NCBI GenBank assembly: GCA_014379585.1
Contig: JACMLN010000001.1
Span: 1-45,872 of the forward strand
Direction of reading: 5' to 3'
DNA: 45,872 nucleotides
Source: Gloeobacterales cyanobacterium ES-bin-313
Lineage (GTDB): Bacteria > Cyanobacteriota > Cyanobacteriia > Gloeobacterales > Gloeobacteraceae
Shown in pieces: positions 1-45,872 of this stretch. The position numbers and the translations under genes were made by a program. The notes under the pieces were generated by a model. The model worked only from the letters and a program-made list of their open reading frames with translations. It did no database searches and had not been told where the DNA came from. Each line of letters starts with the position of its first letter. Within the stretch, counting starts at the first letter, position 1.

Positions 1-714
1 AAAATCTCTCAAATGCAGACAGATATCGTTGCGGGTGTTTCTCACGATCTCAAAACACCCCTGGCTGGAATTAGTGCTTCAGCTCAATTACTTACTTCCG
101 GACGGGCTAATACACCAGAAGAAGTTAAAGAGTTCTCAGGCTATATTCTCAACGAAGCGAAGCGCTTAACAGCAGTTGTTGAAAAAGTGCTGACTCTCGC
201 TAAATTAGAGACGCAACAAGTAGCGATGCATCCAGAAGCAATCAGTATTGTTTGCTTGGTGGATCAAGCGATTGAGTCAGTACGAAGTGCTTTCCCAAAA
301 GCAACGATTGTGCGGGGCAATATCCCTGATGATAATGTCTCTGGGGATTTCCAAGGATTGGCGACGGTATTAGTGAACTTGATCGACAATGCGGTGCGCT
401 ACAGCAATGCTGAGGCACCATGGGTACAGGTTGATGCGGAATGGAATACCCACGGTGAAAAGCGGGATTTGCATCTTAGAGTTCGCGATCGAGGCGTTGG
501 TATTCCGGTTGAAGAGCAATCCTATATCTTCCAGAAATTCTATCGGGTGCAGCAAGGTATGGTCTGTGACACCGAAGGCACAGGTCTGGGATTAGCAATT
601 GCTTCTGAAATCATCCGCGCCCACCATGGCTCGATTCAAGTTGAGAGTCAGCCCGGTTTTGGTAGTGTCTTTACTGTGGTACTCCCCTATGAACGACCCA
701 ATTTTAGTCATTGA
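1..714 (+). CDS. Sensor histidine kinase, C-terminal part (5' end outside window)
   Basis: The open frame runs in from the left edge, so the sensor and membrane part is missing. The visible 237 codons hold the catalytic core. The HisKA H-box SHDLKTP lies at codons 14-20, with phospho-accepting His at codon 15. The HATPase_c domain follows, with the N-box VNLIDNAVRYSN, the G1 box DRGVGIP, an F-box (FQKFYRV) and the G2 box GTGLGLA. By family knowledge it autophosphorylates on His and passes the phosphate to the partner regulator. The partner is almost surely the next gene, whose start lies 26 bases inside this one. The ATG at base 13 is internal to the H-box helix and is not a credible start. 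The signal sensed cannot be told. Confidence 0.93.
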   Translation, partial: KISQMQTDIVAGVSHDLKTPLAGISASAQLLTSGRANTPEEVKEFSGYILNEAKRLTAVVEKVLTLAKLETQQVAMHPEAISIVCLVDQAIESVRSAFPKATIVRGNIPDDNVSGDFQGLATVLVNLIDNAVRYSNAEAPWVQVDAEWNTHGEKRDLHLRVRDRGVGIPVEEQSYIFQKFYRVQQGMVCDTEGTGLGLAIASEIIRAHHGSIQVESQPGFGSVFTVVLPYERPNFSH

Positions 715-1378
715 GGACGACGAAACCCTCGGTCAAGTCCTCCGCAAAACCTTAGAGTCCGAGGGTTACAAAGTCTTGCTCGCCCGAGATGGGAGGACGG
801 GACTTGAGATGGCCCAGCAAACAACCCTTGAGATGATCGTCTTGGATTTGATGTTGCCTCGATTGAGCGGATTGGAAGTCTGCCAACGATTGCGTCAAGA
901 GAATATTCAAACGCCGATTATTATGCTGACGGCGAGGGGATTGGACACCGATAAAATCTTCGGGTTGCGCCTTGGAGCCGATGATTACTTGACGAAACCT
1001 TTTAATATTGACGAATTACTCGCCCGCATCGAAGCAATTCGTCGTCGTGCCAGTCGAACAACGCTGGCCCAACATCTCTGCATCGGTGACTTGGAGATCG
1101 ACTTTGCGCGGATGAGTATCTGTAAAAAGAAAGTACGATTGGATCTCTCTTCACGGGAGTTTCAAGTGCTCGAATGTCTGATTCGCTCCGCTGGCCATAC
1201 AGTCGAACGCGATAAAATTTATCAAGACGTTTGGGGTTACGATACTGCTGTGACAAACCGCACCATCGATTTTCATATTGCTCGTCTGCGCCACAAGCTC
1301 GAAGAGAATCCGAAAGAGCCTGAGTATATTCTGACGGTTCACGGAGCTGGCTATCGCTTTGTGATGCCGGAACAATGA
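689..1378 (+). CDS. OmpR/PhoB-family response regulator
   Basis: This is a 229-residue two-domain regulator. The receiver domain (about 1-115) has the acidic pair Asp10/Asp11, phospho-acceptor Asp53 in VLDLMLP, Thr81 and Lys103 in LTKPF. A winged-helix DNA-binding domain (about 130-229) ends in the typical VHGAGYRF turn. I chose ATG 689 because the receiver fold begins there (MNDPILVIEDD). The longer open frame from 599 only adds sequence that shadows the kinase gene. The gene overlaps the kinase by 26 bases, and its stop overlaps the start of the next gene, so all three are probably co-translated. It should be phosphorylated by the upstream kinase and bind tandem DNA half-sites. The regulon is unknown. 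Confidence 0.95.
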   Translation: MNDPILVIEDDETLGQVLRKTLESEGYKVLLARDGRTGLEMAQQTTLEMIVLDLMLPRLSGLEVCQRLRQENIQTPIIMLTARGLDTDKIFGLRLGADDYLTKPFNIDELLARIEAIRRRASRTTLAQHLCIGDLEIDFARMSICKKKVRLDLSSREFQVLECLIRSAGHTVERDKIYQDVWGYDTAVTNRTIDFHIARLRHKLEENPKEPEYILTVHGAGYRFVMPEQ

Positions 1379-2121
1379 TGGCCTTCCAATCTAGATCAAG
1401 ACACCGCTATACGATCGGTGAACAACAGGTTCCGAGTGTGACAACCATTCTGGCTGCGACGCGTCCTGTGGAGACGGTTGAAGCCTTGGTCGCCTGGGGT
1501 GAGCGCGTCGGTGTGGAGACAGCCGAGCGGATTCGTACCCAATCTGCGGATCGTGGAACCCTGCTTCATCAGTTAGTTGAACAGTACCTTTTAGGCGAAC
1601 CTGTGGATCGTGCTTTGATTGCCGAGGTTCGTCCTTGGTGGCTCTCCATCGAACCCGTGCTCCAGAGAATCAGTGAAATCAAACTGATGGAAATGCCCGT
1701 ATATCATCCACTCTTGGGCTATGCAGGGACACCGGATCTCGTTGCCAATTTCAGTTTGGGTACCGCCAACCAGCGTTTAACCCTGGTGGATTGGAAATCC
1801 GCTGATAAAGAAAAGCGTGCAGATTGGCTTAGTGACTATCCGATTCAACTTGCCGCCTACTGTGGTGCCCTGCGGCAAACCCACAGTTTGCGTATCGAAC
1901 AGGGGATGATCGTTCTGGCACATCCCCTTGGCCCAGCCCAAGTATTTCGCTTTGACCGCCAACAACTCAGTACCCATTGGCAAGCCTGGTTAAAGCGCCT
2001 CCAACAGTTCTGGCAGATGAGCGAAGGTCATCCTCTTGCAGCAGATGTTCTGCACTATCTTTCGCTCATGTCTGTTAAACGCCTGTATACAAACAACCCT
2101 CTAGAAGGAAAAGAAGAATGA
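1375..2121 (+). CDS. PD-(D/E)XK nuclease-like protein (RecB/Cas4/MGME1 type)
   Basis: The 248-residue protein carries the ordered motifs of the RecB-type PD-(D/E)XK fold. They are GTLLH (61-65, with the His typical of this clade), Glu106, GTPD (118-121, catalytic Asp121), VDWKSA (138-143, Asp139 and Lys141) and the QLAAY motif (158-162) matching the RecB QhxxY signature. It should therefore be a metal-dependent DNA exonuclease, closest in layout to stand-alone MGME1/Cas4-like enzymes. No iron-sulfur Cys cluster of the Cas4 kind is seen. Its ATG overlaps the regulator stop codon (ATGA), so it is translationally coupled to a two-component system, which is unexpected. Substrate and role are unknown. 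The nuclease fold is well supported. Confidence 0.8.
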   Translation: MMAFQSRSRHRYTIGEQQVPSVTTILAATRPVETVEALVAWGERVGVETAERIRTQSADRGTLLHQLVEQYLLGEPVDRALIAEVRPWWLSIEPVLQRISEIKLMEMPVYHPLLGYAGTPDLVANFSLGTANQRLTLVDWKSADKEKRADWLSDYPIQLAAYCGALRQTHSLRIEQGMIVLAHPLGPAQVFRFDRQQLSTHWQAWLKRLQQFWQMSEGHPLAADVLHYLSLMSVKRLYTNNPLEGKEE

Positions 2122-2239
2122 CAATACCTGGTGCATCGATTATTCCAAGTGGTGGTAGTGTCGAGGAACATGTCAAGCAACTAGACAAATAAGTCTCCCA
2201 ATCAAAGAGAGCATCGAGCATCTGCAGAATGCACTTGAT

Positions 2240-2635
2240 CTAGCTGTGCCAAGGTGGGGGCAAAGGCTGTGTCCACACCGGAAAATCGCGCTTTGGATGC
2301 TTTGCACGGGAGAGCATATCGGCCAGAGGCTTGCCTTCAAGAAGGTGCTGTTTGACCAGTAAAGGGACTTCGCGCTCTTGAACCCGGTCATACCAGATCT
2401 CCTGTCGGGCAGCACTTTGCAGAATCATCAACATCGGCCCATTGCCACACTGCCCCAAGCATCCCGTCTCCTGGATCGCGACTTGCTCAGTCATTCCCTG
2501 AGCGGCAATTTCCTGCTTGAGAGCTTGAAGCACTTGCGTACTCCCATCTCGGCGGCAGGTACGATTTTGGCAAGCAAAAATTTGAATTGGGGTTTGCATC
2601 AATGGCTGATTTGGAGGATAAGTCCAATCTGACAC
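2240..2635 (-). CDS. Thioredoxin-like [2Fe-2S] ferredoxin domain protein
   Basis: This is a short protein of up to 131 residues with four cysteines spaced as in the thioredoxin-like ferredoxin fold. Cys22 and Cys27 sit in FACQNRTCRR, and Cys59 and Cys63 in ETGCLGQCGNGP. This C-x4-C ... C-x3-C pattern matches NuoE/HoxE C-terminal domains and stand-alone (2Fe-2S) ferredoxins. It most likely binds one 2Fe-2S cluster and carries electrons in the cytoplasm. The C-terminus is Pro-rich and without motif. The start is uncertain: 2635 is a GTG, and an ATG at 2599 gives a 119-residue form keeping the whole domain. Neither has a clear ribosome-binding site. It is convergent with the nuclease gene and stands alone. 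Confidence 0.85.
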   Translation of the reverse strand: MSDWTYPPNQPLMQTPIQIFACQNRTCRRDGSTQVLQALKQEIAAQGMTEQVAIQETGCLGQCGNGPMLMILQSAARQEIWYDRVQEREVPLLVKQHLLEGKPLADMLSRAKHPKRDFPVWTQPLPPPWHS

Positions 2636-2977
2636 ATGCCATTGCCAAATACTGCGATCAAGAAGCGAGATTCAAGAACGCTCCGAAACCAAAAAGAAGG
2701 GAAAGCAAGTACATGTGAGGCCTAACTTAGCAATGCCCTAAAGCTGTCTGGAGGATTGGATCCACTTCAGCATCCCATGGAACGCCTCCAAGAAACTTTT
2801 TTGGGAAAATCCACCTCAAAACATCCGAAGTCTTTGAGTCGAACTTTTGCCAAAAGATATAGATTAGACGAAAAACGAAAAGCTAATATCTATGAATAAC
2901 GCAAAGAAGTAGTTTTTACGACAGTTAATTTAGCCTCAAAAGTATAGGCTGAACTCAATAATAATCGTTTTAAGGCA
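2636..2977. other. Intergenic stretch, no gene seen
   Basis: These 342 bases lie between the divergent 2Fe-2S and zinc-ribbon genes. The right half (about 2860-2970) is AT-rich and probably holds the promoter of the zinc-ribbon gene. I see no convincing paired -35/-10 boxes, no RNA gene and no coding remnant. Confidence 0.5.
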
Positions 2978-3169
2978 ATGTCTAACTTATCGCAACCTGC
3001 TCAGGAATGTCCGCGTTGCAAGAGTGAGTATATCCGTCGGTCGCAAAGAAGACTTTGGGAACATCCTTTGACCTGGTTTGGGTTTCTTCCTTTTCGCTGC
3101 ACAGGCTGTGGGGGGCGATTTTTTAGTAAAAGTATTTCATTATCCAATCTTTCCGAAAACTCTCAATAG
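2978..3169 (+). CDS. Small zinc-ribbon protein
   Basis: This 63-residue protein has two CxxC knuckles, Cys11/Cys14 in ECPRCKS and Cys41/Cys44 in RCTGCGGRFF, separated by a basic, aromatic linker (RRSQRRLWEHPL). The layout, ending in an RCxxCxxRFF element, is common among small bacterial zinc-ribbon proteins of unknown role. It would bind one Zn ion. An AAGG lies only two bases before the ATG, closer than usual, so initiation may be weak. It stands alone between longer non-coding stretches. Real coding status is likely because both knuckles and their spacing are intact. Confidence 0.65.
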   Translation: MSNLSQPAQECPRCKSEYIRRSQRRLWEHPLTWFGFLPFRCTGCGGRFFSKSISLSNLSENSQ

Positions 3170-3358
3170 CGTCATCTTTTGTGCAATCTCGCTGGAATGG
3201 GTGTTCCCCAACCAGTCACCTAACATGGTGAGACCGTCATTTCACTTGTGGCTGACTCTGTCGAGATGAAGCTTTTTTGTCAGTTGTTCGAAGATGTGAA
3301 TAAGATACTGCTGACTATGCCCTTTCGCGAATGAGAAAACCTTCTGGATCTGAAAAAA

Positions 3359-4573
3359 ATGCGTCCTCGTCAACAGCTTGGTGTCGAAGCAGCGCTGAAA
3401 GTCACCACAGAGATTGGCCGCTTCTCGATCTACTCTGGGGCGGGTAAAGGTAAATCCGCCGCTGCTCTCGGTGTCGTTCTGCGCTCATTCGGACTCGGAG
3501 TGGCCAGCAATCAAAAACATCGAGTCGCCTTAGTACGTTTTTTGAAGGGGGCTGATCGGGCCTACGACGAGGATGCTGCCATTGATGCAATCAGGCAACG
3601 CTATCCTCACCTGCTCGATACGGTCAGGTTCGGGCGTTCTGAATACTTTGGGGTAGAAGAAATTGTCGAGAGTGACAAAGAAGAAGCGGTTCGTGGCTGG
3701 CAAGTAGCCACAGGAATGCTCCTCAGTGGACTCTACAAAGTTGTCGTTCTCGATGAACTCAATCCGGTCATTGACCTCGGTCTTCTCGATGTCAAAGATG
3801 TTCTCTCTATCCTCAAACAGCGACCCAATCATGTAGAAGTGATCATCACCGGACGTTCACCCCACCCAGATCTCGTTGCTATTGCTGAACTTCACTCAGA
3901 ACACAACCCTCATTTTCTGACTAGCAGTACCCAAGAAACTCCAATCACTGGTTTGCATTTAACCATAGGCCCTGGCAAGGGCAAATCGACAACTGCCCTT
4001 GGTTACGCACTTCGCTCTGTGGGGCGCGCTTTCGCAGGAACCGATACCAGAGCCGTCAAAATTATCCAATTTCTCAAAGGGGGAGCATTTGGTTCCTACA
4101 CAGAAGATGCTGCTTTAGCTGCACTCCAAGACATCGGCCCTGGTCTGGTTGAGCATGAACGTTACGGACGACCCGTGATTATCTTCAAACGCCTGCCCGC
4201 TGGCGTCGATCCCTCGCAACTCAGGCAACCCATCGACTATGCCTATGCCCTCTCCGCTTTTTACAGTGCAATTGAAGCGATCAAGTCTGGCAACTACCAG
4301 ATGGTCATTCTGGACGAGATTCTGCCTGTATTCGATCTCGACCTCCTACCCGACGGCCCGCAACAACTCCTTGATGCCCTCGAAAGTAAAAGTCTAACCA
4401 CCGCCCCAGGGGGCTATCTTCGGGGCGCAGTTCATCTCACGGGTCGCTGCTGGGAGGAAAATCCTCAGACCCAAAAGCTTCTCCGTGCCTGTGATTCCTG
4501 TACTTACATTGAAGGACACAAGCACTACTTCAATCATGATCGCGACAGCCGCGCCCCTGGCATCGATCTGTAG
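3359..4573 (+). CDS. Tandem-duplicated CobA/CobO-like P-loop protein (corrinoid adenosyltransferase family)
   Basis: The 404-residue protein consists of two homologous P-loop domains. Domain 1 has Walker A GAGKGKSA (27-34), VVVLDELN (128-135) and ITGRSPHP (163-170). Domain 2 has GPGKGKST (204-211), MVILDEI (315-321) and LTGR (360-363). GxGKGKS, a VLDE strand and a late TGR motif are the hallmarks of ATP:cob(I)alamin adenosyltransferases of the CobA/CobO/BtuR type, which are normally about 200 residues with one domain. Domain 1 stays closer to the family (DVKDVLSILKQRP before ITGR). Domain 2 has a diverged C-terminus with an added Cys/His-containing tail. It probably adenosylates a corrinoid or is a derived ATPase. 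No other cobalamin genes adjoin it. No good ribosome-binding site precedes the chosen ATG. Confidence 0.8.
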   Translation: MRPRQQLGVEAALKVTTEIGRFSIYSGAGKGKSAAALGVVLRSFGLGVASNQKHRVALVRFLKGADRAYDEDAAIDAIRQRYPHLLDTVRFGRSEYFGVEEIVESDKEEAVRGWQVATGMLLSGLYKVVVLDELNPVIDLGLLDVKDVLSILKQRPNHVEVIITGRSPHPDLVAIAELHSEHNPHFLTSSTQETPITGLHLTIGPGKGKSTTALGYALRSVGRAFAGTDTRAVKIIQFLKGGAFGSYTEDAALAALQDIGPGLVEHERYGRPVIIFKRLPAGVDPSQLRQPIDYAYALSAFYSAIEAIKSGNYQMVILDEILPVFDLDLLPDGPQQLLDALESKSLTTAPGGYLRGAVHLTGRCWEENPQTQKLLRACDSCTYIEGHKHYFNHDRDSRAPGIDL

Positions 4574-4932
4574 CTTTTCGCGTAAAGCATCGCGCCCTAA
4601 GGGCCAATTTGCAAAGTGGTTAGTTGCTGCTCAGAAGTCTTGCCCAAAGATGATCTCAGCGCCAGCCACCCGCAATGCATACTTTGGCACTGAATGGCTC
4701 TGTGTGCCTAACTTCCCTGGAATCTAGAGCCAGCTTTACAGATGAGTTCTAAAAATTCCGTGATGTTGCTAAACAACTATGCGAACTTTTTAATTTTGTC
4801 ATTTGAATACAGACTATATTATAAAAGTTTCCTATCATCTTAATCATCCCTACAACCCATTCCTGCACTTGCATATCAACTAGTTTGAAACAAATTGCTG
4901 CTGTCGGTTTTTGCGTAGCTGGCGATCAAGTT
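4574..4932. other. Intergenic stretch, AT-rich, possible promoter
   Basis: The stretch after the CobA-like gene carries only a short open frame without recognisable content. From about 4790 it becomes AT-rich. TTGTCA at 4796-4801 is followed by TATTAT at 4817-4822 and TTATAA at 4819-4824, which could form a sigma70-type promoter reading rightward toward the Host_attach-like gene. The spacing is 15 or 17 bases, so the assignment is weak. No RNA gene is seen. Confidence 0.3.
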
Positions 4933-4948
4933 TTCAACCGCGGTTGAA
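4933..4948. promoter_or_regulatory. Perfect 16-bp palindrome, candidate operator
   Basis: TTCAACCG followed directly by CGGTTGAA is a perfect palindrome with no spacer. It ends two bases before a strong ribosome-binding site (GGGAG, 4950-4954) of a short reading frame that leads into the Host_attach-like gene. Its position fits a dimeric repressor site. The binding protein is unknown. It may also simply be an RNA hairpin arm. Confidence 0.4.
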
Positions 4949-4960
4949 CGGGAGAGCATC

Positions 4961-5032
4961 ATGGAATTTTTTAGCTATGTGGGTTGGATCATTAAGACGA
5001 AAGCAGTCGATAACGAATTCAAGCAGAGATGA
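4961..5032 (+). CDS. Possible 23-residue leader peptide upstream of the Host_attach-like gene
   Basis: An ATG at 4961 is preceded by GGAG with a six-base spacer, one of the better ribosome-binding sites in the window. The frame codes 23 residues (starts MEFFSYVGWI) and stops with TGA at 5030-5032. That stop overlaps an ATG at 5029 which is in frame with the next gene. A small peptide with strong initiation signals, a palindrome just upstream and a coupled ATGA junction suggests a translated leader that gates the downstream gene. Nothing in the peptide is recognisable and the length is near chance level. Confidence 0.3.
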   Translation: MEFFSYVGWIIKTKAVDNEFKQR

Positions 5033-5091
5033 CCGATCCTTGCAGTAACTCCAGATGTGAAGCGTCAAATCAGATTTTATCGAGGCAGATC

Positions 5092-5577
5092 ATGAGTTCA
5101 GTTCTCGTAGTTGTGGCAGATGGGGCCAAAGCCCGCTATTTCACATCGGAAGTAAAGGAACTTGCCCAGGGTGAAATCGGCTCCTATTTGCTTGAAGATG
5201 CGTCATTAGTAAACCCAGATCAGATGGAAGAGGGAAAAGAACTCTGGTCAGGTCCAGAAAGTCAAGCTGGGCATTATCGACAGGGAAGAAGTACGGCGCA
5301 TAGTTATGATGATCACCGACAAGATCATGAGCTTGAATATGAACGGCGTTTTGCGCGATCCATCACTGAGCAGATTCTGCTGCGAACCCATACTCACCCA
5401 TTACAACGCCTTGTAGTCATCGCTGAACCTCGACTTTTAGGGCTTTTGCGGGAAGTCCTGATTCCCAAATTGCCCAAAGCTTTAGAACTTACCGAGATCG
5501 ACAAGAATCTCTGTCACCTCAGACCTGATGAATTGTATGAATACTTGACAAAAAGATCTCTCTTAGTGCATGTCTAA
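5092..5577 (+). CDS. Host_attach/baeRF-family protein
   Basis: The 161-residue protein begins MSSVLVVVADGAKARYF, the usual first strand of the Host_attach family (a bacterial-archaeal eRF1-like, baeRF, fold). It contains the family stretch LEYERRFARSITEQI and the strand LQRLVVIAEPRLLGLL. The family was named after an Agrobacterium attachment protein. Later fold analysis linked it to release-factor-like proteins, so a ribosome-linked role is possible. ATG 5092 is chosen because the fold starts there and GAGG (5082-5085) lies six bases upstream. A 21-residue extension from ATG 5029 is open but looks non-conserved (Cys- and Ser-rich). That ATG overlaps the stop of the short upstream frame, so the longer form cannot be excluded. 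Confidence 0.8.
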   Translation: MSSVLVVVADGAKARYFTSEVKELAQGEIGSYLLEDASLVNPDQMEEGKELWSGPESQAGHYRQGRSTAHSYDDHRQDHELEYERRFARSITEQILLRTHTHPLQRLVVIAEPRLLGLLREVLIPKLPKALELTEIDKNLCHLRPDELYEYLTKRSLLVHV

Positions 5578-5752
5578 GAATGCTCTCGCTTTCACGAGTG
5601 CTATTACTTGAAGAATCTCCGAAGCCTCCATTCGAGATACGCCGGAAAATAGCTATTAGTGCGATTGTATGGTTTACTGTCAAGAAAATCCACGGACTAC
5701 GTTGACCTTTTTTACCTAGCGCCAGATGTTTGCTTGCATGTCTCGTCTAAGT

Positions 5753-6541
5753 TCATCGCAGGATACTGACTACTTGCTCTAACCGTGGCTGACCGAAGCG
5801 AGTCCAGGCACTGCCTCCTCGCAAGAATAGCTCCATGAACCGAATCGTCGTGCCGTCGGTTCGGTTCCAACCAGAACTGCCGGGGGCAAAGGCGAGGGTA
5901 CCTTCCGCTACCTTAAAACTGCCGTCTGTGTAGACTGCGTCGCTGACCACGTCGCCCACCCGCACAACCAGTTTGCTGCCCACCTCCAGATCGATACTGG
6001 AATGGACGATGGTCGTCTTTAGATTGCCGAAGCCATCCACCCAGGCGAGTTGATTATCTGGTATCGGCGGGAGGCTCTGCCGATCCAAAGCGTCGCCAAG
6101 AAGCTCCAGCTTTTGCTGGGCAATCTCGCTGGCAGCTATCGGAAAGATATCGCGGGAACGGAACTGCGATCCCGCCCGTGCCACGTTGATCGTTCGTAGG
6201 GAAAGAGCGTGCTCTTTGATAAACGAGAGCGTAAAGCCCGCGTAGACACCGACCACTTGGATCCCATTCGGGAGTAGGGCATAGACCAATCCTTCGCCTT
6301 CATTGTCGCGGCGACCCTGACGATCATCGCGGCGCGGCGCACAGTTGTGATAGATGAGGGTGTCTTTGGGAGCCAAATTGAGGCCGAGTTGGGCAACCCA
6401 GAAACCAGTGGCTAGGGTGCTGAATGCCGGTACCGAAAGTGGGACAATTTGCGCATTTTCGAGGTAGAAGTGCAGACGCTGACTTACTTCCGAGAAAGCC
6501 GGATCCCCCACGCCATAATCTGCAATTAAGTGAACAAGCAT
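5753..6541 (-). CDS. SAM hydroxide adenosyltransferase-like protein (DUF62 family)
   Basis: The 262-residue protein matches the SAM-dependent chlorinase/fluorinase/hydroxide adenosyltransferase family. The N-terminal IADYGVGD replaces the usual TDFG-x-x-D. Further features are the VGVYAGFTLSFI strand, VDGFGNLKTTI (family: DxFGNxxTN) and a C-terminal FAPGSSGW near the usual NSxG. The family hydrolyses SAM to adenosine and methionine. Several canonical residues are changed, so this is a divergent subfamily like those common in cyanobacteria, and the activity is not certain. ATG 6541 is chosen because GAGG stands six bases upstream and the conserved start MLVHLIADYG follows. A GTG at 6583 would add 14 residues without conservation. 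A hairpin lies in the presumed leader. Confidence 0.8.
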   Translation of the reverse strand: MLVHLIADYGVGDPAFSEVSQRLHFYLENAQIVPLSVPAFSTLATGFWVAQLGLNLAPKDTLIYHNCAPRRDDRQGRRDNEGEGLVYALLPNGIQVVGVYAGFTLSFIKEHALSLRTINVARAGSQFRSRDIFPIAASEIAQQKLELLGDALDRQSLPPIPDNQLAWVDGFGNLKTTIVHSSIDLEVGSKLVVRVGDVVSDAVYTDGSFKVAEGTLAFAPGSSGWNRTDGTTIRFMELFLRGGSAWTRFGQPRLEQVVSILR

Positions 6542-6580
6542 GTCTGGCCTCAGAAGGAATCTGGTCTCTTCAGGCCACCT

Positions 6581-6624
6581 CACCTTCTCCCGGAAGCTGT
6601 ACGGTTGTCAATCATCCGAAGGTG
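6581..6624 (-). promoter_or_regulatory. Hairpin in the presumed 5' leader of the SAM-hydrolase-like gene
   Basis: CACCTTC (6581-6587) pairs with GAAGGTG (6618-6624). The helix continues as GGA (6592-6594) with TCC (6615-6617) after a four-base bulge. The structure lies about 40-83 bases upstream of the ATG of the minus-strand gene. It does not match a SAM or SAH riboswitch I know. It may be a leader structure or chance. Confidence 0.3.
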
Positions 6625-6790
6625 ACTTGTTTTTCTGGCTCACTTTCTTTTAGCGAATGATCCCCTTCGACGGCTACATCCCCCTCCCCTGCTTGCAGAT
6701 CGCTTTTAAGCCTGGGCAAAGCCTGCCAATCTTCTCTGATAATCACAGAAACGGATCGAAGTCAAATTAGCGGATAATGCCCACGTGAAG

Positions 6791-6820
6791 TCGGGGGCCA
6801 ACGAGAACCTCGACGACCCC
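6791..6820. repeat. 30-nt direct repeat, copy A
   Basis: Copy A matches copy B (7268-7297) at 26 of 30 positions in the same orientation. Both contain CGAGAAC followed by a pairing CTCG or TTCG, giving a small hairpin, and end in CGACCCC. The change CTCG to TTCG keeps the pairing through G-U, which hints at selection on RNA or DNA folding. A T-rich run (6824-6835) follows copy A. Confidence 0.75.
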
Positions 6821-6870
6821 AGGTTTTATTTTTTTGTGGAATGGATTAAAAGATGGCGAACGGCACCAAA

Positions 6871-6891
6871 GGGCAGGGGCAGGCCCCGCCC
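6871..6891. repeat. GC-rich hairpin
   Basis: GGGC-A-GGGGC pairs with GCCCC-GCCC across a two-base AG turn, giving a nine-pair stem with one bulged A. No T-run follows on either side, so it is not a standard intrinsic terminator. It sits between the two 30-nt repeats, next to a second hairpin. Confidence 0.5.
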
Positions 6892-6908
6892 TCTGGACTC
6901 CCGCCCCC

Positions 6909-6934
6909 GTGGGGGACAGAAGCCTGTCCCCCAC
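6909..6934. repeat. Perfect 11-bp inverted repeat with AAGC loop
   Basis: GTGGGGGACAG (6909-6919) and CTGTCCCCCAC (6924-6934) are perfect reverse complements around a four-base loop. This is one of the strongest hairpins in the window. There is no adjoining T-tract. It could be part of a structured RNA or the end of a small mobile element. Confidence 0.6.
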
Positions 6935-7267
6935 ACCCCCTTGGCAACTTTAGTGGCTTGATGCTGAGTGATACCGGGCTGCGCAGACTTTGTCTCACGT
7001 TGCGGTGGGAGGCGTGACTTGCACAGTTTGTGGACTGGCGGCACGGTTGGTATGACGCTGCGCGTCCCAAGCTCATGGCGCTACGCGTGATGGTGCATGG
7101 CCAACTGGTCTTGGAAGTCCGTCGAAATTGGGTGGAGGCTGGCTGGCATAGGCCAGAGGTGTGGGAGGTGAGTCTTACGGGCTTGCAAAGGTTTCTCTTT
7201 GGACTGATCGTGGACAAAGCAAAGACAGAGAAATCGATGGCAATTCGAGGAATATGTCCGTGCAGAA

Positions 7268-7297
7268 TCGGGGCCCGACGAGAACTTCGCCGACCCC
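7268..7297. repeat. 30-nt direct repeat, copy B
   Basis: Copy B of the repeat also found at 6791-6820, in the same orientation, with starts 477 bases apart. Four substitutions separate the copies. With only two copies and a large gap it does not look like a CRISPR array. It could mark the ends of a small inserted element. Confidence 0.75.
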
Positions 7298-7397
7298 ATT
7301 GGTATATTTCGTTGTTTGTCATGGGCGAAAGTCTCAGCTACGCCCTTTGGTTACATGCTGAGATTCAGGAAGTTTAGAATCATGCCAGTTCGGGGCA

Positions 7398-7652
7398 TTA
7401 GTTACGCCAACGTTTATCTGCTCTTAAAGGGCTTGAGCGAGGAACAAAGATCACATCTAGATGCCAAAGTAAATTGTCCAATGGTCTACGATAGAGTTCA
7501 GCCAGATCATACAAAAGAAAATCATACTCTGCAAGAAAAGTGATGACCTCATGTGCTAGGCTTGAGCTTTTGTGAATATCCAATAAATTGATCTGAACTT
7601 GAATAGCAGAGAAGGAGTGGAGTGAATTTGCCGCACCTTTTGCTATCGACAA
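7398..7652 (-). pseudogene. FkbM-family methyltransferase remnant (C-terminal end only)
   Basis: The frame translates to a stretch (VQINLLDIHKSSSLAHEVITF... and YDLAELYRRPLDNLLWHLDVIFV) that matches the C-terminal part of FkbM-type SAM-dependent methyltransferases. There, xYDLxxLxRRPLDGxLWQVDxIFV is typical. Only about 70 residues remain. The SAM-binding core is absent, and the first 15 codons look unrelated. It lies 12 bases downstream of the acyltransferase gene on the same strand, so it is the truncated tail end of the glycan cluster. The original enzyme probably O-methylated a sugar. It is most likely non-functional. Confidence 0.7.
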
Positions 7653-7664
7653 AAGTGCTAAACT

Positions 7665-8873
7665 TCACCGCTGAGACGCCTGTTGTTTAAGACTGTAACG
7701 CCAGTCCTGAAAAGGTTTTTCGACAACCCGATAGAATACGTAGCAGACTGAGATCGTTATCAGCCAGCCAACAAGATGTAGAAGTAAATAATAAGGGCTT
7801 TTAAGTTCTATATACCGATTTCCCAAATTTATAACTCTGCCAAGAATGGGAACATGGAGCAAATAAAGAGAATAGGACATCGTGCCTAAGTGTTTGAGCC
7901 AACTAAGTGTTCGCATCTTTGCTAGTCTATTGTCCCATATATAAAGCAAGCACAAGCTGCAAGCAATCATAGAGCTAAAGCTTAGGGTACTCCACTGTAG
8001 ATGTTCAACAAAGCCAAGAAAGCCAAAAAAGATAATGAAGGCTAACAGGAAATAGCTCTTAATCCGCTCTGTATCCCAAAAATGAAGAACGAGAAATGCG
8101 AGAATTCCACAGTAAAACTCTGGCCATAAATTAATTACAGTGCCGAAAGATTGGAGTGGTTCAAACTTACAGGCTATTGTAAAAACAAATGAGACAAAAA
8201 ACAAAAGATAATCATGGAGTATAAATTTTTGGCTTAACACTTTTCGAAAAAAACCTTGAGGTAAGAAGAGTTTATATTCGCTATCAATCAGCTTACTTGA
8301 AAACTCTTGACTATGTATACGCTGATAAGCATCATAAAGTAAGGCAACCAATAAATAAAACCCAACTTCAACAGCAAGGCTCCAGTACACTACAACATAA
8401 GGTTCAACATGCAAGTAAGGCTGAATCAAAAATATATTTGCAATCCAATCAGTTAAAGAATTTGGCAAATTGTCTAGTAGCTTTGTGTGGTTGAGTGGAA
8501 TAGCAATTATCGAAATTGCCACTGTCGCTAAAATTGAACTCCAATATGTCGGGAGAATACGTAGAAATCGGTCACCTAAAAATTGGAATGAAGTTTGTTG
8601 TTTTCTGAGAAGACTATGAGCATTGGCAGCAACACAGTAACCGCTTATAACAAAGAAAATATGTACACCGAGCCAGCCGGGGTTTGCTAGAAACTTAATA
8701 ATTTGGGTGGCAAAACTCTGCTCAACGGAGTAAACCGTGGCAAAACTATGGAAAGTCATTACCCACAAGGCTGAGAAGCCACGCCAAAGATCGAGGGTTT
8801 TATATCGCGAACTTTTAAATGTTGGTGCCACTCTTTCATGTCCAACATCTTTTGTAATTTTTTTTTGGTTCAC
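7665..8873 (-). CDS. Acyltransferase-3 family membrane protein (OafA/YrhL-like)
   Basis: The 402-residue integral membrane protein has about ten hydrophobic helices. The family motif is in helix 1, with Arg31 in LDLWRGFSALWVMTFH and catalytic-type His42. FFVISGYC follows in the next helix. Acyltransferase-3 proteins move acyl groups, often acetyl, onto sugars at the membrane, so this one probably decorates the surface glycan. The start is a GTG at 8873 overlapping the stop of the preceding gene (GTGA). Codons 3-6 contain a run of nine A (8858-8866), where slippage would shift the frame. It is the last intact gene of the cluster. The donor and sugar are unknown. Confidence 0.88.
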   Translation of the reverse strand: MNQKKITKDVGHERVAPTFKSSRYKTLDLWRGFSALWVMTFHSFATVYSVEQSFATQIIKFLANPGWLGVHIFFVISGYCVAANAHSLLRKQQTSFQFLGDRFLRILPTYWSSILATVAISIIAIPLNHTKLLDNLPNSLTDWIANIFLIQPYLHVEPYVVVYWSLAVEVGFYLLVALLYDAYQRIHSQEFSSKLIDSEYKLFLPQGFFRKVLSQKFILHDYLLFFVSFVFTIACKFEPLQSFGTVINLWPEFYCGILAFLVLHFWDTERIKSYFLLAFIIFFGFLGFVEHLQWSTLSFSSMIACSLCLLYIWDNRLAKMRTLSWLKHLGTMSYSLYLLHVPILGRVINLGNRYIELKSPYYLLLHLVGWLITISVCYVFYRVVEKPFQDWRYSLKQQASQR

Positions 8874-10005
8874 TTATGGCTAGGCCATAGTTTCTTACTT
8901 ACAAAATTTCGAACTAGTCCAGTATTTGCTTCGGTTAAACTGGCAATAAATCCAGCATAAAGAAGGATCACTAGAGAAATTCCGAGGTGATAAATTATTG
9001 CCCGAGAGTCTGGTTGCCATTTTTGGCTCGGACTTGCTGTACCAAAAATAGCTATCAAGAAATTCAATACTGGAGCGTGAACCAGATAAGTTGTACACGA
9101 AAAACTTGCAAGCTGCAATGACAATTTTCGCCAAAGTGTCATTTGATTTTGACACGGGTTGTAGTTTGTCGCAAGATAAATACTCGATGCGAAAAACAGA
9201 GCACTAATTAAGTCTGAAGCAAATTCAGTAAGTTGCATAGGGAGGTGAGATTGCAACCTAGCGAAGCTTGAAGGAATGGCTATAATTATGAACAGTAAAA
9301 TTGGTGTCAATGGTTCTAATAAAGTTCGCAGTTTCTTTGATAGTGGAGGAAGAAAAATGGGGACGGAGCCAAGCAACCAGATCAAAAAGTAAAGTGCAAT
9401 CTGAGAACCTATAAACCACAGACAAACAACAAACAAAGACAAAAGTAAAAATTTGGTTACTAGCTTTCTTTCTACAATTGCAATCACTAAAAATGGGAAT
9501 AGCAGGTAATACCAAAATTCATTGCACAGACTCCAGAGCGGATAATTCGATCCGTATGATGACACTACAATCGTCTGGAGAAAGAAAATATTGCCGAAAA
9601 AAGTTAGAAAGCTCAAATCTAATAGACTATGACTACTTCTCAAAGAAGCAAAGTTATCCCAGAAAAATGTTAATAAAAGGCACGGAATAAGTACAACTTC
9701 TAACCTAGTTATCCGGTTCAGCAAGTATTCTTTCCATGACCATCTTTGCTCAGTTACTGCTTTAAGTACGCTACGCGATATCAAGAAGCCACTAAGAACA
9801 AAAACATTAATACTGGCTGACGACCAAAGCCTGTCAAAAAATAAAACAAAGTCGTAGTTAGGTTGTTTTCAATAGTAAGATTCTGATAAGCGACAAAAAA
9901 ACTGTTTTTGACATGATGCACAAGAACAAATATAGCAGCCAGTCCACGAAATAGATCTAGTAAAGCTGAAGAGTGCTGGTTTAGGTTGGCTAGATTCAAT
10001 TTCAT
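8870..10005 (-). pseudogene. Acyltransferase-3 family gene broken by a one-base frameshift
   Basis: Two adjacent frames form one gene. The N-terminal piece (9781-10005, 74 codons) has the family motif Arg20 and His30/31 in LFRGLAAIFVLVHH. The C-terminal piece (to 8870, about 304 codons) continues with GFLISRSV and about nine membrane helices. The conserved FFVLSGFLIS motif is split between them. Adding one T to the run of five at 9800-9804 (minus-strand T) restores LMFFVLSGFLIS exactly. The break is therefore a single-base loss in a homopolymer, due to mutation, reversible slippage or a sequencing error. If the frame is restored the product is a normal O-acyltransferase of about 378 residues. 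Confidence 0.85.
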
Positions 10006-10013
10006 AAAATAAG

Positions 10014-10988
10014 CTAAATCTTCTTAGCTATAAGCATTGAGGGTTTTTCAACCAGATTATAAAGAATTTTAGCTGCAATCAGACATGTGGCTAAAACCAC
10101 TAAATCATAGAAGATATGAAGTGGTAGAAATTCAATCCAAAGCCCTGTTCGAAATTGGAGTAGAAGATAGCAACCGATAGGAACGTGAGAAAGATATAAA
10201 CTGTAAGAGGCTTCCCCAACCTGACTAAACCAGTTCTCTCTAGTAATTTTTTTCTCTGAATCATTTAATGAAAATAAAATTGAGAAGTACGATAAAGAGG
10301 CCACAACAAGAGAAACAGGTGGCTGCTTTAAAAGAATTCCTAAAATGCTTAATATAAACAAAGATATTGATTCAGCTCGATTTCCTCGATTCAGTTCATT
10401 CAAGCTTGCTCCTAATGAGAAAAACGAGAACTGATTTAACACAAAAAAGTAATGCTCAGAGCCTGGAATCACACTTAAAAATGCAAAGATATAAAGAGTT
10501 GGTAACCTCATCCGCTTGTTTAACAATGAAATACTTACGATCAAGTAGAAAATGACTTCGTAAGTTAAAGTCCAATAGACCCAGTTAATAGTTGGAATCG
10601 AGGATGCAGGATTGGTCATGAGGAGGATAGTCGCAATCCAAGCCGGAAAACTACTCGGAAGGACGGTGACATCATTTACTCCTATCGTAAGCTTCTTAAT
10701 GGCACATACTGATAAAACGAGAATAATACTAAAAATATAGGGTGGATAAATGCGAAAGAAACGCTTTCCAAAAAAGCTTAAGGCTGAATTTGATCGAGCA
10801 GCTGCAAGTTGAATACAATAACCACTGACAATAAAAAAGACAGGAACCCCCATCCAGCCAAATTTGGCAAAGGACTGATAAAAGTTATTTTGAAAGGGAA
10901 TGGGTTCGTTAAGGTGAAAAATGACAACTGCTATACAAGATATTCCACGCAATGTATCCAACCAATAGTTTCTGCTCTCTACTTTCAT
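10014..10988 (-). CDS. Acyltransferase-3 family membrane protein
   Basis: The 324-residue multi-pass protein has the family motif Arg14 and His25 in DTLRGISCIAVVIFHLNEP. VPVFFIVSGYC follows, then a KRFFRIYPPY loop typical of the superfamily. It is the first of three tandem acyltransferases and ends eight bases before the frameshifted second one. Probable role: O-acetylation or other acylation of glycan precursors at the inner membrane. The gene is AT-rich, like its two followers, which sets the trio apart from the more balanced glycosyltransferase genes upstream and suggests joint transfer. Substrate unknown. Confidence 0.88.
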   Translation of the reverse strand: MKVESRNYWLDTLRGISCIAVVIFHLNEPIPFQNNFYQSFAKFGWMGVPVFFIVSGYCIQLAAARSNSALSFFGKRFFRIYPPYIFSIILVLSVCAIKKLTIGVNDVTVLPSSFPAWIATILLMTNPASSIPTINWVYWTLTYEVIFYLIVSISLLNKRMRLPTLYIFAFLSVIPGSEHYFFVLNQFSFFSLGASLNELNRGNRAESISLFILSILGILLKQPPVSLVVASLSYFSILFSLNDSEKKITRENWFSQVGEASYSLYLSHVPIGCYLLLQFRTGLWIEFLPLHIFYDLVVLATCLIAAKILYNLVEKPSMLIAKKI

Positions 10989-11023
10989 TTACCCTTTTAT
11001 ATAAAGCGCTGAGTTTATGTGAA

Positions 11024-12280
11024 TTATTGAATGATGTATTCTGGTTCAGAGCCCTCTTGAAGTACCCATTTATAAACCTGATACATTTTCTGGGTAATCG
11101 TTGGCCAAGCATAACTTTTTTCAACAAGTTGCCTTCCCTGTTCTCCCATCGCAATGCGAGAAGCTTGAGATAGTTGAAGTCCCTCTTGCAAAGTTTCTAG
11201 AAGGCTGGTTTCTGAATTTTCAATCCACCAGCCGCAGGAATGAGTAACTAATTCTTTCCATGGAGTTCCATGGGTGGTAATCACTGGCACTTGATATGAC
11301 AACGCTTCGGCAATGGCGATGCCAAAGTTTTCTGAGAAAGATGGCAATACAAAGAGGTCTGCATTTGAAAACGCAGCGGCTTTATCTTCTCCGCGCAACA
11401 TGCCTGTGAAGGTGACGCGATCCTCTAGGCGAAGTTGGCTAACTTGAGCCTGCAAACTGGGCTGATAGCCGTCGAGATCAGGGCCAGCAATCAGGAGATG
11501 CCAATCAGGAAATTTTGCTGCAAGTTTGCTCCAGCATTGCATAAGTGCTGGAAGTCCTTTCTTTGGATGGAGGCGGGACAAAAATAGTAGCCATCGCCGA
11601 TTGCGTAACAGCGGGAATCGATGTTCTAGACGCTGGCGCAACTGAGGTCGGTCAAGATCCAGAGAAGGAAGATCGACACCGTTTGGAATTAAGGCTATCG
11701 GCTGTTTGAATCCGAGAGCACGGATGGATTGTGCTTCGGCCTCAGATGTTGCATGAAATAGATGGGCAGATGATAAGTTAGTTTTCTCGAAGGACTGCCA
11801 AGCTATTGTTTTCTTCCAGCGAGCACGTTGGATTGACCAAGGCTCAAGCATGCCCCGTGGAGAAATAATCAAAGGCACTTTGTTTTGCTTTGCGGCAAGT
11901 CGAGCATACAAGTTAGGCTGCATCCACAATCCATGGTTGTGAATTAGATCTAAATTGGCGGCGAATGTATCAAGTTCTTTAGCAAGTTGCGGTGAGTATC
12001 CGCGAAAAAAGCGGGTTATCAACGGTGCTGGAAAACTGTGGAGCTGCACATTCTGAGGGATCTGTTGCTTGCCTAGATGTGTATAGTCAAGGGTGAATAG
12101 ATGGCAGAAAGTATTCTGAACTGCCAATTCTTGAGTGAGGCGCGTGACGGAAAGCGCTGGGCCGCCTGTTTTTTCGTTAATGCTGGCAACAACATGACCG
12201 CATCGCAGTATTGGCATTTCAGTCTGGGGCGAACGATGGTCGGAATTAGGAGAGGCAGCGGAAGATTCAAAAATGGCCAT
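11024..12280 (-). CDS. GT4-type glycosyltransferase
   Basis: The 418-residue protein has two Rossmann-like halves (GT-B fold). The N-terminal domain carries INEKTGGPALSVTRL and HNHGLWM. The donor-binding domain carries IPNGVDLP, LFLSRLHPKKGLP and SENFGIAIAEALS, the E-x7-E element of retaining GT4 enzymes. It should transfer a sugar from a nucleotide donor to the growing lipid-linked glycan at the cytoplasmic face. The start overlaps the preceding gene by 14 bases. An internal ATG at 12217 (MPILRCGH) starts closer to the conserved fold and is an alternative. The sugar is unknown. Confidence 0.9.
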   Translation of the reverse strand: MAIFESSAASPNSDHRSPQTEMPILRCGHVVASINEKTGGPALSVTRLTQELAVQNTFCHLFTLDYTHLGKQQIPQNVQLHSFPAPLITRFFRGYSPQLAKELDTFAANLDLIHNHGLWMQPNLYARLAAKQNKVPLIISPRGMLEPWSIQRARWKKTIAWQSFEKTNLSSAHLFHATSEAEAQSIRALGFKQPIALIPNGVDLPSLDLDRPQLRQRLEHRFPLLRNRRWLLFLSRLHPKKGLPALMQCWSKLAAKFPDWHLLIAGPDLDGYQPSLQAQVSQLRLEDRVTFTGMLRGEDKAAAFSNADLFVLPSFSENFGIAIAEALSYQVPVITTHGTPWKELVTHSCGWWIENSETSLLETLQEGLQLSQASRIAMGEQGRQLVEKSYAWPTITQKMYQVYKWVLQEGSEPEYIIQ

Positions 12281-13403
12281 CGGCCTCGCAAAGAAATTGA
12301 CTTAGGCGTTCGCGAAATCGGGAAAATCCATAGGTCTGAATGACAGATTCCCGCAGGCGCTCAGGTTGATAGATCAGTGGGTGACGATGCTCTTTATTCA
12401 AGATGAGTAAAAGATTTTTCCCGATCTGCTCAAAATCTTCGGGATCGACTAAAACACCAAAATCGCCAAAGTGTAATGCATCGACGGAGCCATCTTTGTT
12501 ACCCGCTAAGACAGGTTTACCAGAAGAGAGGGCTTCTAAAAAGACGATGCCAAAGCCCTCACCACAACTGGGCATGGTAAACACATCGCAGAGGTTGTAG
12601 TAGTCAGGTAGTTCTTCGTCCGACACGAAACCAAGGAGAATAACGTTCTCTTGAAGACCGAGATCGCGAATCATTTGCTTTACGCGCTCCATGTCTGGCC
12701 CCTTACCGCCAATTAAGTAGCGCACATTGGGTAACTGGGAACGGATGGCAGTGAGGCAACGCAATATCTGATCGTACCCCTTGTAGGCTTCACTGCCCTC
12801 CAAACGAGTAACTGTGAAGATCACCGGTTGGGAAGGTGTTAGATGATGGCGATCCAATAGATATTTGGGTTTTGGGCCTATCTGAAAGCGTTCGGGATTA
12901 AAGGTGTTCGGTAGAACAGCGACGTTTTCTGGATGGAGATTCTGTTCTTTTAGTAAGCGATTGCGGGTATAGGTGCTGACGGCAAGAATGCGATCGGCAT
13001 GGTGGAGGGCTCTCTGCAATTCCGGGTCTTCAATATTCCAAGATTCAATGCCGTGAGCGACAGTCCAGTAAGGAATATCTAGCCATTTTTTCAGATAGTA
13101 AGCAGCCAAACAGAAGTGTAGATGGGTCGTTATGATGAGAGCCGGCCTTGTCTTAAATGCGCGGATGAATAAGCTACTGGCAAATGCAACTGTCCGTGCC
13201 GGTTGCGGCCAGTCCCCACCGCAGTGATAGTGGGTCACTGGCAAGGATGGCACACCGCTGCGGCAATCATTTTTTATGAATAGTTCAAGGTTTGCCTGAG
13301 GTAGGGCATCGCACAATGCTTGTAGAAAAAACTGTGAGAAGACCTGGATTCCCCCCCGGTAGTCATACATTCCAGGAGTCCAAAGATGCAGACTATTGGT
13401 CAT
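12267..13403 (-). CDS. GT4-type glycosyltransferase
   Basis: The 378-residue GT-B protein has GMYDYRGGIQVFSQFF near the start, then VAHGIESW, VLPNTFNPERF and VTRLEGSEAYKGYD. SCGEGFGIVFLEALSSGKPV carries the E-x7-E motif. These are classic GT4 landmarks, close to mannosyl/glucosyl-transferases of surface glycan clusters. It begins right next to a remnant of an acetyltransferase gene on the other strand and overlaps the next gene by 14 bases. Function is inferred from family and context. Donor and acceptor cannot be assigned. Confidence 0.92.
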   Translation of the reverse strand: MTNSLHLWTPGMYDYRGGIQVFSQFFLQALCDALPQANLELFIKNDCRSGVPSLPVTHYHCGGDWPQPARTVAFASSLFIRAFKTRPALIITTHLHFCLAAYYLKKWLDIPYWTVAHGIESWNIEDPELQRALHHADRILAVSTYTRNRLLKEQNLHPENVAVLPNTFNPERFQIGPKPKYLLDRHHLTPSQPVIFTVTRLEGSEAYKGYDQILRCLTAIRSQLPNVRYLIGGKGPDMERVKQMIRDLGLQENVILLGFVSDEELPDYYNLCDVFTMPSCGEGFGIVFLEALSSGKPVLAGNKDGSVDALHFGDFGVLVDPEDFEQIGKNLLLILNKEHRHPLIYQPERLRESVIQTYGFSRFRERLSQFLCEADGHF

Positions 13404-13490
13404 TTCTATGTGAAAAAATTTTTGAATTTCTCAAGTGTATCCCTAGCGCGCAAGTATGGTTTTCTCCAGGCTGCCCCAAATCGGGAAGGC

Positions 13491-13562
13491 GAACATGACT
13501 GGAGCAAACCCGAATTTTCGTTCAGCAATGCCACACGTCTAGAAGCTTCAGCAATTCAGGGG
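13491..13562 (+). pseudogene. Inverted fragment of a WcaF-type acetyltransferase gene
   Basis: On the plus strand the frame HDWSKPEFSFSNATRLEASA closely resembles HDWSKSEFSLITAPIHIETG in the minus-strand acetyltransferase that begins just to the right. At DNA level 13494-13520 matches the reverse complement of 13792-13818 at 25 of 27 bases. The rest of the gene is absent. The residues that differ look like those of a paralogue, not of a recent copy. It is therefore probably the remains of a second, inverted acetyltransferase gene. Confidence 0.55.
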
Positions 13563-13575
13563 GGAACTCACACAC

Positions 13576-14145
13576 TTACTTAACCCCTGGCTGGGCTTTA
13601 AACGGGATCTCAACCCTCACTTTAATGAGAACAGCAGGGTTGCCCGAATAGATTTTCATCGGTTCAAGGCTTTGGGTAGCGACACTGCCCAAAGTCAGCA
13701 CAGCGCCACGACCAACAGTCACTCCTGGCCCGACACAACTCCGCGCAGCCAACCAACTCCCCGTTTCAATATGAATCGGGGCAGTGATAAGCGAAAATTC
13801 AGATTTGCTCCAGTCATGATTGCCTGTGCAGAGGTAGACCTGCTGCGAGATGCAGACGTGGCTTTCGATGGAAATTTGGGCCACATTGTCGATCCAGGCA
13901 TTCTCACCCAGCCAGACATAATCCCCAAGGGTCAACCGCCAAGGAAATTTGATGCGCACCCCTGGTTTAATCCGCACCCCAGTCCCAATCTGGGCACCGA
14001 AGCTGCGGAGCAACTGCACTTTCATCGCTGAAAACGGCAGCAGCCTGCTCTCGGTCATAGGACTTCCCAGAAAATACCAGAGTAATTGCTTCCAGAGAGG
14101 CGCTCCAGGGGTGTACTTCCCGACGCTATAGAGGTCTAGTTGCAT
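13576..14145 (-). CDS. WcaF-like colanic-acid-type O-acetyltransferase (left-handed beta-helix)
   Basis: The 189-residue protein starts MQLDLYSVGKYTPGAP and keeps the WcaF layout. KVQLLRSFGAQIGTGVRIKP introduces hexapeptide repeats of the left-handed beta-helix. GNHDWS carries the catalytic-type His, and VGPGVTVGRGAVLTLGSVA forms the last coils. Enzymes of this clade acetylate sugars with acetyl-CoA. ATG 14145 gives the conserved N-terminus and a four-base gap to the previous stop. A start at 14181 would add 12 residues that shadow the upstream gene. An inverted fragment of a similar gene lies just downstream. Confidence 0.88.
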   Translation of the reverse strand: MQLDLYSVGKYTPGAPLWKQLLWYFLGSPMTESRLLPFSAMKVQLLRSFGAQIGTGVRIKPGVRIKFPWRLTLGDYVWLGENAWIDNVAQISIESHVCISQQVYLCTGNHDWSKSEFSLITAPIHIETGSWLAARSCVGPGVTVGRGAVLTLGSVATQSLEPMKIYSGNPAVLIKVRVEIPFKAQPGVK

Positions 14146-14149
14146 ACTT

Positions 14150-14953
14150 TCAGGAGAGCGGCTCCCTGAGTTGCTCGGCATTCTTTGCGATGCGCATCTG
14201 TTGATGCTCGATTAAATAGAGAGAGAGTAAAATTTCGGCCAAAACACGTTGCAAGGTGTAATACCAACCAGCCCAGCCAGCAAACAAACAACCACGAATA
14301 AATAGACAGTACAAAAGGACTATAAGTGGAGCCAAAATCCGTGTTTTTCGTAGCCGATCAGCCAAACTGAGCGAACTGTCAGGAATACTGTTCAATTTTT
14401 CGACTTCAAGAGCCATATAGCGCGCTTGAGACTGAAGCCAGCGCCCTAAAGGCTTTCGATCATCATGATTAATGAAGCCGTCCAACATATTCGACTTCCC
14501 ACTCACTTGCAACAGCTGAGTATGGCCGTCATTAATATAGGTCGCACAATCCCGCCGAAATAAAGCTACACGAGGAGGCAAAAGACTCCCCGGAAGGGGA
14601 GAACCAAAAACACAGTAGCGAAACCGGATTGAAAAAGCGTCAATATTAGAGTTGGGTTTGAGATTCTGCAGTTCTTCGATTAATTCATCACTTAGCACAT
14701 AGTCTGCATCTAGGGAAAGAACCCAGGGGGTTATAACCATGTGAAGACCGTAATTCCATTGACTGCCATGGGTATCAAAATGGCGTTGAAAAACTTGAAC
14801 TACAGGATAGGAATTGGCAATTTCTAAAGTCTGATCTGTGCTGTAGCTATCGATGATAATAATCCGTTTAGCCCAGTACAACTTTTCCAAAGTTCGCCGA
14901 AGATTTGGTGCCTCGTTAAAAGTCAGAATGAGTGGAGTGATCAACTCAGTCAT
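14150..14953 (-). CDS. GT2 glycosyltransferase, KdtX/WaaE-like
   Basis: The 267-residue GT-A protein begins with LITPLILTFNEAPNLRRTLEKL. It has the nucleotide-binding strand IIIIDSYSTDQT and the metal-binding LSLDADYVL. NDGHTQLL and FINHDDRKP follow, the latter typical of the KdtX/WaaE beta-1,4-glucosyltransferase-like subfamily. A hydrophobic C-terminal segment (about 215-245) may anchor it to the membrane. It overlaps the upstream glycosyltransferase by eight bases. It should add one sugar to a lipid-linked acceptor. The exact linkage is not known. Confidence 0.9.
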   Translation of the reverse strand: MTELITPLILTFNEAPNLRRTLEKLYWAKRIIIIDSYSTDQTLEIANSYPVVQVFQRHFDTHGSQWNYGLHMVITPWVLSLDADYVLSDELIEELQNLKPNSNIDAFSIRFRYCVFGSPLPGSLLPPRVALFRRDCATYINDGHTQLLQVSGKSNMLDGFINHDDRKPLGRWLQSQARYMALEVEKLNSIPDSSLSLADRLRKTRILAPLIVLLYCLFIRGCLFAGWAGWYYTLQRVLAEILLSLYLIEHQQMRIAKNAEQLREPLS

Positions 14954-16079
14954 GGTTTTGCTTGCCAGTACTGCTTGTCTCTAATATCTTTTCAAATTCT
15001 TCAAGGTACTGTTTGGCGATTGAAGCATAACTAAATCGCTGAGCCGTATATATTGCACCAGAGCGCAACTGCTCGGCAGATTCAAGTGCTTGAATTAATC
15101 GCATCGCAAGGTTATTAACGGCCTCCTTTGAGCGATGATCGAAGCTAAAGCCATTAACGCCTTCTTCAAGATAATCCTTAAAACACATTAAATCAGAGAC
15201 GACAACTGGCAAGCCACTTGCCATGGCTTCTAGTGGTGCAACACCAAATGCTTCACCCAGTTCAGCGGTTGAGGGATAGCAAAAAATACCCGCACTACGA
15301 TAGACGGCAGCCAACTCATCAGCTTCAAAAATAGGCTCAGTAAAGTCTACCTGAAGTCCATTCGCCATTTTTTTCAGTTTGTTTAAGTAAGTTTCTCCAC
15401 CTCCACCTTGGTTATCTTTCCATGGGCCGACAATGCGCAAACTCAACTCTGGATATTGTGGTTGTAGCCGCGAAAAAGCCTCAACTAACAACTCCACCCC
15501 TTTTTCTGGATGCAGTCTGCCAACATAAAGGATTTGATGCGGCTTTCTCGTATCAGAGGGGAAAAAGTTTGTAATATCAATTGGGTTTGGGATCACGCAT
15601 ACTTGAGGCTCCAAAGAAGGGTTTTGCTGTAATATTGCCACTTGAACTGCACTGGAAGGAGCAGCGAGCCGAGCAGTATCCTTATAAAGAAACATTTGTT
15701 TCTTGGGAAACCTGTTAACAGAAACTACCACCTGGCCTGCTCGTGAATTCAGCCGTGGAGTCAGAGCAGGAAGCCAGAAATCATTCGTCACCAGAATATC
15801 TGCATCGGGTAGTTTCAAAACTGTTTGTATTGCATAGACAGCATCTTTTAGGAGGTCAAGTAAAATATTGGTGCTTTGAGGAAAACCGCCACTGCGCAAA
15901 AATTGTACGCCTCGAATAGTTTCTTTTTCCGGCATTCCTTTCCAGTTACGACATATAATCGTCACCCGATGCCCACGGGTAACAAAGTTTTCAGCCAGAC
16001 CTTGCCAAAGACGTGCCATTGCGCCTCCTTGAACCGCTGGCACAGGCAACCATGGGCCTGTTGCAATTGCTATGTGCAT
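14946..16079 (-). CDS. GT4-type glycosyltransferase
   Basis: The 377-residue GT-B enzyme has GPWLPVPAVQGGAMARL at the N-terminus, the donor-site segment VIPNPIDITNFFP, ILYVGRLHPEKGVELL and STAELGEAFGVAPLEAMASG with the E-x7-E signature. It belongs to the largest family of sugar transferases in the cluster and should act on the cytoplasmic side. Its end overlaps the next gene by eight bases, so the two are probably co-translated. No sugar specificity can be read from the sequence. Confidence 0.92.
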   Translation of the reverse strand: MHIAIATGPWLPVPAVQGGAMARLWQGLAENFVTRGHRVTIICRNWKGMPEKETIRGVQFLRSGGFPQSTNILLDLLKDAVYAIQTVLKLPDADILVTNDFWLPALTPRLNSRAGQVVVSVNRFPKKQMFLYKDTARLAAPSSAVQVAILQQNPSLEPQVCVIPNPIDITNFFPSDTRKPHQILYVGRLHPEKGVELLVEAFSRLQPQYPELSLRIVGPWKDNQGGGGETYLNKLKKMANGLQVDFTEPIFEADELAAVYRSAGIFCYPSTAELGEAFGVAPLEAMASGLPVVVSDLMCFKDYLEEGVNGFSFDHRSKEAVNNLAMRLIQALESAEQLRSGAIYTAQRFSYASIAKQYLEEFEKILETSSTGKQNHD

Positions 16080-16124
16080 TAGCGTAAAACCTGCCTACAA
16101 GTAAACTGGGCGTAAGCGATCAAG

Positions 16125-17303
16125 TTAGAAATGACTTGAAATACTAGACAAAGCTTTAAGCAAACCAGCACTAGCTTGCTCATAACTATAGGAATGAATC
16201 CGCTGTCGGCTCAAATTTCCCCATTGCTTAAGTCGATGCGGATCACAGAGAGCTTCTTGAAGACACTGGGCTAGAGCATCCACATCGCCAGCAGGGAAAA
16301 TAAGTCCATTCTCGTTCGGCTCGACTAAATCAGCAGCACATCCGACCTGATCACTGACAATAATTGGACGAGACATACACATGGCCTCATTCACTGCCAG
16401 CCCCCAGGTTTCATAACCTCCCCCACTGGGCAGCACAAAGAGATCTCCAGCAGCATAAATGCGAGGCATAAAAGATTGATTTTGAAAAGGTGCAAAGAAA
16501 ACTTTGGGGTGTCCGTTTGCCTGAGTCTTCAGGGTTTCCTCAAGGAGACCAGCGCCGACAAGGAGGAGAGAAGCTTCAGGCCAGTTCAATTGCAAAAAAG
16601 CTTCAAGCAAATCTGTTGGTCGCTTCTTCTGTTCAAATTTGCCAGCATACAAAATAACACTGTCGCCCGTGGGGATTCCAAGGGATTTACGCCAAACTAA
16701 AGCATCCTCAATTGCACGATCTGATGCTTCGAAAAAGCGCTTGTTATCTACGCTGTGAGGGCAGAAAAATAATTGTCTAGGAAGTAAGCCATGTTCTAAA
16801 AAGTATTCTTTATTTGCTGAGCCAACATAGAGACAAATATCAAACTGATGAAAGACTGTAGAGATTAGTAGCCTTTTAAGGCGGTTCCGCCAGTTGGATG
16901 ATATACCTAGCCGATGTGAGTCGCCTCGGAATATAACAGGTGTACGGTGCCGCCATTGATAGAGAAATAAATATATGCTTGCATAGTTATAGGCAAGAAG
17001 TAGAACAGTGTCGGGCTTCCAATTTTGTACTTGCTCTATCAGGTTCGGGTTGTAGATGCCCCAAAAATGATGCGTGCCAGGATCGTTGCTCGAATTATCG
17101 ACAAATTCATGGTCGTAACCCTCTAGAAGGGGCACATCCCACTGAATATTTTGCTGGAAGCCAGGGTCATGACCTTCGGTAGCTCCACGATTCCAAAGAT
17201 AAAACACTCTTAGACTGATCGTCTCCATCTGCTGTAGATAGAGAAACCATGGAGCATAGTATTGAATCGGATGGGTTGTGATGATTGCTAGTCTTCCTTT
17301 CAC
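16125..17303 (-). CDS. GT4-type glycosyltransferase
   Basis: The 392-residue protein begins RLAIITTHPIQYYAPWF, a start typical of one GT4 subgroup. It then shows VIFRGDSHRLG, CPHSVDNKRFF, ILYAGKFEQKKRP and LPSGGGYETWGLAVNEAM. The E-x7-E motif takes the form ETWGLAVNE. It should transfer a sugar during repeat-unit assembly. The start is GTG 17303, which overlaps the stop of the polymerase gene as GTGA, so the two are coupled. A gap of 45 bases separates it from the next gene. Confidence 0.9.
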   Translation of the reverse strand: MKGRLAIITTHPIQYYAPWFLYLQQMETISLRVFYLWNRGATEGHDPGFQQNIQWDVPLLEGYDHEFVDNSSNDPGTHHFWGIYNPNLIEQVQNWKPDTVLLLAYNYASIYLFLYQWRHRTPVIFRGDSHRLGISSNWRNRLKRLLISTVFHQFDICLYVGSANKEYFLEHGLLPRQLFFCPHSVDNKRFFEASDRAIEDALVWRKSLGIPTGDSVILYAGKFEQKKRPTDLLEAFLQLNWPEASLLLVGAGLLEETLKTQANGHPKVFFAPFQNQSFMPRIYAAGDLFVLPSGGGYETWGLAVNEAMCMSRPIIVSDQVGCAADLVEPNENGLIFPAGDVDALAQCLQEALCDPHRLKQWGNLSRQRIHSYSYEQASAGLLKALSSISSHF

Positions 17304-18778
17304 AGTACTCCACTTGGTGACATAGTAGAAACTTGGCGTTTATCAGGCTGAAACTTTTCCATGAGCAGGACTGAAAATAGCCAAAGGGAAGCTGAGGATT
17401 GAAACAGGGTTGATATGTAGGACGTTGCACAATACTCAGTAGTCAAAGTGGACAATAGGATAAGAATGGAAAATAAGGAGCGAGCCGAAAGTAGTGGTGT
17501 ATTCCTTGCCCAAGAGGCAGTCCAGCCATAAAATGAACCTAAAATACATCCAAGCATTCCGCATCCAACAAACCCAAAATTGGCGTAAGCTTCTGCAAGC
17601 AAACCCCAACCTATTGTTGTTTTATAAACAGAATCGCGAGTTTGCTTTCCGTAGTAGATATTCAGTCTAAATGTTCCTTCATTTGCCCAGATTTTGCCTG
17701 GGTCAAAGATGCGTGGGACAAGTAATTCTGGGACTGGCTCATAGGTATAGCCAAGCAAAAATGGTCGGTTTTCTGGGGTTTGAGATTGGGTCAAGAGTAA
17801 CAAATGGATAAGACCTGTTCGATCGCTAATAGTTGCACTATCTTCTTGCTTTTCACCTTCAGCTTTGGATGAAATCAGTGGTTGTAAAGATAGCTCAGCC
17901 CACTCTGAAAACCAGGCCGGATAATCCCAGGGCTGAACGAGACGATCGCTATGGGCACCCCGCATCGCTGCTTTTCCGAGCTGCAGAAATGAAAACAGTG
18001 CAAGTCCAACAGCGAGTGTTTTAATTGGCAGCCTGCGGCTACCTAGAAAATATCCGATATTTGCTGTTAAGAAGTAAGCAGCCCCTCGATAAAGTAATAG
18101 TCCTACTATAGAGGAGGTTAATATGAAGCCCGATAGGATAACTAGATATAATTTACTTTTGCTGTCTAACTTTCCCTGTCCCCAACGATAGTAGAGGGCA
18201 AACAGTGAAAAGATACCAGTTGAGCCAGTAATGGCTCTGACAATTGCAAATGTTCCGCCATCCAAATTTATCCAGCCAGCTGGATCTGCTATCGTAAATG
18301 CTGCAAAGAGGGTCAGAGCTGTCCACAGCACGGTATAGGAGCGAGGATTTTCACCAAAAGCTATATAGCTTCCAGGGTTAACCTTCAAGCGGGTAACAGT
18401 GAAGTACCAACTGGCAGTTGCAAGAATCAGAAATCCAGCCACCGTGCCAGCTGCTATGAACTGGCTTAAATCTGAGTAGCTTCTTATCTGCCGATGTTCA
18501 TTTAAGAGGGGGAAAGCATGAGTAGGCAAAAAGGTTAAGGCTGCGATGGGCAGGATTGGCAACCCTAAATCATTAGAACTGCACCAAAGGTAGGTTGGTA
18601 TTAGAGCAGTAATAATTATCAAACTCGCTCCAAGCCATATTAGTAGGTTGCTTGAAGTAGCAGTGATAAAAACGTAGAGAAATAATAAACAACTAGCAAT
18701 CCAAAAGAATGTGAGCCTTTGGGAAAATAATCTTTCTTGGATAATTGCTGATTCGTTTTGGTTTAACTTTGCTCTCAT
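17300..18778 (-). CDS. Wzy-like polysaccharide polymerase (multi-pass membrane protein)
   Basis: The 492-residue protein has about eleven hydrophobic segments, a long soluble loop near the middle to two-thirds point (around 280-350) and a short tail. No enzyme motif is obvious, as usual for O-antigen polymerases/ligases, which are identified by topology and position. It sits among glycosyltransferase genes and is coupled to the one downstream (4-base overlap). The best guess is the Wzy polymerase that joins lipid-linked repeat units at the periplasmic face. A ligase or an uncharacterised transporter is less likely. Confidence 0.65.
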   Translation of the reverse strand: MRAKLNQNESAIIQERLFSQRLTFFWIASCLLFLYVFITATSSNLLIWLGASLIIITALIPTYLWCSSNDLGLPILPIAALTFLPTHAFPLLNEHRQIRSYSDLSQFIAAGTVAGFLILATASWYFTVTRLKVNPGSYIAFGENPRSYTVLWTALTLFAAFTIADPAGWINLDGGTFAIVRAITGSTGIFSLFALYYRWGQGKLDSKSKLYLVILSGFILTSSIVGLLLYRGAAYFLTANIGYFLGSRRLPIKTLAVGLALFSFLQLGKAAMRGAHSDRLVQPWDYPAWFSEWAELSLQPLISSKAEGEKQEDSATISDRTGLIHLLLLTQSQTPENRPFLLGYTYEPVPELLVPRIFDPGKIWANEGTFRLNIYYGKQTRDSVYKTTIGWGLLAEAYANFGFVGCGMLGCILGSFYGWTASWARNTPLLSARSLFSILILLSTLTTEYCATSYISTLFQSSASLWLFSVLLMEKFQPDKRQVSTMSPSGVL

Positions 18779-18799
18779 AATGATTCTTGCTGCGTTTAG

Positions 18800-20104
18800 T
18801 TACGTGGAAAGAGAAGATTCAAAGATACGACAATGCTCTTTTGCCATAGCAAGAGCTGTGTAAGGTTCAAAGGCTTGCCAGTTCAGTTCGTTGCAGTTTG
18901 ATTCTAAGTATCCATCTTGGAGGATCCCTTCGATTTGCTGAGTCAAGTTGCTATGAGCATTGTCCTGTTCTTGATTAAAAGTCGCAAGTTTTCCAGTATC
19001 GACCTGCTTAAGTACATTCACAACACTGCTTGCACTATGAAAAATAGCCAGCAGTGGCTTATTTGCCAGAATATAGGGGTAGATTTTTGAAGCTGTGTAT
19101 TGTGAGTCGTTTGAGCCTGGAACAATCAGGGCATTCGCATCTTTCAAGCACTTAAGAGCAACAAAATAGGGAATCCGATCTGGGTACTCCTGCACGATGT
19201 CTTCAAGGTTGAACTCCTTTGCCAATGGCTCGATAGTCTTAACCCCTTGACCTGCTTGAGCATAGCTGGTTCCAATGAAATGTAACCGGACTGTATCCCA
19301 CCGCGTTGGGTATTCAGAGCGCAAGTTTGAAAGCGCTGCAAAAAATGCCCTCAAACTAAATGCCATATCCAAGCCACCTCTGCCCACATAGACCCAGTGC
19401 TTGTAGCCATCATGAGGATCAAAGATGCTTTGCTTGATTGCAAATTGTTCAAGGAGTTGGAAGTCTAGTTCGTTAGCACCAAAGGGCAGGATACTGAATT
19501 GTTCGTCGGTTAAGGTCGAATATCTCTGTATCAGCATGGTTTTGTAAGCTGGCGAGACACATATGATGTGGCTTGCATTCTGGACAACACTCGGCTCTAG
19601 AAACTTGGCCTGCAACTGAGAAAAGCCGTACTTGAACTTTCCTCCTGGTGGCCGGGTGCCTGTGCGTTCATAGTAGTCGTTGAACCATGGATCTTGAAAG
19701 TCAACGAGGTAAGGAATCCCAAATTGTTTTTTCCAGAGTGGGCCGAGAACCATTGCGGTGAAAACAGTAGTAGAGAAGTAGACGAGATCAAACTTTCTCT
19801 TCTTCAACAGTTGGGCACCTGCTCTCCAAAGATAGGGTAAAGAGCGCAGTCCAAGGCTACCCAAACCAATGCGGCGTGTGTAGCTCTGGGGAATGGCACT
19901 AGTGCGATGGACGTGCAAATCCTGAGGCAGTGTTTTCTCTAAATAGGAATCCTGCACCATTTCGACTGCGTTAGCATGAACAGCGAGAACTGTTGGATCC
20001 CAGCCTTCTTTTTCTAAATAGGGAAGTAGTAAACGGACTCGTTGGTGATCCGCTGCATTAGTCGGTGGGAAATGGGGACTGACGATTAATATATGTCGAT
20101 TCAC
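18800..20104 (-). CDS. Glycosyltransferase, GT4-like
   Basis: The 434-residue GT-B-type protein begins ILIVSPHFPPTNAADHQRVR, continues with YLVDFQDPWFND and HIICVSPAYKTML, and has the donor-domain segments WVYVGRGGLDMAF and ASKIYPYILANKPLLA. The acidic E-x7-E motif is replaced by the SKxYxYxxAxKP version seen in several cluster-type GT4 enzymes. The gene starts at GTG 20104 within a GTGA overlap with the upstream gene. It should add a sugar in the cytoplasm. The donor is unknown. Confidence 0.82.
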   Translation of the reverse strand: MNRHILIVSPHFPPTNAADHQRVRLLLPYLEKEGWDPTVLAVHANAVEMVQDSYLEKTLPQDLHVHRTSAIPQSYTRRIGLGSLGLRSLPYLWRAGAQLLKKRKFDLVYFSTTVFTAMVLGPLWKKQFGIPYLVDFQDPWFNDYYERTGTRPPGGKFKYGFSQLQAKFLEPSVVQNASHIICVSPAYKTMLIQRYSTLTDEQFSILPFGANELDFQLLEQFAIKQSIFDPHDGYKHWVYVGRGGLDMAFSLRAFFAALSNLRSEYPTRWDTVRLHFIGTSYAQAGQGVKTIEPLAKEFNLEDIVQEYPDRIPYFVALKCLKDANALIVPGSNDSQYTASKIYPYILANKPLLAIFHSASSVVNVLKQVDTGKLATFNQEQDNAHSNLTQQIEGILQDGYLESNCNELNWQAFEPYTALAMAKEHCRIFESSLST

Positions 20105-21105
20105 AGGCTTGAAAATCGCGAATACAATCTACTCCCAAGCCGATTCCACCATCTATTGCTCCTCAGCCTAGCTTTTGCATCAGACCAGTCAACCAAGCTA
20201 CTGTTCACATCATGATCTCCACTTTGCTGCTCAGGAATGTCATTTCTGTCAATTCTGTCAATAATTGCTGGCAGTTCGCGATAAAAATTCTCTGACCGAT
20301 AGGGAGGATGCAAAGACCAAGCGCCAGTTCCTTCGCCTAGAAAGTCAAGACGAAAACATTTATTTTTCTGGAGTGCGTCAGTAATGATTGCTTCGGGAAG
20401 AGCAAATGGATAATTTCCTTCAACGATTGCTTTCACAATTCCTCTAAAAGAAGTATATTGCAAATTTAAATAGCCTATTTTGCTTCTCAGTTTGAGTATA
20501 TCGATAAAAAATATTCGAGTACTAAAGCTATCAAATTGAAATGACTGAAATGGCAACTTGCTGTACCTACGTGCATTTTGGGATTTCAACTGACCGTCCA
20601 ATGATGGAGGGCCAGGGAGTGGAGAGCAAGTCAAAAGCTCTGGATTACTCTTTAAAAGCTCAATTGCTTGTAATAGCCATTGATCACAATTTCCACCAAA
20701 CATCATATCCGAATCAAGATGAAGAATGTATCGATTTTGAGCGGAAAATAATCCGAAAAAATACGAATAAAAAGGACCTCCCCGAAAATCTTTAGGTGGA
20801 ATCCAAGACTTGTTAAAAAAATGTTTTCCGACTTTTAATACTGTGGACTCGCTATAATCTACTTCAACAAGATTAATAGAGGGATGAAGCGCTTCAACAG
20901 ATTTGATAATGTCATATATTTTTGAAAATCCTAATTCCCAGTTTTCAGAGAATTTGCCACTGCTACGGTGCAAATCAAGTATTAAAAGAACTTCACCTAC
21001 ATGTCCCTTCCACTTCATTATTTGGTGAGGCAGGATAAATTGTGCATATCTCCAATCAGACGGGGAAAGATTGATTTGCAAAGTTACATCGTCGGAATGT
21101 TTCAT
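20101..21105 (-). CDS. GT-A fold glycosyltransferase-like protein
   Basis: The 334-residue protein has a beta-alpha start (QINLSPSDWRYAQFILPHQI). ILHLDSDMMF carries the DxD metal-binding motif of GT-A enzymes, and the C-terminus is basic. GGPFYSYFFGLF precedes the DxD motif. It lacks the standard GT2 opening (VSxIIPxYN), so it belongs to a less common GT-A group. It should transfer a sugar from a nucleotide donor using a divalent metal. A second gene with a LDSDMLF motif lies at about 25.5 kb. Specificity is unknown. Confidence 0.75.
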   Translation of the reverse strand: MKHSDDVTLQINLSPSDWRYAQFILPHQIMKWKGHVGEVLLILDLHRSSGKFSENWELGFSKIYDIIKSVEALHPSINLVEVDYSESTVLKVGKHFFNKSWIPPKDFRGGPFYSYFFGLFSAQNRYILHLDSDMMFGGNCDQWLLQAIELLKSNPELLTCSPLPGPPSLDGQLKSQNARRYSKLPFQSFQFDSFSTRIFFIDILKLRSKIGYLNLQYTSFRGIVKAIVEGNYPFALPEAIITDALQKNKCFRLDFLGEGTGAWSLHPPYRSENFYRELPAIIDRIDRNDIPEQQSGDHDVNSSLVDWSDAKARLRSNRWWNRLGSRLYSRFSSL

Positions 21106-21143
21106 AAAAGGAATTTCATGGTTTACCTAGTGTAGAACTCGCA

Positions 21144-22358
21144 CTAAAGCCCTCTTGATAGGGCTAGTTGGGCTACCTGTACAAGGCGGTTCTGCTGTTG
21201 TTCCCAACAATAGGTTTCTTGGGCAGCCTGCAATGATTTGGCCTTCGCCTTGGCCAAACTGATCGGATCAGCGAGGAGTTGGTTAATGGCTATTGCAAGA
21301 GCTTGGGCATCCCCAGCCTCAACTAGACAGCCAATCTCTGGATATTGGGAGAATACCTCCCGTTGCCCAGTTGTACTTGTCGCCACGAGAGCCAATCCAG
21401 CTTGAAGATACTGAAAGAGTTTATTGGTAATAGTTAGATTGCGGCTAGGTGGGTCAGTTTGCTCTAAAGCTAAACCGATGTCGTGTTGGGCAATACAATC
21501 ATGCAATTGGCCGGGAGGTACGGTCGGATGCAGGAATATGCGAGATCGCCAACTAGAAGGCGTTTGAGAATCCAGCCAGATCTTGGTTTCTGCTGAACAG
21601 TTTCCCCGCAAGTGCAATTCTACTGGAAATTGAATCAGAGGCAATGACTGGAACAATGTTTCTAGGCCACGCCCTCTACCAATGGTCTGGGAAAACCAGT
21701 GTAATGATGGCACTTGCCCAGCACGATCAACAGACTGGGTTTTCACCTGTGGGAAAACATTGTAAATCACGTTGGGGGGTGTTGCTTGGTAGGCTTGTGC
21801 TAGGGTCTCAGCCAAAGCATGAGAGGTAGTTAGGCAGTAAGTGCATTGCCGCATTAGACGTTCCTCTAAGGCTTTAAGCCAATTCACAGGGCGGATAGAC
21901 AATGCATCAGGGAGCAAATCCTGGGAAAACCAGTCTTCGAAATCGACCCCTACTCGCAATCCCCGTTGCAATAATTGATCGCCGACCCATAATCCTGCTT
22001 CTGAATGGACGATGGTCAGATCAGCTTTTTCCTGCAAGGCCGAATTAAGCATCGCTCTGACTCCGTAGCCTAGTAGTGCAGGCGTGCAATATCCTGCTTT
22101 CTGGAACATTACTCGGGACAGACGAGAGGTAAGCCGAACTCCAAATCGCTTCAAACGTCCTGGTTGAAAGTCCAACACAGGCCGGAAACAGTAGAGTTGG
22201 TGTTTCATCAATTGGCGATCCCGCTTTACTAAGAGTGGATCAAACCAAACTCCACCCACAATTACCTCATATCCGGCCTGGGCTAGAGTTAATGCCTCCT
22301 TTTGTGGGCGAGGTGCATTACAAAGATGGCCGGAGATCAATATCAATATTCGTTTCAA
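21144..22358 (-). CDS. GT4-type glycosyltransferase
   Basis: The 404-residue GT-B protein begins ILILISGHLCNAPRPQKEALTL. It has VGVDFEDWFSQDL, HWFSQTIGRGRGLETL and NLTITNKLFQYLQAGLALVA in the donor-binding half. The start appears to be a TTG at 22358, since no ATG in the same frame precedes the conserved first strand. True initiation may therefore differ by a few codons. It is flanked by short gaps of 38 and 58 bases. Sugar unknown. Confidence 0.82.
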   Translation of the reverse strand: MKRILILISGHLCNAPRPQKEALTLAQAGYEVIVGGVWFDPLLVKRDRQLMKHQLYCFRPVLDFQPGRLKRFGVRLTSRLSRVMFQKAGYCTPALLGYGVRAMLNSALQEKADLTIVHSEAGLWVGDQLLQRGLRVGVDFEDWFSQDLLPDALSIRPVNWLKALEERLMRQCTYCLTTSHALAETLAQAYQATPPNVIYNVFPQVKTQSVDRAGQVPSLHWFSQTIGRGRGLETLFQSLPLIQFPVELHLRGNCSAETKIWLDSQTPSSWRSRIFLHPTVPPGQLHDCIAQHDIGLALEQTDPPSRNLTITNKLFQYLQAGLALVATSTTGQREVFSQYPEIGCLVEAGDAQALAIAINQLLADPISLAKAKAKSLQAAQETYCWEQQQNRLVQVAQLALSRGL

Positions 22359-22416
22359 GGAGATTCATTATAAAGTTACTTGCACAATCAATTCAGTTCC
22401 AACGCATTAGCAAAGA

Positions 22417-23430
22417 TCATAGTTCGATAAATCCTTTTGTCCGAGCCTCTTCCATGCGGTTTTGTACTTCTGTATCTAGAAACTCCCATAAGTCATTTTT
22501 ACGTGACATGAGACGAAACTCATGCCAAGACAAAATCGGACGGCGCACTAATGATGCAAAAAAGAAAAGCCAGTCGCCCGGAGTAGCAAATTGAAGTAGA
22601 AACAAACATTCTTTGCGGAGTAAAGCAGCAAAAAGTAAAATATTTGTTCGCTTAACTCGACCTGAACGAGCCTGTTGCCACATTGCTGTGATTGTCTCCT
22701 GTTTCATAGGAACATTTTTTATAAAGCTACTAACAAGTAAGATTTGGGCATCTACAAAGGGCATCAAATCTTTTGTTCTTGATGTTTGAAGCGTAATTGC
22801 AAAATTAGCAAGTATAGTTGGAAGTAATAAAATTGGAAACAGAAAACAACGCTCTCGGAATGGTTCAATGCTAACAAATGGCGTTATTTCAGGGATCAGA
22901 TATCGTTCTGCATAGTGAGAACGAGCGAGCATTGCACCATTAGAATGTAGAGCACCAAAAATTTGAGGAAGTTGTGGCCATTCGAAAAGCTCAGGTTCTG
23001 CATTTGTAGAACGCTGCCAAGTTGTCTTCCCGGTGTCTAGCCAGTTCCCATCTTCACATTCTTGCCATAAGCGCATATTTGCCCAAGCTACACTAACCTG
23101 AGAGTGGGCATCTAGAGTTTCTATCATAGTTTCTAGGAATTTAGTTTCCCACCAATTGTCATCTTCAAGAATACTAAAGTACGGTTCAGGTATCGACTTG
23201 AAAAATAAGTTGAAGGTTTTAGTTGGCCCAAGATTCACTTCATGATTAACCAAAATTATTCTCGGATCCGCTTTTTCTAACACCAGATTGCCTGGAAACG
23301 GATCTGCAGGATCATCATTGTGAAGTTCACAGATCCAGTCCTGAAAGGATTGATTAATCAAACTATTCAGTGCTCTAGGGAGCAAATGATTGCGACGGTA
23401 AGTACAAAGATAAACACGACATTTTGGCAT
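22417..23430 (-). CDS. GT2 family glycosyltransferase
   Basis: The 337-residue protein starts CRVYLCTYRRNHLLPRALNSL, a GT2 opening. It has ILVNHEVNLGPTKTFNLFF and the acidic ILEDDNWW in place of the usual DxD. The C-terminal third is helical and basic. GT2 enzymes are usually inverting and metal-dependent. The gene stands between a GT4 gene and a methyltransferase gene with short spacers. It probably adds one sugar of the repeat unit, which cannot be specified. Confidence 0.88.
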   Translation of the reverse strand: MPKCRVYLCTYRRNHLLPRALNSLINQSFQDWICELHNDDPADPFPGNLVLEKADPRIILVNHEVNLGPTKTFNLFFKSIPEPYFSILEDDNWWETKFLETMIETLDAHSQVSVAWANMRLWQECEDGNWLDTGKTTWQRSTNAEPELFEWPQLPQIFGALHSNGAMLARSHYAERYLIPEITPFVSIEPFRERCFLFPILLLPTILANFAITLQTSRTKDLMPFVDAQILLVSSFIKNVPMKQETITAMWQQARSGRVKRTNILLFAALLRKECLFLLQFATPGDWLFFFASLVRRPILSWHEFRLMSRKNDLWEFLDTEVQNRMEEARTKGFIEL

Positions 23431-23504
23431 CTAGGTATTGATTATCTAGCGAATTTGATTTCGGACGATGTTGCAATGGAAAATTTTAGGAACGGATCTC
23501 CGAA

Positions 23505-24290
23505 CTATAGCTTACGAAAGACACGATTGTGATTAACATTCAGTATGTTTTCAAAACCCATTTCACTTAGCAGTTTTGCACTTTTTGAAGGCCCTGGCAA
23601 ACCTTTGTAAGGAGCACTCATTTCCAAATCCATAGAAGCGTCATCCATCACAAGAATTCCATTAGGTACGACGAGAGGGGCATAGTTTTCTACATCTGAA
23701 CGCGATACATCGAAAGAGTGATCCCCATCAATGTATAGAATATTGAAGCGATGGTTTTTTGATTGGGCAATTATATCTGGGTCTGTTGAATAGCCTACTA
23801 GCTTAGTTACTTCCTCAAAATTACAGGAAAATTTTTCAAAGATGTTAGTACATAACTGCGAGTAGTTAGCATCACCATAAAAATTCGCAGATGTTAGATC
23901 ATTTCGAAACTTTTTGCTAATAAGTTGCTTAATTTTTCTGCTTATCTTGCTAACTGGAAGTACGTTGCCTTCAAATGGGCTGATTGCTGTAATATCGATT
24001 GCATAGTTGCAATTTTTCGCTATCAATGACCAAAGAGAAATAATTTGCCCCTTATACACTCCTATTTCACAAGCATTAATTTTACCAAAACAATTATTTA
24101 TGTCGTCCAGAATAAGCACCCACATGTAATGGAATGCTCTTTCACCAAAACCGAATTTATTTTCTTCAACCCAATCTCGGTGGGATTTTAAATAGGCTAT
24201 ATTGTTGGTTTCATGAGTAAAACTATCATGAACTAAATCATTAATTTCTTTAGTATTTAGGTATTTTTCTTCCCATAGTTTTAGTGCCAC
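23505..24290 (-). CDS. Class I SAM-dependent methyltransferase
   Basis: The 261-residue protein shows motif I as ACEIGVYKGQ (about 73-82) and the later strand ILYIDGDHSFDVSRSDVENY (about 184-203). GILVMDDAS follows. The DGDH element is typical of the CmcI/Methyltransf_24-like group that methylates hydroxyls of sugars or small molecules. It starts at GTG 24290. The gene is distinctly AT-rich compared with its neighbours, which suggests separate acquisition. In this setting it probably O-methylates a glycan residue. The acceptor is unknown. Confidence 0.82.
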   Translation of the reverse strand: MALKLWEEKYLNTKEINDLVHDSFTHETNNIAYLKSHRDWVEENKFGFGERAFHYMWVLILDDINNCFGKINACEIGVYKGQIISLWSLIAKNCNYAIDITAISPFEGNVLPVSKISRKIKQLISKKFRNDLTSANFYGDANYSQLCTNIFEKFSCNFEEVTKLVGYSTDPDIIAQSKNHRFNILYIDGDHSFDVSRSDVENYAPLVVPNGILVMDDASMDLEMSAPYKGLPGPSKSAKLLSEMGFENILNVNHNRVFRKL

Positions 24291-24505
24291 TGGTTAAACC
24301 TCGTTTTTTTGAAGTAGCGGTTGAGAGTAGTTCATCGATAAACTGAAAATGATTTTCTGAAAGCCACCCTGGGCGCGGCTCGCCTACAACCTAACTTCAG
24401 TTTAATCATGATCATTTGCCTCAAGTAGGCAATAGAAAGCTTCTTGGTAATCTCGGTGTGATAATTGAGTAGGACTTCTCGTAACTTGAGAGGTTGAAAA
24501 AGAAT

Positions 24506-25459
24506 TTAGTAAGTTTGGATTAAATTTTTAATTCTTTTTGCCATTTTCCAACCAACTAATTTACACAGTAATTGATATCGATGACCAGCAAATGGCTTTA
24601 GCTTACTTCCGCCTAATGCTCGCACTCTTTCTTCAGCTTTAGCAAGAATCTCTGAGTAATCAGGGTAAAAAGTGTAAATAATGCTCTGAAAGCCTGCTGC
24701 GCAAGCACTTCGAGTTCTATCACTGCTTTCAGTTTTTAAAATTTCCTCCATACAGAGTTCCAAGGAACGCAAAGCCGATTCAATTCCAGATCTTGAATGA
24801 GTACTGCTAAGGTTTGATTTTTGTTTATGCTTAAAAGTTCGATAATAGCTAAACGCACCTTTGCAAAATTTTAGGCCCTGGCTAGCTAAAACTATGCGAC
24901 AGAAAAATTCGCCGTCATCATTTAAGCTAAGAGACTCGTTCCAAAGCCCAGTTTCTTCAGTAATCATTCTTGGCACAAGCCAAGAACCTGGATGGATCAT
25001 CTTCTGATTTTCCCATGCATCAATTAACCAGTCTAACGGCAGGACATCGCCCCAATTCGGAGCAACATCAAATTCTGGATTATTTGGGCTATTGATAAAT
25101 CTCACCCATTCGCCATAAGCTACATATTGTGTTCCTGCTTCCAATAACTTTCCTACCTGAATTTCAACTTTTGCAGGACTTAGTAAATCATCTGCATCTA
25201 GATATTGAATGAATTCGCCACTTGACTCTGAGTAAGCGCGATTGCGTGCTGCTGCTGCTCCCTGGTTTCTTTGGTTAATTACTTTTACGCTTCTTGACTG
25301 AAAACCTTGAGCAATTTTAAGCGTATTATCAGAGGAGCCATCGTTAACAATAATTATTTCTAAGTTCGGCCAGGTTTGGTTTAGCGCTGAGTGAATTGTT
25401 TCAGCAATCCAGGCTTCAGCATTGTAGGCTGGAATTAAAATTGATACTAACGGGTTCAT
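24506..25459 (-). CDS. GT2 family glycosyltransferase
   Basis: The 317-residue protein opens with PLVSILIPAYNAEAWIAETI, followed by LEIIIVNDGSSDNTL, the QGAAAARNRAY segment and YLDADDLLSP carrying the metal-binding acidic motif. This is a canonical GT2 enzyme. ATG 25459 is chosen because it overlaps the stop of the upstream gene in an ATGA junction and begins exactly at the fold. An earlier start at 25492 would add 11 residues that shadow the upstream gene. A non-coding stretch of about 215 bases follows. Donor unknown. Confidence 0.92.
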   Translation of the reverse strand: MNPLVSILIPAYNAEAWIAETIHSALNQTWPNLEIIIVNDGSSDNTLKIAQGFQSRSVKVINQRNQGAAAARNRAYSESSGEFIQYLDADDLLSPAKVEIQVGKLLEAGTQYVAYGEWVRFINSPNNPEFDVAPNWGDVLPLDWLIDAWENQKMIHPGSWLVPRMITEETGLWNESLSLNDDGEFFCRIVLASQGLKFCKGAFSYYRTFKHKQKSNLSSTHSRSGIESALRSLELCMEEILKTESSDRTRSACAAGFQSIIYTFYPDYSEILAKAEERVRALGGSKLKPFAGHRYQLLCKLVGWKMAKRIKNLIQTY

Positions 25460-26421
25460 CGAACAGATGACGACTGTAGTGATTGCCGCCATCCGTATCT
25501 AAAGTACCAAGGCTTAGAATCAGAAACATAATGGTGAAGAACGGCCAATGGCTTCAAGACTTCTGAGCGCTGAGGTAAAGTGATATATTCCAGAGAGGGA
25601 GCAACTGTACGATCCTGCCCAGCCATCAGCATTGCTACTAGTGCTTGCTCTTGATAGTAATTAGTACCTTCTCTTTCGATCATGGTGTGGCACCAGTACT
25701 CTAGTTGCTCCCAGTCCAATGCACTACTGTTAAGACCGCATATTCCAACATTGAGGCGTTCAGGTATTGGAGACTGAGCAAGATCCGTCATTAATGAATT
25801 TGAGTAGCCATAGGAAGTTTCAACATCGATCATGTGACAAGGTCGATCTGGATTAGCAAGCCATTCAAGGAGTAAGTCAGGTTTTCCGAAGAAGAGCATA
25901 TCCGAATCGAGTACAAGTTTCCAGCCAGTAGAGCCGATATGAATATCAATGAGTTTTCGAATATTTGGATACTTACGACGGCGCTCGTGCAAGACTGGAA
26001 ATCGCGATTCAGGTAGAAGAGAATGTACAGTTTCTTCAATTTCATCAATTAGGATTATCTGTGCATTCGGAAAAATGCGTTTTATTTCTGTAATATGGAT
26101 TGTCCCTAATGTGCCATCGTCGTATATGATTGGGCACAGGTTTGCATCAGAATATTTAGCCATAGAGTATGCGCAGAAGCATGTCTGATACCAAAATCGT
26201 TTACCAGTCAGAAAGAAAACTTCGTAGCTTGGCTGAGAATCGATCCATTGAAATGGCTGTAAGTCGAAAACGCTCGCTTCCATCTCTTTCCTAGCGATTT
26301 CATCATTAAAGCGACTAAACGGATCGCGCTCAATATACTTTTTAATGACACCTGCGGGCGCATAATAAGCCCAGTAAGCAACCCTGCCAATGCCTACCCC
26401 TTTTAGGATCTTTCTTAACAT
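25456..26421 (-). CDS. GT-A-like glycosyltransferase family protein
   Basis: The protein has LRKILKGVGIGRVAYWAYYAP at the start. EVFFLTGKRFWYQTCFCAYS follows, then LVLDSDMLFFGKP with a DxD-type motif, and LNVGICGLNSS. It is probably a nucleotide-sugar transferase acting near the membrane, with a DxD metal site. ATG 26421 gives 321 residues. A GTG at 26484, four bases from the previous stop, gives 342 residues and suits tight operon packing, so the start is open. Its stop overlaps the start of the following GT2 gene. Acceptor unknown. Confidence 0.75.
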   Translation of the reverse strand: MLRKILKGVGIGRVAYWAYYAPAGVIKKYIERDPFSRFNDEIARKEMEASVFDLQPFQWIDSQPSYEVFFLTGKRFWYQTCFCAYSMAKYSDANLCPIIYDDGTLGTIHITEIKRIFPNAQIILIDEIEETVHSLLPESRFPVLHERRRKYPNIRKLIDIHIGSTGWKLVLDSDMLFFGKPDLLLEWLANPDRPCHMIDVETSYGYSNSLMTDLAQSPIPERLNVGICGLNSSALDWEQLEYWCHTMIEREGTNYYQEQALVAMLMAGQDRTVAPSLEYITLPQRSEVLKPLAVLHHYVSDSKPWYFRYGWRQSLQSSSVR

Positions 26422-26487
26422 TTGCAAATCAAAGTGTAGATATATTCTGTGCGATTGTAAGCTGGGATAATCATTGAAACTCACATT

Positions 26488-27414
26488 TCAGTTCGCGAGT
26501 TTTGCAATACCTTCAAAGTGACCGCAAGCGCCCATCCAACGCACGTAAGCTGCTTCACTTTGCCATGCTCGATAACGGAAGTAAGCCCGCATTTTGCGGG
26601 GTACTACGCTCCAAGCAGGAATGGATTGCCAAGGCTGAATGCCATGCAGGATTAAGACCTGGGGCCAAGAGCAAGAGATGCCATGGGCAAGACGCGCTAA
26701 ATATTCTTTTTCAAATCGACTAGCTGGAATGAGATGCGTGAGTTGCAGTTCTGGAAAGTAGCCTACTTCCCAACCTAGTTGCAGGCTGCTCAAGACAATA
26801 TCGTTATCGCCACCAGAGGTAAGCTTTTTGCCAGTACGGTCAAGAACTCGTTCTTTTCTTTTGCTGATTAAATCGGCATAAGCGCACGCAGCAGTCCGCC
26901 GCAAGGCCATCCCAGCGCCGATGGGTGCACAGAGCGGATACTGAGGGGGTTGTTTCCATCCAGCAATCTGTACTTCATCCCCCAAATCACGCAGTGCCAG
27001 GTAAGACTGAAACTCTTTAATCCAAGGCTGGGGCTTGCTCTCGAACTCTGGCACAGACTTGCCGCCGATTGCTCCTAATTTGGGTCTTGAGTCTAAGATC
27101 TTGGCAACGGATTCTAAGTAGCTTGGGCAGAGAACGTTGTCATCGTCAACTAGGACTAGATATTCGCCCTGAGAAGCAGCGATTCCTGCTAGTCTTGCCC
27201 AAGTGAGCCCCTGGCGTGCCTCGCGTACGATCTCGGTGTTAGGCTGCCAAGCATAGTCGAAACTAGAAACCCACTTTTGATCAGGTGTATTGTTATCGAC
27301 CACGATCAGTTCCCATTCAACCTTGGGCAGAGTCTGAATCCGCAGAGCATCCAAAGTCTTTCTCAGGCGCTCTTGGTTTGGTTTAAACGTCGGAATGATC
27401 ACAGAAACATTCAT
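26488..27414 (-). CDS. GT2 family glycosyltransferase
   Basis: The 308-residue protein begins VSVIIPTFKPNQERLRKTL, then WELIVVDNNTPD, REARQGLTWARLAG and YLVLVDDDNVL with the acidic metal site. SGGDNDIVLSSLQLGW follows, resembling the catalytic ED/ND-x-(D/E) region of inverting GT2 enzymes. The ATG overlaps the stop of the acetyltransferase gene by four bases. It should transfer one sugar to a lipid-linked intermediate. Specificity not readable. Confidence 0.92.
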   Translation of the reverse strand: MNVSVIIPTFKPNQERLRKTLDALRIQTLPKVEWELIVVDNNTPDQKWVSSFDYAWQPNTEIVREARQGLTWARLAGIAASQGEYLVLVDDDNVLCPSYLESVAKILDSRPKLGAIGGKSVPEFESKPQPWIKEFQSYLALRDLGDEVQIAGWKQPPQYPLCAPIGAGMALRRTAACAYADLISKRKERVLDRTGKKLTSGGDNDIVLSSLQLGWEVGYFPELQLTHLIPASRFEKEYLARLAHGISCSWPQVLILHGIQPWQSIPAWSVVPRKMRAYFRYRAWQSEAAYVRWMGACGHFEGIAKLAN

Positions 27415-27995
27415 TCTCGCATCCTCACGATGCGGGCTGGAACACCAACAGCTACTGAGTAAGGTGGTAGACTTGTACTCACAACAGCCCCAGCTCCTAC
27501 TACACAGCCATCACCAATCTTAACGCCGCCTAAGACTGTCACTCCTGCTCCCAGCCAAACATCTTCACCGATTGTGGTCGGTAGCAGAATATCTGGCTTC
27601 GAGCAAATCTGGCTCTCTCTGTCTGGAACTGTGTGGTTAGAGGAAAGAATTTTACAGTGCATTGCGATTAAACTATCTTTGCCGATGCTTACACCGCCAT
27701 GGCCATAAATTACAGTATATTCTCCAATAAATACATTACTTTTAATTTCTATGCTTCCTCCCCAAGCGTTTAGAACAACTCCATATTTAAGCTTTGTATT
27801 AGAGCTTAGCGTTATAATTCCCTTCTTTGTATGTGAAAAACCAAGTTCTGCAATAACATTTTTATTTAAGATGCATGTATAGTCTAGGTTTATTCCTAAA
27901 CTTTTTAGTTTTAATATTCGAATTTTATTGGAACTTTTTTCAAATCGACTTATTGAGGCATTTAAAAGTTTACTAAAAGATAAGATAGAATTCAT
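27411..27995 (-). CDS. Sugar O-acetyltransferase, left-handed beta-helix (WbbJ/maltose-acetyltransferase-like)
   Basis: The 194-residue protein is rich in hexapeptide repeats. These include GVVLNAWGGSIEIKSNVFIG, YGHGGVSIGKDSLIAMHCKI and IGEDVWLGAGVTVLGGVKIG. SSNHTVPD carries the His expected at the active site. It ends with VAVGVPARIVRMRE, the usual last coil of this family. It uses acetyl-CoA to acetylate a sugar hydroxyl. The first about 60 residues are Lys-rich and more AT-rich than the helix part. It overlaps the next glycosyltransferase gene by four bases. Confidence 0.9.
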   Translation of the reverse strand: MNSILSFSKLLNASISRFEKSSNKIRILKLKSLGINLDYTCILNKNVIAELGFSHTKKGIITLSSNTKLKYGVVLNAWGGSIEIKSNVFIGEYTVIYGHGGVSIGKDSLIAMHCKILSSNHTVPDRESQICSKPDILLPTTIGEDVWLGAGVTVLGGVKIGDGCVVGAGAVVSTSLPPYSVAVGVPARIVRMRE

Positions 27996-28027
27996 AAGGT
28001 CTGAGCTTTATAGTTGATTGCACTGCA

Positions 28028-29866
28028 TTAATTCACTATTTTTGAGATTTGTGATTGCAAAGACCAATAGTTTGCGTAAAGTCCTTGTCTCTTTAGCAAC
28101 TCTTTGTGAGTTCCAGACTCTGCAATCTTGCCTTGATCAAGCACAACAATCTTGTCAGCAGTAGATATTGTAGATAGACGATGAGCAACGACAAGGATTG
28201 TGCATTCTTGTTTAATTTCTTCAAGAGCTTCTTTGATATGAAGCTCAGATTCGGAATCGAGAGCACTTGTCGCCTCGTCAAGAATTAGGATCTGTGGTTT
28301 TCGAAGGATTGCCCTAGCAAGAGCGAGGCGCTGGCGTTGGCCTCCTGACAGGCGGAATCCTCTTTCGCCAACGACTGTGTCATAACCTTCCGGTAGTGCC
28401 GTAATAAAGCTGTGGGCATTTGCTGCAGTCGCTGCTGCAGTCATATCTAATTCATCAACCTGAGATAAGCCGATGCAGAGGTTATCGCGTATGCTTGCAT
28501 TAAAAAGGAAACTATCTTGACTAACAACTCCAATGTGTTTCCTCCAACTGGATAAATCTAAATCTCCTGTACTCAAACCATCTACAAGAATATCTCCAGA
28601 AGTAGGCTCGTATAGTCCTATTACTAAATCGGCTAATGTTGATTTTCCGGAACCCGAGTGACCCACAAGTGCTGTAACAGTTCGAGCTTTCATCTCTAGG
28701 CAAATATTGGAAAGCACGGGTGTAAAATTTTCTTGATAAGCAAATGTCACATTTTTAAATGATATTCCATGCTTGAGATTCTTGAATTCAAGGCCATCAG
28801 CTTTAATAAACTGCTTATCATCTTTTCGCAGAATATTGTTGAGCCGACGAAACCTGCCACTATTTTCCGCAAGAATATTTGTGATTGAAGAAAACATTCC
28901 CAGACGAGTCGAGAACCTCTGTAAGGCTAGAACGAACGTTATTAGCCCTGGCAAAACAAGTCCAGAGCTGCTGCTTATAAGGGCAATTGAAAATGCAGCA
29001 ATTACCGCAATTGCCACAACTGGAAGCAGAGACGTTACAATCGGCGCGATATTGTAGATACGTGTTTGGCGCTTTAAGATTGATTCTAGTTTAAACAGTT
29101 TCTCGTTAACTTGGCGATTTGCTTCATTCAATAATGAAAAACTATGCAAAAGTCTCAAGCCTTGTATGTTCTCAGTAATTTGTTCTGAAACTGAAACTGA
29201 ATTTTCTTCTGCTGCATAAGCACTTTTAGTCAATTTTGGAAGGATTATTTTTTGGACGATTAGTAGTACCCCCGCCAGAATGCAGGATGCGAGGAAAAGC
29301 CAAGGAGAAATGTAAACTAGAACAATTAAGTAAGCTAGAGTTAAAAAAAGATTGACGCAAAAAATATTAATTTGCTCAACTTGAATTCGTACTGCTTGGT
29401 CAGCAGAGTTCGCATAGTTTACCAAATCTCCAACTTTGTAAAGGCTGGCGCATGCATAGGTCATGCTAAGTATCTGTTCGTGAATAAACCCAGTTATAGT
29501 TGCCCTTAGTCGAGCTGCAAAATAACCAGCGGTTACCATATTCAGATATTTGCTAGCACTCATAACAGCTTGGAGACCAACGGCAAGAGCTAGCATCAGA
29601 AGAAACGCTCTGTCCCTTGGCAATTCCGCTAACGCAGTGGCCAAACTTGGCACCCAGCGAATGATTCCGAGGTGACTTGTATCTAGGGCTTTGTCGCTGG
29701 AAATCAGCGTAACAGCTAAATAAATGACTCCGAATGTCGCTCCTTCACTAAAGGATTCAAATAAATTGGTTGTTAAATTGATGGCAAGAAGTTTCCAATT
29801 GTCTTTAGCAGCTTTAAATACCAGATAGTTAACTGGAGACTTCCAGTACTTTTCAAGAGTGAACAT
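28028..29866 (-). CDS. ABC transporter, fused permease-ATPase (MsbA/PglK/HepA type), likely glycan flippase
   Basis: The 612-residue half-transporter has six membrane helices in the first about 330 residues. Its ATPase domain has Walker A GHSGSGKST (about 401-409), the Q-loop region GVVSQDSFLF, signature LSGGQRQR (about 504-511), Walker B ILILDEATSALD and the H-loop VVAHRLST. It should work as a homodimer exporting a lipid-linked molecule. It sits between the Wzc-like kinase and the sugar-modifying genes, and no Wzx is visible, so it is the best candidate for repeat-unit flipping. Heterocyst-glycan HepA proteins of cyanobacteria share this form. Its substrate is inferred from context only. 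Confidence 0.88.
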   Translation of the reverse strand: MFTLEKYWKSPVNYLVFKAAKDNWKLLAINLTTNLFESFSEGATFGVIYLAVTLISSDKALDTSHLGIIRWVPSLATALAELPRDRAFLLMLALAVGLQAVMSASKYLNMVTAGYFAARLRATITGFIHEQILSMTYACASLYKVGDLVNYANSADQAVRIQVEQINIFCVNLFLTLAYLIVLVYISPWLFLASCILAGVLLIVQKIILPKLTKSAYAAEENSVSVSEQITENIQGLRLLHSFSLLNEANRQVNEKLFKLESILKRQTRIYNIAPIVTSLLPVVAIAVIAAFSIALISSSSGLVLPGLITFVLALQRFSTRLGMFSSITNILAENSGRFRRLNNILRKDDKQFIKADGLEFKNLKHGISFKNVTFAYQENFTPVLSNICLEMKARTVTALVGHSGSGKSTLADLVIGLYEPTSGDILVDGLSTGDLDLSSWRKHIGVVSQDSFLFNASIRDNLCIGLSQVDELDMTAAATAANAHSFITALPEGYDTVVGERGFRLSGGQRQRLALARAILRKPQILILDEATSALDSESELHIKEALEEIKQECTILVVAHRLSTISTADKIVVLDQGKIAESGTHKELLKRQGLYANYWSLQSQISKIVN

Positions 29867-29911
29867 TGTTTATTCCGGACTAAGGTGGGCGTGTTGTAAG
29901 ATCAATAAGGA

Positions 29912-32239
29912 CTAGCGGCGTTTAAAAATATTGGCAAAAACGTTCCTCTTACTCCTTCTTTCACCTGTGGATACTTCATTCTGTTCTGGATCTGATGGAT
30001 CGCCGTAGTAAGAAGAGTAGTACTGGTAGTAGTATCCTTCGTTGGAATTATCTAAGAAGTTGACCACCGAGCCGACGAGAGTTGCCCCACCAATGCCGGT
30101 GACAATTTCCATGGCACGTTGGAGTGATGAGCGGGTCGAACGACCAAGGCCTGTCACGACGATAGTGGCATCAGTTTTCTTGAAGAGTACCTGTGCGTCA
30201 CTCAGGCCAACTACAGGCGGCATATCGATCAAGACATAATTGTAGCGTTCTCGGCAGGTTTCAAGCACTGCAGCCATTTTGCTTGAATCGAGCAATGAAA
30301 CTGGATCAGGGGGAAGAGGCCCAGAGGTAATGACGGTGAGATCTAAGCTTTGTTTTGCTATATGCAAGACCTCATCAAGAGATTTTTCTCCTGCCAGCAC
30401 CGAAGAAAGCCCAGCCGTATTGGGGACTTCAAGTAATTTGTGAATCGTCGGCTTTCGCATGTCAGCGTCGATCAATAAGACAGTAAATCCAGCCTCTGCA
30501 AGGATGGTGGAGAGGTTGTACGTGATCGTGCTTTTCCCTTCGCCTGGTACCGATGAGGTGATGAGAACAAGTTTTACCTTCTTGTCCGCTCCCAAATAAC
30601 GTAAGTTGAAGGCGAGTGAGCGCAAAGCCTCTCTAAAAGGGGAACGGTTGTAGTTGTAAGAAGCTGTCCTACGGCCATTTTTGGTATTCCTCTCCTCTGG
30701 TACAGCGTATTCGAGCGAGGCATCGGTGACTCTCGGAATCACGCCGAGCAGCGGGATCTGGGCGATTTCTTTGACCTCATCTACTTCTTTAATACGCTCA
30801 TCTAGACGTTCAAGTAACAATGTTGTACCCACAGCAATCAACAAGCCTGCCAGTACACCTAAGGTCAGGTTACGGGATGTATTTGGAATGATCGGACTTT
30901 CTGGAATGATGGCAGGATTGAGAACGCGCCAAGGTGATGTCTCCTGGGCCTCAGCAACTTTAAGTTCTTGGCGCTTTTTGAGCAGGAAATCGATGGTGTC
31001 GGAGTCAATTTTGAACTTGCGCTGTAGCTCGGTGTAGGCCAGTTGTAGAGAAGGCACTTTCGCGAAGCTTTGCTCTAGCTCTTGGTTCACTCTGCGAATG
31101 CTCTGAATCTCTACTTGTTTAGAGAGGATTTCGGCCTGGGCTGTCAATAATTCACCTGCTAGCCCTTGCTGAATGCTTTGATATTGCGGGAGGTTCTCGA
31201 CTGTCGCATTCGGTGCCCCGTCGGCAACCTGGGGAAGGGCATCGGCAACGCCGACTCCAGGTTCACTGGCGATCAAGCGCTGGCCTAATACTTGTTGCGC
31301 TCGCTGCTGAATAAGCGCGTAAATGCGGTCACGGCGCAAGCGAATATTCTTGACCGTTGGATACTCATCTTTGAATCGGGTGCGTTCCTGGACATAGCTC
31401 ACTTGCAGCTCGTTGTACTGCTTGATCAGGTTTTGATAGCTGGGATCTTGACTGATGATCGTTTCAGTCAGTGCTTCATCCGCACCTTTGCCAAGTTGGC
31501 TGCGGCGCTTGTTGTAGACGCTGGTGGATTTATTCAGGGCGATTTGGGCGTCCTTTTCTTGCTGGTTCAACGTCTGCTTCGTGGTAAGTAGCTCTGTGGC
31601 GTAAGTCTCTGGATCGACGATCCGGTTGCGCTCGCGAAACTTCTCAAGAGCTAGAGAAGACTGTTGCAGTTTCCGTTGGGCATCCGGGAGCTGCTCTTCA
31701 ACAAACTTGAGGGCATTGGTTGCTAGAGAACGTTTGTTCTGTAAGCTGTAATCGACATAGGTCGCTCCTAGGGCATCTAGAACTGCTTTGATCCGAACTG
31801 GGTCATTGTCTCGGAAGGTGACCATCAGAACTCCCGCATCCCCGAATTGATTCACAGATAAATGGCTAGCAATGTCTCCTGCTGTGATCTTGTTATAAGG
31901 GGCTTTGAGGCGATGGACAGATTGTTCAAGGAGGGGCAGACTTTTGAGGATCTGGATTTCAGTGGAATAGTCCTTGCTGAAGCCAGGAGCTTCGCTCGGG
32001 TCAGTCGTCGTGGTACTGAGCACCGAAACTGCCCGTCGATTTTCGACAAGGATAGCAGTTGAGGATTCGTAAACTGGCACGGTCATTGCTGTATAAATGA
32101 TGGTTCCACCCACGACCGCGAACAGGACAAGGATAGATAGTAGCCAACGCTTGCGAAGTACGCGCAGGAAGAGGACGAGACCGTCGGTACTTTTTCCTGG
32201 GCTTGGGAGGTTGTTCTGGGGTAAAAAATCTTCGTTCAT
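29912..32239 (-). CDS. Wzc-like polysaccharide co-polymerase/tyrosine autokinase
   Basis: The 775-residue protein has an N-terminal membrane helix (about 31-53), a Wzz domain and a long coiled-coil periplasmic region. The second membrane helix lies near residue 455. The cytoplasmic BY-kinase domain has Walker A SVPGEGKST (about 560-570), A' LLIDADMRKPT (about 588-598) and Walker B VLIDMPP. The tail has a cluster of seven tyrosines in GYYYQYYSSYYGD for autophosphorylation. It controls chain length and drives polymer assembly with the Wza-like exporter. The fused, single-chain form is as in Wzc. No cognate low-molecular-weight phosphatase is present in the window. Confidence 0.95.
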   Translation of the reverse strand: MNEDFLPQNNLPSPGKSTDGLVLFLRVLRKRWLLSILVLFAVVGGTIIYTAMTVPVYESSTAILVENRRAVSVLSTTTTDPSEAPGFSKDYSTEIQILKSLPLLEQSVHRLKAPYNKITAGDIASHLSVNQFGDAGVLMVTFRDNDPVRIKAVLDALGATYVDYSLQNKRSLATNALKFVEEQLPDAQRKLQQSSLALEKFRERNRIVDPETYATELLTTKQTLNQQEKDAQIALNKSTSVYNKRRSQLGKGADEALTETIISQDPSYQNLIKQYNELQVSYVQERTRFKDEYPTVKNIRLRRDRIYALIQQRAQQVLGQRLIASEPGVGVADALPQVADGAPNATVENLPQYQSIQQGLAGELLTAQAEILSKQVEIQSIRRVNQELEQSFAKVPSLQLAYTELQRKFKIDSDTIDFLLKKRQELKVAEAQETSPWRVLNPAIIPESPIIPNTSRNLTLGVLAGLLIAVGTTLLLERLDERIKEVDEVKEIAQIPLLGVIPRVTDASLEYAVPEERNTKNGRRTASYNYNRSPFREALRSLAFNLRYLGADKKVKLVLITSSVPGEGKSTITYNLSTILAEAGFTVLLIDADMRKPTIHKLLEVPNTAGLSSVLAGEKSLDEVLHIAKQSLDLTVITSGPLPPDPVSLLDSSKMAAVLETCRERYNYVLIDMPPVVGLSDAQVLFKKTDATIVVTGLGRSTRSSLQRAMEIVTGIGGATLVGSVVNFLDNSNEGYYYQYYSSYYGDPSDPEQNEVSTGERRSKRNVFANIFKRR

Positions 32240-32281
32240 GCTTTGTGTATTGTCTCAGTCAAGGTGTACTCCAAAGATGTG

Positions 32282-34282
32282 TTATCGGAGGGCATAGAAG
32301 CCAAAATTTAAACCTAGCCCTACGGAGATGCCGTTGTCGTTGATTATCCGAAGGCTCTGCAATGGGCTGAAGCCAAGGCTGTTGGTAACAAATAGTTCCA
32401 AAGATGTAGGGAGCGCTTCTAGATTTGGGATCCAGCGCAAGCCAATGCTCCAAGGGAGAACCTGTTCTCGGCGATTACCGATGAGGGCATTTTCGCCCCG
32501 AAGTAGAGGCGAAAGTTCCGCAAAGGCTTCTAGGTGGCTGCTGAGGCGTACCGAACTGCCCACGGAGAGACCCACAATCGGGGAAAGATTGTCCGGTGCG
32601 CGTTGGATAAAGATCGCTTTCGGGGTTATCCACCAACTCACATCGGGGTTCGTCTGCTGTAAAGGGAAACTCACTGTGCCAATAAATGCCTCTCCAGCCC
32701 GTTCGGTCTGAAAGAGGTTCGGTGGCAGCGGTCCACGATCACCGATCCCTGCACCAAACTGGTTTTGGGCGCTCAAGATCGCGTTAGGGTCTTGATTTAA
32801 GAAGTTCGTGAAGCGGGAACTGGTTCGGCCAAGGGTCAGTACACTGCTGAGGGTGAATGGGTTGTTATCTGCCTGGTTGAGCAGACGCAACTTGATGCTT
32901 AGACCTGCTTCCGATTCGTCCACGGTGCTGGCTGTGAAATTGGAAAAGAGGCCAACTTCAAAGTCGTTCAATAGGCCAAGGCGAAGACTCGTGGCGACGC
33001 CTAAGTTGCCAATCCGGAACTGCGTGAAGAACTGACCCTCTGGAATGGTGCCGCCGTCCAAGAAGCCTATGCCTGAGCGGACAAATTGGCTTTCCTCGCT
33101 AACGTTTGTGTTGAATGACTTTGCAAAGCCCTTATTGGCGTTGAATTCCAAAGGCCAGATCCGATCCGGCACATAGGTTAGGCCAACACCGAAACCGATA
33201 TCGGGTCGCGCTGCAAAGGACGCTGCTCCAGTATTGCCGATGGCATTGCTCGCAAACAGATCGATTGCCAGCCGTGGGTTGACCAAGTAGCGCATTCCGG
33301 CGTTGAAAACGATTTGGCGACCTGGCAAACCAGAGTTGGTTTCGATCGTGTTATTGCCGAACACGATCGGCATCACATCGCCCCTGAGTTGCAAACGAGG
33401 GCCAAGCTGAACTGTGCCACCGAGGGCAATGCCCAATGTTGTGCCGAAATTGCCGCCGAGTTGTGGGTTGATTGGGTAGAAGACCGCGTTATCGGAGGAG
33501 AAGAAAGCCAGTCTGGGGGAGATGGTAAAGGAGAGCGCGCCTTTCCAGGCAGTGTAGGTGAGGGGGATTTCAAGGGCTGGAGTGAACCCAGAAGTGCGGG
33601 TTGTAAAGGTACTCGGACCAGAGAAAGTGAAAATGCGCGAGCCAAACGTGCTTGAGAGAATGGCACTCGCTTGGAGAGTGTCTTGATGGAAGAAGCGGAA
33701 CTTGGTGTAAACCGTTGCCTCCTGAATCACGTTCGCACCTTGACCGTTGCTTTCAACGCGCTGAACGATATAGTTCTGTTGGGCACCAGGGGTTGTCGTA
33801 TTTTGGCCTTGAAGATCCACTCCCAGTTCGATCGTGTCCTTCAGACCGTAGGCAAGGCTGTAGGACTGATTGAGGTTGAGGTCGTCGTTGGCTGACCCCC
33901 GGCTGCTACGAATCGGCGAGAAAAATCGAGCGATTCCCGTAGTCAGCAATTCGCCTTCTTTGAGGGGCACGGCGCTCAACAAGCCGATCGTGCGACCATC
34001 GACGCGCTGTATCGGCGAAAGTTCAGGGGACAGTAGGGCGATATTTGCTTTTAGTAGCTTCTGACGCTCAAGTTCATCGAGAGCAAGCAGTGGGGTTGAT
34101 AGACGATCCGAGGTCAGCTGGGTGATCGGTTGCAGAATATTCGGTGGGAGATCTGACTTGCGCGCTGGTATTTTGGGTTCCTCGATCAGACGGCTTTCCA
34201 CGATGCCTGGTTCGCTGGCCTGAGCGGGCCATTGCACAACCAGCACACAGGGTAGAAGCCAGAACGCACAGCGGGAGTTCAT
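32282..34282 (-). CDS. Predicted outer-membrane beta-barrel protein of the polysaccharide cluster
   Basis: The 666-residue protein has a signal peptide (cleavage likely after QAS near residue 23). A Pro-rich linker follows. The long C-terminal part alternates polar and hydrophobic residues in short strands with Gly/Asn turns and ends in GLNFGFYALR, consistent with an outer-membrane barrel. I do not recognise the family. Its ATG overlaps the stop of the TPR gene (ATGA) and it directly precedes the Wzc-like gene, so it is tied to polymer export or anchoring. It could be a porin-like exit channel, analogous in role to AlgE/BcsC barrels, or a Wzi-like anchor. Confidence 0.6.
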   Translation of the reverse strand: MNSRCAFWLLPCVLVVQWPAQASEPGIVESRLIEEPKIPARKSDLPPNILQPITQLTSDRLSTPLLALDELERQKLLKANIALLSPELSPIQRVDGRTIGLLSAVPLKEGELLTTGIARFFSPIRSSRGSANDDLNLNQSYSLAYGLKDTIELGVDLQGQNTTTPGAQQNYIVQRVESNGQGANVIQEATVYTKFRFFHQDTLQASAILSSTFGSRIFTFSGPSTFTTRTSGFTPALEIPLTYTAWKGALSFTISPRLAFFSSDNAVFYPINPQLGGNFGTTLGIALGGTVQLGPRLQLRGDVMPIVFGNNTIETNSGLPGRQIVFNAGMRYLVNPRLAIDLFASNAIGNTGAASFAARPDIGFGVGLTYVPDRIWPLEFNANKGFAKSFNTNVSEESQFVRSGIGFLDGGTIPEGQFFTQFRIGNLGVATSLRLGLLNDFEVGLFSNFTASTVDESEAGLSIKLRLLNQADNNPFTLSSVLTLGRTSSRFTNFLNQDPNAILSAQNQFGAGIGDRGPLPPNLFQTERAGEAFIGTVSFPLQQTNPDVSWWITPKAIFIQRAPDNLSPIVGLSVGSSVRLSSHLEAFAELSPLLRGENALIGNRREQVLPWSIGLRWIPNLEALPTSLELFVTNSLGFSPLQSLRIINDNGISVGLGLNFGFYALR

Positions 34283-35499
34283 CGGTTTTGCTCGGTTTGC
34301 AGGCGTTCCAAGCGTCGGGCGAGTTGGTTGAACTGGGCTTGTTCTACACTGTCTGTGCTTAGGCTGCTGAGCTTGAGATAGGTACTCTGGGCTTCATCGA
34401 GGCGCTTCAACTGCACGAGTACCACCGCCATATTTTGCAGAGCGTCGGTGTAGTTTGTGCGCAGGGTCAAGGCACGTTGAAGCATCGGGAGCGCATCGCT
34501 GTAGCGCTTCTGGTTTGCCAAGGTCACGGCAAGGTTGTTGTAGACTTCTGGGATGGTGCCATCGAGATCCATCGCTTCTCGATAACGTGCTTCAGCCTGG
34601 GAAGGATTTCCTAAGCGATCTAGAGCACCGGCAAGATTAATGCGCGGGTTGGGATTCTTGTCATTGAGGGCGATGGACTTCTCAAATGCTTGAACCGCCT
34701 CAGAAAATCTTTGCAGTCGCATCAGATTCACCCCGAGATCGTTGTAGATCTGGGCATCGTTCGCTTCCTTTTGAAGAAGGCGTTGCAGAATATCCACTGC
34801 CCTTTCAAATCTATTCAGCCGAAAGTTGAGTTTGGCGACCAACCGCAGATCCCCTGGAGCCGATTCTGTGAGGCGAAAACTCTGTTCGAGTGCATCAACA
34901 GCCAGTTCATTGCGGCCAAGACGGGCGTAGATCTTGCCCATTTGCAGAGGGTAGGAACCATTGCTGGGATTTAGGACTCTGGCCTCTTGGAGTGTAGAGA
35001 GTGCCAATTCGTAGTTGTCCTTTTTCAAGTAAATCGCGATGATCTGATCCGTCACTTTGGCTGTTTGGTAACCCGCCAACGCGCAGATCTTGAATTCAGT
35101 GAGTGCTTCGTCGAGCTGCTCAACTTGAAGAAAAGTATACGCTAAATTTAGTCGATACAAAGGGACATGGGGTGCAATCGCGATCGCTACTTTGAAGGAT
35201 TGAATCGCCTGCTGGGATTGCTTGAGTAAGGCGTAGGCAACTGCTAGGTTGTTGCGAGATTCCGCGTAGTTTGGATTGAGGGCAATTGACTGCTTACACG
35301 ACTGGACAGCAGCGTACAGATCCCCCTTGCGCCGTAGAAAAGCACAGAGGTTGGAGTAGTGTACGGCCTTTGGTTGGGGTATCCGCAGATGTTGTTGTTC
35401 ATGGGTTATGGGTAAGACAGGCTGAGCCTCTAGAGAAAATGCCCACAGCCAGATCAGGCTGGAGAGCAACAAAGAGGTACTTGTTCTTAACCCAGTCAT
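34279..35499 (-). CDS. Exported TPR-repeat protein
   Basis: The 406-residue protein has a signal peptide (hydrophobic 8-25, cleavage near EAQ). About nine tetratricopeptide repeats follow, for example NPNYAESRNNLAVAYALLKQ and AQIYNDLGVNLMRLQRFSEA. It is expected in the periplasm as a scaffold. Its gene overlaps both neighbours by four bases, between a glycosyltransferase and the predicted barrel. TPR-plus-barrel pairs are known in alginate (AlgK/AlgE), Pel (PelB) and cellulose (BcsC) secretion. By analogy it may help the barrel export the polymer, but this is an inference. Confidence 0.85.
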   Translation of the reverse strand: MTGLRTSTSLLLSSLIWLWAFSLEAQPVLPITHEQQHLRIPQPKAVHYSNLCAFLRRKGDLYAAVQSCKQSIALNPNYAESRNNLAVAYALLKQSQQAIQSFKVAIAIAPHVPLYRLNLAYTFLQVEQLDEALTEFKICALAGYQTAKVTDQIIAIYLKKDNYELALSTLQEARVLNPSNGSYPLQMGKIYARLGRNELAVDALEQSFRLTESAPGDLRLVAKLNFRLNRFERAVDILQRLLQKEANDAQIYNDLGVNLMRLQRFSEAVQAFEKSIALNDKNPNPRINLAGALDRLGNPSQAEARYREAMDLDGTIPEVYNNLAVTLANQKRYSDALPMLQRALTLRTNYTDALQNMAVVLVQLKRLDEAQSTYLKLSSLSTDSVEQAQFNQLARRLERLQTEQNR

Positions 35500-36755
35500 T
35501 TGTATTCAGCAGTGATTAATGCGGAGGATCGTGCTTGGGAGGGAATACCTAGGGCTTCAAGATAGAGGGGGATCGCTTTGCCCAGGGTAAAGTAGGCGTC
35601 GAAGTAGCGTCGGGCGTTTTGCCCCAAGGCTTCGGCAGTTTCAGGCTTAGCCATCAAAGATGAAATAAATCCAGCTAGACCTGCAGCGTTACCGTTGTCG
35701 AAGCACTCACCGCAGTCACCTTCACGGAGCATGTTTCTTAAATAGGAGTTGGGGTGACAGATGGAGGCGATCGGTTTACCAGCGGCTAGCAAACTATAGA
35801 GCTTGGAGGGTGCTACAACTCCATCCACTTGCTGTTTTAGGCTGACGAGAGCAAGATCGCAGGCAGTCAACGAATAGGGCAAGGTTTCTTTATCTTGGTA
35901 GGGCAAGATCAAGCAGTTGGAGATCTCTTTGGCACGGGTAGCCGCTTTGATCGGTTCAAGGCCTGCACCCCCACCAATAAACACAAAGCGCACCCGTTGA
36001 TCGTGGTTCAGCAATCGAACACATTCAAGAATGGTGTCGCTATCGTGTACTCGGCCAAGATTGCCTGAGTACAGAACCGTAAACGTTTCGTCCAGTTGGT
36101 AGCGCAAGGCGAACCAGTTGCGCGATTTGGCCATTGGCTTGATGAACTTTGGATCTGCCCAACTGTGAACCACGTGGATCTTGTCGGCGTTGCTGGGGTC
36201 TTTGCTCAAAATGAGTTGTTTCATCTCCTCGTTCATGACGATCAGCGTTTTGGCGCGTTTCCAGATCTTGCGGTTGATTGCCTCCCAAAGACGCACGATC
36301 AAGGCTTTGCCATCGATCACCCCAAGACGGACAGCCACCTCTGGGTAGACATCGTAGATAATGCAGGAGTAACTCTGATTGAACATTTTGTTGTAGAACC
36401 AACCCGTCAAGCCTAGGAACGGGGGTGCTGATGTGAAAATGAGATGAGAACTGCGCCATAGCTGCTTGCGCAGCTTCACGATCGAGCGAACAAAATAAAA
36501 GAGGCTGTTGATCACTTTGCCGCGAATCCGGGTTGGAGTGACTTTGGCTGCCCTCGTCCGAACGATATGGACACCTTCAGCAAACTCCTCTCTCGGCGCA
36601 TCCGCTTGGTTAAAAGCGTAGCTGGGTTTGCCAGTAAAAACCTGGACATTATGGCCTTCATTCGCTAGGGCAACAGCTAGTTCCTGAATAAACTGACCTG
36701 TAGCAGCAAAATCAGGCGGGTAGAACTGTGTGACAATTGTAATATTTTCGCGCAT
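35496..36755 (-). CDS. GT4-type glycosyltransferase, WbuB/WcaI-like
   Basis: The 419-residue GT-B protein begins ITIVTQFYPPDFAATGQFIQ and has FTSAPPFLGLTG, VVHSWADPKFIKP, TVLYSGNLGRVHD and VVAPSKLYSLLAAGKPIASI. The WbuB/WcaI subgroup shows exactly this opening and the APSKxYxxLAAGxP variant of the donor-site motif. It should transfer an N-acetyl sugar or fucose-like residue in an early assembly step, but the sugar is not certain. It ends within the TPR gene start (ATGA). It is the first glycosyltransferase of the operon. Confidence 0.92.
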   Translation of the reverse strand: MRENITIVTQFYPPDFAATGQFIQELAVALANEGHNVQVFTGKPSYAFNQADAPREEFAEGVHIVRTRAAKVTPTRIRGKVINSLFYFVRSIVKLRKQLWRSSHLIFTSAPPFLGLTGWFYNKMFNQSYSCIIYDVYPEVAVRLGVIDGKALIVRLWEAINRKIWKRAKTLIVMNEEMKQLILSKDPSNADKIHVVHSWADPKFIKPMAKSRNWFALRYQLDETFTVLYSGNLGRVHDSDTILECVRLLNHDQRVRFVFIGGGAGLEPIKAATRAKEISNCLILPYQDKETLPYSLTACDLALVSLKQQVDGVVAPSKLYSLLAAGKPIASICHPNSYLRNMLREGDCGECFDNGNAAGLAGFISSLMAKPETAEALGQNARRYFDAYFTLGKAIPLYLEALGIPSQARSSALITAEYK

Positions 36756-36820
36756 GGAGTACTGTGAAACGGAAGGGTTGTGTACTTGGATTGCATTTGG
36801 ACAGCCGCTTTAGACGCTTG

Positions 36821-37927
36821 CTAACGAAAAAGCTGGAGCAGAAAATTCAGGGGCAAAAGACTCTGGAGGGTGCGAGCCAAACTACCGCCGAAGGAGCGCT
36901 GAACCACGATCAGATCCCCTCTGCGTAGAGATGGGTTTTTCTGGGGATCGCGGCCTTGCTCTAGAGCTGCCACTAGACTCAGTCGCGTGACCGAACCATC
37001 GCGGTTCAGCCTGATCATTTGCACAACACGGGGATCTGCAAATTCAGTTAACCCTCCCGCTGCCACCAAGGCATCGGTGAGGGGAGCATTAGGAGCGACC
37101 TGGATAACCCCAGGACGATTCACCTCGCCTAGAATCTTCACCTCTACAGTTGCCGGAGCCAATGTGGTGCTACTTAGATACTCTGCATCTCGACTGGGGC
37201 GATCAGGATCTGCTTTGGCGACGAGAATCCCATCACCGTCCATGATCGCCAGATCCTCGGAGGAATCGGCTGTCTGCAACATCTTCCAGAGGTTGACTTT
37301 GCGCTCGACACTCTCACCACCGGGCAATCGGCGGACTAAGGTGATATTTTCGACATCGGCTAGTTCCGTCACCCCGCCAGCTAAATTGAGAGCTTGGGAA
37401 ACGGTCAGTCGTCCACCACCAAGACCGTTAGTGATCCCCTGTCCAGTACCAATTTTGTTCCCAGCGACGCTTTGATTCGTTGCGCTTGTGCTCGTACTAC
37501 TGTTCAGGGTGTAGGGGCCAGGTCGATTCACTTCACCTAAGATTGTAAATGCCGTTGGGCGTGGAGTGGCGACAGTGACAGTGAAAAGTGGTTTTTCTAG
37601 GTAGGGCTGGTAGAGACGATCGAGGTGCGCTGCTGCTTGTTCTTGAGAAAGGCCACTCAAGGAAAGCGAGCCGACCAAAGGCAACGTAATGGTTCCGTCG
37701 GAGAGAATGATAATTGTACCCTTGATTTCAGGAACATTAAAGCAACTGATGTCGATGGTATCGCCAGGCCCCAATCTGTAACTACTTGTGGAGGTATTCA
37801 GATTGAATCTGTAGCTAGGCTGGACGGATACCGTCTGGGTAAGTCCAGGGAGACACACACTGCCAAGCAGGATCAAGCAAAGTGGGAAGGAGCGAATCAT
37901 CGAGAGAGGCGAGAATAAGATATGCAT
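36821..37927 (-). CDS. Wza-like polysaccharide export protein (Poly_export/SLBB)
   Basis: The 368-residue protein has a signal peptide (cleavage about 30). No strict lipobox is seen (LGSVC), although Cys25 is close. The Poly_export domain (about 50-120) opens with YRLGPGDTIDI. SLBB domain 1 (about 126-200) has ILGEVNRPGPYTL and a Ser/Thr/Gly-rich insert at 142-172. SLBB domain 2 (about 262-308) has KILGEVNRPGVI. A hydrophobic C-terminal tail (349-368) resembles the membrane-spanning helix of Wza. It should form the ring-shaped periplasmic/outer-membrane channel with the Wzc-like kinase. Its ATG overlaps the upstream stop by one base (TAATG). Confidence 0.93.
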   Translation of the reverse strand: MHILFSPLSMIRSFPLCLILLGSVCLPGLTQTVSVQPSYRFNLNTSTSSYRLGPGDTIDISCFNVPEIKGTIIILSDGTITLPLVGSLSLSGLSQEQAAAHLDRLYQPYLEKPLFTVTVATPRPTAFTILGEVNRPGPYTLNSSTSTSATNQSVAGNKIGTGQGITNGLGGGRLTVSQALNLAGGVTELADVENITLVRRLPGGESVERKVNLWKMLQTADSSEDLAIMDGDGILVAKADPDRPSRDAEYLSSTTLAPATVEVKILGEVNRPGVIQVAPNAPLTDALVAAGGLTEFADPRVVQMIRLNRDGSVTRLSLVAALEQGRDPQKNPSLRRGDLIVVQRSFGGSLARTLQSLLPLNFLLQLFR

Positions 37928-38343
37928 TATTGATAAGGTTGCGTAGTTCCTTTGGAATTCTTTAACGTGAACTGGCTCACGGAAGGATTGAGATGGTTAG
38001 GATCAAGAGTGCCATTGGACTGTTTCCAGTTTTTTAGTTCTGCTTCGATGAGATGGTACTCTTTATCAACCTTGGTCACGACGAACCAGTTACTGTTCTG
38101 GCATCCGTTGCACCAGAAGGCTTCTAGCCAAGTGCTCGATAACGAAACCGCCGTCTGTTGCAGTAGCAAAAGTCTTGCATTCCGCCGCGCAATCCCCTGA
38201 TCCTTCAGCTGCTCTACAGTAGTCGCATGTAAGTTGTGCTTTTGGCTGACGCGTTCCATCAATGTCATGCACTCAGGACACTTGATCATGCGCCCTTTTT
38301 TCGAGCGCGTTCGATTTCGTTTGTGCGAGTAGTTTTTTTCCAT
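37927..38343 (-). CDS. Zinc-ribbon protein heading the polysaccharide operon
   Basis: The 138-residue protein has a basic N-terminus and two CxxC knuckles, Cys22/Cys25 in KCPECMTLM and Cys78/Cys81 in FWCNGCQNSNWF. A helical, basic segment lies between them and a low-complexity tail follows. It probably binds one Zn ion. I do not recognise the family. As the first gene, coupled by a one-base overlap to the Wza-like gene, it may be a regulator or assembly factor of the export system. ATG 38343 has AAGGA upstream at a loose spacing of about eight bases. An internal ATG at 38289 would also keep both knuckles. A possible -10 box (TATAGT, minus strand, around 38364-38369) lies just upstream. Confidence 0.65.
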   Translation of the reverse strand: MEKNYSHKRNRTRSKKGRMIKCPECMTLMERVSQKHNLHATTVEQLKDQGIARRNARLLLLQQTAVSLSSTWLEAFWCNGCQNSNWFVVTKVDKEYHLIEAELKNWKQSNGTLDPNHLNPSVSQFTLKNSKGTTQPYQ

Positions 38344-38918
38344 GGGAATTTATTCCTTGATTAACTATAAAATGGTTTTAAATTAGTGTGGGAAGTGAGT
38401 AGAAAAGAGCGCAGCAGATTTTTTGGTGAGTGATCGTAGATAATCAGCCCAAAAGCTAGGTTCATTAAAAAATTCAATGGGCTAGGATGCCGCAGATGAT
38501 AGCTTTAAGCCACATTATTCAGTTAATTTTTGTCCCGATCTCAGGTATTTCACATAAGCATGGGCTTGGCATGGACTAGCAAACAAATCAGAAAAATTGG
38601 GCAGATCTGTTGTACGAAGCGCGTCACTAAATGCAAGTGTTGCGGTGGTAGCCAGATGGGATACGAGATCTATCGATCCTCAAGTAGCGCATCTGTTGAG
38701 TGGAATATCGCTGGTTGTAGAGTTGTTGAAAGGCGGGTTAAGCAACAGTTTGTACATATTGAGCAGTAGAACATGGACTTAACAAAGATGAAATGGATAC
38801 TCCATCGGTAAAAAATTGCTCACTTCGTAGTAGCACTCACTATTAGAGGGGGCGGTGATTGGGAATACTCTTCGCAATATATATGTTGCAACAAAGCCCC
38901 GCTGTATTCAGTTAACAA
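38344..38918. other. Intergenic stretch before the polysaccharide operon
   Basis: About 575 bases with short open frames (up to 79 codons) lacking recognisable content. The part next to 38343 should hold the promoter of the leftward polysaccharide operon. TGTTGCAACA at 38884-38893 is a perfect 10-bp palindrome and shares its TGTTGC core with the larger palindrome just to the right. No RNA gene is recognised. Confidence 0.45.
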
Positions 38919-38947
38919 TCACACATGTTGCACAGCAACATGTGTGA
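38919..38947. repeat. Perfect 13-bp inverted repeat with three-base loop
   Basis: The arms are TCACACATGTTGC (38919-38931) and GCAACATGTGTGA (38935-38947) around ACA. The homology of the broken ABC gene begins at the very next base. No T-run follows on the plus strand. It could be a protein-binding site, a terminator-like hairpin, or the end of an element whose insertion cut the transporter gene. Confidence 0.65.
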
Positions 38948-39345
38948 ATTCTGGAACGCGAACAGGAGGACGACTATTTTGGGCTTGGCCCAATCTCTGT
39001 TGAGTTTTGTTCTTGGTGAAGTCGTCTTTCTCGTTGGCGGAAACGGCAGTGGCAAGACTACTTTGGCCAAGCTACTTCTTGGGCTTTATCCGCCTGAAAG
39101 TGGTGAGATCCGTCTTGATCGCACTCCAATTAGCGATAGTAACCGCGACCATTATCGACAACTCTTCACAGCTGTTTTTTCAGATAGTTACTTATTTGAA
39201 AACCTGATTCGGACTTGGCCGCCCGAACCTTGACGCTGAGGTCGCTGCGTATCTTGAACGACTGCAGTTAAAGCAGAAAGTGACAGCCATTGCCCTCTCT
39301 TAAGGGCAACGTAAGCGACTTGATTTGCTCACAGCCTACATGAAA
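38948..39345 (+). pseudogene. Cyclic-peptide-exporter ABC ATPase fragment (SyrD/PvdE type), decayed
   Basis: Translation in three frames reconstructs most of an ATPase domain. First comes ILEREQEDDYFGLGPISVEF. A +1 shift near 39010 leads to VVFLVGGNGSGKTTLAKLL (Walker A) and YRQLFTAVFSDSYLFENL. A second shift near 39215 leads to GLGRPNLDAEVAAYLERLQL. An in-frame TAA (39301-39303) then replaces the Gln of the signature, giving ALS-stop-GQRKRLDLLTAYM. Cyclic-peptide ABC exporters have SQGQRKRL at this place. The membrane domain and Walker B are absent. It is a dead remnant. Confidence 0.85.
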
Positions 39346-39522
39346 TTGCATCGGGCGCGACCCGTGGTGATGCGGAGTTGGAGACGGATTGGGAAAGGTT
39401 TGGATTGGCGATGGGGGGCATTGGGTTTGGGTTCCACAGGCACTCATTGCGGTGATGAATCGGTATAAAAGGCGATGAGGTTTCAGGGGGTAGCTCGATT
39501 GACCAAGAAGCAGACTGCTTGC

Positions 39523-41637
39523 TTAACCAAGCAGTGTGTTGAGGTAACGAAGCGCTCCCGGCAGATCCAGCAGGTAGTTGGCGATCATCTCGCGAGCATA
39601 GTGATCGGGCAAGGCTTGTTGAAATTTACTCAAGCGATAATTGGGAAGCTGATTGAGAATATATTGCTGGGTATTTTCGTTGTTCCAGGACTCAGCATGT
39701 TGCAGATGTTTGAGGCTGTCATGGATTGTTTGGGAGGAGAGGTTTTCGGCCTCGAATCGGATGCAGAAGTTATCACTGATTATTTTCCAATCCTGAAACT
39801 GCATCAACCCATATCTGAGTGTGTGGTTAATCTGCCCACCCGCAAATGTCCACCAGAGGGCGCGACCCGGTTCTACATTCAAATTCAATCCTTTTGGAGT
39901 CAGGGAAGACCCCAATTCAAGGCGCTTTTCGCTCAGCGCGTGCTTGGCGGCGCTATCAATATAGGAAATCGGTTCGCTAGATCTGAGCAACTCGGCGATC
40001 TGCTGGCAAATTTCGAAACTGAGCAGTTGCGGAGAGAAGCCTCCCCAGGCTGGCTTCTTACCACCAGGAGCCGGATGGGCGGTGATGGTGCGGTCAAAAT
40101 GGTTGATTTCACTAACCGTCCAGGCACGGCCACCGAGAAGAAATGAACTCATATCGACGACCAGTTTATCGACGAAGTCCTGCTCCAAAGAGCCGACTAA
40201 GCGCCCAGCAGCCGTCTTCACTTTGTAGAGCACGGGGCTGCTGAAGACAGCATAAATCTCCATGAAATTGCGGCGACCAAAGATTTTCTCGGCGCGTTCC
40301 CCCATGGAGAGCAGTCCACCGATGCAAACCAAATAGTCTTCGCGCACGAGGTGGGCAATCAAGCTATCGAACTCGGTGTGGCTGATGCCAGAGAAGTCAA
40401 GGACGCGCATGAGTTGTTCCCAGCAACGTTCAGCCGAGATCGCTCCAAATTGAAGCGTCAAGGCAAGCAGTTGATGGACAAGCACGGGCCAAGCTCGCTT
40501 CTGGACTCTGACGGATTCTACCCAGCCTTTTTTGGCCAGTTCGACGAGGGCAATTGCCTCTAGGACAGCTTCGCTGTGCTCGCAGTAAAAAGTCGTGTTG
40601 GCCCGTGCGCCTGTGCGTCTACCTGTGCGCCCAAGCCGTTGCAGGAACGATGAAACAGTAGATGGAGCATTGGCTTGCAACACGAGGTCGAGGTCGCCTA
40701 CGTCGATGCCAAGTTCCAGGGTTGAGGTGCAGACGATGCAGGTATTGTTGCCATGATGAAAACTTGCTTCGGCTGCTTGTCGCTCCTCCGCAGAAACGGA
40801 ACTGTGGTGGACGAAGACATCTGTGCCGCGATCCTGCATTCGCTCGGCAATGCTTTCGGCAATCGCTCGGCTCTGGCAGAAAAATAGGCTCTTCTTAGCC
40901 TGGGCAATCTTACTGGCATCGCGGGCAATGTCAGGAATAGTCTCACACAGGAAAACGTGAATGTCCTTTTGGGAGGGTACTTTTGGCGGATTGACGACGC
41001 AGTTGGGTCTACTAGAAGTACCTTGCATCCACTTCAGAATATCGGTGGGGTTGCCGACTGTAGCGCTGAGGCCAACGCGTTGCACATCGTTCGTTGTGTT
41101 GCGCATCAGGCGCTCGAATACAGAGAGCAAGTGACTACCGCGATCGCTCCCTGCTATGGCGTGCACTTCGTCAATAATCAGTGCCCGCAGATCCCGAAAC
41201 AGACTGGCAACTGGCACCTTGGGGGAGAGGAGCATCACTTCCAGGGACTCTGGAGTGGTCATCAACAGAGTGGTTGGCTGTTTAACGAAATTGCGTTTGT
41301 CCCGCTGCGAAACATCCCCATGCCAAAGAAAGCGGCTCAGACCGACCATTTCCATGTAGGTTCCGAGGCGTTCATCCTGGTTGTTGAGCAGGGCTTTGAT
41401 CGGGGCGACGTAGATCAGGCCGACTCCCTCCGGCTCGTTCTCGACGAGTTGGGCGAGCATCGGGAAAATCGATGCCTCCGTTTTCCCGCCAGCCGTGGGA
41501 GCAAGAATCACGACATTGTTGCCATCCAAGATGGCGTGGGAGGAGAGTTCCTGCACAGGTCGTAGGCGCGTCCAACCGAGTCTGGATGCAATTGCTTCTT
41601 GGAGCCTTGAGGGATAGCGGGAAAAAGCAGAACCCAT
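39523..41637 (-). CDS. brxHI: DEAD/DEAH helicase, BrxHI-like
   Basis: The 704-residue superfamily 2 helicase has motif I APTAGGKTE (46-54), Ia VAPIKALLNNQ, motif II DEVH (156-159), III SAT (191-193), V CTSTLELGIDVG and VI QRLGRTGRR (333-341). A long Lhr-like C-terminal region (about 380-704) follows. It resembles the helicase BrxHI that accompanies BrxD in some BREX loci. It should be an ATP-driven nucleic-acid helicase or translocase. It starts three bases after the BrxD-like gene, so the two form one unit. No methylase, PglZ or BrxC gene is near. An ACTGCTTG/CAAGCAGT inverted repeat spans its stop codon. The symbol is by similarity. Confidence 0.82.
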   Translation of the reverse strand: MGSAFSRYPSRLQEAIASRLGWTRLRPVQELSSHAILDGNNVVILAPTAGGKTEASIFPMLAQLVENEPEGVGLIYVAPIKALLNNQDERLGTYMEMVGLSRFLWHGDVSQRDKRNFVKQPTTLLMTTPESLEVMLLSPKVPVASLFRDLRALIIDEVHAIAGSDRGSHLLSVFERLMRNTTNDVQRVGLSATVGNPTDILKWMQGTSSRPNCVVNPPKVPSQKDIHVFLCETIPDIARDASKIAQAKKSLFFCQSRAIAESIAERMQDRGTDVFVHHSSVSAEERQAAEASFHHGNNTCIVCTSTLELGIDVGDLDLVLQANAPSTVSSFLQRLGRTGRRTGARANTTFYCEHSEAVLEAIALVELAKKGWVESVRVQKRAWPVLVHQLLALTLQFGAISAERCWEQLMRVLDFSGISHTEFDSLIAHLVREDYLVCIGGLLSMGERAEKIFGRRNFMEIYAVFSSPVLYKVKTAAGRLVGSLEQDFVDKLVVDMSSFLLGGRAWTVSEINHFDRTITAHPAPGGKKPAWGGFSPQLLSFEICQQIAELLRSSEPISYIDSAAKHALSEKRLELGSSLTPKGLNLNVEPGRALWWTFAGGQINHTLRYGLMQFQDWKIISDNFCIRFEAENLSSQTIHDSLKHLQHAESWNNENTQQYILNQLPNYRLSKFQQALPDHYAREMIANYLLDLPGALRYLNTLLG

Positions 41638-41640
41638 GTT

Positions 41641-42960
41641 CTAAAATTCCACAGGCTGATAGCCCTCAAGGGATTCTGGTTCCTCGTCTGTGTAGGTTTT
41701 GCCTAAGCGGATACTTTCTTCTTCGGGGGTAAAGTCTTTTGGTTCTTCGTCTAGAACCAGTTGCGGATCGAAATCTCCCTGGGCATCGCTGAGATCCAAA
41801 ACATCGACCAACTGCCTGAGAAATTGACGGGGTACCACTCCAACATCGCCTTTGAAACCGGCACTGACATGCCCAATGAGCTTATCGATGAAATCAGTTG
41901 TGATTCGCTTTGACAGAGCAATTCGGTCGTCGGTGGGATAGAGTTCCCGCAGTTTCAACGCCACTTCTTTGAGTCGGGGCACATCGAAGGGTTTGAGTTC
42001 GAGCTGAGACTGGCGCGGGTTGGCAAAGCCACCGTGGGAGAGAAAGCGAATTCGGTCGTGTAAGGGCTGGAGGCCAGCCACTCCGCGTTTGGTATCGAAA
42101 AATTCCGGGGTGCCAGTGAACAGCCAGAGCAATCCTTGGTAATGATCGGCGGCATCACAGATCTGGCGAATGCCATTGAGGGATTTGCCGCGCACATCGC
42201 CGCGCATCCGTAGGATCGTTTCCGCTTCATCGATGACGATGACCAGCCCTTTGTAGCCTGCCTGCTTCACGATCCCCAAAATGCCAAGCAGATAATCGAG
42301 GGCCTCACGACTGCCGATATCGCCCTTGATCTGAGCCTGTTTCTTGGCGCTAGCTGCCACATTTTCACTTCCTGATAACCAGGACAATAAAGCGCCAGCT
42401 TCGGCCAAGGCTCCTTTTTGTTTGAGGCTGAAGACTGCACGGAGTACGCGAGCCATGTCATCTGGGGCTTTGCCACCTGTGAAAGAAACCAAGTCTTCTT
42501 CGAGGCGCTTTTCGACTTGGGCATCAAAATCAGGACTGTCTTCGTCTGCCCCACCAGAAATCAAAGAATCTTCGACGTGAGCCATCCACTGGTCAATAAT
42601 GTCCCCCAATGCCCCCCGACTGCAGGTTGCAGTCCCTAATTCCTGGACGACTTTGCGGTAGACATCATCGAATTTATAGAAGTGGAGGTCATTATCAGAA
42701 ACGACGACAAAACTGGTGGCAAAGCCCTGGGCTTGGGCTTCCTGTAAGGCAAGACGCGCCATAAATGTCTTACCGCAACCGTAGCCACCACGCAGGAATT
42801 TGAACACGCCTTCGCCGCTAGACGCTAGGTTCAACTGGCGGGCAATTTCTGAGCGTTGCTTTTCGATACCGACTGCAAATGCTTCTAGACCTCGTTCGGG
42901 GACAACCCCTGAGCGCAGCCGCTCGAAAATATGTTCTATGTCCCGTCCACTGATTTCCAT
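41641..42960 (-). CDS. brxD: BrxD-like AAA-type ATPase (DUF2791)
   Basis: The 439-residue P-loop ATPase has the opening EISGRDIEHIFERLRSGVVPERGLEAF. Walker A is GGYGCGKT (58-65), Walker B VIVIDEAET (about 240), and the sensor strand is LLWLFTGTPEFFDT. These features match the BREX BrxD/DUF2791 family, thought to work with a helicase. It is transcribed with the BrxHI-like helicase, three bases apart, and lies downstream of the BolA gene on the same strand with an 80-base spacer. No other BREX gene is seen. It could be a stand-alone ATPase-helicase pair with a DNA-repair or defence role, which is an inference. The symbol is by similarity. Confidence 0.82.
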   Translation of the reverse strand: MEISGRDIEHIFERLRSGVVPERGLEAFAVGIEKQRSEIARQLNLASSGEGVFKFLRGGYGCGKTFMARLALQEAQAQGFATSFVVVSDNDLHFYKFDDVYRKVVQELGTATCSRGALGDIIDQWMAHVEDSLISGGADEDSPDFDAQVEKRLEEDLVSFTGGKAPDDMARVLRAVFSLKQKGALAEAGALLSWLSGSENVAASAKKQAQIKGDIGSREALDYLLGILGIVKQAGYKGLVIVIDEAETILRMRGDVRGKSLNGIRQICDAADHYQGLLWLFTGTPEFFDTKRGVAGLQPLHDRIRFLSHGGFANPRQSQLELKPFDVPRLKEVALKLRELYPTDDRIALSKRITTDFIDKLIGHVSAGFKGDVGVVPRQFLRQLVDVLDLSDAQGDFDPQLVLDEEPKDFTPEEESIRLGKTYTDEEPESLEGYQPVEF

Positions 42961-43040
42961 ACATTCCTTATTTCATGAACGTCCCAAGACGGCGTTCAAA
43001 CTCTACGTGGTTTAGGATCATCTCCTGGATATACCCAAAC

Positions 43041-43304
43041 CTAAAGTTCAAACTGCACCGTCTGTTTCTGCCACTGTTCGGGAGAAAAAGTGCGTAGAGA
43101 AAGGGCGTGAATCCGGCCATCGTCGATGTAGGTTTGCACAGATTGGTAGAGAAGTTTGTGCTGCTTGAGCATGGTCAGTCCTTGAAATTCACTGGCGACA
43201 ATAGTGGCCTGAAAATGATCCCCACCCCCTGTCAGATCTTGGACTTCAACTTGAGCAGTGGGAAAAGCAGCGAGAATCAAAGAGCGAACGTCGTTAGGGT
43301 GCAT
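43041..43304 (-). CDS. BolA-family protein
   Basis: The 87-residue protein starts MHPNDVRSLILAAFPTA and has EVQDLTGGGDHFQATIVASEF and LKQHKLLYQSV, the standard BolA/IbaG signature. HALSLRTFSPEQW closes the fold. BolA proteins pair with monothiol glutaredoxins to bind 2Fe-2S clusters and sense or deliver iron-sulfur. No glutaredoxin gene is in the window. ATG 43304 fits the family start. The frame is open further up to 43385 but adds 27 residues that run into the promoter of the divergent Ycf51-like gene. It is upstream of the BrxD-like gene on the same strand. Confidence 0.9.
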   Translation of the reverse strand: MHPNDVRSLILAAFPTAQVEVQDLTGGGDHFQATIVASEFQGLTMLKQHKLLYQSVQTYIDDGRIHALSLRTFSPEQWQKQTVQFEL

Positions 43305-43384
43305 AGCGTCTTTAAAGAACCAACACCTTATTTTGAGCCACAATTGGCCATTTCTGGTCAATGATAGAGGTTGGAGGTTCACCA

Positions 43385-43927
43385 ATGGAATTTACGTCCC
43401 TTTTTACTCTGATTGCTAAAGTCCTTGCCGGCACGACTTTACTCACCGCTATCGCTACTGTGTTTGCCTGGATCACCAAGCAGAAATGGCGCTTTCAGGC
43501 TTTTGGCACCACTTCATTCCTTGTTGTGTTAACTGTCGGTGCGGCGACCCTGGCAATTATTCCATCAATTGTCCATAAGAAAGTGCCTGGAACGGGGCGC
43601 TACGTCGCTGTATTTGACCGTGGTGGGAGCCGTGCTGTCATCACAGTGAAACCAGACATTACGCCAGAAACCCTCGATCCGACGCTCCATCAAGCCTTGG
43701 CGGACTTAAATACTATGGGGCGCAGCGTCGATGGCCCCTTCAAAGTACAGGCAAGGACTGTCGTCCATCCAAGCGTTGGTGTGACTCGGCTGATTCAAGT
43801 GGGTTCCATCGCTGTAGACAACAAAGTTGAAAACAGCACGCCTGTAGTGACGATTGACCGAACTGCCCTTCAAGAGGCCAAAGCGATGGCCGCGCAATTC
43901 GCAGCGAAGCCACCTAGTCGTCGATAA
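43385..43927 (+). CDS. Ycf51-like (DUF2518) membrane protein
   Basis: The 180-residue protein has two hydrophobic segments, about 8-30 and 40-62. A soluble domain follows, with GRYVAVFDRGGSRAVITVKP, ARTVVHPSVGVTRLIQVG and a helical tail. This matches the Ycf51/DUF2518 family of cyanobacteria and plastids, whose function is unknown. ATG 43385 is chosen because GGAGG stands seven bases upstream. The frame is open from 43361 but has no such signal there. It is divergent from BolA with an 80-base gap. It is the clearest cyanobacterial marker in the window. Confidence 0.85.
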   Translation: MEFTSLFTLIAKVLAGTTLLTAIATVFAWITKQKWRFQAFGTTSFLVVLTVGAATLAIIPSIVHKKVPGTGRYVAVFDRGGSRAVITVKPDITPETLDPTLHQALADLNTMGRSVDGPFKVQARTVVHPSVGVTRLIQVGSIAVDNKVENSTPVVTIDRTALQEAKAMAAQFAAKPPSRR

Positions 43928-44000
43928 GCGCGCCACCTTCGCTCAGTAAGCCTTCCCAGTTAGCCGTAGAATAGAGAACTGTGTTTGTTGGTCAACGCGA

Positions 44001-45200
44001 ATGGATGGACTAGAACGCCTGACGACCCAAGGCGTGGAAGAAATTTTCCCAGGGGGCGCTGTGGCTCTCGCCGAACGCCTGAAAAGCGTCGGGGATCGGC
44101 CACTGCGCATCAAACTGGGGATCGACCCGACCCGGCCTGACTTGCATCTTGGCCATACCGTTGCCCTGCGCAAGTTGCGGCAATTTCAGGATGCTGGCCA
44201 TACAGCGATCTTGTTGATTGGGGATTTCACTGCGTTGATCGGCGATCCAACCGGCAAGTCCAAAACCCGTCCACGCCTGAGTCCCGAAGAAATCGAAGAA
44301 AATGCGAAGACCTACTTAGATCAAGCGAAGTTAATTTTAGATTTTGAAACCCCCGGTCGATTGGAATTGCGCCGAAACTCCGAGTGGCTTTCAGATTTAA
44401 GTTTGCAGAACATTATCGAGCTTCTCGCATCAATGACTGTCGGCCAAATGCTTGCCAAAGAAGATTTCGGTGAGCGCTACGCAGCAAAAACACCGATTGC
44501 CCTCCACGAATTTCTCTACCCCCTCATGCAAGGCTACGATTCTGTCGCACTGCAAGCGGATGTGGAACTTGGGGGAACGGATCAACGTTTCAACCTCCTA
44601 GTTGGACGAGATATTCAGACACTTCACAAACAGACCCCGCAACTCTGCTTGATCTTGCCTCTGCTTGTCGGTCTCGATGGCTTTCAAAAAATGTCCAAGT
44701 CTCTGGATAACTATGTAGGCTTGACCATGGATCCTTTGACCATGTATTCCCGTCTCGAAAAAGTGCGCGATGACTTAATCGAACGCTACTTTTCGCTGTT
44801 GACCGATGTGGAGATCGCGACATTGCCGTCCCATGCCCGCGAACGCCAAAAACACTTGGCTCTAACAATTACTGCCCAATATCACGGGCAAGAAGCAGCC
44901 CAAAAAGCCCAGCAAGACGCCATTGCTCTAACTGCCACTTCCCGAACAAACGAAATCTCCGACCAAGTTCCTGGGTTTGCTTTTGGCCATTTGAACTTCC
45001 CCTTGCGCCTCGCTGAACTGCTGAAAGAAGCTGGCCTTTGTCCGAGCAATTCCCAAGCTCGTACTCAAATTTCAGGAGGTGGGGTACGCATCGAAGGGGA
45101 AAAGATCACTGATCCAGAATTTCTCATTCCTGATCCTGAATCTATCGAAGGCAAGATTTTGCAACTTGGCAAGAAGCAATTTCGACGGTTGATCCGGTAA
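44001..45200 (+). CDS. tyrS: Tyrosyl-tRNA synthetase
   Basis: The 399-residue class I synthetase has the HIGH-type motif HLGH (49-52), the tyrosine-site region [34 protein letters not shown] and the KMSKS loop (about 231-235). An S4 RNA-binding domain (about 330-399) contains [16 protein letters not shown]. It charges tRNA-Tyr with tyrosine. The KMSKS form makes it the TyrZ-type rather than the KFGKT-type of E. coli. It starts 73 bases after the Ycf51-like gene, on the same strand. No T-box leader is seen. A structured element lies downstream. Confidence 0.97.
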
Positions 45201-45230
45201 ATTGCATCTCTCCTATAGATAATTGCTTCT

Positions 45231-45274
45231 CACTCTTCAGGAAGAACGCTTAGATAGCGTTCAAACTTAGAGTG
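45231..45274. promoter_or_regulatory. Two-part hairpin between tyrS and a small gene
   Basis: The inner stem GAACGCT (45244-45250)/AGCGTTC (45256-45262) has a five-base loop. The outer stem CACTCT (45231-45236)/AGAGTG (45269-45274) encloses it. There is no clean T-run, so it is not a normal terminator. It ends 29 bases before the ATG of the next gene and may be a leader structure or an mRNA end. Confidence 0.5.
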
Positions 45275-45303
45275 GGATTAAGCGTTAGTTTTTGGAGACT
45301 ATC

Positions 45304-45570
45304 ATGGTACAGGCAAACAGTTCTGAAAGCCGCGAAAGCGATCCGAATTTGGCTTACGCAAATTTCACAACCGACGACCAGACCGAACTTGAAAAGACAG
45401 GCAACGTCGATCAAAAGGTCGTCTACAAAGAAGTGCATCCCAAGTTCTTTCATTGGACACTTCCGAATGGCAAGAAAGTCTCGCTGCACCACGTTCACGA
45501 TGCAGGGAAAATCAGCGACCTGATTCGTGCTGCCCGCTGCGATGAAAATGGCAATCGTCTCTGGTGGTAG
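45304..45570 (+). CDS. Small protein of unknown function
   Basis: The 88-residue protein has an acidic N-terminal third, a central VVYKEVHPKFFHWTLPNGKKV segment with His, Trp and Phe, and ends ENGNRLWW. I do not recognise it. ATG 45304 has GGAG (45294-45297) six bases upstream, a good site. A start at 45292 would add four residues but lacks this signal. The strong ribosome-binding site and the structured leader suggest a well-expressed, conserved small protein. It may be cyanobacteria-specific, which cannot be judged here. Confidence 0.7.
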   Translation: MVQANSSESRESDPNLAYANFTTDDQTELEKTGNVDQKVVYKEVHPKFFHWTLPNGKKVSLHHVHDAGKISDLIRAARCDENGNRLWW

Positions 45571-45650
45571 TGTCCCGTACTTCCAGGGGAAGATGTTTGC
45601 CTTTAGATCCCCTTCTATTCTGAGAGTATGGCAACACCAAGGAGCTCACC

Positions 45651-45872
45651 ATGGAAACCGACCAGATTAAAGACCGGATTTCCGGCGCACTGAACGAAAC
45701 GAAAGACCGCGTCGATGGTGCAATCAACACGACTTCTGAAAAGCTCTTTGATGCCGCCCAAAAGATTGAAGAAGTCGGCGCAAATGGCAAGAAAGCTGTC
45801 TCCGAATACGCTGATAAAGTGAGCGATACGCTTCAAGATGGCGCAAAGTACCTTCGCGATTCCGACGTCGAT
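45651..45872 (+). CDS. Helical, LEA/CsbD-like small protein (3' end outside window)
   Basis: The frame starts at ATG 45651 with GGAG upstream (AAGGAGCTCACC) and stays open to the right edge, giving 74 codons. The sequence (METDQIKDRISGALNETK...) is made of charged, amphipathic helices rich in Ala, Lys, Asp and Glu, with no Cys and no membrane segment. This resembles LEA-type, CsbD-like or apolipoprotein-like stress proteins. No family can be fixed from a partial frame. Confidence 0.6.
   Translation, partial: METDQIKDRISGALNETKDRVDGAINTTSEKLFDAAQKIEEVGANGKKAVSEYADKVSDTLQDGAKYLRDSDVD

Follow-up and report, generated by a model that had tools for sequence, protein, structure and literature searches.

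The site between positions 6584 and 7664 of the window, by which we mean the whole 45,872 nt of DNA analysed, is probably a decayed intergenic stretch that carries an old local duplication and, between the duplicated parts, one copy of a non-autonomous repeat resembling MITE or REP elements. The repeat family, with its structured core and C-runs matching the stem lengths, is the more interesting part of the site, and the two duplicated 30-nt repeats that enclose the copy are ordinary.

A dispersed family inside the interval

The first-pass annotation, which had noticed the pair of direct repeats, suggested a small non-autonomous element bounded by them. Such an element is present inside the interval and has relatives at many places in the host genome, but the 30-nt repeats do not bound it. 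The following features delimit it:

6824-7097, plus strand: copy of the dispersed hairpin-rich repeat family (blastn to host places at 80-91%; covariance model)
6855-7083, plus strand: structured core of the element, alignable between copies (copy alignments)

The family emerges from a blastn search of the interior against the same genome, a check that had been proposed for it. With 6780-7310 as query, at least 43 stretches reach E <= 0.001 when 40 of the 129 candidates are scored. Leaving aside the self-match and a single stretch of 26 nt, they are 80-91% alike to the query, and all non-self stretches fall within query positions 44-318, that is, window positions 6823-7097; the left edge of the window copy varies from 6824 to 6849 with the partner copy. 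In the host genome of 4.26 Mb, a covariance model of the first 102 core positions, with 150 out of 1623 candidates scored, locates the family at no fewer than 97 places. Nineteen of these lie no more than 250 bases from the first base of a contig, and the family thus also breaks the assembly. Two copies bear a short partial second copy of the core start directly left of the core, which suggests head-to-tail growth. In the 3' part of six copies, AATTCAAAATT is repeated as an AT-rich stretch of variable length.

Outside the host the family is sparse. Among 388 class genomes, at least seven match the core model; besides the host there are six, which score weakly at 32-41 bits. None of five family relatives matches (best 10 candidates per genome scored in both cases). 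In a blastn search of 59 genomes, the core is found in the host and, weakly, in one other. The weak matches in the six other class genomes possibly belong to a wider repeat class. In six alignments from four other genomes, the order of parts is shared with the host (hairpin, C-run, hairpin, C-run), which may reflect distant kinship or convergence. The interior has no match among phages and plasmids, and the core pattern is absent from the viral contigs searched.

The first-pass annotation found no gene between the repeats, and we agree. The interior open reading frames are mechanical only (158 aa on the minus and 115 aa on the plus strand) and match no protein family: Pfam, NCBIfam, PHROGs and PADLOC returned nothing for the interior frames submitted. 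Proof of coding, named in advance as evidence against a non-coding element, did not emerge, and the interior is unlikely to be coding. Moreover, the first half of the core ranges from 94 to 113 nt across copies and its lengths cover all residues modulo 3; hence no reading frame is kept in the core. Of 66 copies, 56 have at least one of the six frames open throughout the core, versus 800 of 1320 shuffles, a modest excess that we read as an effect of composition.

Compensatory variation and run lengths in the core

The family core, about 230 nt long, contains a pair of GC-rich hairpins along with other stems that are weaker. In the window copy, the hairpins and a motif on the opposite strand are located as follows:

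6866-6896, plus strand: core hairpin H1, compensatory changes at 4-5 pairs
6909-6934, plus strand: core hairpin H2, compensatory changes at 2-3 pairs
6884-6908, minus strand: G-quadruplex motif of four G-runs, formed by H1 and the third run

Covariance analysis, likewise proposed beforehand, reveals strong compensatory variation in both core hairpins, and the copies vary in a way that preserves structure. In an alignment of 24 distinct rows, 99.7% of the cells are paired; this alignment and a 10-row alignment of copies chosen for diversity from 33 are not model-fitted and agree with the fitted one described next, yet the structure tested on them was itself taken from these rows. In the 79 model matches (61 distinct rows), whose alignment was fitted to the covariance model and hence favours structure, 98.0% of 1521 cells are paired, and the covariation score is 0.250 versus 0.109 in shuffles and at most 0.084 with the partner slid. 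Double-change cells, which do not count independent events because the copies are related, number 30 versus 7.9 in shuffles for the 24 rows and 145 versus 50.4 for the 79 matches. Further pair types show no excess over shuffles in any of the three alignments. The window copy folded alone is no more stable than shuffles (z -0.61), and its 3' half deviates from the consensus. The compensatory changes would allow a non-coding RNA role for the core hairpins.

Part of this covariation could stem from template-switch mutation instead of selection. A mutational route of this kind has been proposed (PMC8794818), and the two main H1 types are set apart by changes that occur as a block on the two arms. 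That template switching between the hairpin arms in replication accounts for the compensatory variation as such, leaving a fold without selected function, is possible if rather doubtful: H1 pair 20-34 is seen as C-G, A-U and U-A and H2 pair 59-102 as G-C, U-A, C-G and A-U, and the third C-run, though not an arm, also matches the stem length. With about 100 structure-preserving copies in one genome, the family is a natural test set for the question of whether selection or template-switch mutation maintains mobile hairpins.

The third C-run lies a few bases 3' of each core hairpin, and its length tracks the stem. Here, as in the analyses of end motifs, placement, quadruplex motifs and frames, six matches near contig ends were excluded from the 79; 10 of the remaining 73 copies, lying outside the run pattern, were then left out and identical rows merged, which yields 50 copies. 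For H1, three lengths were compared, those of the first G-run, of the second C-run in the 3' arm and of the initial part of the third run; they coincide in 49 of the 50 (length 3 in 27 copies, 4 in 6 and 5 in 16). For H2, the G-run has the same length as the C-run and the third run in 44 of the 50 (41 with 5, 3 with 6), although the copies fall into few types and the independent changes of run length are therefore few. On the opposite strand, H1 reads as four length-matched G-runs followed by a complementary C-run. The minus-strand quadruplex motif occurs in 71 of 73 copies versus 613 of 1460 shuffles of like composition.

G-quadruplex-forming repeats are described from Nostoc and Xanthomonas (PMC4692102). 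They share with the present family the G-runs, the intergenic position and the occurrence in a cyanobacterium, but they are short tandem repeats, whereas the G-runs here are built into the hairpins of a dispersed element.

Ends, placement and likeness to known elements

A 5' motif close to ATACCGTTTC is found in 18 of 73 copies and a 3' motif close to GACGAATCGGTAT, the reverse complement of which resembles ATACCGTTTC, in 27 of 73; a few of these end-motif matches are poor. Nine of the 73 copies have the inverted motifs at both ends, and the window copy has none. By eye, no target-site duplication was recognised in the nine copies with both end motifs, their flanks agreeing no better than by chance. 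Since the copies are old, loss of such duplications is conceivable.

In other copies the start lies about 34 nt before the core, in some cases near a stop codon; some copies of the family lie no more than 20 nt behind one. Where open reading frames on both sides could be classed (42 of 72 copies, 30 having no classed frame on one or both sides), 26 settings are convergent, 15 tandem and 1 divergent, counted on bare frames of at least 80 aa and not on annotated genes. In a circular genome, convergent and divergent gene pairs are equal in number, and thus 26 versus 1 is a strong bias. REPs are enriched behind genes. The window copy itself sits in a tandem setting. The convergent bias is compatible with two causes, insertions upstream of genes being selected against or the element being used behind genes.

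We can envisage the following history. The family may have spread by means of a transposase supplied in trans; insertion upstream of genes would be harmful, and copies would survive mainly behind the 3' ends of genes. Upon read-through from a neighbouring gene, the hairpins might stall transcription or protect transcript ends, and such a role would keep the stems by selection.

A reading in which function comes first, many genes having recruited the core as a transcription terminator or structured RNA and its dispersal being secondary, seems somewhat less probable still than template switching as the source of the fold. The strong stems and the copies just after stop codons speak for it, but Rfam gives 0 matches in the window and, for four family copies with flanks, two matches below the gathering score only (E 0.26 and 4.8), and terminator-like sites in 6500-7700 number one versus 1.4 in shuffles, not above chance. 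A tRNA/tmRNA search found none. It is a long shot that the family forms a dispersed two-state switch between convergent genes, in which a G-quadruplex or triple helix alternates with the hairpin and controls read-through or replication.

The MITE-like reading finds its closest counterpart in Nezha, a MITE of cyanobacteria (PMC3733652). Compared by description, not by sequence, cyanobacterial MITEs of this kind and the present family are both short, non-coding, present in many copies, gene-adjacent and strongly folded, and inverted ends occur here in part of the copies. The family has the many copies, small size and lack of coding capacity by which MITEs are defined. Unlike in MITEs, target-site duplications were not recognised here and the core varies in a structure-preserving way; because of the former we term the family MITE-like and not a MITE. 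With REP, REPIN and BIME elements (PMC3733652, PMC3116915), again compared by description, it shares paired GC-rich hairpins, intergenic position and high copy number. A REP palindrome is 20-40 nt with a GTAG or CGTC tag (PMC3733652), whereas the core here has about 230 nt and at least two long hairpins. The family behaves like a MITE or REP-type element but lacks, or may lack, some of the defining traits. No published description of it was found in mainly open-access literature, and an earlier description is possible.

The direct repeats and their surroundings

The repeats lie outside the family, in a region with the following features:

6791-6820, plus strand: 30-nt direct repeat copy 1, 26/30 identity with 7268-7297
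7268-7297, plus strand: 30-nt direct repeat copy 2, 26/30 identity with 6791-6820
6754-6790, plus strand: left extension of repeat copy 1, lower and gapped identity to the copy 2 side
7233-7267, plus strand: left extension of repeat copy 2, lower and gapped identity to the copy 1 side
5753-6583, minus strand: SAM-hydroxide-adenosyltransferase-like gene (weak, below-cut-off Pfam SAM_HAT_N and SAM_HAT_C)
6622-6737, minus strand: remnant of a gene present at three other host places, 73-74% identity to them
7115-7162, plus strand: fragment resembling part of another contig, 81% over 48 nt

On re-check, the two 30-nt copies, their 26/30 identity and the 447-base interior reported in the first-pass annotation are all correct. 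The copies are in direct orientation at an offset of 477 nt and are the sole ungapped 30-mer pair with at least 26 matches at a distance below 1000 in the whole 45.9-kb window. No comparable pair arose in 20 Markov-1 simulated windows or, even at 24/30, in 200 simulated intergenic regions, and a patterned search for the repeat gave 2 matches versus 0 in 100 shuffles. The match exceeds chance. Leftward, the gapped similarity of the adjoining 41 nt is equalled by 25 of 2000 shuffles, and rightward by 915 of 2000; hence the leftward extension alone is likely real. We picture a stretch of about 65 nt that was duplicated locally long ago, upstream of a conserved gene, with the 30-nt repeats as its best-kept parts.

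The small hairpin that the CTCG to TTCG change was said to keep by G-U pairing (CGAG-AAC-CTCG) is indeed retained on the plus strand, but on the minus strand the pair is broken. Folds of the 51-nt repeat copies have z -1.07 and +0.39 on the plus and -2.32 and -1.74 on the minus strand, and are thus unexceptional, one copy on one strand apart.

The repeats are confined to this site. In the host genome (4,258,318 bases, 198 contigs), the strict repeat pattern has 1 copy, and a looser pattern finds both copies together with 16 further places at 2-3 mismatches, a number not above that of the reversed control. Up to E = 10, a covariance model built on the pair recovers these two host places only, and the remaining 387 of the 388 class genomes have no match at E <= 0.1 (best 11 candidates or fewer per genome scored). 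Upstream of the homologues of 5753-6583 in four family relatives, the 30-nt repeats are absent, as is DNA similarity to the window beyond a chance-level 17-nt match. Uniqueness to the site and absence from relatives, which the first-pass annotation had named as refuting its reading of the locus as a small non-autonomous element or non-coding RNA, are what we find for the repeats. The pair is genuine and confined to this locus, and it carries little weight.

Two further ideas about the repeats were rejected. A motif conserved elsewhere is contradicted by the public species genomes, where the strict pattern has 2 places, both inside unrelated long reading frames (RND-pump-like and ArgB-like, named from translations); viral contigs have none. 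Coding repeats would yield the peptides GANENLDDP and GPDENFADP, which match no Pfam or PHROG family and have weak plasmid places only (E 0.7 and above); in that frame, all four differences fall at codon positions 1 and 2, unlike coding drift.

It is unlikely that the repeats represent two copies of a hairpin that regulates the neighbouring gene or binds a protein there, with the 30-nt core under selection and the flanks decayed. Identity is higher in the 30-mer than in its left extension, and the 30-mer is palindromic with pairs partly kept and lies upstream of the conserved gene on the minus strand at 5753-6583, but its absence upstream of the same gene in the four relatives, the lack of promoter-like sites at the locus and of terminators above chance, and the unexceptional folding of all but one copy on one strand argue against such a role. 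Very improbable is the original suggestion of one mobile unit of about 507 bp with the repeats as its ends and the hairpin core included, for although they bracket a core copy in direct orientation, 477 nt apart, the host has these two repeats alone versus at least 97 core places, core similarity stops well inside, at about 7097, no other family copy has the repeats at its ends, and repeats that occur nowhere else in the host are not the ends of this element.

The old duplication that we favour lies in a region with other remains. The gene behind the 6622-6737 remnant has no Pfam or NCBIfam match; elsewhere in the host it is intact at one place, as an open 245-aa frame, and seemingly broken at two, and at two of the three places it is accompanied by a neighbouring gene. 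The protein of 5753-6583 shares 72-75% identity with its counterparts in 4 of 5 family relatives. On the other side, 7665-16079 (minus strand) holds a run of frames that are acyltransferase- and glycosyltransferase-like in translation, with Pfam support for 7665-8873 alone, and looks like a putative polysaccharide cluster.
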